Shown here: positions 1 through 46,550 of the stretch, one piece after another | Layout of the letters: every line of letters begins with the position of its first letter | Position numbering within the stretch: the first letter of the stretch is position 1 | Source of the DNA: a virus | IMG/VR virus record: IMGVR_UViG_3300031851_000044 | Span: 1 to 46,550 of that record | DNA: 46,550 nucleotides | Reading direction: 5' to 3' (one strand) | The notes under the pieces: model-generated | The model's input: the letters and a program-made list of their open reading frames with translations, nothing else | Told to the model about the DNA's origin: nothing | Database searches by the model: none | Made by a program: the position numbers and the translations under genes

Positions 1-2
1 CT

Positions 3-1790
3 GAGTTTGCCAGGGTCGCTATATCAGACTTCAATATCGCCATCAGCTCTGGGACGGCAGAGGAGATAAATAAAGCCAAGCAGCTAATAGAGACTAGAGT
101 GAAGGCGCTAAAGGAGTCCCTGAAGGACACTCCAGAAGCAGAAGAGTTCCTTAATTCTTTAGACGACAGTGTTAAGAAGGCTGTGGGACCAACGGCTCAA
201 ATGGCAATCAATCTTGTCGATGCTGCGGCGGCAGCGGTGTCTCTAAAGGACTCTATACGAGAGTTGGCTGATGAGACCGAGTTAGCTCCCGGAAAGATTT
301 TTGATGGTGCATTTCAAGCTGTTGGTGATCTTAGTTTCAATTTCGGTGAAAAGATATCTGGCGCAATCGGCAGCTCTGTAGCGAAACTTCCTGCAGTATT
401 CCAGGCTGGACGGGATCTGATTGATGCAAAGCTCCGTGACAAGTTCTTTATAAATCTTAACAATGAGAGCGGATTCATACGAGGTGTTGCTGGTGGAATC
501 GTTGGTGCGGCAAACCTATTTGTTCGAGTAACAGGAGAAGGCGTTCTCGCTGTCGCAAACTTGTTCGTTAAGACCATCGGAGATATCCTTACGCCAATTG
601 GTACCGCGATAGCTGCACCTGTCGAAAGGCTTCTTGGATCTCTAGGGGCAGCAGTAGGCGTCCTTGCAGATACTCCAGATGAAGAGGACAGGAGAGACAG
701 GAAGGAGGCACTCGAACTTCAGAGAGCTACCCTTGCTCAACTACAAAGAAGCGGTGCATCCAATGACCAGATTGCACAGGAGCAGGCTGCTCTCGCTGCA
801 CTACTCAGAAGTCAGCAGGGCGATGAGCCACAGACCGCAGCAGAGAGGCTTGAAGAAGAGATCAATAGGTCCGTAGAGGCTGCACTTAGAATCGCAGAGC
901 AACTCGGACCCCTTGTGACTCAGTTCTTCCAGACTGTAACAGAGAAACTGCCAGAGGTATTCCCTCTCTTGGTTAAGGGTCTCGTAGAAGCACTCGATGC
1001 TTTCGGAGAATACTTTCCTCAGTTCTTTGAGATTTTGGTTCAAGAGGTTGTCGATGCATTGCCGGATATCATTGCTGCGATAATCAGACTGATACCAAGG
1101 ATTATAGAGGCGCTTGCTCGAGGACTATTCGCGTTAATCAGGGGTCTTCCGGGAATACTTCTTGGTGTTTTCAGAGGCATTGCAGAAGCGTTATCAATCG
1201 GGATACTGAAGTCTCTTGGCGATGGCATTAAAAGAATATTTTCGGAGGTCGGGGACGTTGTGTCAGGAGGGGGTACCGTAGGTAGAGTCGCACGAGGTGT
1301 TTTAACCCTGGGCGTATCTGAGTTTCTCGAGAAAAACCCATTCGGAATCAGCTTTCACACAGGTGGCAACGTCACATCCGGAATGAAAAACAAGTCCCTT
1401 GCAAGCCAATACCGAGCAGCGGGAGTTCAAGGGTTTCTTGACGGCGGCATGGTTGGAGATACTCTTCGAAGAAACTTCAGGGCTTCAATGTCTGACGATG
1501 TACCTGCTTTACTCCAAACCGGTGAAGCTGTTCTCAATAGATCGGCCGTATCCAATATCGGTGGACCTTCAGCCATAGATGCGATAAATTCTGGTGCGGG
1601 TGTTGCACCTAATTTAAATGTAAATGTTGGAATCAATCCGAATGCGAACGGTCTCGGTCAAGCAGCCGCAGCATTGCTTCCCTTCTTGATTGGTTCGATA
1701 AGTGTTGCTGGTCCAGGCTCCAAGCCTTCCTCTCAAAACCTTATGGGTTTTCGTGGTATAGGTGGAGCACCGCTGATCCGGCAGTCATAA
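3..1790 (+). CDS. Tail tape-measure protein, C-terminal part (5' end outside window)
   Basis: The frame is open from base 3, so at least 595 residues of a longer protein are present; the internal GTG at 99 is not the true start. Visible features are long hydrophobic helices (for example VDALPDIIAAIIRLIP), a charged coiled-coil segment around residues 225-290, and a C-terminal stretch with HTGG, LDGGMVG and DDVPALLQTGEAVLNRS. That last motif matches the 'vPamLtpGEfVi' signature found near the end of many phage tape-measure proteins. Known role: it sets tail length and threads into the host envelope during DNA ejection. The next gene follows after 15 bases. The family call rests on layout and the C-terminal motif. 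Confidence 0.85.
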   Translation, partial: EFARVAISDFNIAISSGTAEEINKAKQLIETRVKALKESLKDTPEAEEFLNSLDDSVKKAVGPTAQMAINLVDAAAAAVSLKDSIRELADETELAPGKIFDGAFQAVGDLSFNFGEKISGAIGSSVAKLPAVFQAGRDLIDAKLRDKFFINLNNESGFIRGVAGGIVGAANLFVRVTGEGVLAVANLFVKTIGDILTPIGTAIAAPVERLLGSLGAAVGVLADTPDEEDRRDRKEALELQRATLAQLQRSGASNDQIAQEQAALAALLRSQQGDEPQTAAERLEEEINRSVEAALRIAEQLGPLVTQFFQTVTEKLPEVFPLLVKGLVEALDAFGEYFPQFFEILVQEVVDALPDIIAAIIRLIPRIIEALARGLFALIRGLPGILLGVFRGIAEALSIGILKSLGDGIKRIFSEVGDVVSGGGTVGRVARGVLTLGVSEFLEKNPFGISFHTGGNVTSGMKNKSLASQYRAAGVQGFLDGGMVGDTLRRNFRASMSDDVPALLQTGEAVLNRSAVSNIGGPSAIDAINSGAGVAPNLNVNVGINPNANGLGQAAAALLPFLIGSISVAGPGSKPSSQNLMGFRGIGGAPLIRQS

Positions 1791-1805
1791 ACTTAGAGGC
1801 TAAAT

Positions 1806-4800
1806 ATGTCATCATACAATAGAAGATACGCGATACTTCAGGATAAGAACTTAAAGTCTTCGGAGGTCGAGTCGGTGAAGTCCGTAACGACACCGCCTAC
1901 AGTATCGGGTGTTAATCAGTCAACGAAGACTGAGATGTATGGTGAGGGATCGCTTGAGCCAAGTGTAAAGATAGACTCTTCGTCAGGTGGCGACATCTCA
2001 ATCACAGCATCTGGGACAGTTGAGGCGACGCTTTCTGAGGACACCAGCAATCAGTCTGCTTATGTATACAAGGCGGGGGTGAGTCCAAGGAAGACAAGTG
2101 GGTCTGGATTTATTCAGACGGACGGCGCGTCAAATAGAAGCAAGTTTACTTATAAGAGGGACCTTGAGCCTGGATCCGACAACGGCTACCAGATGAGAAC
2201 AACTCCAAACTATTTCAACAAGGTTCCATTCTCTCTTGAATACGACTTTTACGATGCATCTAATTCAAAGTCCCAATGCTATACACGCCCATCTTTACTT
2301 TCCCTCAAGAACGGTAACCTTCTTTCCGTTTATCTCGACTCTTACTGCCCGCCTTGGATGTGGACGTTTAAAAGCAGTATGCTTGACAATACGCTAAGGG
2401 CAACAGGCAGCGGTGGAGGCACATCCTGGGATGTTGTGTATAGCGACGTTACAAACAATGTGGTTACCTTTGTTTTGGGTCAGACTAATAGAATTGAAAT
2501 TCAAGTTGGACGCTACTTTTCGGCAGATAGCGGAACGTCTCGCCCTACTTACTATGAGATTGTGGACGTTGATCTTAGCTTGAACCAGTTCACGGTAAAT
2601 CCAAAAGGAAGCGGGCCTGTAGATCCGGCTCCAGGAACAACTAACAGTGGAATAGTATTTGCCATAAACACCTTCAGGAATAGACCATCAGACACCCCAG
2701 AGGGGAACATCAAAGTTAGATTAAGTCTCAATGAGGACAGATTCTGGAGTACGGCGAATGCTTCTTACCCTGTACAGGTAGGAGAGAACTCTTCCTTGGA
2801 CGTGGATGCAACTGGACTAAATTATTCAGGATGCACAGGCGTTTCAATGGTTCAGTTTCCTGACACGGAGGAGGTCCTTCTCATATATTGCGGCTATCGA
2901 GGAAGAGCAATAAACTCTATCGATAATTCATCCTTCTTGTGTGTAGACGAGTTAACGTCAAGCATGGACTCATATGCAAATTTCTCGTCAGGACTAACAA
3001 CCGGTTCATCTGTGGACCGGAGGTCCTACTTTCAGCTAAACAAGTATGATGGGTTTCTGGCAGGAGAGCAAGACTCCGACATTTCAGGAATAGACTCTTA
3101 TAGAATACCTCTTTCTCTTTCCGCAGAAGTTCTTCCGTCTGGGAGGATTGTTGCTGTGGTTGCCATGGCAGATAAGCTGTACTCATTGACAAGTGACGAC
3201 CGTGGGGTGACATTTTCAGCTAATGAGATAATGAGCCTTCAGTTCGGGTCGTCTATTGAATTTCAGCAGTTTTCAAATGTGGACACCTGCATAACCGACT
3301 CAGGAAGATTGGTGCTATTGCTTACGGCAAATTCAATAGGCAACAGGGGAATGTCAAGCACACAGCCGGACGGTCTCGCGGACTTAAGTGAAAGCGTTGT
3401 TTCGATATTTGTCACCGACGACGGAGTTTCTTGGTCATCAGAGAAAAGGCTGGGCGGAGGAAAGAATCAGATCAGATTTTCAGAGGCGTCCTCAACGACT
3501 GTGAACTATCCTTTTGGATACAGGACGCATATCGATGAGAGCGTTTATTGTTTAAGTGGTAGTGTATGCATGACCCCAGAGGGATATGTTCTGGTTTCAG
3601 TTTGCACTCTGAATATTGGTGGTCCTGGGAATCCACAGGGCTGCCACGTTATGCAGAGAACCCTGAGTGTAGATGAAATAGCCTTTGGGTCTACTGGGCA
3701 AGAGATTGCGCCAAGCTTGTCTTCTTTAATCTATTCATATGGAGAGCCAATCCAAGCAGCCATAAGCAGATTTGGGATGGCTTTACCTTATGTGGGAACC
3801 AGGAGGGATAACACATACGAGGATCTAGAATCTATGTATGACTATTTGTCCGTTACCTATAAAGCCATTGAGAATGTCGACCCAACGTTTAGCTCTACTG
3901 ACAGAGGTTATCTTGGCTCGGCCTACTTTTCAGGAATAAGGGACCCAGGATCTGAAGCTCTTCCGCAAAAGCTTTATGGCGGAGGCCCCATATTGATGCA
4001 GGGACCAATTGATGTTGCGACCACCTTGCATCGGGGCGAGGTTGTGACAATTAGCTGTGAGTCATGGGAGAGGACGCCTTCAGACAGTCCCAACTCTTTG
4101 ACGTATGTTAACGCTCGTTTAATTCAAAAGGCGGCAATGACTAGAGGTGTGTATTTAATTAAGTCGGATGGAGTGCAGCCATTAAATGTGAGGCTACCCA
4201 CGGAGCTCAGGCGCTTTGAGGCATGCTATGGTGCATACGGGAAGACAGTCACTAATCGTTTTGGGGTTCCCGGAAGCCAGCAAGAGGGACAGCAAGACGG
4301 TCAGGTCTTCTTTGACACCTCGACCGGGTTACAGCAAAACTACGTAGACGCCTCGAGCGGCAGTCATGTCGACATATTCCAGGATTGGACATCGATTTCA
4401 TTTTCAAATACTCGTTATGTAACATTCTCCATCACAGGGATTACTCCTGGATCGGAGGCGATGAGGTTCGAGTTGACGAGTATAACGACCCAAAATAACC
4501 CCACTCGATATCGGCTAAACCTTACGCCATATTCACCGGGCGCAACGCTGGCAAATGTCTATGACTCTTTCCCGGTTACGCTAGAGGCGGTTGATGGAGG
4601 AATAAGTGTAGGCGTAAAAGACAACTGTCAGATATTTGGATCCAACTGTTTTCAGGTATCACTTCTTGGCGCTAAGAATCCAATCTACTGGGGATGGGAT
4701 CACGAGTCCACATCCAGTACTTATGGTTCGGTATCCACTGATGAGGACGTATCAACTACTTACGCAAAGAAGTATGAGTTGACGGCGTCATCGTCTCAGG

Positions 4801-7799
4801 ATGTCACATATGATTTCAATAACGACTTTTTGTCTACCCAGCACTACGGTATGTTCGGCTTCCCGAATGCGAACGGCGAGGCGTTAAAAACTTCGGGTGG
4901 GCTAGTGTATGAAGAGGGCAAGTCCGCACTTTCATTTGTTCAAAGAGCGGTGGTTCAGATCCAGTATGGCGGCTCTAGGGGGGACTCTTCTTCAAACGCT
5001 GATGCAAGTTCAATGAGGTGCTCAGTGGACATCTCTCTCAAGGACACAACGACCATCTTGCCATATCTCTCAATGGGTCTTTCGATATCCAGAGACGGTG
5101 GGAACGTTTACTTTTCCCTAATTAATCCAAGATGGAGCGGATCCAGCACAGTGTACCCGATGATATCTAATTCTGAGATACAGTTTTCAGATGATGGTGA
5201 TGGATCAGACGAAGATGAGAAGGTTCCATTCTATGAGATCATTTGGGGTCTTAAGCCTCTAGGGGATAACAACTCAGACGGGTTCACTCCGTTCATATTT
5301 GCAAGACAGTGGGACCGATATGCTGACCCAGACATGCTTAATGGATTTAGAGGTTCAGTTGTTCAGGCAACAACGATCTTTCCGAAGAATCAAGATCGAG
5401 ATGGTGGCACATCAATTAAAGAAGGGATAAAGTTTGGTATTCAGGATACGTCTACCGGAACATCAAACGCAACCAAGTGCTCATTTTTGGCTGTTCAGAT
5501 GTCTAGATCTTTCTTGATATTTGAGCCGTGCTTTGCAGAAGACTATGTGAATCAGGTGGATTTTCCTATAGGAATGAGCAGTTTCATTGAGACGCTTCGA
5601 ATAAAGAATGAGCCCCAGTTTGACTTCCTTAGGCTTTACAACGGGGGGCAGATGTCCCCAATGGGACCTCCATCGTGCAGACCGTCTCCACAGATGATAG
5701 ACAATGGGATTGAGTTGTCTTTTAGAGGGAGAGCCACAGGTCAAACAACGTTCTCCTATGAGGGTAAGTCGTCCTTCCCTGTTCTTGCTGCGCTTGAGTC
5801 TCCGGTAAAAGACGGATGGAGGAGCCCAGTTGAGGAGCTGATTTTTTCGGTAACCTCAGAGAACACATCTAGCAGCTTCAACAACTCAAAGCTTCCCACC
5901 TACCAGATTGAATTAAAGTCTGATGTGGGCATTAATCCTGAGGCTGTGTCGCTGTTTGGATTAAACACTTCTAGTGTCAGGGTCGACTTTTCAAACTCTT
6001 TAACGTTTGGAACATATAATACAGCATCTCAGCCGGACCTTACGATGCTATTCTGCTCTCCTGGAGACCCATCCAGTCTTCTGTTCAATTATTACAACCA
6101 GGATTCATCTGCACTGGACGTGCTGAACACTCCGCCCTCTGGACCTTCGGCATTGGATAAGTACGTAGTGGGCACGACTCCTACCGGGTTATGGGTTGGT
6201 GAGTCTGGGAGATATGCAACATGGACATTCTCTGGCGGAACGTTCTCATGGGTATTCTCTAACCCCTCACGAGGCGACATAGTTAAGAATCCAGCATCTA
6301 CGTCTCAGTGGCATCTTTATGTGGGATCGCTTAGTTGGCTCGAGCTAGTTCAGCCAAACATGTTCTATAAGCCCGTGTACCTGCAGTCGTTTGCTAAGTA
6401 TTCACTGCTAAGCCCGGATGAAGATAACACGGAAAGTGTAATATCACTGTCCTCTGCACCTCCTGCATCCCCCTCTATTGGGGATAGGTACTTGGTATCA
6501 AACCCGTCTGGATCTTGGGCCGGATCACTGGCTGATAATGTAGTCGAATGGGGTGGATCAATATGGAACGTAACCCCTCCATATCTCGGTGGTCTTATAG
6601 TTCTAGAGTCAAGCGGTGCAACACTAGAGTACAACGGTTCGAATTATTTAAACGTCAACAAGCCATCATGGAGGATAGAAACGGGATCCCCAAATACTGT
6701 CTACTTTACGGGATCTAGGAACGATAGCCCTCCATTTAGACCCTCACAGTATAAGTCTCAAAGTAATGAGAACTTCTACTTAGTGGTTGTGGATAGAAGG
6801 GCTACCCTTAATGATAATGGTGCCATAAACGTACTGACGGAGACAAAGATAGCTGAGTCTGCCGACATGGAGTTTACCTACTACTTTAAGATTCTGGACA
6901 ATGGCTCTGACTATTTGACGTTGGATAGGTCGATATCTAGCATATTCGCAGACACGCTGTCTTCTGCAGTAGCTTCATCGAAAATAACCCCTGGGTCGAT
7001 GGCAATCATTAGTGACAGAATGGCTTCAAACACTCCTGACTTTTACAACATGATGGGAACAGGCTTGGGATCTGGGTCTAACTCCAGATATAAGAATATC
7101 AGAATAACCCTGTGCGGAGGCAATCATTCAGATAACTATCTTAAGCTTGGTCTTATGATTTCAGGTCAGAGGATAGATCTTTCCAACCCAGACTTTGAGC
7201 TAGGGTATTCATATAATCTCGAGGCTGGAAGCTCCCTGTTTGACTCCTTGAGCGGAAGAAGAAAGTCTAGAAGAAACCATAAGCCAAGAAAGTCTTGGGA
7301 TGTATCCTATGCTCCGAGACCTTCTGCGCTATCCGAGATCACTTCGGGAGGCTCTGGGACATGGGTAATGAACTCATATGCTCAGAGAGGCAACGTCAAC
7401 GATCATGTAACGAACGCTGCACAAAACAGTGCTCGCTCTAAGGTGAGTTGGCAAGAGCTGGTGGAGAGGGTTCTTTCCATAGGGCTCAACGGACCGGTGC
7501 TTGCACTTGGATTCGATGGCAATAACATGCAGACAGTATCTGGCACGCAGCACAACATGACCCCGAATGGAGGGAACATTAAGCCAGCCCTTAGCGATCC
7601 TCACGGACTGTGCCCTGTTCGCCTTGTGGGTTACGAGGGTGCATCTAACGTTGCGTACATGGGCTCTCAGGCAATCGCAAACTCTCAGTACGGTCCAGGG
7701 TCTGACTCAGGGCTTCCATCTGAGGTTAAGAATCAAACAGAATGCCTTCCTGCTGCAGTGATGCAGATTAAGGGATTGAAGTTCTCAGAGGAATTATAA
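1806..7799 (+). CDS. Very large tail/receptor-binding protein with sialidase-like propeller and DUF2793-like modules
   Basis: This 1997-residue, Ser/Gly/Asn-rich protein follows the tape-measure gene directly (AGAGG ribosome site about 7 bases before ATG). Residues about 160-640 contain repeated strands of the type LLSLKNGNLLSVY, VLPSGRIVAVVA and TDSGRLVLLLT, with two Asp-box-like turns (TSDDRGVTFS near 461, VTDDGVSWSS near 535). This is the pattern of BNR/sialidase beta-propellers. Near residues 1440 and 1550 lie two modules resembling DUF2793 (PSALDKYVVG and PSIGDRYLVS, each followed by a W-rich stretch). Known: such modules occur in tail fibres and surface-binding proteins. Inferred role: receptor binding or glycan recognition at the tail tip. 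No sialidase active-site arginine triad was traced, so enzymatic activity is not claimed. Confidence 0.75.
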   Translation: MSSYNRRYAILQDKNLKSSEVESVKSVTTPPTVSGVNQSTKTEMYGEGSLEPSVKIDSSSGGDISITASGTVEATLSEDTSNQSAYVYKAGVSPRKTSGSGFIQTDGASNRSKFTYKRDLEPGSDNGYQMRTTPNYFNKVPFSLEYDFYDASNSKSQCYTRPSLLSLKNGNLLSVYLDSYCPPWMWTFKSSMLDNTLRATGSGGGTSWDVVYSDVTNNVVTFVLGQTNRIEIQVGRYFSADSGTSRPTYYEIVDVDLSLNQFTVNPKGSGPVDPAPGTTNSGIVFAINTFRNRPSDTPEGNIKVRLSLNEDRFWSTANASYPVQVGENSSLDVDATGLNYSGCTGVSMVQFPDTEEVLLIYCGYRGRAINSIDNSSFLCVDELTSSMDSYANFSSGLTTGSSVDRRSYFQLNKYDGFLAGEQDSDISGIDSYRIPLSLSAEVLPSGRIVAVVAMADKLYSLTSDDRGVTFSANEIMSLQFGSSIEFQQFSNVDTCITDSGRLVLLLTANSIGNRGMSSTQPDGLADLSESVVSIFVTDDGVSWSSEKRLGGGKNQIRFSEASSTTVNYPFGYRTHIDESVYCLSGSVCMTPEGYVLVSVCTLNIGGPGNPQGCHVMQRTLSVDEIAFGSTGQEIAPSLSSLIYSYGEPIQAAISRFGMALPYVGTRRDNTYEDLESMYDYLSVTYKAIENVDPTFSSTDRGYLGSAYFSGIRDPGSEALPQKLYGGGPILMQGPIDVATTLHRGEVVTISCESWERTPSDSPNSLTYVNARLIQKAAMTRGVYLIKSDGVQPLNVRLPTELRRFEACYGAYGKTVTNRFGVPGSQQEGQQDGQVFFDTSTGLQQNYVDASSGSHVDIFQDWTSISFSNTRYVTFSITGITPGSEAMRFELTSITTQNNPTRYRLNLTPYSPGATLANVYDSFPVTLEAVDGGISVGVKDNCQIFGSNCFQVSLLGAKNPIYWGWDHESTSSTYGSVSTDEDVSTTYAKKYELTASSSQDVTYDFNNDFLSTQHYGMFGFPNANGEALKTSGGLVYEEGKSALSFVQRAVVQIQYGGSRGDSSSNADASSMRCSVDISLKDTTTILPYLSMGLSISRDGGNVYFSLINPRWSGSSTVYPMISNSEIQFSDDGDGSDEDEKVPFYEIIWGLKPLGDNNSDGFTPFIFARQWDRYADPDMLNGFRGSVVQATTIFPKNQDRDGGTSIKEGIKFGIQDTSTGTSNATKCSFLAVQMSRSFLIFEPCFAEDYVNQVDFPIGMSSFIETLRIKNEPQFDFLRLYNGGQMSPMGPPSCRPSPQMIDNGIELSFRGRATGQTTFSYEGKSSFPVLAALESPVKDGWRSPVEELIFSVTSENTSSSFNNSKLPTYQIELKSDVGINPEAVSLFGLNTSSVRVDFSNSLTFGTYNTASQPDLTMLFCSPGDPSSLLFNYYNQDSSALDVLNTPPSGPSALDKYVVGTTPTGLWVGESGRYATWTFSGGTFSWVFSNPSRGDIVKNPASTSQWHLYVGSLSWLELVQPNMFYKPVYLQSFAKYSLLSPDEDNTESVISLSSAPPASPSIGDRYLVSNPSGSWAGSLADNVVEWGGSIWNVTPPYLGGLIVLESSGATLEYNGSNYLNVNKPSWRIETGSPNTVYFTGSRNDSPPFRPSQYKSQSNENFYLVVVDRRATLNDNGAINVLTETKIAESADMEFTYYFKILDNGSDYLTLDRSISSIFADTLSSAVASSKITPGSMAIISDRMASNTPDFYNMMGTGLGSGSNSRYKNIRITLCGGNHSDNYLKLGLMISGQRIDLSNPDFELGYSYNLEAGSSLFDSLSGRRKSRRNHKPRKSWDVSYAPRPSALSEITSGGSGTWVMNSYAQRGNVNDHVTNAAQNSARSKVSWQELVERVLSIGLNGPVLALGFDGNNMQTVSGTQHNMTPNGGNIKPALSDPHGLCPVRLVGYEGASNVAYMGSQAIANSQYGPGSDSGLPSEVKNQTECLPAAVMQIKGLKFSEEL

Positions 7800-7859
7800 T
7801 TTTCTCAATGGGTATAAACACTACAAGTCAAATGATAATTTAAAATCATCGGAGGAACA

Positions 7860-8294
7860 ATGGCACTACCATCATTAGCGACATACTGGCGCGGGCATAT
7901 CCCGACAACAGATGAGCCGGGCGCAAACAGACTGCTGAGAACCATTACGGTTAGCAGCGCATCGTACACTGAGATCGATCTTCGTACTGCAGCCTATGCT
8001 GGTGCAGCGGACGGGATTGCTCAGGACCCTGATGGGGATCAGAGGGGGCTCCTTAAGTCTGTAGCATTGTTGAATAATTCAACTACTGCAGCAGAGAGAG
8101 TTCGAGTTGCATTTTATGTTTCCGGAGGAAGTCCAACGCCAGCCGATGCATATAATGTTGTGATCCCGAATGGTCCAAGCGTGGAGCTCAGGTGTAGTAG
8201 TCATCCAAACGTAACCAGATTCTTTCTGAAGGCGGAGAGCGGTACCCCTGAGATTCAGATGGAACTCTGGTACGACGTTCCTCCAGCGAGTTAA
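7860..8294 (+). CDS. Small virion-associated protein, unknown family
   Basis: 144 residues, preceded by a good GGAGG site. No cysteine-based or catalytic motif is visible apart from one Cys in LRCSSHPN. The sequence alternates short beta-type segments (RVRVAFYVSGG, PEIQMELWYDV), suggesting an all-beta fold of about 15 kDa. It lies between the 1997-residue tail protein and a Gly-linker tail protein and is spaced only 3 bases from the latter, so it is probably cotranscribed with the tail-tip/fibre genes. Role inferred from position only: accessory or decoration protein of the tail fibre. Confidence 0.65.
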   Translation: MALPSLATYWRGHIPTTDEPGANRLLRTITVSSASYTEIDLRTAAYAGAADGIAQDPDGDQRGLLKSVALLNNSTTAAERVRVAFYVSGGSPTPADAYNVVIPNGPSVELRCSSHPNVTRFFLKAESGTPEIQMELWYDVPPAS

Positions 8295-8297
8295 GTA

Positions 8298-8642
8298 ATG
8301 TTTAAGGGCTCCTTCCGAGGGGGAGGCGGCGGAGGAGGCGGTGGTGGAACGTTGTCGATTGTCAGCATTACTGCGGCAGACAGTCCGTACAACTTGCCTA
8401 CATCTCAGACCGCGCTTCTAGTTGACAGTACGGCTGGGCTGATTAGTGTTAATCTGCCTGCTCCATCTCTTTCAACTGGGGTGCTATATTATATTAAAAA
8501 CACAGCAGGTGCTGACGTTAACCGTGTCCGGGTTTTGGTTTCTACGGGACGGATCGACGATGAGACTTATATAGATCTCGAAAATGAATTTTCCGCCGTC
8601 AACTTGGTTTCTGACGGCACTAACTATTATATCATTTCCTAA
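8298..8642 (+). CDS. Tail-fibre accessory protein with poly-glycine hinge
   Basis: 114 residues. The N-terminus has a run of ten glycines (residues 8-17) and is followed by a beta-rich module: TAADSPYNL, LISVNLPAPS, LYYIKNTAGAD and a C-terminal LVSDGTNYYIIS. This pattern (VDTSAG..TVNLPA...G......NT ... L.SDGTNWYI) is common at the C-termini of phage and virus appendage proteins as a small trimeric capping or binding domain. The ATG lies 3 bases after the previous stop with little Shine-Dalgarno sequence, so translation is probably coupled. Inferred role: a small fibre tip or connector with a flexible glycine hinge. Confidence 0.65.
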   Translation: MFKGSFRGGGGGGGGGGTLSIVSITAADSPYNLPTSQTALLVDSTAGLISVNLPAPSLSTGVLYYIKNTAGADVNRVRVLVSTGRIDDETYIDLENEFSAVNLVSDGTNYYIIS

Positions 8643-8654
8643 TGGAGGTATTTG

Positions 8655-11294
8655 ATGTCTTTCGGATTATTTGGAGTTCATAACTTCGACATTAAGGGCT
8701 CGTTGTTTGACGGGTCTCCGGCTACTGCCAGCAATGCATTAGCCAACAAGCAGTATGTTCTTGATGCTGTAGCTGCAGGTGGCGGCGAATGGTTCGCCTC
8801 TGTTCTTACTCAACAGGACAACCCCCCTTCAACTCCCTCTACAGGGGATCGTTATCTTGTGGGCGCGAGTGGTAGCGGTGCATGGTCTTCACTCTCAAAC
8901 AACATCGTAGAGTGGGACGGGTCGGCATGGGACTCCACGTCCCCTGATACTGGTGCTCCTACTGCAGGTGCTCACGTATTCATCGAGGGTGGCTCCAGCA
9001 ATGCTGGAAACACTATGATCTATCGAACAACTCCGTCAACTGGCTGGGTTGTTGCTGCTAATGCTACTGGTGCTTTGCTTAAGACTAACAACTTAAGTGA
9101 TCTCGATAGTGCAAGCTCTGCTCGTTCTAACCTGGGGCTAGGATCTCTTGCGACTCAGAGCTCTGTCGACTTGGGTTCAGACGTAAGTGGGACTCTTCCT
9201 GTTGCTAACGGCGGTACAGGCTCCAGCACTGCCCCAATGGTTGGGCTTATTACTGCTGCTGATGCGTCGGCTGCTCGTACCGTAATTGGTGCAGGCACAA
9301 TTGCTACTCAAGACTCTGACGCTGTATCTATTACTGGTGGCAGCATCACAGGCATTACCGATCTCGCTGTAGCCGATGGTGGTACAGGTGCCTCGGACGC
9401 TGCTACGGCGCGAAGCAATTTGGGCGCTCAGGCTCAGAATGCTCTTCTTGACGACATCGCTGGATTAACCATCGCCGACGGGACGTTCCTTGTTGGTGAT
9501 GCTAATGGTGATATTGTTGCAGAGTCTGGTGCCACCGTTCGAACCTCTTTGGGTCTCGGTACTGCCGCTGTCGAAGACACAGGTGTTAATGCTGGAGCCA
9601 TCGTAAGGCTGGATGACTCTCTTGGTCAGAGTGAGGTTCTTGGTCGAATTTCAATTCCGGTTATGGAGTTCTCAACTAATGCGAACTTCAACTACATATA
9701 TTCAGGTGCAAGCTTCAGCTCTACCGGAACTTACGGTAATGTCGCTGGTACAATCATCTCATTTGACAGCTCGGCGTCATCTTGGAAGGTAAGCATCTCT
9801 TCTGGATCGCTTAGTAACCTGCAGTCAGGTGACACTGTAAGTGCATCAGGATACAGCTTTTCGTACTCAGCCCAAAGTTCTAGCGTAGAGAACAAGGGTC
9901 TTGGTGGTGCTGACCTAGAAACCATTATTGGTAATGCGGGCACAGCCTCTTCTGCTGATAATAAGGCTGCATACAATACGGGTGTAGCAGCATTTGACTC
10001 TGCTTATTTTACTGCAAGCAGTGGATGGATCAGCCTCGACGCAGGCATTTCTTCTGGTAATGTTGCCGAGGTTGTGGGCGACTTAAGCGCAGGCGACCTG
10101 GTGAAGGCTGTCAGTTGGACCGCAGTCAGCTCTGGTCAATTCATTTCTTCGAATGCTATTGATCCTTCTGCTGATACTGTAAAGACACAGACAAACGTAT
10201 CTTCCGTCCAGGCCGGACAAGTGCTGAATAGCAGTGGCTACGACTTCACGATCGTCAGCGTTTCCAGTGACGGGGGATCAACTCCGACTTATACTATCAC
10301 TGTCTCCGACCCCAACAGTAACCTGGGCAATCTGTATAACAACGGTCAATTCAGCATTGCTGGGGGCGACGGTTTTATTAGTGCTGGCGCTTACGGAAAC
10401 GCGGCAAATCAGACGCTTGCTACTGGCGTTGGTTCATCTGCACAAGGTAAGGTGCTTAAGGTAAGTGCATCTGCAAGCCTTGCGGCTGACAGCCTTTTAG
10501 CAATTAACTCTTCAGGTGAGATTATTGCTGGATCTGCAGGACAGCAGGGTACTGTTACAAGCATCTCTTTGGAAGATGCGAACGGGGACACCACAAGTGC
10601 TGTTACGACTTCAGGATCTATTGCTGTAGTTGGTGATGGGACTGTCGTCACTACTGATATCAATGGCTCTAATCAGCTTGAGATCTCTGTAGCTACTGCA
10701 AGTCCAACTGCTGCAGGTGTTGCACAGAAGGCAAGCTCTTCTACACCTGGCGGAGACAACGTATTTGTAGGCTTTGATTCATCCGTAAGCTCAGGCTCGT
10801 TTGACCAAGGGCTCATGCCGTTGATTAATGCCGATGGTGAGATCACCTTCAGCTCTGATAGCGGTTTCTACAAGAGCACTGGAAGCTCTGCTTCATTCGT
10901 TACTCCTACGGGTTACGATCTTGACGGACCATTGGTCAAGAGCTCTACTGGGCTGCTTGATGGGACCGCGTCTCTACCTTCATCGGTTGCAGACCTGGAT
11001 GGCGCATACATTTATGATGTAGGCTCTATCTCTTCGGACGTGTCCTTGAATCTTCCGACATCAATTGCTGCAGCTGATCGTGGCGCAACAATAACCTTTA
11101 AGGTTCAGAACCTTGCGGCAGGATACAAGGTCAGGATTAACGGCGGAACTGTTAGTGGCGGCGGTAGAATGACTATTGATGGATCAGCATTCGTTGATCT
11201 TGATCAGGCTCGCCAGTCTGTGACTCTACACTTGAGCGCAGTAATGGCAGGAAGCTCTGAGAGCAGTGATGCTCTGTGCTGGTCTATCCTGTAG
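8655..11294 (+). CDS. Long tail fibre protein with DUF2793-like module and GGTG repeats
   Basis: 879 residues from ATG 8655; GGAGG at 8644-8648 gives 6-base spacing, better than the in-frame TTG at 8652. Residues about 55-130 hold a DUF2793-like module (TPSTGDRYLVG, NIVEWDGSAWDS) like the two in the 1997-residue protein. Residues about 140-310 carry fibre repeats of the type ARSNLGLGSLATQ, ANGGTGSS and ADGGTGAS, which typically form intertwined trimeric shafts. The rest is Ser/Gly/Ala-rich and predicted beta. The C-terminus (NLPTSIAAADRGATITFKVQ) resembles fibre-tip beta modules. Known role for such proteins: receptor contact. A hairpin terminator follows at once. Confidence 0.8.
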   Translation: MSFGLFGVHNFDIKGSLFDGSPATASNALANKQYVLDAVAAGGGEWFASVLTQQDNPPSTPSTGDRYLVGASGSGAWSSLSNNIVEWDGSAWDSTSPDTGAPTAGAHVFIEGGSSNAGNTMIYRTTPSTGWVVAANATGALLKTNNLSDLDSASSARSNLGLGSLATQSSVDLGSDVSGTLPVANGGTGSSTAPMVGLITAADASAARTVIGAGTIATQDSDAVSITGGSITGITDLAVADGGTGASDAATARSNLGAQAQNALLDDIAGLTIADGTFLVGDANGDIVAESGATVRTSLGLGTAAVEDTGVNAGAIVRLDDSLGQSEVLGRISIPVMEFSTNANFNYIYSGASFSSTGTYGNVAGTIISFDSSASSWKVSISSGSLSNLQSGDTVSASGYSFSYSAQSSSVENKGLGGADLETIIGNAGTASSADNKAAYNTGVAAFDSAYFTASSGWISLDAGISSGNVAEVVGDLSAGDLVKAVSWTAVSSGQFISSNAIDPSADTVKTQTNVSSVQAGQVLNSSGYDFTIVSVSSDGGSTPTYTITVSDPNSNLGNLYNNGQFSIAGGDGFISAGAYGNAANQTLATGVGSSAQGKVLKVSASASLAADSLLAINSSGEIIAGSAGQQGTVTSISLEDANGDTTSAVTTSGSIAVVGDGTVVTTDINGSNQLEISVATASPTAAGVAQKASSSTPGGDNVFVGFDSSVSSGSFDQGLMPLINADGEITFSSDSGFYKSTGSSASFVTPTGYDLDGPLVKSSTGLLDGTASLPSSVADLDGAYIYDVGSISSDVSLNLPTSIAAADRGATITFKVQNLAAGYKVRINGGTVSGGGRMTIDGSAFVDLDQARQSVTLHLSAVMAGSSESSDALCWSIL

Positions 11295-11307
11295 AACAGA
11301 ACTGAAA

Positions 11308-11336
11308 GGAGTCCCCCTCTTAGTGGGGGGGTCTCC
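11308..11336 (+). terminator. Hairpin terminator after tail-fibre gene
   Basis: GGAG.CCCCC pairs with GGGGG.CTCC around a short loop, starting 14 bases after the fibre stop codon. The following sequence is CT-rich rather than a pure T run, so the terminator may be weak or factor-assisted. It separates the tail genes from the head module. Confidence 0.55.
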
Positions 11337-11380
11337 CTTCCTCTTTCCCCTTCCTACTTCCACTTCTTATCCTCAAGCGT

Positions 11381-11386
11381 TATAAT
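11381..11386 (+). promoter_or_regulatory. Candidate -10 box TATAAT before head module
   Basis: A perfect TATAAT lies 26 bases upstream of the ATG at 11413, after a terminator and before a TGGAG ribosome site. The sequence 16-18 bases upstream is only a poor -35 match, so this may be an activator-dependent or -10-only late promoter. Similar isolated -10-like boxes occur near 18744 and 28476. Confidence 0.4.
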
Positions 11387-11412
11387 GTCTTCGTATCTAT
11401 GGAGAACACCAA

Positions 11413-12936
11413 ATGCCTATTATCTCATGTGAACTCGACGGAAAGCCTGGTTATAAATGGGGCGACTCTGGAAAGTGCTATACTTTCAACCCTGGTGACG
11501 TTGAGGGCATGAAGTCCGCCCGCGCCCTTGCTTCTGCTCAAGCAACTGCAGCCTATGCATCTGGCTATACAGAAGAACAGAAGCTTCCAGCATATGTAAT
11601 ATCAGCTCTTAAGAAGGGTCTCGAGTTACACAAGGATGGATTTAGTGGAGACGGACTGAAGCCTGCTACGGTTAGGTCTGCATCCGATGCGGTTAAGACG
11701 GGAACGTGGTCAGACGATAAGATCATTCGTGCAGCAGCATGGCTTGCGAGACATGATGACGACAGGAATTTGACAAAAGGCAGGGACTGGTCTGACCCTC
11801 CTACACCGGGGTACACTGCGTGGCTTTTATGGGGCGACGATGGTGAAGGCAAAGGCAGAAGCTGGATCCAGTCTATGTCCGATAAGATTAAGTCAAAGAG
11901 AGAGGCAGCGGGTGACGCTGGTCAGGGAACCCCTGCTCCACCAGGAGACAGGATAAAAGGTGGGAAGAACACGGGCAAGGGTACTGCTAGTTCCCCTGCG
12001 CCCAACTTCAACAAGCAGACTACGATTGCATTGAAGCGTTTAGTAAAAGCCCACAACGATGCAATGGGTGGTGACGAAAGGAAGATATCTACACTGCCTA
12101 TGCTTAAGAAGGTCTGGCTTCGTGGTGCTGGAGCATTTAGCACATCTCATAGACCAGGGGTCACTAGGGCTCAATGGGCATTCGGAAGGGTAAGAGCTTT
12201 TCTTAAGATGCTAAAAAACTTAAAACCAGATGATCCAAAATATAACGGACCTGACAACGACCTGTTGCCGAGTCCTCACCCACTGAGTTCAAAAAAGGAA
12301 GAGGTATCTATGAAGAATTATGAAGGCGGCGCTTACAAGTATGAGGGCTACGGCAAACTGTACGAGGCAAACTGGGGAATGAAGTTTGTTGCTTTGCGAC
12401 ACACCCTTGGGGACATGCTCCACTTTTACATGGCCAAGGAGATTACAGACGACGATGTTGCTGCGAAGTACATCGAGGACATGGGAAAGATCATTGAGGC
12501 TGGCAAGAAGATGCCGGAGCATGGTGAGCCTGCGAAGACCTCATTCTATATGCTTATGTCCATGATTAGCCAAACGCTTCAAAACTGGCAGGAGCGAGAT
12601 CCTCAGAGTGCTGGCGGACAAATGTTTTATTCATTAAGAATGGTCCAGGATAAGTTTGAGGACAAGTACTCCTCTGATGATCGAAGAGACAAGCAGCAGT
12701 CAAGCTATGATGAGTCCTTAAACTCTGAAGAGTGTGATCACAAGGTGTTAGAGGATGCTCCCGCCGTTTCACTTCAGATACTTTCCTATATTGAACAGGG
12801 CAAGAGCGACACCAATGTTCGCGCTAAGCTTGAGCGTCTGGGGGACTCCTTAGTTCTAATTGCTGAGAATGCATCCCTATTAGATAGAGAGGAGATATCT
12901 ACACTTGTCTTCGCACTTAAGACCCTAAGGAAGTAA
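11413..12936 (+). CDS. Putative head-associated multidomain protein
   Basis: 507 residues with TGGAG upstream. The N-terminus (CELDGKPGYKWG.SGKCYTF) resembles a short module seen at the start of some phage portal/protease-associated proteins. Next is a region with GDGLKPATVRSA, DKIIRAAAWLARHDDDR and PTPGYTAWLLWGDDG, then a second with VWLRGAGAFSTSHRPGVTR and DNDLLPSPHP. From memory, these two blocks recur in phage head proteins next to proteases, but I cannot name an accepted function. A low-complexity Gly/Pro/Lys linker (about 165-195) separates them, and residues 300-507 are helical and charged. It overlaps the next gene as TAATG. Inferred role: minor capsid or head-maturation factor. Confidence 0.6.
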   Translation: MPIISCELDGKPGYKWGDSGKCYTFNPGDVEGMKSARALASAQATAAYASGYTEEQKLPAYVISALKKGLELHKDGFSGDGLKPATVRSASDAVKTGTWSDDKIIRAAAWLARHDDDRNLTKGRDWSDPPTPGYTAWLLWGDDGEGKGRSWIQSMSDKIKSKREAAGDAGQGTPAPPGDRIKGGKNTGKGTASSPAPNFNKQTTIALKRLVKAHNDAMGGDERKISTLPMLKKVWLRGAGAFSTSHRPGVTRAQWAFGRVRAFLKMLKNLKPDDPKYNGPDNDLLPSPHPLSSKKEEVSMKNYEGGAYKYEGYGKLYEANWGMKFVALRHTLGDMLHFYMAKEITDDDVAAKYIEDMGKIIEAGKKMPEHGEPAKTSFYMLMSMISQTLQNWQERDPQSAGGQMFYSLRMVQDKFEDKYSSDDRRDKQQSSYDESLNSEECDHKVLEDAPAVSLQILSYIEQGKSDTNVRAKLERLGDSLVLIAENASLLDREEISTLVFALKTLRK

Positions 12937-13199
12937 TGGTGGCGATTCCAGTACCAGGAATTCTTGATGGGGCATCTTTAAATAAAAAGCAGAAGGAAAG
13001 ACTTAAGTCTATGCTTGATGCAATAGAGAAGGTGAACCCATCCAGAAAGAAGACCTCGATCCTGAAGCAGGCGGTTGGATCATTCATGAAAACAGCCTTC
13101 CTATCAAAGGGAAAGTGGATAGATCGTCAGAAGTTTAGCCTTGATAACGGGAGGGGCCCGGTAGTTGTCCCCTCCTGGTCCAGCCTTCTTGATGGGTAG
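12936..13199 (+). CDS. Small basic head-module protein, unknown
   Basis: 87 residues, start overlapping the previous stop by one base (TAATG), which implies coupled translation. It is lysine-rich and helical in residues 14-60 (KKQKERLKSMLDAIEKV), with no recognised motif. It sits between the 507-residue head protein and the protease-scaffold gene, so a structural or assembly role is likely but unproven. Confidence 0.6.
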   Translation: MVAIPVPGILDGASLNKKQKERLKSMLDAIEKVNPSRKKTSILKQAVGSFMKTAFLSKGKWIDRQKFSLDNGRGPVVVPSWSSLLDG

Positions 13200-13218
13200 C
13201 CAGCCTATCGGTAAACCC

Positions 13219-13245
13219 TTGAAACATTTAAGGTTTTAATGTAAT
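13219..13245 (+). promoter_or_regulatory. Candidate promoter before prohead protease gene
   Basis: TTGAAA (13219-13224) and TGTAAT (13240-13245) each match the sigma-70 consensus at 5 of 6 positions, but the spacing is 15 bases, shorter than ideal. The following gene has almost no Shine-Dalgarno sequence. Weak candidate. Confidence 0.3.
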
Positions 13246-13269
13246 CGCTGCTCTGGTAAGATATCAATC

Positions 13270-14562
13270 ATGGAAAAGCAAAACTTATTAGACGTTTGTG
13301 TGCAGAGGACCAGTTTGACAGAAAAGTTTGTCAAACAGTGTTCTCGTTTGGTCGAGGATGTTGAGACTCTAAGTCTTGATCCAGACATCTACATAGCTGC
13401 GGTACAATCTGAGTTGGGTCGAGCAGGTGTGGTGAACAAGAATCGGCGCATCTACCAGGTTCAGGAATTTGTTGAGCAGAATGCTAGGCTACAAGAGAGA
13501 CTTGAATCAGGTGAGTTTGTTGACGGAGAGTTGGGACACCCAGAGTCTGGGTCAACGTTCGAGGTTGCTGCTCGTCTTGTATCTGTTGATACTGTTGTTG
13601 ACGGTAACACGGCTATGGCAGAGGGCGTGTTTGCATTGCTCAATACTGCCGCAGGTAGGGATCTTCTTACCCTCTATCGTGCAGGTATGGACATCGGTGC
13701 ATCTTCCCGTGGAACTGGGCTTGTTGAGAAAATCACTCTTGATGAAGGCAGCCAGTATCTTGAGGCTAATCCCGGATTCATGGGTAGGACTGTCCAGCTT
13801 GTTCATGAGTTCGATCTTGAGACATATGATTTAGTTAGAGTTCCTAGTGCAGGAACGTTTGTAAAACGTGAGCGGCAAGATGAGTCAGAGGAGACTGTCG
13901 AAGCCGTAGAGGAGTTAGAAATGAGCGATCAGAATATTGAGATCGTGGAAGAAGCTCCAGCGGCGGCTACTGTTGTCAAAGCTGAGAGTGATCCACTGGA
14001 GACTCTGAATGAGTCCCAGAAAGAGGTTCTTCTGAAGATTGTGGAAGCTGTAAGCTTTGATGATCCAGAAGCTGTAACCGAGAATAAACTTGCAGAGCAG
14101 GTTTCTGCTCTTCGTGAGCAGATGGATGTGAGCCGTGCTCGCACCAACCTAAGCGAAGCGGAGACTCGTGAGCTTAAGGAGCAACTCTCCACTCTTAATG
14201 AAGAGGTTCAGTCTCTTCGTGAAGAAAAGATTGCTCGAGAACTTAGTGATGCTTTGGCTGTTTCGGTTGAAGAGGCTGTTGACGGTAAGCGTTTCTCTGG
14301 ATTGGTTCGCAAGGAGCTCAATGCTCTCGTTGAGTCTGGGCTGATCTCTGGTCCAGAGGCTGTCCCTGTTCATGCGTCTAGACTTTTCTCAATGATCGAG
14401 GAAGCCAACACTCCTGTAGCTGCGCCAGTGGTTCAAGAGGTTGTTGACGCTGCTGACGATCTCGTCACTGAGTCTGCTGAAGAAGTAACTGAAGCAGAGG
14501 CTCCTTTAACAAATGACATTAACGAACAATTACTAGCCCTTATCAACAAGAACCGGGCATAA
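13270..14562 (+). CDS. Prohead protease fused to a scaffold-like domain
   Basis: 430 residues. Residues 55-200 carry the pattern of phage prohead core proteases of the T4 gp21 type: NKNRRIYQVQEF (56-67), GELGHPES with candidate catalytic His90, and GASSRGTG with candidate catalytic Ser145/146, then DLETYDLVRVPSAGTF. Residues 200-430 are strongly acidic with a predicted coiled coil (about 265-325), typical of internal scaffolds. Known role: the protease cleaves scaffold and capsid precursors inside the prohead. The fusion means that one gene probably supplies both scaffold and protease. The major capsid gene follows after 13 bases. No clear ribosome site is seen at this ATG. Confidence 0.85.
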   Translation: MEKQNLLDVCVQRTSLTEKFVKQCSRLVEDVETLSLDPDIYIAAVQSELGRAGVVNKNRRIYQVQEFVEQNARLQERLESGEFVDGELGHPESGSTFEVAARLVSVDTVVDGNTAMAEGVFALLNTAAGRDLLTLYRAGMDIGASSRGTGLVEKITLDEGSQYLEANPGFMGRTVQLVHEFDLETYDLVRVPSAGTFVKRERQDESEETVEAVEELEMSDQNIEIVEEAPAAATVVKAESDPLETLNESQKEVLLKIVEAVSFDDPEAVTENKLAEQVSALREQMDVSRARTNLSEAETRELKEQLSTLNEEVQSLREEKIARELSDALAVSVEEAVDGKRFSGLVRKELNALVESGLISGPEAVPVHASRLFSMIEEANTPVAAPVVQEVVDAADDLVTESAEEVTEAEAPLTNDINEQLLALINKNRA

Positions 14563-14575
14563 ATCGGAGGATAAA

Positions 14576-15754
14576 ATGAGTATCTTAGCATTAAACGAGA
14601 ATGCCCCTACGCTCGTAGAGAAATGGGGTGAGTACATCAGCGCAAAGCGTCCTGAGAAGCAGAAAGTTGTTGCTTCTGCGATGGAGCGTCAGTACCGATT
14701 CATTCAAGAGACAGCTCGACGTGGCAACATTGCCAGCGTATTCAAGGCTGACCGAGGGATTTTTCCTTCTACTCTTACGGAGAACATCGTTCCTGACGAC
14801 ATCGCAACTTTCACCAAGCAGTCTCTTGCGATGGTGGACATGGTTTTCGAGCAGATTGTAATTGATCAGCTTGTTGACGTTCGAACTATGGACGGCCCAA
14901 CTGCTTTCGTTCACACCATGGGATACCAGCAGGCGGACCAAGGAGTCTACGGACCTAACACTGACTTCAATACTGGTCTTGATCCAAACTATGCGGACTG
15001 CCCTGGTGAAACAGATCAAAGCTCTTGCAATGACGGCAATGGTGTTGATTTCACTTTGACCGCTGCTACTATCACAGCAGAGTGTAAGCGACTTCAGGCT
15101 CGATACACAGTTCAGGCTGAGCAAGACCTTGAGAGCCAGTACGGCGACTCTTTGTCTGATCGACTTCGTAACTTCATGGCTACTGAGCTCCGACGTGAAA
15201 TGCAGGGCGAGGTTATTGATCAGCTTATCGCAAACACCAATAACACTGTTGGCTGGTCACAGACTCCTGCAGGCGTTTACGCTTCATTGGATCCAAAGAT
15301 TCACCAAGAGACTCTTTATGACGCGATTCAGACTGCAGACAACGAAATTTTCAAGAATGCTGACGGTTTCCGTGGTGCTAACTGGATTGCTGGCGATCCT
15401 GACGGACTGTTGTTCCTTGAGCAACTCCAAGCCTTCAGCATCACTAGTGCTGGCGCTGACCGAACTGATTCTGTGCGTGGCGATATCGACGCCTACAGCA
15501 ACAAGTTTGGCGTAGCTAACCACCGCTATGACATCTGGAAAATGCGCTTCATGCCTGCCGACACTTTGTTATTGGGTGTTAAGTCTGACAATCCACAGGA
15601 AATTGGTCACATCCACGCTACTTACATTCCAGTAAGTGACCTTGGTGTATTCCGAGATCCTCGTACTGCATGTGTAGACATGGGTGTCATGACTCGCTAT
15701 GCAAACGCGACAATCCGACCGGGTCTGTTTGCAGTGGTCAACATCACCGCCTAA
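14576..15754 (+). CDS. Major capsid protein (HK97 fold, T4 gp23-like)
   Basis: 392 residues with a strong GGAGG site. LVDVRTMDGPTAFVHTMGYQ (about 100-120) aligns with the 'LVsvQPM.gPTG.vf' segment of gp23-type capsid proteins. Later come TITAECKRLQARYTVQAEQDLE and FGVANHRYDIWKMRFMPADTLLLG, also placed as in gp23 relatives. Gene order (protease-scaffold, capsid, terminator) is the classic head arrangement. Known role: forms the icosahedral shell. The N-terminal 60-70 residues, which are helical and charged, could be a delta domain removed by the upstream protease. Confidence 0.88.
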   Translation: MSILALNENAPTLVEKWGEYISAKRPEKQKVVASAMERQYRFIQETARRGNIASVFKADRGIFPSTLTENIVPDDIATFTKQSLAMVDMVFEQIVIDQLVDVRTMDGPTAFVHTMGYQQADQGVYGPNTDFNTGLDPNYADCPGETDQSSCNDGNGVDFTLTAATITAECKRLQARYTVQAEQDLESQYGDSLSDRLRNFMATELRREMQGEVIDQLIANTNNTVGWSQTPAGVYASLDPKIHQETLYDAIQTADNEIFKNADGFRGANWIAGDPDGLLFLEQLQAFSITSAGADRTDSVRGDIDAYSNKFGVANHRYDIWKMRFMPADTLLLGVKSDNPQEIGHIHATYIPVSDLGVFRDPRTACVDMGVMTRYANATIRPGLFAVVNITA

Positions 15755-15777
15755 TAGGTTCGTCTGGTGATTTAAGA

Positions 15778-15812
15778 GGGGGTCAAGTTTTCTTGGCTCC
15801 CTTTTTTTATTT
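15778..15812 (+). terminator. Strong intrinsic terminator after major capsid gene
   Basis: GGGGGTCAAG (15778-15787) and CTTGGCTCCC (15792-15801) form a 10-bp stem with one G-T wobble and one mismatch, closed by a TTTT loop and followed by a long T run from 15802. This is a textbook rho-independent terminator, placed 23 bases after the capsid stop codon. Confidence 0.92.
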
Positions 15813-15950
15813 AGGGGTATCCAGCTTTACCGTGTTCATTGTATTGTTCTTCCGCCAGGACTTGTCCCACTCAAGCACCTGATCACCAATACAAAGTTAC
15901 GGAGGCAGTGGTGGGCACGCCGTGCTGGACCCCGTCTTGTTAGGAGCATT

Positions 15951-16523
15951 ATGTATAACGAGAAGGATTATTGGTCTAACAGGTACTCATCTGGGGGAGA
16001 CTCTGGTGCCGGTTCATATGGTGATGAGGCCGAATTTAAGAGATCTATTCTAATTAGAGAGTTTAAGGCATCAAGGTGCGAAAGCCTTCTCGACCTTGGG
16101 TGCGGAGATGGCAATTTAATTTTTCCTATACTCGATCAACTTAACCCATCAGAGTACCTCGGTATTGATATAGCTCAACCTGTTATACAGCGGCATAACT
16201 CTTCTCCTCCTTCTCCTGTTTCCTCATTTAAGAGGTCAGACATTCAGGGATTCTTTGATCCTATGGATATGGTGGTTATGATGGACGTGCTCTTTCACCT
16301 TAATAGTGACGATGCTCACGATGAAGCTATGAGTACGTTCTTTAGCAACATTGGTAGCGTTGGGGTCTTTAGTTATTGGAACAGGTTAATGGACGGGGTG
16401 AGGCTTGCTAGACATTGCTTCTATAGACCCATAGTGGTTCCGGAGTGTTTTGATGTTGTTAATGTGGTGGTGCCTGCCTTTCCCATGAAGGAAGTGGCTA
16501 TAGTTAAGAGGAGGACAAATTGA
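15951..16523 (+). CDS. Class I SAM-dependent methyltransferase
   Basis: 190 residues; TAGGAG lies 7 bases before ATG. Motif I is clear (LLDLGCGDGN, residues 46-55) and motif II follows (YLGIDIAQPVI, about 69-79). The rest fits a small Rossmann methyltransferase. Next to glycosyltransferase genes, the likeliest target is a sugar or glycan rather than DNA; it lacks the DPPY/NPPY catalytic motif of DNA amino-methyltransferases. Its stop overlaps the TTG start of the next gene (TTGA). The host-like sugar module suggests acquisition as a cassette, though that is inference. Confidence 0.8.
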   Translation: MYNEKDYWSNRYSSGGDSGAGSYGDEAEFKRSILIREFKASRCESLLDLGCGDGNLIFPILDQLNPSEYLGIDIAQPVIQRHNSSPPSPVSSFKRSDIQGFFDPMDMVVMMDVLFHLNSDDAHDEAMSTFFSNIGSVGVFSYWNRLMDGVRLARHCFYRPIVVPECFDVVNVVVPAFPMKEVAIVKRRTN

Positions 16524-17257
16524 TTACAGTGTCGCCCATAAAGACTTTGGCTGTAGTTGTCCCGATCTATGGACATCATGGATACATTCGGAATTGTATA
16601 TACAGCCTGACATCCCAGTGGTCTTCATTGAATCAAATCATCTTGGTCGTTGATGGGGATAAGGATGCCCTTAAGATTGCCAAAGAATGCTTCTATGACT
16701 CTAAAGCCAGAAGCAGCTTTACTATTGCGATGCTGGATAAGAACTCTGGATCATATTGTGCTCAAAACGTAGGTCTCAGTCTTCTTGATTCTGATTCAGT
16801 TTCTTTCTGTGGCGTGGATGACATGTGGACCCCGTCTCGATCTAGGGATATTCTCAGGTCGTTCCACAACTATGACTCTATTGTAAACACATATAGCTGC
16901 AAGATTGATGCTTCAGGACGAAGGCTCAAGAGGTCCATACATCCTCTAGGCGGATGTTACGCTTACTCAAGGAACATGATAGAGAGGCTGGGCATGTTTC
17001 GTCAGTGGCCGTGCTCCGCAGATAGCGACATGTTCTACCGAGCTCAGAAGCTGGGTGGGCATCTAAGCATGTATCGAGCCTACTCCTACCTATACCGACA
17101 GCATGGAGACCAGTTAACCCAAAGGGATGAAACTGGGTTTGGGTCTGAGTTGAGGAAGAAGTATGAGAGCATGTGGCATGACGAAACAATATATCACCAA
17201 GACGACCTCTCTCCTCATCGTGTGATCATTAAGAATGGGAGAAGTGTAGATGAATGA
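16520..17257 (+). CDS. Glycosyltransferase family 2-like protein
   Basis: 245 residues from TTG 16520, chosen for the GAGGAGG site just upstream and the TTGA overlap with the methyltransferase stop. The N-terminus (TLAVVVPIYGHHGYIRNCI, then IILVVDGDKD and NSGSYCAQNVGL) is the nucleotide-sugar-binding half of a GT-A fold. CGVDDMW near residue 98 is the expected acidic motif. Known role: transfer of a sugar from a nucleotide donor. Probably modifies a phage or host glycan together with its neighbours. Confidence 0.8.
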   Translation: MITVSPIKTLAVVVPIYGHHGYIRNCIYSLTSQWSSLNQIILVVDGDKDALKIAKECFYDSKARSSFTIAMLDKNSGSYCAQNVGLSLLDSDSVSFCGVDDMWTPSRSRDILRSFHNYDSIVNTYSCKIDASGRRLKRSIHPLGGCYAYSRNMIERLGMFRQWPCSADSDMFYRAQKLGGHLSMYRAYSYLYRQHGDQLTQRDETGFGSELRKKYESMWHDETIYHQDDLSPHRVIIKNGRSVDE

Positions 17258-17993
17258 AGTGGTCGCGTGTCTCGCAACGATTCCCTCTCGAAAGAAAGAA
17301 TTAAGGCTCGTCTGTGAAAGCCTTCTTCCCCAGGTCGACAGGCTCTTTATCTACTTCAATAATTATGAAGATAGTGAAGTTCCGATGTGGGCGAAGAGTA
17401 TGGGTAAGATCGAATATGAGACATCTTCGTCTGGCGACTATGGAGACCTTGGCGATGTCGGAAAGTTCTACTTCTGCTCCGAGGAGATGAAGGATAAATA
17501 TGGGATAAATGGGTATGCCTTTACTTGCGATGACGACATAATCTATCCCGAATGGTACACAAGTCGAACAATAGGACTTCTTAAAGATAAGCATGTTGGA
17601 AACATTGTCAGCTACCATGGATCATTGGTTCATAAAAATGCTGGCGAGTACCATTCGTCAAGAGGAAAGACCACCTTCCCATGCAAGGGGAACGTTCAAA
17701 GAACGCGAAGGGTTAACGTCGGCGGGACTGGCTGTATGGCGTTTGGTTTGGATACGTTCACTCCATCTCTTAAGATGTTTAAACATATAAATATGAGTGA
17801 TATATTTGTCGCAAAGCATGCTCAAGAGAACGGCATCAGCTTATACGTACTACGACACTCAAGTGGGGACTTTAAGGTCTTAAATATTAGAAATACGATA
17901 TGGGAGGCCAGCAGCAGGAGTCTTGGGGGGTCGATGGATCGAAGGTCTCATACAAATGAGGTCGTACTAGGTACTGACTGGGACAGGCTTTAA
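17250..17993 (+). CDS. Glycosyltransferase-like protein (GT-A type)
   Basis: 247 residues, start overlapping the previous gene by 8 bases. The N-terminus (VVACLATIPSRKKELRLVCESLLPQVDRLFIYFNN, here cited by its first part VVACLATIPSRK) and the acidic FTCDDDIIYPEW near residue 90 fit a DxD-bearing glycosyltransferase of the kind that starts with 'ATiPsR'. It ends beside a double hairpin. Role inferred: third enzyme of the glycan-modifying cassette. Acceptor unknown. Confidence 0.7.
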   Translation: MNEVVACLATIPSRKKELRLVCESLLPQVDRLFIYFNNYEDSEVPMWAKSMGKIEYETSSSGDYGDLGDVGKFYFCSEEMKDKYGINGYAFTCDDDIIYPEWYTSRTIGLLKDKHVGNIVSYHGSLVHKNAGEYHSSRGKTTFPCKGNVQRTRRVNVGGTGCMAFGLDTFTPSLKMFKHINMSDIFVAKHAQENGISLYVLRHSSGDFKVLNIRNTIWEASSRSLGGSMDRRSHTNEVVLGTDWDRL

Positions 17994-18035
17994 TTACATA
18001 CGGTAATTAAGACTCAAGACCTTTAGGTCCTTGGT
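17990..18035. terminator. Bidirectional hairpin region between convergent genes
   Basis: TTAATTAC and GTAATTAA form a perfect 8-bp stem with a 5-base loop (17990-18010). A second hairpin, CAAGACC-TTTA-GGTCCTTG with one bulge, follows at about 18014-18033. They lie between the convergent ends of two glycosyltransferase genes, so they probably stop transcription from both sides. Confidence 0.55.
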
Positions 18036-18038
18036 GAG

Positions 18039-18662
18039 CTATTTGTATTGAGCTCTTATTCTGCTGAACTCTTTTTGCCTATCTTTTTGTCTTGACTGTG
18101 ATCCAATAGACTTCTGATTAGGATGTATTCTGCATCTGGTCGTAAACTCATTTAGATATCCAAGTTTATATCCGCTTTTCTGTAGCCAAAGGTGAAACTC
18201 CCACTCCTCTCCGGTCCAAAGCTTTTCATCAAAAAGCCTTTCCTCAAAACACCTTTTTCTGTACGTAACAGTTCCACCGTGGATACTGTTTTTCTCAATA
18301 TTTCGCTCAAGTGTTGGATGCGGCGACCCTGGATACTTTTGCTCTGAAGGGTTCCAGTATTTTTCACTTCCATTTTTATAGAAATTTATTGCTTTGGAGT
18401 GTATGAAGTCCGCATCGCTGGTTGAAAAATACTCAACCGCACTTTCTACACTTGTAGGCGTTAGTAGATCGTCTTCGGAAAGAATTTTTATCAAACCGCC
18501 CCTGCATTTTCGAATAGCTTTATTTGCAGATACCGGCCAAACGCAGTCACCTTTCTCTATGATTAGCTCCACATTTTCGTATGTCTGAGACATAACGCTA
18601 TCTACAGCTTCGCCAAGGTATCCCCTTGACACGTTGTATGGAATTATAACAGTCACTATCAT
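18039..18662 (-). CDS. Glycosyltransferase family 2
   Basis: 207 residues from ATG 18662, preferred over the longer frame because TAGGAG lies 8 bases upstream and the protein then starts MIVTVIIPYN, the normal first strand of GT2 enzymes. Motifs: VDSVMSQTYENVELII, NKAIRKCRGGLIKILSEDD (acidic metal/nucleotide site), and LWTGEEWEFHLWLQKSGY (GT2 acceptor region). It is on the opposite strand to the other sugar genes but adjoins them, so it probably contributes to the same modification. Its start faces the lysis-like cassette. Confidence 0.85.
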   Translation of the reverse strand: MIVTVIIPYNVSRGYLGEAVDSVMSQTYENVELIIEKGDCVWPVSANKAIRKCRGGLIKILSEDDLLTPTSVESAVEYFSTSDADFIHSKAINFYKNGSEKYWNPSEQKYPGSPHPTLERNIEKNSIHGGTVTYRKRCFEERLFDEKLWTGEEWEFHLWLQKSGYKLGYLNEFTTRCRIHPNQKSIGSQSRQKDRQKEFSRIRAQYK

Positions 18663-18743
18663 TATTGAATCTCCTAAGCCCTGATATATGTAGGCATGCT
18701 GCACTGATGGGTATAAATTGTTTAATATGTCCAGTATATTGGC

Positions 18744-18749
18744 TATAAT
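18744..18749 (+). promoter_or_regulatory. Candidate -10 box before small membrane gene cassette
   Basis: TATAAT lies 9 bases upstream of the ATG at 18759, so a transcript from it would start nearly at the start codon. Either the mRNA has a minimal leader or the box is fortuitous; an overlapping GGAG (18750-18753) is the probable ribosome site. No good -35 at 17 bases. Confidence 0.25.
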
Positions 18750-18758
18750 GGAGTTTGT

Positions 18759-19076
18759 ATGAGTAGCCATCAAGATAATAATAATCCTACCGACATATCT
18801 GCTGCCTCAATCTGGATGCCCATGGCGATCTCGGTTGCTGCCTCTATTGTTGCAGTGACCGTCATGGTTAAGGATGTTGAAGCTAAGGCTGAATCAGCTC
18901 GTCAGCGGTCGGATGACACCAAGTCTAGGGTAGAGCGTCTCGAGGATAAGATTGATTCACTCATGCTCATTACCAAAGAAAACCAGGTCTCGCTGAGAAA
19001 GGTTGAGGAGGATCTCTCTGAAGTCAAGCGAGGCATGCCTAGACTTAAGGAGGCGATCCGTGGAAGATCTGATTAA
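18759..19076 (+). CDS. Small membrane protein with coiled coil, lysis-cassette candidate
   Basis: 105 residues; GGAG five bases upstream. One membrane helix is visible at about residues 17-38 (SIWMPMAISVAASIVAVTVM), followed by a charged heptad-rich coiled coil to about residue 98 (ESARQRSDDTKSRVERLEDK). N-in topology with a periplasmic coil resembles inner-membrane spanins or holin-associated proteins, but length and motif give no firm family. It overlaps the next gene by 17 bases. Confidence 0.65.
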   Translation: MSSHQDNNNPTDISAASIWMPMAISVAASIVAVTVMVKDVEAKAESARQRSDDTKSRVERLEDKIDSLMLITKENQVSLRKVEEDLSEVKRGMPRLKEAIRGRSD

Positions 19077-19395
19077 GTTGCTAGACATCAAGCACGTTCT
19101 TGTTTGCTCGTTTGTTAGCTGGGGCGTAGTCCAGGCTATCAAGCCAATCTGCAAAAACAGGCTACCCAAGCACATCTCTGACGCAGTCTTGAGAATATCT
19201 GCAATCATCATAGGATGCGGTGTTGGATTTGGAATGGAGTCCACTGCTCATGGTGCTGGAATTGGTGCTGCTTGTGGCGCAATGTCCGCCTTCACTGTCG
19301 CTCTAATCAAGAGAGTGGTATCATCCAAAGCCAAGGTAGACATCAAGGAGCTTGAGGATGGATCAAATAAGGAAGACTCTAAGGAAGACGCTTGA
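19060..19395 (+). CDS. Holin-like membrane protein
   Basis: 111 residues from GTG 19060, chosen because TAAGGAGG lies 6 bases upstream; the longer frame starting at 19003 has no ribosome site and an unrelated leader. Three hydrophobic segments are visible: about residues 13-30 (LVCSFVSWGVVQAI), 45-63 (AVLRISAIIIGCGVGFG) and 72-90 (GIGAACGAMSAFTVALI). The C-terminus is charged (KELEDGSNKEDSKEDA). Size, three membrane helices and charged tail fit class I phage holins, which permeabilise the inner membrane at lysis. Family call is inferred from topology only. Confidence 0.6.
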   Translation: MEDLIKLLDIKHVLVCSFVSWGVVQAIKPICKNRLPKHISDAVLRISAIIIGCGVGFGMESTAHGAGIGAACGAMSAFTVALIKRVVSSKAKVDIKELEDGSNKEDSKEDA

Positions 19396-19630
19396 GATAC
19401 TTTCGTATGTCCTAATATTCGGATTCATATATCGGTATTTTGCATCTAAGAAAACACGAGACATTGGCATTTCTGATGAGCTTGAGAAACTTTCGCTCCC
19501 CTTTGAGGAGGACTTCTCTGATTCGAACGAGGAATTCGAAGAGACGATAAAGGAGATAGAGCATGAGGCGGAAAGAATTGATGACCTCTCTGGTTCTAGT
19601 CTTGCTTCTGAGTTCGACAGCGAATTCTGA
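19358..19630 (+). CDS. Small membrane protein with acidic tail, spanin-like position
   Basis: 90 residues from ATG 19358 (AAGGAG, 7-base spacing); a TTG two codons earlier is less likely. A basic N-terminus (RKTLRKT) precedes one membrane helix (ILSYVLIFGFIYRYF, about 14-28), then a strongly acidic, helical tail (FEETIKEIEHEAERIDD). It overlaps the holin-like gene by 38 bases and the next gene by 68 bases, like the nested Rz/Rz1 spanin arrangement. The order is inferred to place it as an inner-membrane spanin candidate. Confidence 0.5.
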   Translation: MDQIRKTLRKTLEILSYVLIFGFIYRYFASKKTRDIGISDELEKLSLPFEEDFSDSNEEFEETIKEIEHEAERIDDLSGSSLASEFDSEF

Positions 19631-19919
19631 AGAGTGTAAATCATCCATACCTATTCAGTCTCCATGCTCAGGCATCCTTGTCCCAGAGGTAAAGCTTAGG
19701 TCTGCCCTGGAGTGCAAGAGGGTCACCGTCCCCACGATCATGGCGGAAAGAGATAAGTGCCTGAGGGATATAGACATACGGATGAAGCTATACCTCGCAA
19801 GAGAAGACCTTCTTAAAAGCGAGATACAAAGAAACCAATCCTCCCTTGAATTAAAGGATAAGATTTTAACGGTCTCTATCGGACTCGTTTCTGGTATACT
19901 TCTTGGCATACTGCTTTAG
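19563..19919 (+). CDS. Exported protein with signal peptide and C-terminal membrane helix (u-spanin-like topology)
   Basis: 118 residues; AGGAG lies 7 bases before the ATG. The N-terminus is a signal peptide (RRK, then SLVLVLLLSSTANS), the middle is charged with four cysteines (ECKSS, SPCSG, ECKRV, DKCLRD) and the C-terminus is a membrane helix (TVSIGLVSGILLGILL). A secretion signal plus C-terminal anchor matches the topology of unimolecular spanins. However, no lipobox is present before Cys (SEEC instead of L-x-G/A-C), so it cannot be lipidated in the normal way. Its start is nested in the previous gene, as for o-spanins. Function inferred: envelope disruption. Confidence 0.55.
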   Translation: MRRKELMTSLVLVLLLSSTANSEECKSSIPIQSPCSGILVPEVKLRSALECKRVTVPTIMAERDKCLRDIDIRMKLYLAREDLLKSEIQRNQSSLELKDKILTVSIGLVSGILLGILL

Positions 19920-19928
19920 GAATTGCTT

Positions 19929-20714
19929 ATGTCTTTTGGTAAAGATGACCCTACATATAGAGGACCCGGCGTCGGACGCTCGAGGAAACTCGTAATTGAG
20001 ATGGATGGAACCGGAGATTATATTGAGATTGGAAACCACTCTCGATTTAATTTCACCAACGGAGTAGGGGATGACCAGCCATTTTCGATGAGCATGTGGG
20101 TTCAAACTGAAAGCCTATCAGATCAAGGCGCATTCCTATCTAAGAACAGTGGACAAGGCGTGCCGTCAAACTGGTTATTCTATCACGATGCCGGAAAAAT
20201 CTGGGCCATACTTTATGATGGAAGCGGGAGCAACCTTAACTCAATTAGAATTCAGAGCAATGCCTCAGGCTTGCTTAATCCTGGGCAATGGCACAACGTG
20301 ATGTTCACTTATGATGGGGATCAAACTGAAGCGGGGCTGAACCTTTATCTAGATGGACAGCCTGTGCCATCAACGAGAGATAATCCGCAGCCATACTCTG
20401 GATTAACCGCCACCAATAGCCCCGTTAGGATTGGCGCAAATGCAGCAAGCGGTGTAGGCAACGAGTTTGAGAAGTACATGACTGAAGCAGTTATATACGG
20501 AAATGAAGTCACTCCTGCTCAGGCTGTGGAGATTTATAATAATGGGCGTCCTTTAGACATGACCCAATACTCTCTGGCTGCAGGACTTGTGTCTTGGTGG
20601 AGGATGGGTGACGGAGATACAACTGGACCCAATGGCATAGACGATTCCGTAGGCATCTATAATGGTGAGCTAGAGGGAGACGCCAAGATAGTTGCAGTTA
20701 GAGATCTCCGTTAA
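19929..20714 (+). CDS. LamG/concanavalin A-like domain protein
   Basis: 261 residues from ATG 19929 (AGGA upstream; an in-frame TTG at 19923 is less likely). Residues about 20-185 show the LamG/laminin-G-like pattern: MDGTGDYIEIGNHSRFNF, PFSMSMWVQTES, GQWHNVMFTYDGD, GLNLYLDGQPV and PVRIGANA, ending with EAVIYGNEVTPAQAVEIYNNG and WWRMGDGD. Known: this fold binds glycans and occurs in phage appendage proteins. Its location next to lysis-like genes is unusual; a virion adhesin, late-expressed, is most likely. Its end overlaps the oppositely oriented regulator gene by 17 bases. Confidence 0.8.
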   Translation: MSFGKDDPTYRGPGVGRSRKLVIEMDGTGDYIEIGNHSRFNFTNGVGDDQPFSMSMWVQTESLSDQGAFLSKNSGQGVPSNWLFYHDAGKIWAILYDGSGSNLNSIRIQSNASGLLNPGQWHNVMFTYDGDQTEAGLNLYLDGQPVPSTRDNPQPYSGLTATNSPVRIGANAASGVGNEFEKYMTEAVIYGNEVTPAQAVEIYNNGRPLDMTQYSLAAGLVSWWRMGDGDTTGPNGIDDSVGIYNGELEGDAKIVAVRDLR

Positions 20715-21030
20715 TCGATATTTCTTGTGAGGCTTTTTTCACTATCGCTCCGTACTCCTCATCCGTTTTCATCCAGAGTGTCTGAGTCATCGATTTAAGG
20801 ACCTCGAAGCTGCTCATCTTAGACCTTCGGACATGACCCCTGTTTATTGGAGAGAGAAGACCTCCTTTAGATAGAGCATTGTTCATGCTTGACTGAGTCA
20901 TTCCGTACTCTTCAAGGAGCTCCTTCCACGTTGTGGGCCCGATTCGCTTTTGAACAAACTCGGACACCTCCCTATTTCTATCTAGAATTTCTTGGACTTC
21001 CTGCTTGGTGATGGGTCTAATTCTTTTCAT
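20698..21030 (-). CDS. Small HTH-like putative regulator
   Basis: 110 residues with TTAGGAG upstream. Residues about 32-60 (PTTWKELLEEYGMTQSSMNNALS) fit a helix-turn-helix. The rest is helical and basic, with an acidic/hydrophobic C-terminus. It is divergent from the ParB-like gene across only 44 bases and could control that interval. No family name is certain. Confidence 0.55.
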   Translation of the reverse strand: MKRIRPITKQEVQEILDRNREVSEFVQKRIGPTTWKELLEEYGMTQSSMNNALSKGGLLSPINRGHVRRSKMSSFEVLKSMTQTLWMKTDEEYGAIVKKASQEISINGDL

Positions 21031-21074
21031 GCCTGCTCCTAAGTAGGTACAGCTACAGTTAAAAGGGACAGAAA

Positions 21075-21668
21075 ATGAAAAACAAGGGGAATGTTCACAA
21101 GGATTTGACTCCGATGCTAAAGCCTCTGGATCAAATAGTTGCTGACCCGGACAACGCGAGGAGACATGGAAAGGAGTCCATTGAAGGAATTAAGCTAAGT
21201 CTTCTTCAGTACGGGCAGGTGTTCCCTGTGCTGGTAAGAAAGACTAGCAGCTATACGTTCACCTGCGTAGCGGGATCGGGGCGCGTAACAGCCGCCAAGT
21301 CCCTTGGCTGGGACAGCATCGCTTGCGTTGAATGGGACGGGACTGATGAGCAGGCAAGGGCATTCGCATTGGTAGACAACAAGACGGCGGAGCTTTCTAC
21401 CTGGGATTCGGATAAACTGGCTGAAGCGATATCATCTCTTCTCGATGGACCAGAGATGGATACCATTGATGCGCTAGGTCTTAAGGATGATCTTGTGATG
21501 GCGTTTGTGGATGAAGAGGGCGATGGACCTGAGTCGACCTGGTGTGAAGAAGATCCTAAGCCTGCCATACATAGGGTTATAATTTACGATACTGATGTTG
21601 CCAACGAGGTAATGTCTGAGATTGGACAACTCGTAATGAAGTACGGGGATCTAGTTGAGATAAAGTAG
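21075..21668 (+). CDS. ParB/Srx-fold nuclease-like protein
   Basis: 197 residues. Residues about 14-115 carry the ParB N-terminal pattern: DPDNARRHGKESIEGI, LLQYGQVFPVLVR, CVAGSGRVTAAKSLGW and ARAFALVDNKTAELSTWD. The last block is common in phage ParB-like proteins that stand beside or are fused to DNA methylases. The C-terminal 70 residues are acidic and unassigned; no helix-turn-helix centromere-binding domain is visible. Known roles of the fold: CTP-dependent partition, or nuclease. It converges end-to-end with the FtsZ-like gene, which ends one base away. Function here: unknown, possibly DNA binding or nicking. Confidence 0.75.
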   Translation: MKNKGNVHKDLTPMLKPLDQIVADPDNARRHGKESIEGIKLSLLQYGQVFPVLVRKTSSYTFTCVAGSGRVTAAKSLGWDSIACVEWDGTDEQARAFALVDNKTAELSTWDSDKLAEAISSLLDGPEMDTIDALGLKDDLVMAFVDEEGDGPESTWCEEDPKPAIHRVIIYDTDVANEVMSEIGQLVMKYGDLVEIK

Positions 21669-22688
21669 CTACTTGAGCCTAGCAAGAATCTTACTTCGTG
21701 GAGACCTCTCTCCAATGCTCAGGACTGTAGCGCGAATGGAAGGTCTAGACTCGTCTTCGTAAATTCCCCGGTGGATGTAAGAGTTTGGCATAGTGGTCAG
21801 GTACTTGTTTACCACTCCGGTAAAGAGGTCAAAGAACCTAACGTCACCATCGAGAATCCTGCTCGGCATGGTAAGCACCAGAGCGCAGTCCGACTCTTTA
21901 AGTGGCGAATCAGAATGAAGCACTGTGCCAGCAGTGAAGGCTATGTTGAGATGCTTCTCAACCAAGGTCCTGTCTTCCGGATTGTTAATTTCTCTAGACC
22001 CCACAAAGAGGGTCCCGCTTCTAAACATAAGCGTTTTAAGATCAGCCTTATCCAAACTAACCAGCATTGTTGGGGTAGCGGAGAGCCTATTGATTTTGTG
22101 AAGTATGTTTGCAAATGCAAGGTTACCGTCGATCCATAGGGTCCTTAATGATCTAGGCTTAACCCTTTTCTTAACTAGCTCGTTATCCATCACAATGAAT
22201 GGGGAAAGCTCACCTGAATCAGCCAAATCACAGCAGACACTAAGAAGGTTCTTGGCGTTTCTCCTTGTGGCGTCTGACACCAGCTCTTGCTTTGCAGGCA
22301 TGGATGATATCATTCCAACAGGAATGGATGGTAGACACATCTTCGCTACCTCAAGAACGGGCAACGCTGCACCTGAGCCAGTTCCTCCACCCGCACCAGT
22401 GCATATGAACACCTGGTCGCAATCAGACAAAGCCTTAATTGCGTCCCCTATTTCTTCCCTTTGGTTGGATGCTGCCTCTTCTGCTATAGATGGGTCTTTG
22501 CCTGCTCCGTCACCCGATTCCCCAATCAGAAGCTTTAAGTCCGATGGTACATCAAGTCCAGCTAGGTCTACATTGGCAGTATTTATGAATACACAGTCCT
22601 TGTATCCCAGAGAGTAAAAAGACTGAGCAATTCTGCATCCACCCTGACCTATCCCTACGAACCCCCACCGAAATGACACCTCACTCAT
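21669..22688 (-). CDS. FtsZ/tubulin-superfamily GTPase
   Basis: 339 residues. Seen: T1 loop GIGQGG (12-17), FINTANVDLAGLD (35-46, T2 region), GAGKDP (61-66, T3), the tubulin signature GAGGGTGSG (98-106, T4), MDNE (167-170, T6) and a catalytic T7 loop SLDKADLKTLM (211-221). That loop matches FtsZ N-x-D-x-A-D-V-x-T-V-M, with both aspartates (D213, D216) kept and Asn replaced by Ser. The C-terminal domain ends in IHRGIYEDESRPSIRATVLSIG-type sequence, as in FtsZ, but only a short basic tail follows and no FtsZ C-terminal peptide is visible. Known: such proteins form GTP-driven filaments. Start overlaps the upstream coiled-coil gene (ATGA). Inferred role: phage cytoskeleton for DNA or capsid positioning, or interference with host division. 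Confidence 0.9.
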   Translation of the reverse strand: MSEVSFRWGFVGIGQGGCRIAQSFYSLGYKDCVFINTANVDLAGLDVPSDLKLLIGESGDGAGKDPSIAEEAASNQREEIGDAIKALSDCDQVFICTGAGGGTGSGAALPVLEVAKMCLPSIPVGMISSMPAKQELVSDATRRNAKNLLSVCCDLADSGELSPFIVMDNELVKKRVKPRSLRTLWIDGNLAFANILHKINRLSATPTMLVSLDKADLKTLMFRSGTLFVGSREINNPEDRTLVEKHLNIAFTAGTVLHSDSPLKESDCALVLTMPSRILDGDVRFFDLFTGVVNKYLTTMPNSYIHRGIYEDESRPSIRATVLSIGERSPRSKILARLK

Positions 22689-23071
22689 AGGTCGAGACCT
22701 CGAAGCCTATCCACAAGAAATGATATGGTCTCCATCATGCCCGTAGCTCCACGTTCTAACCTGTGGCAATCACTCCTGCATCCGTTCAGTTTATACTGGG
22801 TCTTCTCATGTTCCTCAGTTAGGTCATCAAGCTTCTTCTGAAGAACCTCTGACTTCTCGCAATCCTTAACCAGGCCCTGCAGTCTATTTATATCCGCCTT
22901 CTGAGCGTTCATTGTTTGATTAGCATTTACGATGGCATCAATTAAGTAGTCAAAGGCAGTGCTTCTCTTGATGGAGATGCTGGTCTCTGGGTCACTCTTC
23001 GTAAGCTGCTCGCCGATCTCCTCGAGCCTTTGCAGCCTCATGTCGTCGGTATTGATCTGTATTCTAGGCAT
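22685..23071 (-). CDS. RHH-like/coiled-coil protein coupled to the FtsZ-like GTPase
   Basis: 128 residues from ATG 23071 (AAAGGA upstream; the longer frame overlaps the neighbour too far). Residues 1-50 (RIQINTDDMRLQRLEEIGEQL, here cited as RIQINTDDM then LQRLEEIG, and SISIKRSTAFDYLIDAI) have the strand-helix-helix look of ribbon-helix-helix DNA-binding proteins. Residues 51-105 are a heptad-type coiled coil, with a final amphipathic helix to 128. Its stop overlaps the GTPase start (ATGA), so the two are made in fixed ratio. Inferred: DNA or filament adaptor, comparable in role but not clearly in family to TubR/TubY. The RHH call is moderate. Confidence 0.6.
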   Translation of the reverse strand: MPRIQINTDDMRLQRLEEIGEQLTKSDPETSISIKRSTAFDYLIDAIVNANQTMNAQKADINRLQGLVKDCEKSEVLQKKLDDLTEEHEKTQYKLNGCRSDCHRLERGATGMMETISFLVDRLRGLDL

Positions 23072-23441
23072 TTTTAATCCTTTCAAATGACTTGGGGATG
23101 CACTTAATCCACGCATAAGGTCTTCTTACTTGGGTGTTGTATGTTGGGTCAGCCTGATTGTCATATGCCTCGATTTCGAAAGGAGACATTCGGTAAGCAA
23201 GGTAGGTATCTCGGTGATAAGCCAAGAGTATAACCCACCCTAATCCGTACATTATCCACTGCAGAAGAAAAAGACACTCCTTTTGCTGGAGGTAGTGCGT
23301 GATTTCATGCCTTCTAAGTGTTGGGCTTGCGATCCCACGGCACCAGACGAATATTAAAAAGGAAAATCCACCCACCTTAAAAGGCGCGATCTTAGAAAGT
23401 AGTGATGGAACCCTGGAGTTCTCAAAGAAAATCGGGAACAT
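23064..23441 (-). CDS. Membrane-associated HExxH metallopeptidase-like protein
   Basis: 125 residues. A membrane segment is visible near residues 22-36 (VGGFSFLIFVW), then the zinc motif HEITH (45-49) followed by YLQQ, a second hydrophobic helix (LLQWIMYGLGWVILLAY, 59-75) and FEIEAY (88-93), where Glu is a plausible third zinc ligand. This HExxHxxQQ...FExEAY layout is found in a small family of phage and bacterial membrane proteins. Known gluzincin logic supports a protease; substrate unknown. It overlaps the coiled-coil gene by 8 bases and sits inside the operon leading to the FtsZ-like gene. Confidence 0.7.
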   Translation of the reverse strand: MFPIFFENSRVPSLLSKIAPFKVGGFSFLIFVWCRGIASPTLRRHEITHYLQQKECLFLLQWIMYGLGWVILLAYHRDTYLAYRMSPFEIEAYDNQADPTYNTQVRRPYAWIKCIPKSFERIKNA

Positions 23442-23554
23442 GCGTCTTCAACCTTGAATTCTGTTTGAATGAATATGGCACAAAAAACAAGGATTATAAA
23501 GAGCAGCGCAGTGGCAGAGTTTAGGATTAGCATATCCTCTGCCCATCTAAACAT
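23354..23554 (-). CDS. Small single-pass membrane protein
   Basis: 66 residues; ATG 23554 overlaps the previous stop by 8 bases, and a second ATG at 23533 is also possible. One strong membrane helix is visible at about residues 12-30 (SATALLFIILVFCAIFIQ), followed by a basic, aromatic tail. The C-terminal third overlaps the start of the metallopeptidase-like gene in another frame (88 bases). The tight overlap with both neighbours supports a real gene, but no family is recognised. Confidence 0.45.
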   Translation of the reverse strand: MFRWAEDMLILNSATALLFIILVFCAIFIQTEFKVEDACSRFSLRTPGFHHYFLRSRLLRWVDFPF

Positions 23555-24053
23555 ATAGCTTCCCCATGCCCACCGTATTTAGAGTGTCATTGGCTGCCTG
23601 TATCAGGGACTGTATGTCTCCGTTTAGGTCAAACACTCGCGTGTTCCTGGGAAGTTTTCTTTTAACTGATACGTCGTTCGTAATGTAGACGGAGACCTGC
23701 TTGGTCGTCATGGTACATCGCACCATTCTGTTGTTATTGTAGAACATTCCAGTTGGATCGTTATCGTTCCCACCCATCAACACTCTGCCGCCTTTCCTGT
23801 GGAAGAGTTTTGCGAATCCCTTAGCATAGAAGGGTGGCTGGTTCATGTTGCCAAAGATTATTACGTCTGGGGTTTCTTCTAAGCTGGTTATGATGTTTCT
23901 AAGGTTGTAGTCCTTAGGCTCTTCCATATCAGGATCATTCGGGTCCCTCTGGGTCTCCGGTGTAGACAACACCGTCTCACCGGCATCAGCCAGCCTCTGA
24001 CTAAGGTCTCCGATTTCTTGAGTAATGAACCACTTCACGAGCTTAGCCTCCAT
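23547..24053 (-). CDS. Conserved-looking protein of unknown function in recombination operon
   Basis: 168 residues from ATG 24053; a TTG four codons earlier is less likely. N-terminal half is charged and helical. The middle has DVIIFGNMNQPPF and GGRVLMGGNDNDPTGMFYNNNRMVRC, a glycine/asparagine-rich stretch suggestive of a Rossmann-like loop, and the end has NTRVFDLNGDIQSL. No known motif was recognised. It overlaps the RuvC-like gene by 19 bases and precedes the membrane and GTPase genes, so it is cotranscribed with recombination and cytoskeletal functions. Confidence 0.65.
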   Translation of the reverse strand: MEAKLVKWFITQEIGDLSQRLADAGETVLSTPETQRDPNDPDMEEPKDYNLRNIITSLEETPDVIIFGNMNQPPFYAKGFAKLFHRKGGRVLMGGNDNDPTGMFYNNNRMVRCTMTTKQVSVYITNDVSVKRKLPRNTRVFDLNGDIQSLIQAANDTLNTVGMGKLYV

Positions 24054-24526
24054 CCGTATTCGCAAATTAAGAGTGCGTCACATATACCATCATGAGCAAC
24101 TCGAGCTCTATCACTTTTACGTAGATCCTCTGAAGGGAAAAGCCTTTTTGCTCCGAGTATGTTCCTGCCCTTGCCCTCACCTGGAACTCCACGCAGCATC
24201 TCCTTTGTCCATGAGATCGGACTAACCACCTCAATCGGTATCTCGAGTCCGCCACATATACCTAACCAGAGTCCGTAACCCAAGCCTGTTGTAAACATAG
24301 AGCTAACACCTTGACCAGGTCGAGCCTGCTGCCTTTCGATGAAGACCTTAGCGCCATCCTTAGATAGGGACTTCAGTATTTCAGACATACCTTGAATGTC
24401 ATACTCTTGCCTGCTTTTACCCACCTTGACCATAGGTGTTATTTGTTTAGAGGAGACGGCGTGCGTCTCTAAATTCATAGAGACAACAGCGCCGCTTTTC
24501 CCTGGGTCAATCCCAATAATATTCAT
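24035..24526 (-). CDS. RuvC-like Holliday-junction resolvase
   Basis: 163 residues. The RNase H-fold pattern of RuvC is visible: GIDPGKSGAVV (residues 5-15, first Asp), VFIERQQARPGQGVSS (about 60-75, with Glu), and AHDGICDALLIC near the C-terminus (last acidic pair). Known role: metal-dependent cleavage of branched DNA, resolving recombination or packaging intermediates. It starts one base inside the ssb stop (TAATG). Confidence 0.88.
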   Translation of the reverse strand: MNIIGIDPGKSGAVVSMNLETHAVSSKQITPMVKVGKSRQEYDIQGMSEILKSLSKDGAKVFIERQQARPGQGVSSMFTTGLGYGLWLGICGGLEIPIEVVSPISWTKEMLRGVPGEGKGRNILGAKRLFPSEDLRKSDRARVAHDGICDALLICEYGWRLSS

Positions 24527-25044
24527 TAGAATGGAATCGGGTCACTACCATTGGACGGTGCAGATCCCCACTGCTGTTGACCACCGTTCGGCTGCTGCTG
24601 AGGCTGAGAGCCCCACTGTCCCTGGCTTGGAGCAGACTGCTGATGCGGAGCTGAACCCCACTGCTGCTGTGACTGGGGTGCCTGCCGCTGCTGCTGAGGC
24701 TGCCTCTTCTGCATGGACATAGACTGCTGAGACTGAGACTCGTCTCGACTTCTATGTATCTCAACTGAGTCGGCAGTCATCTTCACAGACTTGCCGAATC
24801 CACCGTCCCTCTTTTGATATGCATCTACGCCGGTCACTCGACCCACAACAGTGACTCGAGCACCCTTCTTGACAGACTCCGCAATGGCAGCGCCGTAGTT
24901 ACCCCACACGCTAACCTGTGCCCACTCCGTGTTCTCTCTGCCGGTCTTGATGCCGACATTGAAGCTTAAGACCTGTTTTCCATCTCCAACAGTCTTCAAC
25001 TCTCCGTTATCGCCTACGTTTCCAATTATCGTCGAATGCCACAT
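24526..25044 (-). CDS. ssb: Single-stranded DNA-binding protein
   Basis: 172 residues. Residues 1-105 are a canonical OB fold: STIIGNVGDNGELKTV, VLSFNVGIKTG, EWAQVSVWGNYGAAIAESVKKG and ARVTVVGRVTGVDAYQKRDG. A long Gln/Ser/Pro linker follows (about 107-165) and the protein ends in GSDPIPF, matching the acidic-IPF tail by which bacterial SSBs recruit partner proteins. Upstream is the annealing protein, downstream the RuvC-like gene. It protects ssDNA during replication and recombination. Confidence 0.95.
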   Translation of the reverse strand: MWHSTIIGNVGDNGELKTVGDGKQVLSFNVGIKTGRENTEWAQVSVWGNYGAAIAESVKKGARVTVVGRVTGVDAYQKRDGGFGKSVKMTADSVEIHRSRDESQSQQSMSMQKRQPQQQRQAPQSQQQWGSAPHQQSAPSQGQWGSQPQQQPNGGQQQWGSAPSNGSDPIPF

Positions 25045-25056
25045 AGCATCTTCTCC

Positions 25057-25713
25057 TTACTGCTGGTCTTCCAGCTTGTTGTTTTCTTGATTATTTATTT
25101 CCTCTACCTTGTCCTTCAGGTAAAGAAGAAGCGAATCGATGTCGCCATTTTCTCTGTCAGCAATCTCGTAGATAGAGCTCCCGTTCGCCACTGATTTGAC
25201 ATACTGGTTAAGCTTGTCTTCAGACACGGACAACTCAGAGCAGAATCCTCTAACCTTATCCAACCCAGTCATTACGTACTCTGGATCATCTTCTGCACCC
25301 ATATATACATGCAGACCTAGCCCCATCATCGCCAAGCATTTAACAACACACCGCTGCTTTGCAGTGTTTATTGCCATAGAGTTTGGATTAACAATAGACT
25401 TATGCTTGTGATCCTTAACAGGCAGAAACATGCTCCTGCTAAATGACTCACCGTCCTCCCTAATCGTGATGGTGCAGTTTACCTCTGCCGTTCCGTCAGG
25501 GTAATACATGGCACAGGTCTCATACCCGCTTGGGTGCTTATACATTGAGAACTCAACAGTGTTATCTGGAAAGTCGTCATTAAGTATTTCCTGTGCAGCA
25601 TGCCACGCAAGGTAACTGTATCGACCCTTCTTCTCTATGTATCCATTCTCAAACACTCGCTTAGACCTAAACGATTCCCATACTTTCTTTGCTAACATTT
25701 CGTCCTCTTTCAT
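25057..25713 (-). CDS. Single-strand annealing protein (DUF1071/Sak3-like)
   Basis: 218 residues from ATG 25713; the in-frame ATG at 25698 has the better ribosome site (AGAGGA) and may be the true start. Pattern: RYSYLAWHAAQEIL (about 31-44), CTITIREDGES, MFLPVKDHKHKSIVNPNS, INTAKQRCVVKCLAMMGLGLHVYMGAED. This matches DUF1071-type Erf/Sak-like recombinases ('YLsWA.A...', 'LPVmd..nka', 'IN.A.qRClvK..A..GLGlyiY'). Known role: anneals complementary strands generated by a 5'-3' exonuclease. Context with YqaJ exonuclease and SSB confirms the module. Confidence 0.85.
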   Translation of the reverse strand: MKEDEMLAKKVWESFRSKRVFENGYIEKKGRYSYLAWHAAQEILNDDFPDNTVEFSMYKHPSGYETCAMYYPDGTAEVNCTITIREDGESFSRSMFLPVKDHKHKSIVNPNSMAINTAKQRCVVKCLAMMGLGLHVYMGAEDDPEYVMTGLDKVRGFCSELSVSEDKLNQYVKSVANGSSIYEIADRENGDIDSLLLYLKDKVEEINNQENNKLEDQQ

Positions 25714-25716
25714 TTT

Positions 25717-26790
25717 TTATTTCAGTGTAACCTTCAAAGTTTCATATCCGTCCCCTTCGGATTGATACTTCTCGTAAAGCCCTGGGTTATCACTCATGAA
25801 TTGATCTTTATCGAACCTCTTTCTACCGTCCCTTTTGGACACGGTGACCTTGAACGAGTCAGACTCCATCCACTTGTTCCTGCCCACAATAAATCTAAGG
25901 TGGTTGTCCATGAGCTTTATCTCTTCCTTAAGCCCACGCTCTTCCTCGGATAGATCCTTTAATTTTGCCTTAAGCCTAGCCCTACCCTCAATGATAGTGG
26001 AGACCTGAACGTACTCAGGGTCCGAACCGGACACCACTCTTCCGCCAGATCGCCCAGGGTTAGCCTCCATAATATTGATCTTACACCCATCGGTCTCGTC
26101 AACATCAGGCATAACTCTTGGCTCAACATTCTTGGTCCAGAAGTCTACTAGCTTCGGAAGGCTTTCTTCCTTGTAGTTTCCGCTGAAGTCAACCTTGCGG
26201 TACTCGACCCCCATGATAGGCTTCAGTACGCTAGGGTCTTCACCGGACTCAATCATTCTTACAAACGTTCTCCACGTATGCTCATCGCCTGTGGCCACAA
26301 GCAGGTAATTATGATCAAGACCGTGCTCTGATATCTCCGACTCATATGCGGATTTAAATATGCAGTCATAGTGCTCCAACTGACATCGATAATCTTTTCG
26401 ATCCCAATCAAAGCTCGCCCAGGTGTTGTCGCAACTCTTCACCTCAACGATTCCACGTATCTTCCCAGACTTATCAAACACAACCCTGTCCACCGTCGCA
26501 TGTATAAAAGGAAAATCCTTATGCCTAACAACGCCGCTGCCAAACAACTCTGCGATACGCATCCCCGTGGAAGACTCAAAGTCATCCTTAACCATATCGA
26601 CAATCTTATCTTCAGCAAGCAGCCCACGGTGCATGTTAAAGTTTACTGGGATACTGATGGGATTCCCGTCCAACGCAGAAACTATCTTACGATATGCAGC
26701 ATGACTGTTACCATACTTACTATGACCCAGGACTTGTGCTGCCGTCGTACCCCCGATGGAGTCTTTGGGCGGTGCAGTTCTATCACTCAT
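25717..26790 (-). CDS. YqaJ-like recombination exonuclease
   Basis: 357 residues. Motifs of the YqaJ/lambda-exonuclease PD-(D/E)XK fold are visible: GGTTAAQVLGHSKYGN (N-terminal), NMHRGLLAEDKIVDMV (about 60, RG..x.E), FIHATVDRVV (about 95-104, the catalytic Asp), GIVEVKSCDN (about 112-121, E-x-K) and CQLEHYDCIF (about 138). Residues 270-357 include a charged coiled coil. Known role: resects dsDNA ends for the annealing protein that follows 4 bases downstream. The start overlaps the upstream regulator-like gene by 8 bases. Confidence 0.92.
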   Translation of the reverse strand: MSDRTAPPKDSIGGTTAAQVLGHSKYGNSHAAYRKIVSALDGNPISIPVNFNMHRGLLAEDKIVDMVKDDFESSTGMRIAELFGSGVVRHKDFPFIHATVDRVVFDKSGKIRGIVEVKSCDNTWASFDWDRKDYRCQLEHYDCIFKSAYESEISEHGLDHNYLLVATGDEHTWRTFVRMIESGEDPSVLKPIMGVEYRKVDFSGNYKEESLPKLVDFWTKNVEPRVMPDVDETDGCKINIMEANPGRSGGRVVSGSDPEYVQVSTIIEGRARLKAKLKDLSEEERGLKEEIKLMDNHLRFIVGRNKWMESDSFKVTVSKRDGRKRFDKDQFMSDNPGLYEKYQSEGDGYETLKVTLK

Positions 26791-27058
26791 TAAGGTTTAC
26801 CCTGCCACCAGGAACGCCCTCTCTAATTAAGACGCTGTCCGAATCTGAAGACCTTCCTATTAATGCATCAACAGACACACCCAGGCACTCACTGGCCTCA
26901 ATAAGAGATGAGTACGGACTTCCTTCCGAAAGATTTCTCCACCAAGAGTATGGTCTTACGCCACCGTTCAACTTATACTCCTCAACAAAACTCTTAAGAC
27001 TCGAACAGCCCATTGCCATGATTCGAATCTTAATTCTTCTAGATATTTGGTCAGTCAT
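26783..27058 (-). CDS. First gene of recombination operon, possible HTH protein
   Basis: 91 residues; AAAGGAG precedes ATG. The middle (PYSWWRNLSEGSPYSSLIEASECLGVSVDALIG) reads like a winged or simple HTH from about residue 35 to 68, with ASECLGVSVDAL as recognition-type helix-turn-helix. N-terminus is basic (SRRIKIRI). It overlaps yqaJ by 8 bases. Position at the head of the operon beside a divergent promoter region fits an autoregulator; no firm family. Confidence 0.55.
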   Translation of the reverse strand: MTDQISRRIKIRIMAMGCSSLKSFVEEYKLNGGVRPYSWWRNLSEGSPYSSLIEASECLGVSVDALIGRSSDSDSVLIREGVPGGRVNLNE

Positions 27059-27182
27059 TATTTGACTCCTTTCTTAATCCTTGACCATCATGCATGAAAA
27101 GTTTTTTAAAATAAAGGTTTATTTATCAATTTTATTAGAATAGTGTTTCTGGGTCTGGTTACTTATTAATAAGGGGGTTGAG
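27059..27182. promoter_or_regulatory. AT-rich divergent promoter region
   Basis: 124 bases between the leftward recombination operon and the rightward helicase gene. It contains AT-rich tracts (TTTTTTAAAATAAAGG, TTATTAGAATAG) with -10-like boxes such as TAGAAT at 27136-27141 on the plus strand. No clean -35/-10 pair at 17-base spacing was found on either strand. Divergent gene starts imply that promoters for both lie here. Confidence 0.5.
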
Positions 27183-28463
27183 TTGTTTTCAATGCACGAG
27201 GATCTTGAGGGGCAGATTATTTCTTCCTGCCTCCAAGGGGCTGACTTGACGGAGTTTGTCAGCCTGTCTGCTGACTGTTGGACCAGCGAGGTTCATCAAA
27301 ATGTTCACAAGGTTGTATGCGATTTATTCATGTCTGGAAACGACGTGGATCAGATAAGTGTGTATCACTCGCTTCAGTCAACAACCACTCCGGTCAAGTT
27401 TGACTACTTGATGAACATGAGCTCTGAATATGTGATGGTGTCCTCTACGTTTGGTAAGATGTGCCAGAGCCTTAGGGAGTCAACCCAGCAGAGACGAGTC
27501 GTTCAAGCGGTATCTGAAGCCGTCGTTCTAGCCAAGGATGCTTCCAGCGCATATGAGGCGAGACAGACTGCCATAGGTCGCCTACTTGATATGGACGACT
27601 TGACTCCTGAGCAAAGACTCTTCTCCGCCAAAGACTCGCTTCAATCTGTGATAGGGCTTGCTCAGGCTGCCTTTGAGAGACCTGAGGCGGAGAAGAATAG
27701 ACCGCCAGGGATATCGTCAGGAATCCAGGGACTGGACAAGATACTTGGTGGATTCAGACCTGGAGGACTCTATGTTCTTGGCGCTGGAACGGGTCGCGGA
27801 AAGAGTGTTCTGGGCGTCAACATTGGATTTGATGCTGCAATGAGAGACACGAAGGTGATGTATTGCTCTCTCGAGATGTCCCACGTTGATCTAATGAGGA
27901 GGATAGTTAGTTCTGAATCTGGGATCGCAGGAAACCTGATAGAGTCTGGACACCTTTCGTCCGATCAAATTGACAGCCTACAGCACTCTGCAGGCAGAAT
28001 CTATTCTGCGTCAGGCAATTTCCTGATACTCGATCAGCCGTCATTAAGTCTATATCAACTGGGTGCAGCAGTAAGGCAGCAGGTGAAGCTTGGGAAGTGT
28101 GACATGGTCATCGTTGACTACCTTCAACTTCTCAGGACGGACTCTACCTACTCGAGGGAGAGGGAGGTTGCGGAGATATCCAGCAGCCTGGTTGCTATTG
28201 CAAGAACAAATGACATTCCAGTCATTGCTCTAAGTCAACTCAACGATGGTGGTCAGATTAGGGAGTCTCGAGCAGTAGAACATGACGCCACAGGCATCCT
28301 TAAGATAGCCTACCCAGAACACGTTGAGAGCGAGTGGAGCGAGGGTCATGAGACGGTCGAAGGGTCTATTATAGTTCAGAAGCATAGGCACGGCAGGACG
28401 GGGCGGGTTAACGTAATGTTTGATAGACCCAAGCAGAGGTTCTACGAATTGGTTTCTAACTGA
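27183..28463 (+). CDS. dnaB: DnaB-family replicative helicase
   Basis: 426 residues. TTG 27183 is chosen because AAGGGGG lies 5 bases upstream; ATG 27192 is the alternative. Residues 1-110 form the helical N-terminal domain. The RecA-like core has Walker A GAGTGRGKS (200-208), GISSGIQGLDKILGGFRPG before it, CSLEMS, Walker B VIVDYLQLL (about 309-317), SREREVAEIS, IPVIALSQLN and an RHGRTG arginine-finger region. Known role: 5'-3' hexameric unwinding at the fork. No primase or DNA polymerase gene is visible in this window, so the host enzymes are presumably recruited. Confidence 0.92.
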   Translation: MFSMHEDLEGQIISSCLQGADLTEFVSLSADCWTSEVHQNVHKVVCDLFMSGNDVDQISVYHSLQSTTTPVKFDYLMNMSSEYVMVSSTFGKMCQSLRESTQQRRVVQAVSEAVVLAKDASSAYEARQTAIGRLLDMDDLTPEQRLFSAKDSLQSVIGLAQAAFERPEAEKNRPPGISSGIQGLDKILGGFRPGGLYVLGAGTGRGKSVLGVNIGFDAAMRDTKVMYCSLEMSHVDLMRRIVSSESGIAGNLIESGHLSSDQIDSLQHSAGRIYSASGNFLILDQPSLSLYQLGAAVRQQVKLGKCDMVIVDYLQLLRTDSTYSREREVAEISSSLVAIARTNDIPVIALSQLNDGGQIRESRAVEHDATGILKIAYPEHVESEWSEGHETVEGSIIVQKHRHGRTGRVNVMFDRPKQRFYELVSN

Positions 28464-28475
28464 ACTTGTTGTTGG

Positions 28476-28481
28476 TATAGT
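28476..28481 (+). promoter_or_regulatory. Candidate -10 box before terminase genes
   Basis: TATAGT in the 35-base helicase-terminase gap, 17 bases upstream of the ATG, with AAGGAG between. The best -35 candidate (TTGGTT) is 21 bases away, so the box may be a -10-only late promoter or chance. Confidence 0.25.
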
Positions 28482-28498
28482 AGGTCAAGGAGTTTTTT

Positions 28499-28942
28499 AT
28501 GGCTGAGAAAAGATCTACTAAGGAACAGATGGAGTCGAGGGTTGACCAGGCGGAGCTTTTGCTTCTTCAGGGGTTAACTAATCGGCAGGCTCAAAAAGTT
28601 TTGGCTCAGAAGTACGACGTGTCAAAGAGAACCGCGACACGATACATTGCTGCAGCATTTAAGAGGTGGCGAGAGAATGCTCTTGAAGAGGACGGTAGAA
28701 CCACCTCGGAAAGACGTAAAGAGCATGAGCGAATGCTTAAGCTAATCACTGCAAATGCAGCCAAAGAAGGACGCCTGGACCTTCAGCTTAAGGCTGTAGG
28801 GATGCTTATGCAGCTCTATGGCACGTCGGTGAATACAAGACTCGAGTTGACTGGCAAGGGTGGCGGAGCTATCAACGTTAAGGAAATGTCTAAGAATGAC
28901 ATAGCGAGGCTTGTAAGTGACGCAGGACTTAAACCCGCATAA
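28499..28942 (+). CDS. terS: Terminase small subunit
   Basis: 147 residues; AAGGAG upstream. Residues about 17-60 (ELLLLQGLTNRQAQKVLAQKYDVSKRTATRYI, a helix-turn-helix seen in LTNRQAQKVL then VSKRTATRYI) fit the DNA-binding domain of small terminases; a coiled-coil and acidic stretch follow. It overlaps the large subunit by 26 bases. Known role: recognises the packaging site and regulates the large-subunit ATPase. Confidence 0.82.
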   Translation: MAEKRSTKEQMESRVDQAELLLLQGLTNRQAQKVLAQKYDVSKRTATRYIAAAFKRWRENALEEDGRTTSERRKEHERMLKLITANAAKEGRLDLQLKAVGMLMQLYGTSVNTRLELTGKGGGAINVKEMSKNDIARLVSDAGLKPA

Positions 28943-30383
28943 CATTAGAGACGATGAGCTTCAGGCAATCCTTAATCTTGCGAGAGAGAATCTCCAAGGA
29001 AGCCTTCATAGCTTTATGCAGTCAGCATGGCATCTAGTCGAGGGCGATAATCAGTTTATCGACGGCTGGCACCTTCATGCTATCTGCGAACATCTTGAGG
29101 CTTGTCAGCGCGGAGACATTCGAAACTTAATAATCAACATGCCTCCTAGACACTGCAAGAGCACCCTTTGTAGCGTGTTCTTTCCTCTGTGGACCTGGAT
29201 CAACGACCCATCCACTAAATGGCTCTGCTCTTCGTATTCTCATGGCTTAGCGGTACGAGACTCCGTAAAGACCAGACGTGTAATGCAGACCCCTTGGTTT
29301 CGGTTAAGGTTTCCCGAGTGTGATATCGCTCCGGACCAGAACCAGAAGGCAAGGTTCGAGTTGACTGGTGGTGGCGTTCGGGTCGCCACCACCGTCCTCG
29401 GTGCAGCCACAGGTGAAGGTGGTGACTTCATCCAGGTGGACGACCCACATAAGGTACTGGACTCTCAGTCCGAGAAGGGTAGAGATGCTGTCATAGACTG
29501 GTGGGATCAGACCATGTCTACTCGCGGCAATGATCCAAAGACGGCTAGAAGAATTGTAATTGGACAACGGGTACACTTTGGTGATCTTTGCGGACACCTG
29601 GAGGACCTCGGAGGGTACGAAAAGCTGACACTGCCAGCAGAGTATGACGGGTCAACAGGAAAGACGTCCATAGGCTGGAGAGATCCCCGCAAGAAAGATG
29701 GTGAGCTCCTGTGGCCTGACAGATTTAGCAGGGATGACATAGACATACTTAAGAAGAGCCTGGGAACTTTTGCATCTTCAGCACAGCTTCAGCAGAGACC
29801 CGTGCCACAGGATGGCGGGATGGTCAGCAGTTCTTGGATAGAGTACTGTGAGGACCTTCCTGACAAGTTTGACCGAGTGATTCAAAGCTGGGACACCGCA
29901 TTTAAGGCTGGACCGGGATCCTTTGTCTGCGGACAGGTCTGGGGTGCCAAGGACAATAAGTATTACCTCTTGGACCAAGAGCGCGGAAGGTGGGGGTTCA
30001 CGCAGACTATCGCTGCAATTGAACGGTTATCTAGAAGACATCCAGACTGCACAGAGATTCTGATAGAGGACGCTGCGAATGGTCCGGCGATTATTGATAC
30101 GCTAAAGCGAAGTCTAAACGGAATTATACCGGTAAGACCAGAGGGCAGCAAGGTTGCAAGGTTCAGCGCGGTGTCTCCACTGTTTGAGTCCGGGCAGGTC
30201 GTCCTCCATAAGAAGTCCGCTTTTCTACAGGACTTCCTCACTGAGCTCCTTCAATTCCCCCTGGGTCGAAACGATGACCAAGTAGACGCTGCAAGCCAGG
30301 CTCTAAGAAGGATCTCTCAGTACAACTCTGCAGAGCACCTCTTTCCTCGCAAAAGGATGCTGCGACTTGTGTCGACAAAGTGA
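28917..30383 (+). CDS. terL: Terminase large subunit
   Basis: 488 residues from GTG 28917; no in-frame ATG lies near. ATPase: MPPRHCKST (75-83) is a P-R-H-x-K-S/T Walker A variant, YSHGLAVRDS follows, and DFIQVDDPHK (about 160) is Walker B. SAQLQQRPVPQDGG links to the nuclease domain (QSWDTAFKAG, then LIEDAANGPAII and NDDQVDAASQAL with late acidic residues). Known role: ATP-driven DNA packaging and end cleavage. Gene order with terS and portal is standard. Confidence 0.95.
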   Translation: MTQDLNPHNIRDDELQAILNLARENLQGSLHSFMQSAWHLVEGDNQFIDGWHLHAICEHLEACQRGDIRNLIINMPPRHCKSTLCSVFFPLWTWINDPSTKWLCSSYSHGLAVRDSVKTRRVMQTPWFRLRFPECDIAPDQNQKARFELTGGGVRVATTVLGAATGEGGDFIQVDDPHKVLDSQSEKGRDAVIDWWDQTMSTRGNDPKTARRIVIGQRVHFGDLCGHLEDLGGYEKLTLPAEYDGSTGKTSIGWRDPRKKDGELLWPDRFSRDDIDILKKSLGTFASSAQLQQRPVPQDGGMVSSSWIEYCEDLPDKFDRVIQSWDTAFKAGPGSFVCGQVWGAKDNKYYLLDQERGRWGFTQTIAAIERLSRRHPDCTEILIEDAANGPAIIDTLKRSLNGIIPVRPEGSKVARFSAVSPLFESGQVVLHKKSAFLQDFLTELLQFPLGRNDDQVDAASQALRRISQYNSAEHLFPRKRMLRLVSTK

Positions 30384-30400
30384 CGCGGTTGGTTTAAAAT
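30372..30400 (+). promoter_or_regulatory. Candidate sigma-70 promoter for portal operon
   Basis: TCGACA (30372-30377) and TAAAAT (30395-30400) each match the consensus at 5 of 6 bases with exactly 17 bases between. The pair overlaps the terminase end and lies 29 bases before the portal ATG, which has CCGGAG as ribosome site. It is the best-scoring promoter pair I saw on the plus strand. Confidence 0.55.
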
Positions 30401-30428
30401 AGCATTAAACAATCCGGAGTTACCCCTC

Positions 30429-31937
30429 ATGGCTAAGAAGTTTGAGCCCGACAGCATGCTTGCACGCAGGCTTTCAGATAGAATGATGCGAATGTTTAAG
30501 GGGGCCCCTGAAGTGGTCGCATCCGAGTATGGAGCCACAGGTGTCGACTTGAATGGGACGACGGCTGGGTCTGCTGCAGAGAGACGCGCTCGGCGGATGT
30601 CTAACCAGATGAAGGCTTTGAATCAAGAAGCATATGATCGATCTCGAGGTTCAAGGTACCTGGATTTTAGGGAGATCAGGGACGAGGTCCCTGAGATGGC
30701 GACAGCTCTTCAGGTTTTAACGGACTTTGTTTTTGGTGGCGACTCAGTTGACGGCGTCAATATTCAGTTTGAGGAAGATGCCGACGAGTCCTACAAGGAC
30801 ATCGTAAACTCTGCACTGGCAGCAGTAGGTGGCACGGACTTCTTTGTTCACATCTTCAAGGAAGGCACTCTTCTTGGGGACAGTTTTACAGAGCTGATAT
30901 TCTCAAGCTCTTCACTGGTAGCAGAGCGACCCTTAATCCCGATGTCTACTGATGTTGTTGTAAACACATACTCTCAGATCATCGGTTACAAAAGTAGGAT
31001 GACGCCAACAACCTACAACAATGGAGACACGGTTACATTGGCACCCGTTCAGGTGGTTCACTATGCACCCGATAAGTCTCGAGGGCGTCGATACGGGCGA
31101 AGCATGTACGCGACAGCTAGAAAGCTTTGGCGTCAGAGTGAGGCTGCGGAGGATGTGTTGAGCCTTCTCTCAATCCTTCAGGCTGCCGCACGTAAATCCG
31201 TAACGTACCCGATGCCTTCCAATATCAGACCGGATCAGGTTGACGACTTCCTTGAGAACCTCAAGTCTGGACAGTGGAGCCAGCAGGTTTTTGATCGAGA
31301 CGGGAAGATGAGGAGAAGAATTACCTCACTCATTGCGATGGATGATCTAGTTTACCCTTACCGGGAGGGCGCAGAAAAGCCGAGCTTTCACAATGATCCT
31401 CCAGCAGACCTAAGGCAAATCATTGATATGCTTAGATTCATGCAGGACAAGTTCTTTATTGTGACCGGTGTTCCCGCTGCACTCTGCGGCTTTGAGAAGA
31501 ATGTTAATGCTCGATCAACACTTGAGCAGCAGGGTCTTCAGTTTGCCAGAACGGTTCGACGTAAGCAGCAGGAAGTTGTTCATCTGATGCACACTGTTAT
31601 TCAGAGAGCATTAGCGGCAGCGGGTGTTAAGCCATCGATAAAATACAAGATTAGAATGCCGAGAGTCAGCTCTTTCGATGAGAAGATGAAGGCAGACACC
31701 AACTATGTTCGAGCCCAGACTGCGCGAATCCTGGCTAATGACCTGGGCATGGATTTTAAGTTCGTACTTAAGGAGGCTCTTGGTCTAAGCGATGAAGAAG
31801 TCATGAGCCTGGCTGCAACGCGAGAGGTTCAAGAGTCTTCTGATAGGCTGGCCGACTTAAGGGATCAGGAGTTTGGGGTTAAGCAGCTGCTCAAGGACCT
31901 GGCGGAGTCAGTTGAGGATACATATGGGGAAGAGTAG
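30429..31937 (+). CDS. Portal protein
   Basis: 502 residues directly after the large terminase. Portal-type features: RGSRYLDFREIRDEVPEMATALQVL (cited by DFREIRDEVPEM), an acidic FEEDADESY wing, VVHYAPDKSRGRRYGRSMY, and VTGVPAALCGFEKNVNARSTLEQQGLQFARTVRRKQQ-type clip/crown helices (cited by GVPAALCGFE). The 'RD..PEM..AL' and 'R..STLEQQ..QFAR' patterns recall T4 gp20 relatives. Known role: dodecameric DNA gate at one vertex. It overlaps the next gene by 14 bases. The gp20 affinity agrees with the gp21/gp23-like head genes. Confidence 0.85.
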   Translation: MAKKFEPDSMLARRLSDRMMRMFKGAPEVVASEYGATGVDLNGTTAGSAAERRARRMSNQMKALNQEAYDRSRGSRYLDFREIRDEVPEMATALQVLTDFVFGGDSVDGVNIQFEEDADESYKDIVNSALAAVGGTDFFVHIFKEGTLLGDSFTELIFSSSSLVAERPLIPMSTDVVVNTYSQIIGYKSRMTPTTYNNGDTVTLAPVQVVHYAPDKSRGRRYGRSMYATARKLWRQSEAAEDVLSLLSILQAAARKSVTYPMPSNIRPDQVDDFLENLKSGQWSQQVFDRDGKMRRRITSLIAMDDLVYPYREGAEKPSFHNDPPADLRQIIDMLRFMQDKFFIVTGVPAALCGFEKNVNARSTLEQQGLQFARTVRRKQQEVVHLMHTVIQRALAAAGVKPSIKYKIRMPRVSSFDEKMKADTNYVRAQTARILANDLGMDFKFVLKEALGLSDEEVMSLAATREVQESSDRLADLRDQEFGVKQLLKDLAESVEDTYGEE

Positions 31938-33363
31938 GCTCACTAGGGCAGACGTGGCGGTATCTTACCTGTCTGGACTCCTTCGTAATGCAGCTTCCTC
32001 CTCTAATCCATTGGTCGAGAATACAGTTAGAGCTAACGAAGAAATTGGCAGCATTAGGGACGTATTCAACTCCGAATGGTACTTTGCCTTGTCCGAGTTT
32101 GATCAAGAGCTCGAGAAGCTTGGGTCATCTGCTGCAAGCAGTCCTCAGAAAGTTTCATCAATACTGGCTGCCCTACAGGTATCTTGGACGAAGTCTCTTG
32201 GTGACGCTATGGTGAGAAGCTTTAGGAAGGGCTATGGCAACCGTGGACGCCAGGACGCTTCCTCCCTAAACATGGATAAAATACTAGAGGGAAGTCCGAT
32301 ATTCCGAATGATGATGGACAAGCAGTCTGCGTTCGCCAATCAATTTGCTAATCAGTATGCGGCAGGCGATACAGACCGCAAGGGCGCGATGGGCGTTGGA
32401 GCTCGGACAAACATGTATGGACAGGCTCTTAAGGGTGCATATAATGCTGGGGCCGTGTTCGGCGGGATCGGTGGGGAGAAGATATTTTGGAGGCTGGGAG
32501 CGTGCGATCATTGTGTTGACTGCCCAGCACTTAGCGCATCAAGCCCGTTTACTCGAGCAACGCTACCCACATTGCCTGGAAACGGAGATACGGTATGCAA
32601 GACAAACTGCTGCTGCTATTTGGTATTCGTTCGGGCACCCAAGGAGGTGGAGCCAGAGGACACCGTGGACTCTTGGATGTCCGATGGCCCGGAAGTTCAA
32701 GAGGATGAGTCTCAGGATAAGGCACGCAGGGAACTCCAGGACCTTATGCTTCAGAGATCCTTCTTGAGGAGATATGCCCTTGGTAGGCTTGATGTAACTC
32801 AGGCTGAGGTTGATGCAGCAGAGCGTGAGTCTAAGTCCGTAAGCTCTAAGGTGGATGCGCTTGCTAAGGCACAGGGACTAGAGTCTGCCGCAAGATACAA
32901 TCCTGCTGCAGTGATAACCCGTGCGGATATTTCATATAATGACATCGGCAAAATTTTTGATGGAGGCATTGACGGTCCCTCTATCTTTAGAGCTGACATG
33001 AAGGGTGCGATTGGAGAGCTTGACTCTACTGCAAAGCTTTACTCGTCTCACGTTTCAAGGTCCGCCAAGATTCCTAAGTCTCCTCTAGACCCAGACAGGG
33101 TTCCAAAGATAGGGACATTTGTTACTTATAATCTTGTTGCGGATGGTGCCGTGAAAACTTGGGCTATGCTTAGGTCACTACTTCAGATTCTCTCCGATTC
33201 CGAGATCTTCATTGAGGTCGGTGGGGTGGACGACTCAATGGAGAGAGTTGTCGGGTATTCAGGTGTATGGATTCGAGGACAGAATGACGAGGTCGATACG
33301 GCAGTGTCGCTGCTTAGGGATGCAGGCTCAGAGGTTGGCTTGGCGGAGGTTGTATTAGCATGA
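31924..33363 (+). CDS. Mu F-like head morphogenesis protein
   Basis: 479 residues from ATG 31924; the upstream in-frame start at 31873 lies deep in the portal gene and is unlikely. Residues about 90-235 fit Phage_Mu_F: a helical region with KGAMGVGARTNMYGQALKGAYNAG, then Cys motifs CDHCVDCPAL (about 195), LPTLPGNGDT and CKTNCCCYLVF. Known role: minor capsid protein next to the portal, needed for head completion. The C-terminal 240 residues are additional, helical first and then alpha/beta, with no recognised domain. Stop overlaps the next ATG (ATGA). Confidence 0.85.
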   Translation: MGKSRLTRADVAVSYLSGLLRNAASSSNPLVENTVRANEEIGSIRDVFNSEWYFALSEFDQELEKLGSSAASSPQKVSSILAALQVSWTKSLGDAMVRSFRKGYGNRGRQDASSLNMDKILEGSPIFRMMMDKQSAFANQFANQYAAGDTDRKGAMGVGARTNMYGQALKGAYNAGAVFGGIGGEKIFWRLGACDHCVDCPALSASSPFTRATLPTLPGNGDTVCKTNCCCYLVFVRAPKEVEPEDTVDSWMSDGPEVQEDESQDKARRELQDLMLQRSFLRRYALGRLDVTQAEVDAAERESKSVSSKVDALAKAQGLESAARYNPAAVITRADISYNDIGKIFDGGIDGPSIFRADMKGAIGELDSTAKLYSSHVSRSAKIPKSPLDPDRVPKIGTFVTYNLVADGAVKTWAMLRSLLQILSDSEIFIEVGGVDDSMERVVGYSGVWIRGQNDEVDTAVSLLRDAGSEVGLAEVVLA

Positions 33364-33701
33364 AACGATTACTTTTAAGGATGCTGGGATGGAGCATATT
33401 TGTTTACGACAAGGTCTCTATCTGTCAGCGCAACTGCTTAATTGACCAAACGATAGTGTCAGAAGTTCTTGACGCAACGAAGTCTCGAAGAACTTGGTGT
33501 AAGGACACGAGGCTGAGTATATATGTTGAAAGAACTCCGTTTGTGGGGGTCTATGGCGTTGAGCAAACTGTAGAGGTCGCCAGGTTTGATGGGTGGCTGT
33601 TTCGTGGCAAGTCTGCGAACATAAGGATTGCCGCAACATCTTTGTCCGTAGCTAGATTAACTGATCTTATCGTGGAGTTGAATCGTGTCAGTCCGAAGTG
33701 A
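33360..33701 (+). CDS. Unknown head-tail region protein
   Basis: 113 residues; ATG overlaps the Mu-F-like stop (ATGA), with GGAGG upstream. A mixed alpha/beta sequence with FVYDKVSICQRN, VYGVEQTVEVARFDGWLF and SLSVARLTDLIVELN. No known motif. Position between the head morphogenesis protein and tail genes suggests a head-tail connector or completion protein, by synteny only. Confidence 0.6.
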   Translation: MKRLLLRMLGWSIFVYDKVSICQRNCLIDQTIVSEVLDATKSRRTWCKDTRLSIYVERTPFVGVYGVEQTVEVARFDGWLFRGKSANIRIAATSLSVARLTDLIVELNRVSPK

Positions 33702-34092
33702 GATTGAGTCCAGCTTGAAGAAGGTCCAGAGAGGGCTAAGAATCAAAGACTCTGATCAATTCTGGCGAGGGCTTTCTTTGGTAACAGTCAATAAGTCCGG
33801 GTCTCAAGTCGAGTTCACAGTTATGGACTCAGCGAGCGACGAAGAGATGTCTAGATCAGATTTTATCGGGCGATCCCTGATGAGGGTGCCTCATGGTAAG
33901 ACAAAGAAGTTTAACTTCCTTAGGCAGGTGTTTAGTATACTAGGTAACAAGCAGCTCTCCAAAAGGCAGCGAGTTACCATCGGGAAAAAGTACGCAGGAC
34001 TAGCAAAGTCTATTGATGACGCTAAGACTATACGAAGGTGGATGCTTGCCTTAGCGCAGGACGATGAGCCAAAGGGGTTTAGAAGTGAGTAA
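33685..34092 (+). CDS. Unknown small basic protein of head-tail region
   Basis: 135 residues from GTG 33685, overlapping the previous gene by 17 bases. Helical and lysine/arginine-rich (SEIESSLKKVQRGLRIK; KQLSKRQRVTIGKKYAGLAK). 'RVPHGKTKKFNFLRQVF' and 'RRWMLALAQ' are notable but unassigned. Coupled to both neighbours, so probably a structural assembly factor. Confidence 0.6.
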   Translation: MSVRSEIESSLKKVQRGLRIKDSDQFWRGLSLVTVNKSGSQVEFTVMDSASDEEMSRSDFIGRSLMRVPHGKTKKFNFLRQVFSILGNKQLSKRQRVTIGKKYAGLAKSIDDAKTIRRWMLALAQDDEPKGFRSE

Positions 34093-34513
34093 GTATGCCA
34101 ATGAGGTTAGCAGTAAGATACGGGACTACTTCTCCACCGATGCAGGCAATGTCCGCAAAGTGTTCATTAGAGATAAGAGGAGTAAAGGCTTCGCCAAGAT
34201 CAGGGACAAGCAGGAGAAGAAGCAGTACCTGGTTAAGGGCAGGTCTACCGGCGCAGTAGTTCTGTGGGATGTGTTTGAGCTCGATGGGTTTTCTCAGCCT
34301 AAACTTAGCGGAACAGACTTTCAGTTTCAGGAAGAGGCGATTGCGTTTGCAAGAGACAGAAGCCTGGGCAGAATGAGCGTTGGATACGGACCGATTCGTG
34401 GACTATTTAAGGCAGGTAAAGGCGGTGTACTCGTGCCTGGTGGTGGGATAGATACACCTGGAAAAGGGCATGTTAAGGTCGTTCACACCAAGCAAGGAAT
34501 TGTGGTGGGATGA
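34085..34513 (+). CDS. Unknown tail-region protein
   Basis: 142 residues from GTG 34085: AAGGGG lies about 8 bases upstream and the start overlaps the previous stop by 8 bases, as elsewhere in this genome. ATG 34064 is possible but its AGGA is too close. Sequence is basic with a glycine-rich C-terminus (GLFKAGKGGVLVPGGGIDTPGKGH). The stop overlaps the next gene (ATGA). Role unknown; position fits a tail completion protein. Confidence 0.55.
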   Translation: MSKYANEVSSKIRDYFSTDAGNVRKVFIRDKRSKGFAKIRDKQEKKQYLVKGRSTGAVVLWDVFELDGFSQPKLSGTDFQFQEEAIAFARDRSLGRMSVGYGPIRGLFKAGKGGVLVPGGGIDTPGKGHVKVVHTKQGIVVG

Positions 34514-36273
34514 GGGTCGATGCTTACATTGTTATTGAACTGGACTCAGGCAAACTGTGCGTAACTACAGGTGAGCCCGGTGCTCGAACCATTTCAGGCG
34601 AAGAGTTCTTCTTCAAGGATAGTATTGTAAGCTTGAGCGTGCCTGGCGTTAAGCTGGACCCTGTATCATCATCGCTTAGCTCTGGCTCCTCATCCGTCAA
34701 GGTAATGAGCGATATCACCCCAGGAGACATACTTGTTAACTCTAATCGGGTCGCAGGCAGTAGAGCTCGAATCTGGATTGAAGATGAGGAAGAGAGGATA
34801 TACGAGTCTTTCGACGGTGAGGTTGCGTCTGTAGGGTTCGGACTGAATGAAGACACAATGGAGTTCTCATTCGAGCCTAAGGAGGACATATCCCTACTCG
34901 AGTATCCGCCAAACAATTACTTCGACAACGGAAGGTTTGTAAACAAGACGACCTTTAACGCTGTGGAACCAGGTGGATTTACTCAGCTCATCTCGGTGCT
35001 TGAGCCTGCGATGGAGTTCAATACTTTATATGGAACACCGTCCAACCCAATCAACTCGGCTTTTGTTTTTAATAGCCTGGAGATCCCCGTTGGTGATGGA
35101 ACATACGATCCGGGCGACCTTTATCTATTCTTTAATGACAGCGTCTCCGATGGTGTGGTCCCCGTGGTCTACGGAACAGGTAAAAATGTTTCATCTGCAC
35201 CACTGGGTTACTACGAACTAACAGTATATGCCACGAACCACTTCAGGGTGTTCATATATCCCATTGCTTCGCATGCTATCGTTGGAGATTCGTCACTTAC
35301 TGTACCGTCTGCGGCGGACTTCAAGCTAAAAGCTAAGTGGAACGACATTTTTATCGATAACGCCATTGGATACACAACGGCTGACGCCCTTAACGGCACT
35401 GTTAGCTATGTTACCTTTGCCATCCAGTACACAAATGATAGCTATGAGGAGCTAACCAGACCCGAGTTGGACGGATTTAATCCAGACGAAGTGTACTTCG
35501 AAAGCGTTACGGGCAAGATTGGTCCTGATGGTCAGGCAATAAGGGGTCTCGGAAACGTATTGTTCGACATGTATCAGTCTTCATCACGAGCATCCGCTGG
35601 TTACATTGACTGGGTTCTGACATCTCCTAGCCTTGCGCTTCTCAATAAGTACGATGCGGACATCGTGATTAACGCCAAGCAGGAAGGTCAGACGCTTCAA
35701 TCTATCTTCCGCAGCAGGCTCGAGAATCAGTTCCCTGTCGCCGTTGGTTCGGCTGGCGGGAAGTTTGCAATACAGTCTATCGAAGTTCCAGTAAACCAGG
35801 CACCAGTAATGAGCTTTGAGTATGGCGTTAGCTTAATCGAGAGAACAGAGCTACAGCAAACCGGTCTAGGTGAGATAGAGAACGAGGTTAGGGTTCAGTA
35901 TGGTGCCAATGGTGCATCATCAGACAACTCAGACAACGTCCTTATCGACAGGTTTAATTCGGAGATCGCGAGAGCAAGCTACGATAGGTGGGGTCAGAGA
36001 CCGATAGTTTCTATATCCGTGCCTGATGTCCAAAGCGCATCAACAGCCGGAGCCATAGCCAGCGAGAGGCTTAGAAGGCGCGGCGGAATACGGATGCGGG
36101 TATCATACGAGATGGAGGACGTGGCGGTGACAGGTCTCCCCCTGATGTCTGTAGTATCTATTACCGATGAGGATGTTGGCTTTAATGAGACCCGGTTCAT
36201 GTTTCTGGGATACGAGTGGGCTGATGACTTGACGTTTATTAAGGCATCATTTCTATCTGTGGATATGATCTAG
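34510..36273 (+). CDS. Large tail/baseplate protein, beta-rich
   Basis: 587 residues. The N-terminus (DAYIVIELDSGKLCVTTGE...) begins a beta-rich domain with EEERIYESFDGEVASVGFGLNED and FEPKEDISLLEYPP, resembling hub or tail-tip proteins that contain tandem barrel domains. Later come GKIGPDGQAIRGLGNVLFDMYQSSS, QEGQTLQSIFRSRLENQFPVAVGSAGGKFAI and a C-terminal ASERLRRRGGIRMRVSYEM. The 'LQSIFRSRL...P......GGKF' block recalls gp27/Mu gp44-type hubs but is not conclusive. Its 3' end overlaps the leftward YkgJ-like gene by 4 bases. Confidence 0.6.
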   Translation: MRVDAYIVIELDSGKLCVTTGEPGARTISGEEFFFKDSIVSLSVPGVKLDPVSSSLSSGSSSVKVMSDITPGDILVNSNRVAGSRARIWIEDEEERIYESFDGEVASVGFGLNEDTMEFSFEPKEDISLLEYPPNNYFDNGRFVNKTTFNAVEPGGFTQLISVLEPAMEFNTLYGTPSNPINSAFVFNSLEIPVGDGTYDPGDLYLFFNDSVSDGVVPVVYGTGKNVSSAPLGYYELTVYATNHFRVFIYPIASHAIVGDSSLTVPSAADFKLKAKWNDIFIDNAIGYTTADALNGTVSYVTFAIQYTNDSYEELTRPELDGFNPDEVYFESVTGKIGPDGQAIRGLGNVLFDMYQSSSRASAGYIDWVLTSPSLALLNKYDADIVINAKQEGQTLQSIFRSRLENQFPVAVGSAGGKFAIQSIEVPVNQAPVMSFEYGVSLIERTELQQTGLGEIENEVRVQYGANGASSDNSDNVLIDRFNSEIARASYDRWGQRPIVSISVPDVQSASTAGAIASERLRRRGGIRMRVSYEMEDVAVTGLPLMSVVSITDEDVGFNETRFMFLGYEWADDLTFIKASFLSVDMI

Positions 36274-36830
36274 GTGATCTGTATAAGTTCTTTAAGGTTT
36301 GATTCGTCTGCGTAGTCTGCGGGCCACGCCTTCTTGCAGAACTCGAGACCGACAAAGAAGGCTCCGGACCTTTCCTTGTACTCGAGACCCTCCTTTTCAA
36401 ATGATGCCCTCATTGTTGGTGCGAAACCCTTTGCAGGGTAAAAGGCTCTCCCTGTTTCTTTGCGTATTACGACGACAGATATTCCAGCCTTGTTGAATTT
36501 CTTTATAATCTTCTCTGCTGCAGCCAGAACGGTAGCGCCTTCCTTGATCTCTCGGAATGCAACGACGTGATGTCTCCAGTCCCGCATAAGTGCTGCAGGC
36601 ATCATCCACGGCACGAATCCAACCTTATCCGGGCGATCCCTCTCCCTGAACTCTCCCTTAATCCAAAGGCAGTCCCAGTCTTTGCATGTGGGTGGTCGAT
36701 GCTCATACATGGTGCATCCGTCATTAGAATATTGGCAAGGCTTGTTCGCAGGCTTATTGAGCTCAGGCACAATCATCACTTCGCAACAGGCTGTGCAAGT
36801 CCCGCATTCTCTAGATACTTTAGCAACCAT
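36270..36830 (-). CDS. YkgJ-like cysteine cluster protein
   Basis: 186 residues. The N-terminus has Cys9, Cys12, Cys15, Cys16 (ECGTCTACCEV), then Lys-Pro-Cys32, Cys39, YEHRPPTC49 and W-x-C54. This CxxCxxCC...C...C..YE.RP..C pattern is that of the YkgJ/zinc- or iron-chelating family (UPF0153). The C-terminal half is an alpha/beta region with IIKKFNKAGISVVVIRKET. Biochemical role of the family is not established. It overlaps the lysozyme-like gene by 11 bases, so they are coexpressed. Confidence 0.75.
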   Translation of the reverse strand: MVAKVSRECGTCTACCEVMIVPELNKPANKPCQYSNDGCTMYEHRPPTCKDWDCLWIKGEFRERDRPDKVGFVPWMMPAALMRDWRHHVVAFREIKEGATVLAAAEKIIKKFNKAGISVVVIRKETGRAFYPAKGFAPTMRASFEKEGLEYKERSGAFFVGLEFCKKAWPADYADESNLKELIQIT

Positions 36831-37254
36831 CTACGCAAACACCTTCCGAAACCGATACTACGACTTCCCTCATTTTCATTACCTTGTCCCTGTAGGATCG
36901 ACGCCCTTTTGACTTAGCACACTCTCCACCAGATGAGTATCTACACAAGGACTCATTCAGACCATATCTCAACTCATAGTATTTAAGTGCATACATTCCA
37001 GCGTCAATAAGGTTGCAGGGGTCAGACTTGCACCAGAATCGACGCATGACCTGCATTGGACCAACGGCTCCCGCAGAAGACACAAGTCCTCTCTGAAGCC
37101 CACTCTCGACGTGTGAGACCGCTATTGCGAGCACCGGGTCCACGTCATGGAGCTCCGCAGAGCTAACGACATCTTCACATACTTGAACTCGGTGCTGAAT
37201 GTTGTTGGAATATATAGAGCTGACAAAGGTCAGGCATAGTAGTGGGCAAATCAT
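36820..37254 (-). CDS. Exported SLT-type lytic transglycosylase/lysozyme
   Basis: 144 residues. A short hydrophobic leader (ICPLLCLTFVSSIYS) looks like an export or signal-anchor sequence but lacks the usual basic N-terminus. The SLT motif follows: LAIAVSHVESGL with catalytic Glu50, then SSAGAVGPMQVM (59-70) and ALKYYELRYG. Known role: cleaves the peptidoglycan glycan strand. Four or more cysteines suggest a periplasmic disulfide protein. Ribosome site GGAAAGAG. Located in the leftward early-type region, far from the membrane cassette at 18.8-19.9 kb. Confidence 0.85.
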   Translation of the reverse strand: MICPLLCLTFVSSIYSNNIQHRVQVCEDVVSSAELHDVDPVLAIAVSHVESGLQRGLVSSAGAVGPMQVMRRFWCKSDPCNLIDAGMYALKYYELRYGLNESLCRYSSGGECAKSKGRRSYRDKVMKMREVVVSVSEGVCVDGC

Positions 37255-37278
37255 GTTTACTCTTTCCGGCTTTAGTTT

Positions 37279-37416
37279 CTATTCGTTTCCGAGAAATATG
37301 ATAGACATTACGGAGATAACGATGCAGGTGATTGCCAGGATCGAAACATCCAAGTTATCAAGCAGTAGTTCCTGGCTTGACCTCTGGATATTGTAGTACT
37401 CGCCCGACAGTCTCAA
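37279..37416 (-). CDS. Small predicted membrane protein (45 residues)
   Basis: A TTG start overlaps the preceding stop as TTGA, exactly as at 16520. The C-terminal half is a membrane helix (SILAITCIVISVMSIIFLG). N-terminal half is polar (RLSGEYYNIQRSSQELL). No clear ribosome site, so translation would depend on coupling. Family unknown; proximity to the exported lysozyme gene could mean a role in lysis. Confidence 0.4.
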   Translation of the reverse strand: MRLSGEYYNIQRSSQELLLDNLDVSILAITCIVISVMSIIFLGNE

Positions 37417-37769
37417 TGGTAGTAGCCGTCGTATTCAGCAGATACTTCAACCAGCCGGTAGGCTACATCTTCAATCCTGTCGTACTCATCAGCGGTAATA
37501 TCGCTCTCGACTATTGAGAGACTTGGATACTTTGGGTCTACAACTTTAATGTCGGTGACCTGTACCTCTCCATAGGTACTTATGTATCCCTCATCCCCGT
37601 CGAAAGGTACGACTTCTGCCGATATGACCACCCTTACATTGTCCTCTGAGTCCATGGTGTCCGTCATCACGTTAAGGTAATGCTCGAACTCCACCTCGAC
37701 TACATCTTTACTCATGGCGACCCGCTCTGTGTTTGGAAAAACTCCAGTGCAGGTTACACTTATGTTCAT
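37413..37769 (-). CDS. Acidic protein of unknown function
   Basis: 118 residues from ATG 37769 (internal ATG at 37715 also possible; neither has a clear Shine-Dalgarno). Highly acidic beta/alpha sequence: VVEVEFEHYLNV, VVPFDGDEGYISTYGEVQV, VESDITADEYDRIED. No motif recognised. Acidic small early proteins are often host-modulating, but nothing here shows this directly. Confidence 0.55.
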   Translation of the reverse strand: MNISVTCTGVFPNTERVAMSKDVVEVEFEHYLNVMTDTMDSEDNVRVVISAEVVPFDGDEGYISTYGEVQVTDIKVVDPKYPSLSIVESDITADEYDRIEDVAYRLVEVSAEYDGYYH

Positions 37770-37791
37770 AAGTATGGAATAACAAATTGAT

Positions 37792-39000
37792 TTAACTTTG
37801 TTGAGCTCTAATCCCGTACTCTTTAGGTTCCTCTGTCAGTGTTCGCGGTCCAACCCATGTTGGTGCCACCCACTTCACGGTCTTCTTTCTTAGATCTTTG
37901 GGCAGCGGATTGCCATCGGCATCCAACTTCCTGCCTGTATAGTAAGTGTGGAGATGTCCTCTTCGGATATGTCCTGCACTTAGTTTTTGCCCATTAGTTA
38001 TTCCTTCTCTACTCGCCCTCTCCTCAAGGCTTTTCTCAATCCAAATTTTGTGTTTTCCGACCATAGAGTTGAGGGCTTTGCGGACCTTGCTTTTTTTTCC
38101 GCTGAAAATATTTGCCCTTACTTTATAGGTTGTATCTACAACGTCTTTGTTGGCAGCCTCCAGATAGAAACACAGCCCACAAAGGGTCGATATCCAACTG
38201 TATACGTAGTCTCGCTCATCCCCTATAAGGTCTAGAGATGATTTGTGCCAGGTTTCGTCGTAGTGCTTTGTAAATCCGGTCAGGCTGTTCTTTGTGCCTG
38301 GAATTCTTTTTAGCTCAGCAAGTTCACCCATGTCGATATGTGACATGAACCATTCATCTCCATAACTATGGTAGGTCAAGCCGATTAGCCTTGCTCCAGT
38401 GTCGGCAAAGAAAAGTAGATAGTTTATGCCGTCCTTGGCGAATCTAGCTACATAGCAGCCCAAACCTGGTCCGATAGTGCTAGACTTAAAATAGGCGATA
38501 TCAAACGGGAGCCTGGAGAACAATTTATTCATTATCATGATTGCGCCATCTTTCGGTCGTCCATCCGAAGCCGTCCGATTTGCTTCGACTTCGCAGATAT
38601 TCATAAACTCCTCGGACATCAGTGGTCCAATCTCAAACAGTGGAGCACCCCGAGTCACCCAGTTTCCATACAAGGTGTCATGGAAAATACAAGATCTAAT
38701 TATGGCTGCATCATCGCCAGTAAGGGCCTGCTGCAAACGCTCAGCATGTTCTTCACTATATTCTTCACTAGATGATTCACGGAAGTCTCTGAGTTCGGAC
38801 CTTGTCTCATCCAGTGTTGGCGAGCCAGGGGCGCATAATGCAAGCAGGCTGTCGACCGTGATAGAGTCACGAAACTGTTGCGGATGGGCTAAGCAAATCT
38901 CCTTTATTCGAATAGGTGTTTCACTGTAGTGGACCCGCCTATAATACGGTGACAGATCATCACTAATCGGTGTGTCGTCTCGGTTTAAATTACTCTTCAT
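37792..39000 (-). CDS. AcrVA2-like C-terminal motif protein (candidate anti-CRISPR family member)
   Basis: 402 residues with a strong ribosome site (AAGGAGG before GAAACATG). The central region contains RLPFDIAYFKSSTIG, NYLLFFADTGARLIGLTYH and a Cys-rich CGLCFYLEAAN. The C-terminus has HIRRGHLHTYYTG (344-356) and VKWVAPTWVG (375-384). From memory, the AcrVA2 anti-CRISPR from Moraxella ends with a closely similar HIRRGHWHGYW...RW.P..V. Homologues with this tail are widespread in phages and plasmids, and most are uncharacterised. Known for AcrVA2: it blocks Cas12a production by binding the nascent N-terminus. Whether this protein has any such activity is inference; the N-terminal 130 residues are not recognised. 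Confidence 0.6.
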   Translation of the reverse strand: MKSNLNRDDTPISDDLSPYYRRVHYSETPIRIKEICLAHPQQFRDSITVDSLLALCAPGSPTLDETRSELRDFRESSSEEYSEEHAERLQQALTGDDAAIIRSCIFHDTLYGNWVTRGAPLFEIGPLMSEEFMNICEVEANRTASDGRPKDGAIMIMNKLFSRLPFDIAYFKSSTIGPGLGCYVARFAKDGINYLLFFADTGARLIGLTYHSYGDEWFMSHIDMGELAELKRIPGTKNSLTGFTKHYDETWHKSSLDLIGDERDYVYSWISTLCGLCFYLEAANKDVVDTTYKVRANIFSGKKSKVRKALNSMVGKHKIWIEKSLEERASREGITNGQKLSAGHIRRGHLHTYYTGRKLDADGNPLPKDLRKKTVKWVAPTWVGPRTLTEEPKEYGIRAQQS

Positions 39001-39018
39001 GTTTCCTCCTTCGTTTCG

Positions 39019-39090
39019 CTACCTAAAAAGACTAAATACAAAGACGCATCCCCAGAAGGTGAACAGTGCTTCTATTGCTTCGACAATCAT
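39019..39090 (-). CDS. Micro membrane protein (23 residues)
   Basis: ATG overlaps the previous stop (ATGA). The reading frame encodes an acidic start (IVEAIEAL) and a hydrophobic helix (FTFWGCVFVFSLF) and stops 18 bases before the next gene. No separate ribosome site. Supported by coupling and by similar tiny membrane ORFs at 40880 and 45497; unproven as a gene. Confidence 0.4.
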   Translation of the reverse strand: MIVEAIEALFTFWGCVFVFSLFR

Positions 39091-39608
39091 TGCTTCACGC
39101 TGTCCTTTCCAATTGTCTTAGCTAACTGATCGAGATACTTGCATACCTCATCGACATCATCCATGTCAGACACATGGTCAATGACTTCAAAGACTTTACC
39201 GTCTCCGTTCATCAGCGCCACCTGATAGCCATCTCCACTCATCGCGATATTCATTCGAGATATGTAATCAATTGCGTATGCGAATCTCTCCTTAGCCTTG
39301 ATGCCTTTAGGGACAATCACAACGCCAGACAGCTTATCTATGTCTACGAATAGACTGTTCAGTCTCGAGACCTTATCGCCAAGAACCAGCGCCTTGCCTG
39401 CACCAAACGGTTCATCTACCTTGTAGACCTCGTAGTCTGACATCAGGTCCATCAGGTCATATTCTGAAGTCCTGCGAAACTCTTGGTGTATGTTTGCTGT
39501 GCCCTGTAGGAATTGTGCTTCATCACCGTCCTCTGCAAGGGTCGACACCCCGGAGCAAGCGTTGCACCAAATCTCGAGGCTGTTATATGTATTCATTAGT
39601 CGTTTCAT
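39087..39608 (-). CDS. Unknown acidic early protein
   Basis: 173 residues from ATG 39608, preferred over ATG 39617 because GAAGGA is spaced 8 bases from it and it overlaps the preceding stop (ATGA). Contents: LEIWCNACSGVSTLAEDGDE, SRLNSLFVDIDKLSGVVIVP, YQVALMNGDGKVFEVIDHV. Alpha/beta, acidic. No recognised motif. Part of the leftward operon. Confidence 0.6.
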   Translation of the reverse strand: MKRLMNTYNSLEIWCNACSGVSTLAEDGDEAQFLQGTANIHQEFRRTSEYDLMDLMSDYEVYKVDEPFGAGKALVLGDKVSRLNSLFVDIDKLSGVVIVPKGIKAKERFAYAIDYISRMNIAMSGDGYQVALMNGDGKVFEVIDHVSDMDDVDEVCKYLDQLAKTIGKDSVKQ

Positions 39609-40108
39609 AGTTTCCATCCTTCGTTTAGTTTCTTCATTAATACCAAGCGTTCTGTTTTAATCTTGTTGAGCTCTGTCAAATCAACGTCGTACTCAAATCG
39701 AATCAGTTTTCTCCCGTCGATTTCGCCTTCTAACGTGAAGGCATATTTGACTCCCTTGGAAAACACGAGCTCATCGAGCCACATAAGCTTGCTTCTTGTT
39801 ACAATTTCAGGTCTGTCATTAGGTAAATCCTTAACCGCTTGAACACGCGCTGCTGGCTGTTCAGGTACAGCGTCATTGATTAGCATCGTGGTCTGAACCT
39901 CCCCTGACATCGCACGCCACTGTTTTGAGCACCCCCAGTGGGAACGTTCACTTCCGCATTCTCTGTTAACGTCGTCAGTAATGTCCTTCCAAATCGATAT
40001 GGGTATTGTCTGTCGGGCTCCGCCTCTCTTTCTCTTAAGTCCCGATGTTCTTCTGTGTACTGATTTAATCAGTGCCCTATGCTCTTTAATCGTCCAGTGC
40101 TTTGCCAT
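39605..40108 (-). CDS. Putative Myb/SANT-like DNA-binding protein
   Basis: 167 residues. Residues 4-68 have the tryptophan spacing of SANT/Myb-type domains: HWTIKEHRALIKSVHRRTSG, ISIWKDITDDVNRECGSER and HWGCSKQWRAMSG, with basic residues between (KRKRGG). The C-terminal part is alpha/beta (EGEIDGRKLIRFEYDVDL). Inferred role: DNA-binding regulator. The start overlaps the upstream stop by one base (TAATG). Confidence 0.55.
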   Translation of the reverse strand: MAKHWTIKEHRALIKSVHRRTSGLKRKRGGARQTIPISIWKDITDDVNRECGSERSHWGCSKQWRAMSGEVQTTMLINDAVPEQPAARVQAVKDLPNDRPEIVTRSKLMWLDELVFSKGVKYAFTLEGEIDGRKLIRFEYDVDLTELNKIKTERLVLMKKLNEGWKL

Positions 40109-40431
40109 TAGTCAATCTCCCTTACGTCATCTTGTAGTCCAGCGTCTTCGAATAGTGCCTTTGAAAGGTAGCTAATTCGGAACATCTTGAAGACGTCTTC
40201 CGCCGTGTCAGCCACACTGATATTGAATCTATCTGTCTCACCAGGCACCGAGGATCGACCGCAACTTTCACAGATGTACTTGCCACCCTTGGTCTCGTAT
40301 AGTCTTAACTCTGTCCACCTGTCAGCCTGACCCGGTGAAACCCTGAAGTCTCTTGAGTCCACTTCAGAGAGCAACTCACCTGTGAATGCAATGTCTTTAC
40401 CTTTACCGTTTCGTAACTCATATCGTTTCAT
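40108..40431 (-). CDS. Unknown small early protein with CxxC
   Basis: 107 residues; AAGGGA upstream. One CESCG motif lies in KGGKYICESCGRSSVPGE, followed by a helical stretch (AEDVFKMFRISYLSKALFEDAGL). The 'ETKGGKYI..' strand and C-terminal helix recall a small domain seen in plasmid and phage regulators, but no family can be named. A single CxxC could bind metal only as a dimer. Confidence 0.55.
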   Translation of the reverse strand: MKRYELRNGKGKDIAFTGELLSEVDSRDFRVSPGQADRWTELRLYETKGGKYICESCGRSSVPGETDRFNISVADTAEDVFKMFRISYLSKALFEDAGLQDDVREID

Positions 40432-40443
40432 CTTCTAATTCCC

Positions 40444-40866
40444 TTAGTCTTTCTTAATCTTATATAATTTGCCTGTCCCCTGCTCCGGGGTTCTATCACT
40501 TGCATATACGTGAGCCTCCTTAAGAGTAAGCCTCCCGTTCTTCTTATCCAGCATAGGCTTAATGAACTTAACGCCCAGCGAACTGGTGCTGTTTAGTTGT
40601 ACATTCCTAATCACCATCTCCACTCGAAGATGCGTCGAAGCGGACATTTTCTCGAGTGCCTGGCTTGCTGTAAACGGTGTCTCCCTGAACCCTGCATATA
40701 AGGTCTCAAGAATCTCTGAGTCTGAGAGCTTTGTTGTCACCCTCCTGGACATTAGCTCCATGTCCTTGCGTAGCCTATTTATCTCGTTGGACTGGTTCCT
40801 TACTTTCTCCTTTAGCTTGCAAACTGTTTCTACGTACTCTTCAATTTCATTCCTGAGGTCTTTCAA
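40444..40866 (-). CDS. Coiled-coil protein of unknown function
   Basis: 140 residues from TTG 40866, with AAGGGGG 4 bases upstream. Residues 1-45 form a predicted coiled coil (EIEEYVETVCKLKEKVRNQS, NEINRLRKDMELM). The rest (SDSEILETLYAGFRETPFTASQALEKM) could be a winged-helix-like domain (ALEKMSAST..RVEMVIRNVQLN). Role unknown, possibly a regulator. Confidence 0.55.
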   Translation of the reverse strand: MKDLRNEIEEYVETVCKLKEKVRNQSNEINRLRKDMELMSRRVTTKLSDSEILETLYAGFRETPFTASQALEKMSASTHLRVEMVIRNVQLNSTSSLGVKFIKPMLDKKNGRLTLKEAHVYASDRTPEQGTGKLYKIKKD

Positions 40867-40879
40867 TTTTCCCCCTTAG

Positions 40880-40963
40880 TTAAAGTGCCATTAAGACAGC
40901 CATGGTAAACCAGACCAGTGGTGTTACCAGGACTGCGATTAGTATTGTTTTGATGTCAGTCAT
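40880..40963 (-). CDS. Micro membrane protein (27 residues)
   Basis: ATG overlaps the preceding stop by 8 bases (ATGACTGA). After MTDIK the sequence is one hydrophobic helix (TILIAVLVTPLVWFTMAV) to the stop, followed 14 bases later by the next gene with its own AAGGGGG. GGAAGAGCAGG upstream gives a weak ribosome site. Length, composition and coupling support a real tiny membrane protein; function unknown. Confidence 0.5.
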   Translation of the reverse strand: MTDIKTILIAVLVTPLVWFTMAVLMAL

Positions 40964-41216
40964 CCTGCTCTTCCATTCTTGCGATATGTTCTTTGTACGC
41001 TAACTCTTCGAGACTGATTCTGAACTCGTCGGTCAGGATGTCGTAGTCAACGTCTCTGGTCATTACAATCTCCTTACCTTGAGTGTGTACAAGCTGGACA
41101 ATCTTAAGGTGTATACATTCTACGATCTTAGTGTCCTCTTGAATGTATCCTTCAATCCTTATGTACCCAAGCTGCTTGGTAAAAATGTCTACCGATGTGT
41201 AGTTATTACTGAGCAT
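40956..41216 (-). CDS. Small early protein, unknown
   Basis: 86 residues; AAGGAG 6 bases before ATG. Beta-rich N-terminus (VDIFTKQLGYIRIEGYIQED, HLKIVQLVHTQGKEIVM) and acidic helical tail (SLEELAYKEHIARMEEQDD). It overlaps the upstream coiled-coil gene by 11 bases and the micro membrane gene by 8. No family recognised. Confidence 0.6.
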   Translation of the reverse strand: MLSNNYTSVDIFTKQLGYIRIEGYIQEDTKIVECIHLKIVQLVHTQGKEIVMTRDVDYDILTDEFRISLEELAYKEHIARMEEQDD

Positions 41217-41457
41217 GTCGAACTCCTTGAGATTTCATGTCATCAATCTCTTCTTTCAGTGACTCTATCTCACTCTTCATCTCATCTATCTTAAGCTCAA
41301 GATCGTTCAGCTTGTCTTGATGTCCGTCAGACTCTGAGCACAGGTCTCTGCTGACATTGCCGATGTATTGCTCGAGCTCTTCTTTAGTCTCATCGACTAG
41401 GTGAGCGGCGATGTCTTCGACAATTGGAGTTAGTAATAGTTCAAGTAGCTTTCTCAT
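41206..41457 (-). CDS. Small coiled-coil protein
   Basis: 83 residues. An N-terminal amphipathic helix (KLLELLLTPIVEDIAAHLVD) leads into a heptad-rich coiled coil (LNDLELKIDEMKSEIESLKE). First gene after a well-formed leftward promoter; its leader has GAAACTGAAGAGAAGGGGGAAAT, matching the shared leader motif. Function unknown. Confidence 0.6.
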   Translation of the reverse strand: MRKLLELLLTPIVEDIAAHLVDETKEELEQYIGNVSRDLCSESDGHQDKLNDLELKIDEMKSEIESLKEEIDDMKSQGVRHAQ

Positions 41458-41487
41458 ATTTCCCCCTTCTCTTCAGTTTCTTTATGT

Positions 41488-41517
41488 ATAATATGCTTAA
41501 ATATTGTCATCTGTCAT
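41488..41517 (-). promoter_or_regulatory. Leftward sigma-70-like promoter
   Basis: On the minus strand ATGACA (41517-41512) and TATTAT (41493-41488) each match consensus at 5 of 6 positions, with 18 bases between. It lies 31 bases upstream of the start of the 83-residue coiled-coil gene, in the only clear gap of the 36-41 kb gene block. Confidence 0.6.
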
Positions 41518-41552
41518 TAAAATAATCACACGATATGAAGAAAGTTTTTACT

Positions 41553-41804
41553 CTAGATATATCCATATCGTCTGTAGTTGTCCCAAGCGTATTCAAGAGT
41601 GAACTTTACACCGTACTTTTCACCCGATCCGAATTCATCCTTTAAGAGCTGCTCTAACTTCTCAGGGTTCTCGAGCAGCTCATAATAAAGATCATCAAAC
41701 TGAGACAGCGAGTTGCACTCGTATGCAGCCCGATAATGGTTGTCTAGTACTCGGAGTTTAAACTCATCGTTTATCTCATTGAACTCATATTCATTTCTCC
41801 TCAT
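41553..41804 (-). CDS. Small acidic early protein, unknown
   Basis: 83 residues; GGAGG upstream. Rich in Asn, Glu and Tyr (NEYEFNEINDEFKLRV; AYECNSLSQFDDLYYELLENPE; AWDNYRRYGYI). Helical, no known motif. Overlaps the upstream gene by 14 bases. Confidence 0.6.
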   Translation of the reverse strand: MRRNEYEFNEINDEFKLRVLDNHYRAAYECNSLSQFDDLYYELLENPEKLEQLLKDEFGSGEKYGVKFTLEYAWDNYRRYGYI

Positions 41805-42012
41805 TGAAATCCTCCGCCTCGCTGTTGCAATAGTTGCAGGTAAAGCAACCTGGAGCCCATTTCATTACGCGATCCTCGATGGGTGAGCCGAGTCGTCTGT
41901 ATTGATCCAGCGATACTGTAACTGAAAATGAAGGGCAACTAGGTTCAGGAAACCCGTACGTTTCCCAGCCGTCCCTACTTTCGCATTCTATTTCTGAGCA
42001 TCTAATTCTCAT
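41791..42012 (-). CDS. Small cysteine-containing protein, possible zinc ribbon
   Basis: 73 residues from ATG 42012 (AAGGAG, 6-base spacing); an upstream in-frame TTG at 42027 has a GGGGG leader and is the alternative. Cysteines: RCSEIEC near the start and CFTCNYC near the end, spaced to form a Cys4-type zinc site. SVTVSLDQYRRLG and RVMKWAPG lie between. No family recognised. Confidence 0.55.
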   Translation of the reverse strand: MRIRCSEIECESRDGWETYGFPEPSCPSFSVTVSLDQYRRLGSPIEDRVMKWAPGCFTCNYCNSEAEDFNEEK

Positions 42013-42039
42013 CTTGTTCTCCTTCAATTTCCCCCCCCG

Positions 42040-42407
42040 AAAAGAGGCTTTATGTTTTCTCTAATACTTCCCCCCCTCGCGAGTCTCACGCAGGCGAGAT
42101 CGTGGAGCACACACATGTCCGCCCGCGAGATCGTGGAGCCCGCCCCCGTACTCGAGGGCACGCACGTCCACACGCGAAGTCATGGAGCACGCACACGTCA
42201 CCCCCGCACGTCACCCCCGAGTGCGAGCGTACACACGTAGCAAGCTCCATGCCAACCACATGAGCACACAGATTTTCACGTTTGGTCACATGTAACCACA
42301 TGTAGCACCATCGAACACAAGGTGAACAATGGTGCCGCAAATGGGCACAAGTTCTCACAGAGCTGCACAGAGCTGCACATGTGTGTGCATGTGCTACTCG
42401 AGAATCG
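42040..42407. repeat. Gene-free repeat-rich region
   Basis: About 370 bases without a credible gene, GC-rich in its first half. GCGAGATCGTGGAGC occurs at 42094-42108 and 42125-42139, with a variant GCGAAGTCATGGAGC at 42174-42188. CACGTCACCCCCG is repeated in tandem near 42194-42220. The second half has several CACATG elements (near 42256, 42288, 42297, 42376) and a tandem CACAGAGCTG at about 42355-42374 followed by alternating GT-rich sequence. Candidate roles are an origin, a partition site or regulator binding. ORFs across it are repeat translations (Cys/His/Arg-rich) and are rejected. Confidence 0.65.
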
Positions 42408-42602
42408 TTACTTGCATCGAAATCCCTCGCATTCCATTGGCGACCCAAATTCCTTGATCCAGTAGTCTTGATCTGCTGGTGTAATTTTGAGGATCTTTGT
42501 GCCTGATAGGTCTCGTTTCATTCCGCTTGATCGAGCAGCCATACCTGCACATTCTTCGCAAAATATTCTACCATTGTCTCCGGCGTATAGTTGATTTTTC
42601 AT
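42408..42602 (-). CDS. Small zinc-finger-like protein
   Basis: 64 residues; AGGAGAGGA upstream. Contains IFCEECAGMAARSSG and a C-terminal C.GFRC pair (MECEGFRCK), giving a possible Cys4 zinc site. Also KILKITPADQDYWIKEFGSP. Two bases separate its start from the upstream stop. Family unknown. Confidence 0.6.
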   Translation of the reverse strand: MKNQLYAGDNGRIFCEECAGMAARSSGMKRDLSGTKILKITPADQDYWIKEFGSPMECEGFRCK

Positions 42603-42603
42603 G

Positions 42604-42876
42604 TTAGTCCTCTCCTACGTTTGAGTCTTGTACTTTGATGTCGATGCTGCAGAACTTGTCTTGCATTGAAATGTAAAACATCGAAGCCTCAATCGCGTTG
42701 CTGAACGCCTCGTCATAGAAGCTCACCATGTCGATGTCTACGTCATATCCACTGAGCGAATCATTCGCTTGGATTCTCACCTTAACTTTCGCTGTATAGG
42801 TCAACTCGACCTCTCGCGTATCCTCGGTTGTGAAGTCCCGAGAATATCTTGGCTCGATTATTCTTGGCTTACTCAT
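42604..42876 (-). CDS. Small early protein, unknown
   Basis: 90 residues. Charged N-terminus (KPRIIEPRYSRDFTTED), beta strands (VELTYTAKVKVRIQAND), then FYDEAFSNAIEASMFYISM. Reads like a small alpha/beta fold. Starts 6 bases after the upstream stop. No motif recognised. Confidence 0.6.
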   Translation of the reverse strand: MSKPRIIEPRYSRDFTTEDTREVELTYTAKVKVRIQANDSLSGYDVDIDMVSFYDEAFSNAIEASMFYISMQDKFCSIDIKVQDSNVGED

Positions 42877-42881
42877 GTTGC

Positions 42882-43301
42882 CTATGCCTCCAAGCTAGTG
42901 GTTGTGAACGTTCTTGTTTCTGGGTGATAGACTATTTCCAGGTTGCCTAATGGTTTTCTAGGTTCTTCAGACTCTAGTTTTTCTTGGTACTTTTTATCCC
43001 ACACTGTGAAGTACTTTACCCTGACATCCCAGCACATACCCTTACCTGCTGAACTTCCGGTCCAATGGTTGTATTGACCCCACCCATAAGTGAATCCGAT
43101 TAGACCTTTCTTGGCAAGCGATTCGATAGCATTTTGGTACCGCTTACCCCGGATTTTTTTCACCCCGTCCTTATGCCACTCTTCATAGGTCACCCATAAG
43201 CGGCCGTTAGTGTAGTATCCGTTTGGTATGTCGAGCGCCCATTCCCGGCTGCGCCCTCTTGCTTGATTCATGATTCGTTGTTCTGTTTTGTTAAGCTTCA
43301 T
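42882..43301 (-). CDS. Putative winged-helix-like early protein
   Basis: 139 residues; leader GAAAGTGAAGGGGAAACC. RLWVTYEEWHKDGVKKIRGKRYQNAIESLAKKGLIGF reads as helix-helix with a wing (cited by KRYQNAIESLAKKGLIGF), consistent with a replication-initiator-like or regulator winged helix. Followed by aromatic-rich TYGWGQYNHWTG. Candidate DNA-binding protein; family not established. Confidence 0.5.
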   Translation of the reverse strand: MKLNKTEQRIMNQARGRSREWALDIPNGYYTNGRLWVTYEEWHKDGVKKIRGKRYQNAIESLAKKGLIGFTYGWGQYNHWTGSSAGKGMCWDVRVKYFTVWDKKYQEKLESEEPRKPLGNLEIVYHPETRTFTTTSLEA

Positions 43302-43328
43302 GGTTTCCCCTTCACTTTCAGACTGTTA

Positions 43329-43751
43329 TTAGTCTCTGTTTAGAAATTCTTGTAAATCCATTCGAGCAAGATATTCACTCTTGAACGTCGGAACATTTCT
43401 CAGCACGTCCTTTGCCCTGGTTTCCTCTATCACGTAGTCATCCTTATCATCGGACCAGCAGACCGAGTATCTCAGCGAGTCCTGCGGTACGGTGACATTT
43501 CCCCCCGTCTCAGCGCAAGTTATACTCACGTCAATGTAGTGGTTTATATAGTGTGACATTTCCTCCACAACATCTCCGTCATCATCCCACTTGACAATCT
43601 GTATTGTGTCAATCTCGGCATTGTATTGAATGCCAAACAACTCTCGACCCGCCTGACTGATGGTGATCGAGAATTCATCCTGCTCAATCTTGATCGACTT
43701 ACTTTTGTCGAAGTCTTCATCTTTCAAATTCACATGTCTAATGCTTCTCAT
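43329..43751 (-). CDS. Small early protein, unknown
   Basis: 140 residues; leader GAAAGTGAAGGGGAAAA. Beta-rich, acidic: EFSITISQAGRELFGIQYN, TIQIVKWDDDGDVVEEM, VSITCAETGGNVTVPQ. Ends in a helix (FKSEYLARMDLQEFLNRD). No motif recognised. Confidence 0.6.
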   Translation of the reverse strand: MRSIRHVNLKDEDFDKSKSIKIEQDEFSITISQAGRELFGIQYNAEIDTIQIVKWDDDGDVVEEMSHYINHYIDVSITCAETGGNVTVPQDSLRYSVCWSDDKDDYVIEETRAKDVLRNVPTFKSEYLARMDLQEFLNRD

Positions 43752-43800
43752 TTTTCCCCTTCACTTTCGTTCTATTATTGGACTAGTTCTATTCTCTCGC

Positions 43801-44031
43801 TCATGATTCACCTAGCCTCTCTAACAGTTCACTGGTTACCCCGTGAAACTCCGACTCTCTTACAATCATTCTACGCTCATGAAGCCATTCATCAAATGTG
43901 ATTGTACGCTGTTCGAATGCCTTACGTTTCACTCTCAATGCAGACAGTAGATCCTCTATGATTTGTTCTCGTTTGAACTTATAATCCGCGAATGTCTCGC
44001 AGTCCTCTGTATACCAGTTGTCACTACTCAT
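43801..44031 (-). CDS. Small early protein, unknown
   Basis: 76 residues, helical and charged (FKREQIIEDLLSALRVKRKAFEQRTITFDEWLHE). ATG overlaps the upstream stop (ATGA), with GGGGGAACC immediately before it. No family recognised. Confidence 0.55.
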   Translation of the reverse strand: MSSDNWYTEDCETFADYKFKREQIIEDLLSALRVKRKAFEQRTITFDEWLHERRMIVRESEFHGVTSELLERLGES

Positions 44032-44222
44032 GGTTCCCCCAAGTATGAAATATATTCAGTCAGCGCGACCGCCAAGCGACCGTACAAGTTTTCATGATGT
44101 GTTGCCACTGCGCGCATCGCCTTCGATGCCTCGGCTTGGCTGAGTCTCATTTCTTTAAGTTCATCGAATATTGCCGCGCGGGCACTATCTACTAGTCGTT
44201 GTTGTATTTCTTCGAGTGTCAT
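44028..44222 (-). CDS. Small helical early protein, unknown
   Basis: 64 residues; leader AAGGGGGAAAG. All-helical: LEEIQQRLVDSARAAIFDEL and ASKAMRAVATHHENLYGRLAV. Coupled to the next gene by ATGA. No motif recognised. Confidence 0.55.
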   Translation of the reverse strand: MTLEEIQQRLVDSARAAIFDELKEMRLSQAEASKAMRAVATHHENLYGRLAVALTEYISYLGEP

Positions 44223-44237
44223 CTTCTTTCCCCCTTG

Positions 44238-45092
44238 TTATCCTGCTATTTGATAAAGTTCTACTTGTCGGTCCCTCAGCAGGTCCGGTTGTGTCGCATT
44301 GCCGTGGTAACTCAATGCGATCCGCTTATGACCTAGAATCGCTAGAGTATCAGCGTACTCCTCGCTTTGACCGTCTATCCATCCATCTGGTATTTCAGCG
44401 CCCTTGGCGAATACCTGAGCAATCGGTAATGATTCGTCTATCAGGTGATCGAATTTCCCCCCGTGACTCTGCGTTAATTTAACTCCGGCATTCACTAGTG
44501 ACGTCAAGTCGAGATTCAACGATTTCGTATATGCATACGGAATGAACTTGACGTCATGCCCTAGCATAGCCGGTACCAGTTCGCGTGTTCGCTCTACCGC
44601 TTGCGCTATTGCGTCAATATACTCTTGACTGAAAAAATCCCCTGAATCATGCAATCTCAAAACTGCTATACCATCATCTCCTACATTCCCTACAATCCAG
44701 GACACGAATTCTCTCGTTAACAGTTTCACCATATCGCCACACTCCTTAAGACTGATTAGGTTTCTAAACCTTATTGCCTGGGTACGAGTCATAGCGAATC
44801 GACCTTGCATCGCGTAGCAGTACGTCATACAGTCCATAGCGCCTGGACAAGTGACAATGGCGGGCAAGTTAAACGATCCTATCGTGACTTTCTCTCCTAA
44901 CATTTCCTCTAGTAATCGAGCGGTCAAAACTAGTTTGTAGTTACCCGTGGGTTTTTTCCCCCGTCCTACCCTGTGTTTAACTTTCGATATTTCGCATCGG
45001 AGATGATCCAGCATCCCACGGGCCATCTCTTCGGCCTCAGAATACACTTTTCGAATTCTCTTATGGTTTACCGCTGATTTCTTTACTTTCAT
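44238..45092 (-). CDS. GP88-like protein
   Basis: 284 residues. A cysteine block TCPGAMDCMTYCYAMQG (Cys82, Cys88, Cys92) plus ARFRNL-type sequence (AIRFRNL) matches the 'cCPg.t..C...CYA..g' motif of the GP88/mycobacteriophage gene-88 family, whose biochemical function is unknown. Other segments: VLRLHDSGDFFSQEYI and VKFIPYAYTKSLNLDL, GVKLTQSHGGKF. The leader has tandem GTTTC units (plus strand). Three Cys near the N-terminal third may ligate a metal or cluster. Confidence 0.7.
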   Translation of the reverse strand: MKVKKSAVNHKRIRKVYSEAEEMARGMLDHLRCEISKVKHRVGRGKKPTGNYKLVLTARLLEEMLGEKVTIGSFNLPAIVTCPGAMDCMTYCYAMQGRFAMTRTQAIRFRNLISLKECGDMVKLLTREFVSWIVGNVGDDGIAVLRLHDSGDFFSQEYIDAIAQAVERTRELVPAMLGHDVKFIPYAYTKSLNLDLTSLVNAGVKLTQSHGGKFDHLIDESLPIAQVFAKGAEIPDGWIDGQSEEYADTLAILGHKRIALSYHGNATQPDLLRDRQVELYQIAG

Positions 45093-45124
45093 CGTTTCTC
45101 GTTTCGTTTCAGTTTCGGTTTCGT
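45093..45124. repeat. Tandem GTTTC units upstream of GP88-like gene
   Basis: On the plus strand GTTTC occurs five times between 45096 and 45124 with 5-7 base period (GAAAC on the minus strand), immediately before the GP88-like ATG. It resembles the GAAAC-type leader of other genes in the region, expanded. Confidence 0.6.
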
Positions 45125-45134
45125 TGTTACCTTA

Positions 45135-45500
45135 TTAATCCTCAGGCATCGCGGAGCTTATTTGATAGTCAACCTTTAACAATAACTCGTATATTCGTTT
45201 GCATAGGCTTCCGTTGTTCACCTTGCGCCCAAACGATTCTAGAATCGTTTTTGTGGGCTCATGAAAATCTAGCGCAGTGCACCAGAATCCTACGCCACCC
45301 CCACTCCATTCCTGATACACAAGGTAAGTTATATGATCGTTATTATCATCAAAGCCGGATACGTCTAACCCGTTAACATGCCTTTCAAAATCCCCCCCAC
45401 AAAGCGTGGTCAATTCATGCAAACCGCCCACGTCTTTATTTGAAAGTTTGTCCGCTGTTAAAAACTGCACCCACTCCTCAGCCTGATATGTCTGACTCAT
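45135..45500 (-). CDS. Small early protein, unknown
   Basis: 121 residues from ATG 45500; the longer frame upstream reads through two other small genes and is rejected. ATG overlaps the previous stop (ATGA). Sequence: SQTYQAEEWVQFLTADKLSN, LTTLCGGDFERHVNGL, TYLVYQEWSGGGVGFWC, ending with KRIYELLLKVDYQIS. No motif recognised. Confidence 0.55.
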   Translation of the reverse strand: MSQTYQAEEWVQFLTADKLSNKDVGGLHELTTLCGGDFERHVNGLDVSGFDDNNDHITYLVYQEWSGGGVGFWCTALDFHEPTKTILESFGRKVNNGSLCKRIYELLLKVDYQISSAMPED

Positions 45501-45577
45501 ACTATCACCATCCATAGGACGCCAAGCGCCCCAATTCCGATGACAATTACCCCACCAATTACATCCTCTACATCCAT
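45497..45577 (-). CDS. Micro membrane protein (26 residues)
   Basis: ATG 45577 has a strong GGAGG with 7-base spacing. After MDVED the frame is one hydrophobic helix (VIGGVIVIGIGALGVLWMVI) to the stop, which overlaps the next ATG (ATGA). The best supported of the tiny membrane ORFs in the region. Function unknown. Confidence 0.6.
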   Translation of the reverse strand: MDVEDVIGGVIVIGIGALGVLWMVIV

Positions 45578-45735
45578 TCCTTGACCTCCAGACACACAAT
45601 CCCCCATTCATCCACCACCTGGGCTTTGCTGAACCCTCCACGGGTAGCCAGAATCCAGGCAAACCTGTAGGGCAAATTAGACCTAGTCCGAGATCTCCCG
45701 AAGCAATCCCACGTCTTTAAGCTGTAGTTATTCAT
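45568..45735 (-). CDS. Small early protein (55 residues), unknown
   Basis: ATG overlaps the upstream stop (ATGA); the stop overlaps the next start by 10 bases. Sequence: NNYSLKTWDCFGRSRTRSN, LPYRFAWILATRGGFSKAQV, then DEWGIVCLEVKEWM. Tryptophan- and arginine-rich. No motif recognised; frame and coupling support a gene. Confidence 0.5.
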   Translation of the reverse strand: MNNYSLKTWDCFGRSRTRSNLPYRFAWILATRGGFSKAQVVDEWGIVCLEVKEWM

Positions 45736-46061
45736 ACCAACTCCCACACATCACGAGCCGCTCGGTCCAAGTTCAACAAGCTTAACTTTCTACCGGTCTC
45801 CAAGTAGCCTGTTTTAGGTCCTCTGTGATGCGTCAACTTCCTCCGTTGTTCTGGTGTCCTTTCCGCACTAGTCTGTTTTCTATGTTCCACGTGATTATCA
45901 ATCAATTCACGGGATAGACGCTTTGTCTTTAGCTTGTGTGTCGTGGTTTCACCGCTTGCATGATTCAGGATAATCCGCCACCGCTTTACATTACTAAACC
46001 CTATGAATGCATCAACACTTTCAATAAAATGCCCGCGGTAGTATTCTGTTTTACGTTTCAT
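45732..46061 (-). CDS. First gene of the leftward early region, unknown basic protein
   Basis: 109 residues from ATG 46061, which has the leader GTGAAAGTGAAGAGAAAC; the upstream ATG at 46139 reads through a poly-G stretch and lacks support. Basic: RKTEYYRGHFIESVDAFIG, KRWRIILNHASGETTTHKLK, RTPEQRRKLTHHRG. Possible nucleic-acid binding. Its stop overlaps the 55-residue gene (ATGA). Confidence 0.5.
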   Translation of the reverse strand: MKRKTEYYRGHFIESVDAFIGFSNVKRWRIILNHASGETTTHKLKTKRLSRELIDNHVEHRKQTSAERTPEQRRKLTHHRGPKTGYLETGRKLSLLNLDRAARDVWELV

Positions 46062-46550
46062 GTTTCTCTTCACTTTCACGGGGTATTTTTCCCCCCTACA
46101 TTTTTCTTTATGTGCATACACCGTACACACTGTGTGCACATGTCATGCTTCATCTAATTTCACGTGCGCGGTTCTTTAGCATACGCAGGCCGGCACTCCT
46201 TTTAATGGCAAATATCACTTGACCGATTTGTCAACACGGGGTTGACCGATTTGTCATCTACTTGACAGTTTTGTCATGTTGCACTGTGTCATTGTTGACC
46301 GATTTGTCATGACACAGAGCGTTAAAGCTGCGTCATAAAACCGAGCAAATTGATGCACAGTGACAAAAAATGTCAGTCATTGTATCGTAAATTGTCACCT
46401 TTCAAAATGTGCACGACGTAAAACCGTGCAATATCACGTTGTAAGTTATTGAAATTGTTGCCAGCTTGTATATTCAGTGTCTACGACGACTCGCGCACAC
46501 TAGATACCGTATACCTCTCGATGCATACCCTCAGGCATTAAAGCCCTATC
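46062..46550. promoter_or_regulatory. Gene-free regulatory region with palindromic repeats
   Basis: About 490 bases with no credible gene. TTGACCGATTTGTCA occurs at 46219-46233, 46242-46256 and 46295-46309; TTGACAGTTTTGTCA at 46262-46276. TGACAAAAAATGTCA (46361-46375) keeps the TGAC...GTCA arms. TAAAACCGWGCAA occurs at 46336-46348 and 46419-46431. Each TTGAC box is -35-like, and on the minus strand the same sites begin with TGACA, so promoters and operators probably coincide. The leftward early genes start just to the left. Confidence 0.7.

Follow-up and report, generated by a model that had tools for sequence, protein, structure and literature searches.

What kind of tubulin does a virus of ordinary size encode, and what might it do there? 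The question is raised by a gene at 21669..22688 (minus strand) of the window, by which we mean the whole stretch of DNA analysed here, virus record G000 with its 46,550 bases. Known phage tubulins come almost solely from jumbo nucleus-forming phages, which carry PhuZ, and from plasmid-like prophages, which carry TubZ. Only two phage-tubulin subgroups were recognised by Aylett et al. in 2013 (PMC3678025) and likewise in a comparison of jumbo phages in 2021 (PMC7824862), and a tubulin/FtsZ protein cluster was reported, and not placed, in a hot-spring virome paper (PMC8597652). Our literature search, thin on subscription journals and preprints, returned no published description of the viral tubulin clade to which the gene belongs.

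The open reading frame starts with ATG, has no internal stops and encodes a complete protein of 339 residues, classified here on Pfam, tree and AlphaFold results as a viral tubulin-like GTPase of a tail-less clade. It matches the Tubulin family (Pfam: PF00091) at 1.1e-17 with 65.4 bits (cut-off 33) and PHROG 17961, a group annotated as of unknown function, at 3.8e-10; its sequence matches in the PDB are FtsZ (7.7e-16), RepX/TubZ (1e-12) and c-st TubZ (1e-9), and composition-shuffled copies of it gave zero matches to any family profile. The AlphaFold (AF2) model is confident (pLDDT 90.8, pTM 0.91) and contains the two-domain fold with the central H7 and T7 loop, for which Foldseek returns TubZ and FtsZ at 1e-22. 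Profile search and model thus agree with a sequence-only reading of the locus, which had predicted a GTPase of the tubulin superfamily whose catalytic loop is intact and had suggested predicting its structure. Because the full frame is kept in three sibling contigs, at 96% identity, and in a homologue at 62% identity (L012), we regard the gene as maintained.

In the alignment, the T1 loop GIGQGGC occupies residues 12-18 (22635..22655, minus strand), the T4, or tubulin signature, loop GAGGGTGSG residues 98-106 (22371..22397, minus strand) and the T7 synergy loop SLDKADLKTLM, with the catalytic aspartates D213 and D216, residues 211-221 (22026..22058, minus strand). The T1 loop has a Gln, like plasmid TubZ-like proteins and CetZ and unlike FtsZ. 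The T4 and T7 motifs had been read from the sequence with both aspartates intact, and rightly so: D213 and D216 are unchanged across 20 of 20 aligned viral members, and the GG and DN motifs are likewise kept in the viral tubulins. The reported exchange of the FtsZ T7 Asn for Ser also holds, FtsZ Asn207 corresponding to Ser211 of the window protein, and Ser or Thr is found at this position in nearly all viral relatives. Two relatives, L087 (10625-11662) and, at the same place, L088, have an insert of 346 residues directly ahead of the T7 sequence FDRAD, which begins with Cys, ends with VTGN, is followed by Thr and contains LAGLIDADG-like stretches. It looks, by these sequence features, like an intein, and a PDB sequence search with it gave zero matches. 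Since inteins favour conserved active sites, such an insert beside T7 would be an indirect hint that the loop works.

Past P330, the last conserved position of the core, the protein has only nine more residues, hence no FtsZ linker and, as first noted, no FtsZ C-terminal peptide. The sampled viral rows extend 4-19 residues past this position, compared with 39-42 in PhuZ, 73-76 in RepX, 48-150 in plasmid TubZ-like proteins and 25-114 in FtsZ, and neither the H11 helix nor the C-terminal tail known from PhuZ and TubZ is present in the sampled members of the viral clade, the window protein included. PhuZ has helix H11, as do c-st TubZ and Bacillus TubZ, and each subunit of the phiKZ protofilament packs its C-terminal tail against its neighbour (PMC3678025). 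At the other end of the chain, most viral relatives have N-terminal extensions of 34-110 residues and the window tubulin has none. Tubulins of the T4-related group (L013-L077) share a conserved acidic, IPTLDIEDYDPDLNEE-like N-terminal extension, absent from the window protein, which is a possible partner-binding motif.

The sequence-only reading had labelled the protein FtsZ/CetZ-like, on the grounds that its T7 region is closer to FtsZ than to PhuZ or TubZ. The local likeness of the T7 loop is real (DxADxKTxM), and the window protein alone scores 82.7 bits with the FtsZ profile versus 52.9 bits with that of RepX/TubZ and 11 bits with that of PhuZ. The family, however, prefers TubZ. A profile built from the larger viral group gives 197 bits for the window protein, about 91-159 for plasmid TubZ-like rows, 117-121 for RepX, 96 for phage G, 42-68 for FtsZ, 60 for CetZ and 6 for PhuZ; a viral-only profile finds RepX/TubZ first in the PDB (1.6e-30) and then archaeal FtsZ (3.9e-24); and profile-profile comparison with hhalign aligns the viral family to TubZ at 2.9e-32 over 323 columns, to FtsZ at 3.8e-27 and to PhuZ at 2.4e-5, over 98 columns only. 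The fold search points the same way, the window model being nearest to Bacillus cereus TubZ (TMq 0.85, rmsd 3.2), with FtsZ at 0.65-0.73 and 22-24% identity in the fold alignments; as scores normalised by target length are similar for TubZ and FtsZ, fold alone does not decide between the two.

In our main tree (55 rows, 17 of them viral, with FtsZ, CetZ, PhuZ and RepX/TubZ), the 17 viral rows form one branch with a support of 96/95, beside the TubZ/RepX clade and not inside it, and FtsZ, CetZ, PhuZ and RepX each form a separate, fully supported clade (100/100 for FtsZ, CetZ and PhuZ). Once long branches and near-duplicates are removed, the viral branch retains 84/75 and the window tubulin is still paired with L012. 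Forcing this pair to group with FtsZ is rejected by the AU test (p-AU 0.02), and forcing it to group with FtsZ and CetZ together is not (p-AU 0.24). On the FtsZ equivalog model TIGR00065, the window tubulin reaches 75.9 bits against a cut-off of 295.2, that is, 219 bits short. We therefore reject an FtsZ identity on the equivalog score, the tree and the AU test, and find the FtsZ/CetZ-like label unsupported. A PhuZ identity, which the earlier reading had correctly disfavoured, is rejected on the profile score, the short hhalign match, a fold TM of 0.53-0.59 and the separate PhuZ clade. The window tubulin is neither PhuZ, nor a plasmid-type TubZ, nor a bacterial FtsZ, and belongs to a separate family of uncultivated viruses; TubZ is its nearest neighbour by profile and fold, and the tree also allows a grouping with FtsZ plus CetZ. 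The initial observation was real, mis-assigned in detail, and exposes a widespread viral family.

These data bear on two readings that tie the protein to cell division. Capture of a host FtsZ (or CetZ) by the phage could draw on the best single PDB matches, which are FtsZ, and on the tolerated FtsZ and CetZ grouping, but the model score, the rejected FtsZ-only grouping, the well-supported viral clade and the absent C-terminal peptide largely refute an FtsZ capture and leave the idea with hardly any credence. The FtsZ-like T7 loop would also suit an inhibitor of host division, which as a decoy would poison host FtsZ or assemble together with it; we consider it improbable at the low identity to FtsZ, for a family that is widespread beside packaging genes and has, in the window, a coupled adaptor gene (see below).

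Set against named systems, the viral protein shares with TubZ/RepX of plasmid type III partition (PDB 4ei7 and 2xka, the nearest solved folds, TMq 0.85 and 0.83) the DN motif, a GL..P motif before H11 and a small gene directly upstream. It differs in being 21% identical, in ending without H11 and tail, in having D-x-x-D in T7 where RepX has D-x-x-E, in residing in a phage without detected plasmid genes, and in a candidate adaptor that lacks a TubR-like family or fold match. With PhuZ, the spindle tubulin of chimalliviruses, it has in common that it is phage-encoded and has a D-x-x-D T7 loop, but there is almost no sequence link and the listed PhuZ carriers have genomes of 234-322 kb. FtsZ and CetZ share with it the fold and loops of the superfamily, including the T7 likeness in the former and the T1 Gln in the latter, and are set apart by their separate clades and, for FtsZ, by the T7 Asn and C-terminal peptide. 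Gp138 of Bacillus phage G (“putative FtsZ-like cell division protein”) is a phage tubulin matched by the larger viral group at 3e-7, its only match in named phages, but is 22% identical, has a C-terminal region of 61 residues and groups with plasmid TubZ-like rows outside the viral clade. Among viral structure predictions, the top match is BFVD A0A6J5RW92 (“FtsZ Cell division GTPase”) of an uncultured Caudovirales phage (TMq 0.90, rmsd 2.2); it has 452 residues and 24% identity, is not in our tree, and is probably a member of the same family annotated as FtsZ.

The family is found in at least 86 IMG/VR loci by alignment query, a protein-only scan having given the three siblings at 96%. Of the 80 relatives kept for inspection, L012 is 62% identical to the window protein and most others about 27-34%, usually over the full length; 65 fall into a single cluster at 60% identity. 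Among 50,697 phage records, none gave a relative of the window protein at E<0.01, which fits the earlier remark that such a protein would be unusual for a phage of this size. The top weak named-phage match, MT835570 (MT835570.1, L008), was discarded as a bacterial division-gene contig labelled Bacteriophage sp., with MurC-like, FtsQ-like, FtsZ, SepF-like and DivIVA-like frames in that order. More distant, plasmid-type relatives occur in 16 bacterial loci, all Bacillota by title. For some plasmid tubulins from Bacilli (L108, L110, L111 and L137), the annotation reads cell division protein FtsZ or hypothetical, and those placed in the tree fall with the TubZ-like rows, away from FtsZ.

Among the 80 viral loci, 73 of which continue for more than 3.5 kb past the tubulin gene, 60 have a terminase gene and 56 a portal gene downstream of it; PHROG profiles on a sampled locus recognise the terminase large subunit, the portal and SbcC/SbcD homologues. 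The tubulin gene of L078 comes directly after terminase and portal genes, and that of L086 after a baseplate wedge gene. In 50 loci, a small gene whose product has a membrane-spanning-like stretch ends about 14 bases upstream of the tubulin; this protein (e.g., L014:9512-9898) is conserved in the T4-related group, where it is a possible membrane partner. The conserved spot upstream of terminase and portal, the membrane-protein-like neighbour and the absent C-terminal tail would also suit a factor in virion morphogenesis: a protein of packaging or assembly, perhaps itself part of the virion, which retains the tubulin fold but acts together with terminase and portal instead of as a long filament. 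This is quite unlikely in our view, given that the catalytic T7 aspartates, whose action in polymers of the superfamily spans the interface between subunits, are invariant, and that the window tubulin lies outside the packaging block.

The window genome itself encodes a terminase whose nearest named relatives, Aeromonas phage 56 and Roseobacter phages CRP-901/902 (records of 43-53 kb), are about 40% identical, a portal, a prohead protease (Pfam: PF03420), a T4 Gp23-type major capsid protein (Pfam: PF07068, 7.2e-32), a tape measure and fibres, as well as a DnaB helicase and a recombination module of exonuclease, Sak annealing protein, SSB and resolvase. The tubulin gene sits at the end of this module and not beside the terminase. 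The sibling G002 (L142:8366-18977) runs about 10.6 kb past window position 1, without a match to the rest of the window, and adds the remainder of a 1,848-residue tape measure gene as well as genes for an endolysin-like protein and a glycosyltransferase; a tail sheath was not recognised in this extension. The window record is therefore incomplete, and the full genome is probably near or above 57 kb. The convergent neighbour of the tubulin gene (21075..21668, plus strand) has a ParB_N domain by profile match and resembles ParB-like phage proteins; it probably stands outside the tubulin system.

Upstream, the tubulin start overlaps by ATGA with a gene for a candidate adaptor of 128 residues (22685..23071, minus strand), which is 49% identical in L012 and was seen only beside the window-type tubulin, in four of four loci. 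Its AlphaFold model has helices at 9-25, 30-72 and 75-126 (pLDDT 81.6, pTM 0.35, first seven residues poor). The N-terminus, with a short strand-helix-helix pattern before the long predicted helices, resembles a ribbon-helix-helix (RHH) domain, and the modelled remainder suggests that this is probably a coiled-coil protein. Pfam, PDB profile and fold searches gave no assignment and no DNA-binding family; it may nevertheless bind DNA. Its gene overlaps in turn a frame of 125 residues (23064..23441, minus strand) with a HEITH motif and no family match, a possible small metallopeptidase.

As plasmid tubulin operons do, the locus has a small gene immediately ahead of the tubulin, and TubZ is the nearest relative by fold and profile; both raise the prospect of type III partition, in which a TubZ-TubR-tubC-like set of filament and DNA-binding adaptor would segregate the phage as a low-copy plasmid prophage, with a precedent in phage c-st (tabulated in PMC8026635). 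Around the tubulin gene (20500-27300), no clustered repeats that could form a centromere were found except a repetitive stretch inside the SSB gene. An array at 46218-46310, in the non-coding end region, repeats TTGACCGATTTGTCA (dyad-like TTGAC...GTCAA) four times, with two mismatches in one of the copies, and is a candidate operator, origin or centromere-like array. It lies 23 kb from the tubulin gene, however, and the sibling contigs end before it; integrase, repressor, plasmid Rep and ParA are absent from the window genes scanned, and most relatives adjoin T4-related packaging genes without this adaptor. We judge partition unlikely.

The reading to which we tentatively lean, and which we rate a little short of an even chance, is that of a third-lineage tubulin on the TubZ side, whose GTP-driven filaments position phage DNA or packaging sites and are, in this phage, tied to them by the adaptor. 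The window tubulin would most likely bind GTP and form dynamic filaments. Their link to phage DNA would come from the small adaptor, expressed from the same message, and as the filaments grow and turn over with GTP, replicated genomes or packaging sites would be shifted or centred within the infected cell; filaments of the T4-related group would be tied to other partners instead. This positioning role is supported by the TubZ-like fold, the retained D213/D216, GG and DN motifs, the single viral clade, the synteny with terminase and portal, the late-gene placement in L078 and L086 and the overlapping adaptor gene. It is weakened by the missing H11 and tail, by an adaptor without family or fold match, by the lack of a centromere-like array nearby and by the position of the window gene in the recombination module. 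Comparable roles are known from PhuZ, which positions the phage nucleus (PMC13282480), and from the actin-like AlpC, which with the DNA adaptor AlpA takes part in the transport of viral DNA (PMC4446434, PMC5539076). A wider form of the proposal, that tail-less cytomotive filaments of a third tubulin lineage organise genome packaging in T4-related and other viruses through partners that differ between lineages (in this phage an adaptor that binds DNA, in the T4-related group a membrane protein), is conceivable and more doubtful. A tubulin family common to viruses of ordinary size and T4-related ones, and linked to their terminase and portal genes, would make filament-based organisation of the infected cell far more widespread than thought; it also opens to experiment whether tubulin serves phages that lack a nucleus in placing their DNA or packaging sites, and how a filament without C-terminal tails works.

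A layout of motor and adaptor similar to that in the window is also seen on a Salinibaculum plasmid (L116:297-632), where an ftsZ-like gene is directly preceded by a ribbon-helix-helix gene of the CopG type.

Follow-up and report, generated by a model that had tools for sequence, protein, structure and literature searches.

A small coiled-coil protein translationally coupled to a TubZ-like GTPase is a probable filament partner in a phage cytoskeletal module

Introduction

Tubulin-type cytomotive filaments of phages have been described chiefly for large phages (PhuZ) and for the plasmid prophage c-st (TubZ). We analyzed a viral sequence of 46,550 nucleotides (IMG/VR record IMGVR_UViG_3300031851_000044; here called the window, meaning the whole stretch) in which a gene for a tubulin-superfamily GTPase is directly preceded by, and overlaps with, a small gene. 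We asked what the product of this small gene, termed the adapter here, does for the GTPase. A sequence-only reading of the locus had proposed that the adapter begins as a ribbon-helix-helix (RHH) and continues as a coiled coil, and that it may be an unrelated adaptor doing the job of the DNA-binding protein that precedes the tubulin gene in type III partition systems.

Results

The adapter gene is a coding gene that overlaps the GTPase gene

The adapter open reading frame lies on the minus strand (22685..23071) and encodes 128 residues (MPRIQINTDD...RLRGLDL). Its ATG at position 23071 is very probably the correct start, because the adapters of two related contigs, L089 and L011, share the MPRI start and because a Shine-Dalgarno-like AAAGGA precedes it at 23078-23083. 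The adapter TGA (22685-22687) and the GTPase ATG (22686-22688) share an ATGA on the minus strand (22685..22688), with a GAGG about 9 nt upstream of the GTPase start at 22698-22701; the overlap of stop and start codons is thus as the earlier reading had described it. When the window was compared with a 96%-identical lineage, differences in the adapter gene fell 4/2/32 over the three codon positions, with dN of 0.020, dS of 0.57 and dN/dS of approximately 0.035. The GTPase gene gave similar values in the same comparison (dN 0.020, dS 0.54). The adapter coding frame is therefore real, and purifying selection acts strongly on both genes.

The gene upstream of the adapter gene (23064..23441, minus strand) encodes a small HExxH (HEITH) protein that matches the PHROG "protease" family 15610 (phrog_15610, 2e-15). 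The stop codon of this gene, TAG, shares letters with the adapter start in ATGCCTAG (23064-23071), and this overlap is identical in L089 and L011, that is, in all three lineages described below. The HExxH protein (HERTH in L011) is conserved alongside the adapter and the GTPase in one overlapping gene string. Because ATGCCTAG includes the stop codon of the HExxH gene, the invariance of adapter residues M1-P2-R3 is partly forced, and it should not be counted as pure evidence for a DNA-contacting residue. The other genes of the operon encode recombination and replication proteins, namely a YqaJ exonuclease, a Sak annealing protein, an SSB and a RuvC-like resolvase. We looked for integrase and resolvase genes and found none, and likewise found no lysogeny genes; there is thus no sign of a prophage in need of partition.

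On the plus strand, a gene for a 197-residue ParB_N-domain protein (21075..21668; PF02195, 1.8e-9; phrog_620, 1e-30) runs convergently with the GTPase gene, and its end adjoins the GTPase stop. This neighbor is retained in L089 (75%) and, truncated at the edge of the contig, in L095; its product carries no recognized DNA-binding domain. Elsewhere in the window (13270-15754 and 28917-31937) the gene order is unusual: the head protease and major capsid genes come after the tail genes and some 13 kb away from those for terminase and portal.

The adapter and the GTPase are linked in every relative found

Whether we searched with either protein or with alignments, the hits were the same five viral contigs: three that are near-identical, plus L089 and L011. 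The set thus represents three lineages of one group of uncultivated phages. Across the lineages, adapter identity was 96%, 49% (L089) and 26% (L011), and GTPase identity was 96%, 62% (L089) and 48% (L011). All five contigs carry both genes, adjacent and overlapping with the adapter gene first, and none carries one gene alone. The form of the overlap varies: it is ATGA in the window, GTGA in L089 and 11 nt long in L011, where the GTPase begins at a TTG inside the adapter gene, with a GAGGAG. The question raised by the sequence-only reading, whether adapter homologues pair with FtsZ-like genes, is thus answered affirmatively for 5/5 contigs and three lineages, and the conserved neighborhood on which its proposal depended is present in every relative found. 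This linkage is strong but comes from a narrow sample and not a broad survey, because the five contigs stand for three lineages of a single phage group.

A gene matching Pfam Tubulin was present in 2/36 records that share terminase or GTPase with the window (L011 and L089), many of these records being fragments. Searches of public phage genomes by tblastn with both window proteins gave no relative at useful E-values; the L011 GTPase, which is more FtsZ-like, retrieved phage G. Two scans of bacterial genomes with the GTPase alignments returned no relative, although these scans used two short patterns and could have missed distant ones. We found no paper that describes this adapter-GTPase pair. 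Four fecal scaffolds deposited in GenBank as "Bacteriophage sp." (MT837026, MT835696, MT835896 and MT837522) carry an ftsQ- or ftsA-like gene before ftsZ and therefore look bacterial; we rejected them as phage relatives and kept these division-gene clusters only as FtsZ references.

The GTPase is TubZ-like

The downstream gene (21669..22688, minus strand) encodes a tubulin-superfamily GTPase of 339 residues that matches Pfam Tubulin at 1.1e-17 (65 bits, cut-off 33). Because the T4 loop (GAGGGTGSG) and both catalytic acids of the T7 motif (SLDKADLK) are intact, the protein is expected to hydrolyze GTP and to polymerize. It falls below the cut-off of the FtsZ equivalog TIGR00065 (75.9 bits versus 295) and is only about 25% identical to FtsZ. 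A Foldseek search with the GTPase model, which is poor in its C-terminal half (mean pLDDT 61), gave B. cereus TubZ as the best match (4ei7, E 1.4e-13) with FtsZ close behind, and FtsZ chains scored best when the PDB was searched by sequence alone. In a tree of 12 sequences, whose long branches call for caution, the three window-type GTPases separated from FtsZ with support of 100/100 and grouped with phage G gp138, a Pontibacillus plasmid protein, an Alicyclobacillus plasmid protein and Paenibacillus TubZ. NTAxVDL-like and DN motifs are common to the window-type GTPase and these TubZ-like proteins. Thus, the GTPase is TubZ-like and is not a cell-division FtsZ.

The window GTPase ends soon after its core and has neither the C-terminal linker and peptide of FtsZ nor the tail of TubZ; the phage G, Alicyclobacillus and Paenibacillus GTPases have 376-446 residues compared to its 339. 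The long C-terminal tail of TubZ is the element that binds TubR (PMC5016525).

The adapter is predicted to be a coiled coil with a possible RHH at its N-terminus

An AlphaFold monomer of the adapter, built from a four-sequence alignment, contains helices at residues 10-25, 31-72 and 75-127 (mean pLDDT 81, pTM 0.35). Residues 31-127 mostly reach pLDDT values of 74-95, and residues 1-6 are unstructured with values below 50. The last helix shows heptad periodicity in the window (p 0.0002), in L089 (0/5000 shuffles) and in L011 (p 0.013). Model and periodicity together support a helical, coiled-coil-like character for residues 31-127, and the proposal that the body of the adapter is a coiled coil agrees with both. 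The invariant residues include L84-E87 (LTEE), R104, E106, I116, F118 and L119, and the conserved blocks beyond the start of the protein, LTEE and GMMxTIxFLV, fall in the coil. In Pfam, the adapter matched TEX13, ZapB, NET2A and others below cut-off (ZapB 14.9 bits, cut-off 31.5), and we discarded these matches as coiled-coil noise.

The proposed RHH domain fared less clearly. No RHH family in Pfam or NCBIfam matched the three adapter N-termini or the full proteins, and a search of the records with PF01402 returned nothing at E 10. When the adapter alignment was compared by hhalign with a small CopG/NikR/Arc/Rv0298 profile, it scored 25.0, and none of 200 column-shuffled versions scored above 17.6. 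Single adapter sequences scored 15.7-18.7 against the CopG-type profile and ranked approximately 18th-30th among 1200 N-termini, some of which are versions of the adapter that begin at a start codon further upstream. The window and L011 adapters, at 18.5 and 18.7, lie beside the known RHH protein omega (18.6), with ParG at 23.6 and a Mnt-like protein at 32.9. The N-terminal strand that an RHH would require (adapter residues 3-7) is absent from the monomer model.

The adapter has a net charge of -4 to -7 overall and -2 to -3 in its N-terminal 60 residues, and its C-terminal part is acidic. Acidity is not decisive against DNA binding, because the NikR RHH is also slightly acidic, with a net charge of -1. 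There was no match of the adapter to a winged-helix family, the model being all-helical without wing strands, and none to MerR. Structural neighbors of the model were assorted helical hairpins (best Z 6.5) and uninformative; no RHH chains were among them, which excludes nothing. Neither the family searches nor the monomer model predicts an RHH or another DNA-binding fold. The resemblance to the CopG-type pattern makes an RHH at the adapter N-terminus possible.

Small genes recur directly before TubZ-like genes

The position of the adapter gene has counterparts beside other TubZ-like GTPases. On the Paenibacillus plasmid, TubZ has a gene for a 103-residue protein on its upstream side and a MerR gene downstream. 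That MerR gene makes the locus fit the tubRZ-plus-tubY pattern, in which tubY, as described, forms a transcription unit of its own (PMC7762940). On the Alicyclobacillus plasmid, a MarR-like gene (6.7e-5, just below the Pfam cut-off) precedes the TubZ-like gene with an 8-nt overlap. In phage G (L097:1686-3113), the gene for gp137 (98 residues) ends directly before that for gp138; gp137 looks winged-helix-like by eye, with weak matches only, and the two proteins possibly form a TubR-TubZ-like pair. A small gene directly before the tubulin gene is thus a recurring layout, and in at least one case it likely encodes a DNA binder. Because small genes occupy the same slot in phage G, Paenibacillus and Alicyclobacillus, it is fair to conclude from position that the adapter may be an unrelated adaptor standing where TubR would. 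The adapter holds this place although it is not recognizable as a protein of the same kind.

Candidate DNA sites lie at a distance from the operon

No iteron array is present beside the operon (20.6-27.3 kb). The window does contain a local repeat cluster of 93 nt (46218..46310, plus strand) made up of four 17-nt iterons with a TTGACCGATTTGTCA core and an imperfect dyad. All matches to TTGACCGATTTGTCA in the window at up to 3 mismatches fall within this array, four of them at up to 2. The noncoding stretch around them measures about 400 nt; further TGACA/TGTCA motifs follow the iterons, which are candidates for an operator, a centromere or an origin. A second group of repeats, three degenerate 34-nt GC-rich copies plus a 13-nt tandem, lies at 42091-42204. 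The contigs of the relatives do not cover these regions, so nothing ties the iterons to the adapter. One 41-kb relative (G037) ends beside the 42.1-kb repeats, its first 54 bases matching positions ~42006-42062. In addition, two 32-nt leaders that are 81% identical (43304-43335 and 43753-43784) stand just before small minus-strand genes; each has a possible hairpin plus GGGGAAA, and they resemble repeated translation leaders.

Discussion

The adapter is probably a dedicated partner of the GTPase filament. We tentatively favor, ahead of the alternatives below, the reading that it links the TubZ-like GTPase to cargo, most likely phage DNA held by an RHH-type ribbon. The two proteins would constitute a translationally coupled phage cytoskeletal module in which the GTPase, judging from its intact GTP-binding and T7 motifs, most likely forms filaments. 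The adapter would probably self-associate through its coiled coil (within residues 31-127) into a dimer or a larger oligomer, with the LTEE and C-terminal segments (84-87 and 104-119) touching the filament and the N-terminal domain (a possible strand at 3-7, helix 10-25 and the start of helix 31-72) holding the cargo. Filaments so equipped may place phage genomes within the infected cell or transport them. If the cargo is DNA, positioning during lytic replication is likelier than prophage partition, given that no integrase or resolvase was found and that the operon is one of recombination and replication; phage tubulin-like proteins have been linked to transport of this kind (PMC8026635).

DNA binding by the adapter is plausible in the light of known systems. 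RHH adaptors are established for actin-like, ParM-type motors (ParR) and for Walker motors (PMC5016525), and MatP, part of the linkage between Ter and FtsZ, has both an RHH and a coiled coil (PMC12756933), so an RHH-coiled coil-tubulin combination is reasonable. The candidate strand-helix-helix pattern of the adapter recalls type II ParR and type Ib ParG and omega (PMC5016525), and, like ParR, the adapter would use its C-terminal part for contact with the motor, but the motors of these known adaptors are actin-like or Walker ATPases, whereas the window motor is tubulin-like and the RHH is only possible. E. coli MatP likewise has an RHH followed by a C-terminal coiled coil and links DNA towards FtsZ (PMC12756933); unlike the adapter, to which we found no sequence relation, it carries an additional N-terminal four-helix bundle and acts through ZapB and ZapA. 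The TubZ-TubR systems of Bacillus plasmids and phage c-st share with the window a TubZ-like GTPase, a small gene that directly precedes it within the same unit and a phage or plasmid setting. The window differs in that the partner is helical and coiled-coil without predicted winged-helix topology, the GTPase is short and tail-less, no iterons adjoin the operon, and no MerR-type tubY occurs among the neighbors examined. Bacillus phage G also encodes an FtsZ/TubZ-like GTPase whose gene is immediately preceded by a small one, but gp137 looks winged-helix-like, with weak matches only, instead of coiled coil, and gp138 is about 24% identical to the window GTPase.

Several points speak against a DNA adaptor: the RHH fold is only possible, the protein begins with an acidic domain, no iterons adjoin the operon and the GTPase has no TubZ tail. 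The main rival reading is a filament organizer that does not bind DNA. The adapter would then form dimers or tetramers through its coiled coil and would bundle GTPase filaments, cap them or anchor them to the membrane or to some other protein of the phage, much as ZapA/ZapB or SepF do, with its N-terminal domain serving as a dimerization or filament-binding element. We consider this somewhat unlikely. The strongest features of the adapter are indeed helical and coiled-coil, its conserved blocks apart from the start lie in the coil, and it is acidic and matches no DNA-binding family; moreover, the GTPase lacks a C-terminal adaptor-binding peptide, so that something else must anchor it. However, the possible strand-helix-helix order at the adapter N-terminus fits an RHH about as well as omega does, the slot before other TubZ-like GTPases includes DNA-binding-like genes, and the ZapB match is noise. 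A regulator in the manner of TubY, in which a DNA-binding start and an oligomeric coiled coil modulate filament turnover or operon transcription, would account for the domain order beside a TubZ-like gene, since TubY also has a DNA-binding-like N-terminus followed by a coiled coil (PMC7762940). TubY carries a MerR helix-turn-helix and a lysine-rich membrane-binding tail, however, and neither is seen in the adapter, which has an acidic C-terminal part and ends in DRLRGLDL; tubY is also described as transcribed apart from tubRZ, whereas the adapter gene is coupled to the GTPase gene. We regard such a role as highly improbable.

It is improbable, too, that the pair acts on the host, with filaments of GTPase and adapter interfering, in infected cells, with the FtsZ or the envelope of the host. 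The absence of lysogeny genes, the small HExxH protein directly upstream and an operon otherwise devoted to recombination and replication, which suggests early expression, would suit such a function. But nothing connects the adapter to a host target, and a GTPase with approximately 25% identity to FtsZ that has kept its GTP-binding and T7 motifs points to an active filament and not to a decoy. In many antitoxin-toxin pairs a small upstream gene overlaps its partner and encodes a protein that begins like an RHH, and the adapter-GTPase arrangement resembles this layout. Still, an RHH-type antitoxin overlapping a downstream toxin gene is hardly credible here, as the downstream gene encodes an intact tubulin-superfamily GTPase that belongs to no known toxin family and the pair is located within a replication and recombination operon.

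Returning to the cargo-linking adapter, its most specific form would be a hybrid module in which an RHH-coiled-coil adaptor of the type II/Ib style works with a tail-less TubZ-like motor in phages that lack an integrase, using the 46.2-kb iterons as a centromere and placing replicating phage DNA during lytic growth. We put this forward as a speculative proposal, doubtful in its full detail. What appears to be new is a tubulin-type phage module whose adaptor slot is filled by an apparently unrelated partner. If this is true, the adaptor of tubulin-based DNA positioning would be replaceable by an unrelated protein, and a phage family with genomes of about 47 kb or more that has its own TubZ-like GTPase would offer a small two-gene system that is testable in vitro.

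Follow-up and report, generated by a model that had tools for sequence, protein, structure and literature searches.

The analyzed stretch of DNA, hereafter the window, is a 46,550 bp IMG/VR virus record. Its genes include those for a terminase, a portal, a head protease, a major head protein, and a tape-measure protein, as well as those for a DnaB-like helicase, a RecE-like exonuclease, a Sak-like annealing protein, and an SSB. An open reading frame (ORF) with an ATG start at positions 37792–39000 of the minus strand encodes a 402-residue protein. A sequence-only reading had compared the tail of this protein, HIRRGHLHTYYTG...VKWVAPTWVG, with the end of AcrVA2, and the quoted residues match the translation exactly, near the C-terminus. 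The strong ribosome site that it had noted corresponds to a Shine-Dalgarno sequence, AGGAGG (39005–39010, minus strand), located 4 nt upstream of the ATG. The gene belongs to a run of mostly short leftward ORFs, with the late genes oriented rightward, in agreement with the leftward region described in that reading. A homologue in another virus shares 90% identity with the window protein, and the comparison of the two genes yields a dN of 0.048 against a dS of 0.31; the window gene is therefore maintained under purifying selection.

In three relatives with 40% identity (L035–L037), the family gene is flanked by genes for a DnaB-like helicase and a RecE-like exonuclease. Since these neighbors fit an early gene, the gene layout suggests that the window gene is probably expressed early. 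A scan of genomes with the window-subfamily profile detected no relative. Matches of the window terminase and helicase to isolates show ~27–40% identity.

Further genes were recognized on the minus strand of the window. A Transglycosylase SLT-domain protein (36820–37254; Pfam, E 1.1e-7) is encoded two genes downstream of the AcrVA2-like gene, and a homologue of it also lies near the family gene in L035 and L036. A GP88-family protein (44241–45092; Pfam PF17338, E 2.1e-22) is encoded within the leftward block. At 21672–22688, a 339-residue GTPase of the tubulin/FtsZ family (Pfam Tubulin, E 1.1e-17) matches PDB chains of FtsZ, RepX, and TubZ, with no match among isolated phage records. The adjoining ORF at 22685–23116 has weak Pfam matches and could encode a partner of this GTPase.

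Profile relationship to AcrVA2

The phrog_6160 profile, annotated as "unknown function", matches residues 238–384 of the window protein with an E-value of 9.5e-6, and the AcrVA2 chain 7CI1 (residues 31–319) matches the same profile at E 2e-56. When a profile built from 13 phage members was searched against the PDB, AcrVA2 (7CI1/7CI2) was the sole match (E 2e-35). Approximately 140 superfamily members were gathered from genomes and viral contigs, and one of the loci (L165) encodes AcrVA2.1 itself. The window subfamily (six sequences) was then aligned with the other members (110 sequences) using hhalign. The full-length profiles are related with a probability of 98.5% (E 1.9e-15), which increases to 99.8% (E 2.2e-28) upon inclusion of six bridging sequences. 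After removal of everything from the HxRxxHxH motif onward, the probability is 88.9% (E 2.4e-6), or 97.7% (E 1.4e-12) with the bridges. Ten column-shuffled controls and one reversed control remained at 0.0–0.2% probability, with E-values of 0.26 or worse. The sequence-only reading had raised the question of whether the profile match would be limited to the short motif, and these alignments indicate that the relation extends past it.

In direct comparisons of the window protein or its subfamily with the AcrVA2 clade, the C-terminal part alone aligns and the body gives no match. As judged from the alignments, the link between the window body and AcrVA2 runs through the wider family. Single-sequence searches of the window protein against Pfam, NCBIfam, PADLOC, and the PDB yielded no match, a tblastn search of phage records with the full-length protein returned nothing at E 0.01, and the window-subfamily profile alone did not find AcrVA2 in the PDB. 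The armadillo-repeat PDB matches of this profile are attributed to chance, as is a match of the tail to Chryseobacterium phage MA9V-3, which falls in a short unrelated ORF. The proposed kinship to AcrVA2 is nevertheless upheld, given that the likeness of the tail is above chance in the phrog_6160 match and that homology past the tail emerges in the family-profile tests. We assign a probability of roughly 0.95 to the membership of the window protein in the AcrVA2 (phrog_6160) superfamily.

The superfamily includes members from genomes of Pseudomonadota, Bacillota, Bacteroidota, Actinomycetota, Planctomycetota, Deinococcota, Nitrospira-type, and other bacteria, as well as from many phages. The occurrence of signature-bearing members across many phyla and phages agrees with the earlier suggestion that the conserved tail marks a broad superfamily. 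In a tree of 57 sequences, whose long branches make the finer placement unsure, the window protein and the bridges form an 11-member clade (support 100/99). The Moraxella AcrVA2 sequences (Moraxellaceae clade) group apart from them (100/100), within the rest of the tree. By sequence, the window protein is thus placed in a deep clade apart from the AcrVA2 clade and outside AcrVA2 proper. Among the other family loci, copies in Pseudomonadota genomes (L211–L213 and L204) appear to be interrupted by stops or frameshifts, and the genome of Azohydromonas australica contains several copies. The family gene of Dickeya phage JA13 (2626–3210 of locus L007) overlaps an annotated (p)ppGpp synthetase/hydrolase gene by 4 bases.

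Domain organization and predicted fold

The window protein is divided into three regions, all encoded on the minus strand. The N-terminal region (residues 1–110; 38671–39000) consists of predicted helices and has the lowest mean conservation in an alignment of 105 sequences. The middle body (residues 111–340; 37981–38670), which is predicted to comprise a beta-sheet and a long helix, is covered by the motif-free profile match to the superfamily and by a fold match to 7ci1. By alignment, it may be equivalent to the Cas12a-peptide-binding body of AcrVA2. The C-terminal region (residues 341–402; 37795–37980) is composed of predicted beta strands that carry the family signature, and it is the most conserved part, with a mean information of 2.36 bits versus 1.30 and 1.66 elsewhere in the 105-sequence alignment (window numbering). 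The signature is H344-x-R346-x-x-H349-x-H351 ... G356 (37933–37971), and H344, R346, H349, H351, G356, and W377 are all present in the window protein. The first four residues correspond to His286, Arg288, His291, and His293 of AcrVA2, and G356 corresponds to Gly298.

H344, R346, H349, and H351 are invariant in the 105 sequences, which were selected in part by search patterns requiring the motif. Among the profile-found loci with the tail present, the great majority keep the motif, and one intact ORF (L201) lacks it. The Escherichia phage EC001 member carries Cys in place of the last His. Absolute invariance of the motif was discounted, because the search patterns demanded the motif and these two members deviate from it. 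A relationship to HEPN RNases, which are characterized by R-x4-6-H, was also considered. Textually, R346-x4-H351 is present. The signature is nevertheless predicted to fall in beta strands and not in an all-helical domain, and this candidate was rejected.

An AlphaFold model was calculated from the 105 sequences, which include AcrVA2 relatives, so that it could be drawn toward the AcrVA2 fold. Its mean pLDDT is 64 and its pTM is 0.62, with block means of pLDDT reaching 92–97 over residues 351–370. In a Foldseek search with this model, AcrVA2 was the top match (E 3e-4) and the only one in the PDB with an E-value under 0.001. The best matches in BFVD include jumbo-phage proteins of the phrog_6160 type from Erwinia and Dickeya. 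With VIA, 7ci1_B was the best match, with a Z-score of 9.0 and an rmsd of 6.0 over 235 aligned residues (model residues 16–385), and the next unrelated chain after AcrVA2 scored 4.2. The comparison of predicted folds that had been proposed thus places AcrVA2 first, and the model has an AcrVA2-like fold, subject to the bias that AcrVA2 relatives in the alignment may introduce. The model derived from the six sequences of the window subfamily alone has low confidence (pLDDT 39.8), and Foldseek matched nothing clear with it. AcrVA2 ranked third by Z-score (5.1) for this model, but with the most residues aligned (174).

The window protein and AcrVA2 share the predicted order of a helical N-terminal part, a beta/alpha body, and a small beta C-terminal part, together with the HxRxxHxH...G...W signature. 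AcrVA2 and AcrVA2.1 of Moraxella prophages (PDB 7CI1 and 7CI2; L165) belong by profile to the same superfamily as the window protein. They differ in that their identity is ~16–20%, AcrVA2 comprises 322 residues as opposed to 402, and the window protein has an extra C-terminal P..YGIR tail. Furthermore, Trp292 within the AcrVA2 signature is replaced by L350, and 20 residues separate the signature Gly and Trp of the window protein, compared with 8–13 in most members. The window protein also belongs to a different clade and shows no link to Cas12a. The phrog_6160 family includes proteins of Erwinia, Dickeya, and Escherichia jumbo phages and of Pasteurella phages. The window protein resembles them in its profile match and signature tail, whereas its clade is a divergent branch, and the family threshold is missed by some of its closest relatives (L019). 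That AcrVA2-like proteins are more widespread is already known in part from huge phages (PMC7162821) and a Shewanella phage (PMC10846135). In the latter, vB_SbaS_Y11, ORF43 was reported to be AcrVA2-like on the basis of fold and sequence. It is described as highly homologous to 7CI1, with domain boundaries up to residue 358 (PMC10846135).

The detection of the tail alone in pairwise and AcrVA2-clade profile comparisons, together with the low confidence of the unbiased model, is what would be expected if domain swapping or convergence had supplied a short tail motif to an otherwise unrelated protein. Such an origin is very unlikely in view of the motif-free profile–profile matches, whose controls are flat, and of the fold match spanning the whole length at a Z-score of 9.0.

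Target and mode of action

AcrVA2 reportedly recognizes the LSKT nascent N-terminus of Cas12a and thereby triggers the decay of the Cas12a mRNA (PMC13131331, PMC12908700), and this mechanism is presented as the first of its kind in prokaryotic systems (PMC13131331). Of 74 genomes with a family member, one, that of Moraxella lacunata, gave a match to the Cas12a model, and it doubles as a positive control. Although genes may be missing from draft and metagenome assemblies, this count is far off the pattern that dedicated Cas12a inhibitors would produce. Phages and plasmids may also encounter Cas12a in a host different from the one sequenced. Among 398 sampled genomes of one phylum, phrog_6160 matches were detected in 18 and Cas12a in one, never in the same genome. 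Cas1 was present in 21 of 34 carriers versus 9 of 14 control genomes, showing no sign of enrichment. The single Cas12a among 74 carriers argues against Cas12a as the general target of the superfamily, although it proves nothing for any single member. Most members are likely aimed at something other than Cas12a, and the same is probably true of the window protein.

The homology to AcrVA2 and the chance that the virus host carries Cas12a would both suit a window protein that functions like AcrVA2, as a genuine though divergent inhibitor of Cas12a. Its position in a separate deep clade, the missing match between its body and the AcrVA2 clade, and the scarcity of Cas12a in both genome counts make this very unlikely, and the action on Cas12a envisaged by the sequence-only reading is unsupported. 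Another possibility is that the ancestral role was a different RNA- or ribosome-related job, such as regulation by the phage of the translation of its own or host mRNAs, and that Cas12a inhibition evolved late, in Moraxellaceae elements. AcrVA2 is a shallow tip of a very broad family, Cas12a is nearly absent from the carriers, and the gene lies within a replication and recombination block in relatives, all of which favor such an origin. However, no alternative activity is known, and the reported mechanism of AcrVA2 already acts at the ribosome and could itself be ancestral. We consider this history possible, with the odds somewhat against it.

The window protein is best explained as an accessory phage protein of the AcrVA2 superfamily, probably expressed early, and the odds that it acts in an AcrVA2-like mode appear evenly balanced. 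To our knowledge, no function has been described for any member outside the AcrVA2 clade, and the term "translation-coupled" would be transferred to the other members by analogy with AcrVA2. In this mode of action, the divergent N-terminal region and middle body would read the nascent N-terminus of a particular protein, from the host or a competing phage, while it emerges from the ribosome. The conserved C-terminal HxRxxHxH part would then execute or recruit the destruction of the mRNA under translation. A divergent reader joined to a shared C-terminal effector is proposed because conservation is strongest in the C-terminal region. Since the machinery behind the AcrVA2-triggered decay is unknown (PMC13131331), we infer a functional role of the HxRxxHxH part, AcrVA2 included, and nascent-peptide recognition and mRNA destruction by the window protein are likewise suggested by analogy. 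Tentatively, and at less than even odds, phrog_6160 may represent a phylum-spanning family of phage and mobile-element proteins, in which each member destroys the mRNA of a chosen protein during its translation through a shared HxRxxHxH active part and a divergent peptide-reading body. In that case, AcrVA2 would be one tip directed against Cas12a, and the window protein a deep branch with another target.

In these findings, AcrVA2 is a minor tip within a large family, most of which lives without Cas12a. This family view points to His286, Arg288, His291, and His293 of AcrVA2 as conserved residues to probe for the decay, and it raises the question of which other proteins are silenced by the relatives of AcrVA2. 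Should the body prove to be a swappable peptide reader, this family would offer natural tools for protein-specific gene silencing.
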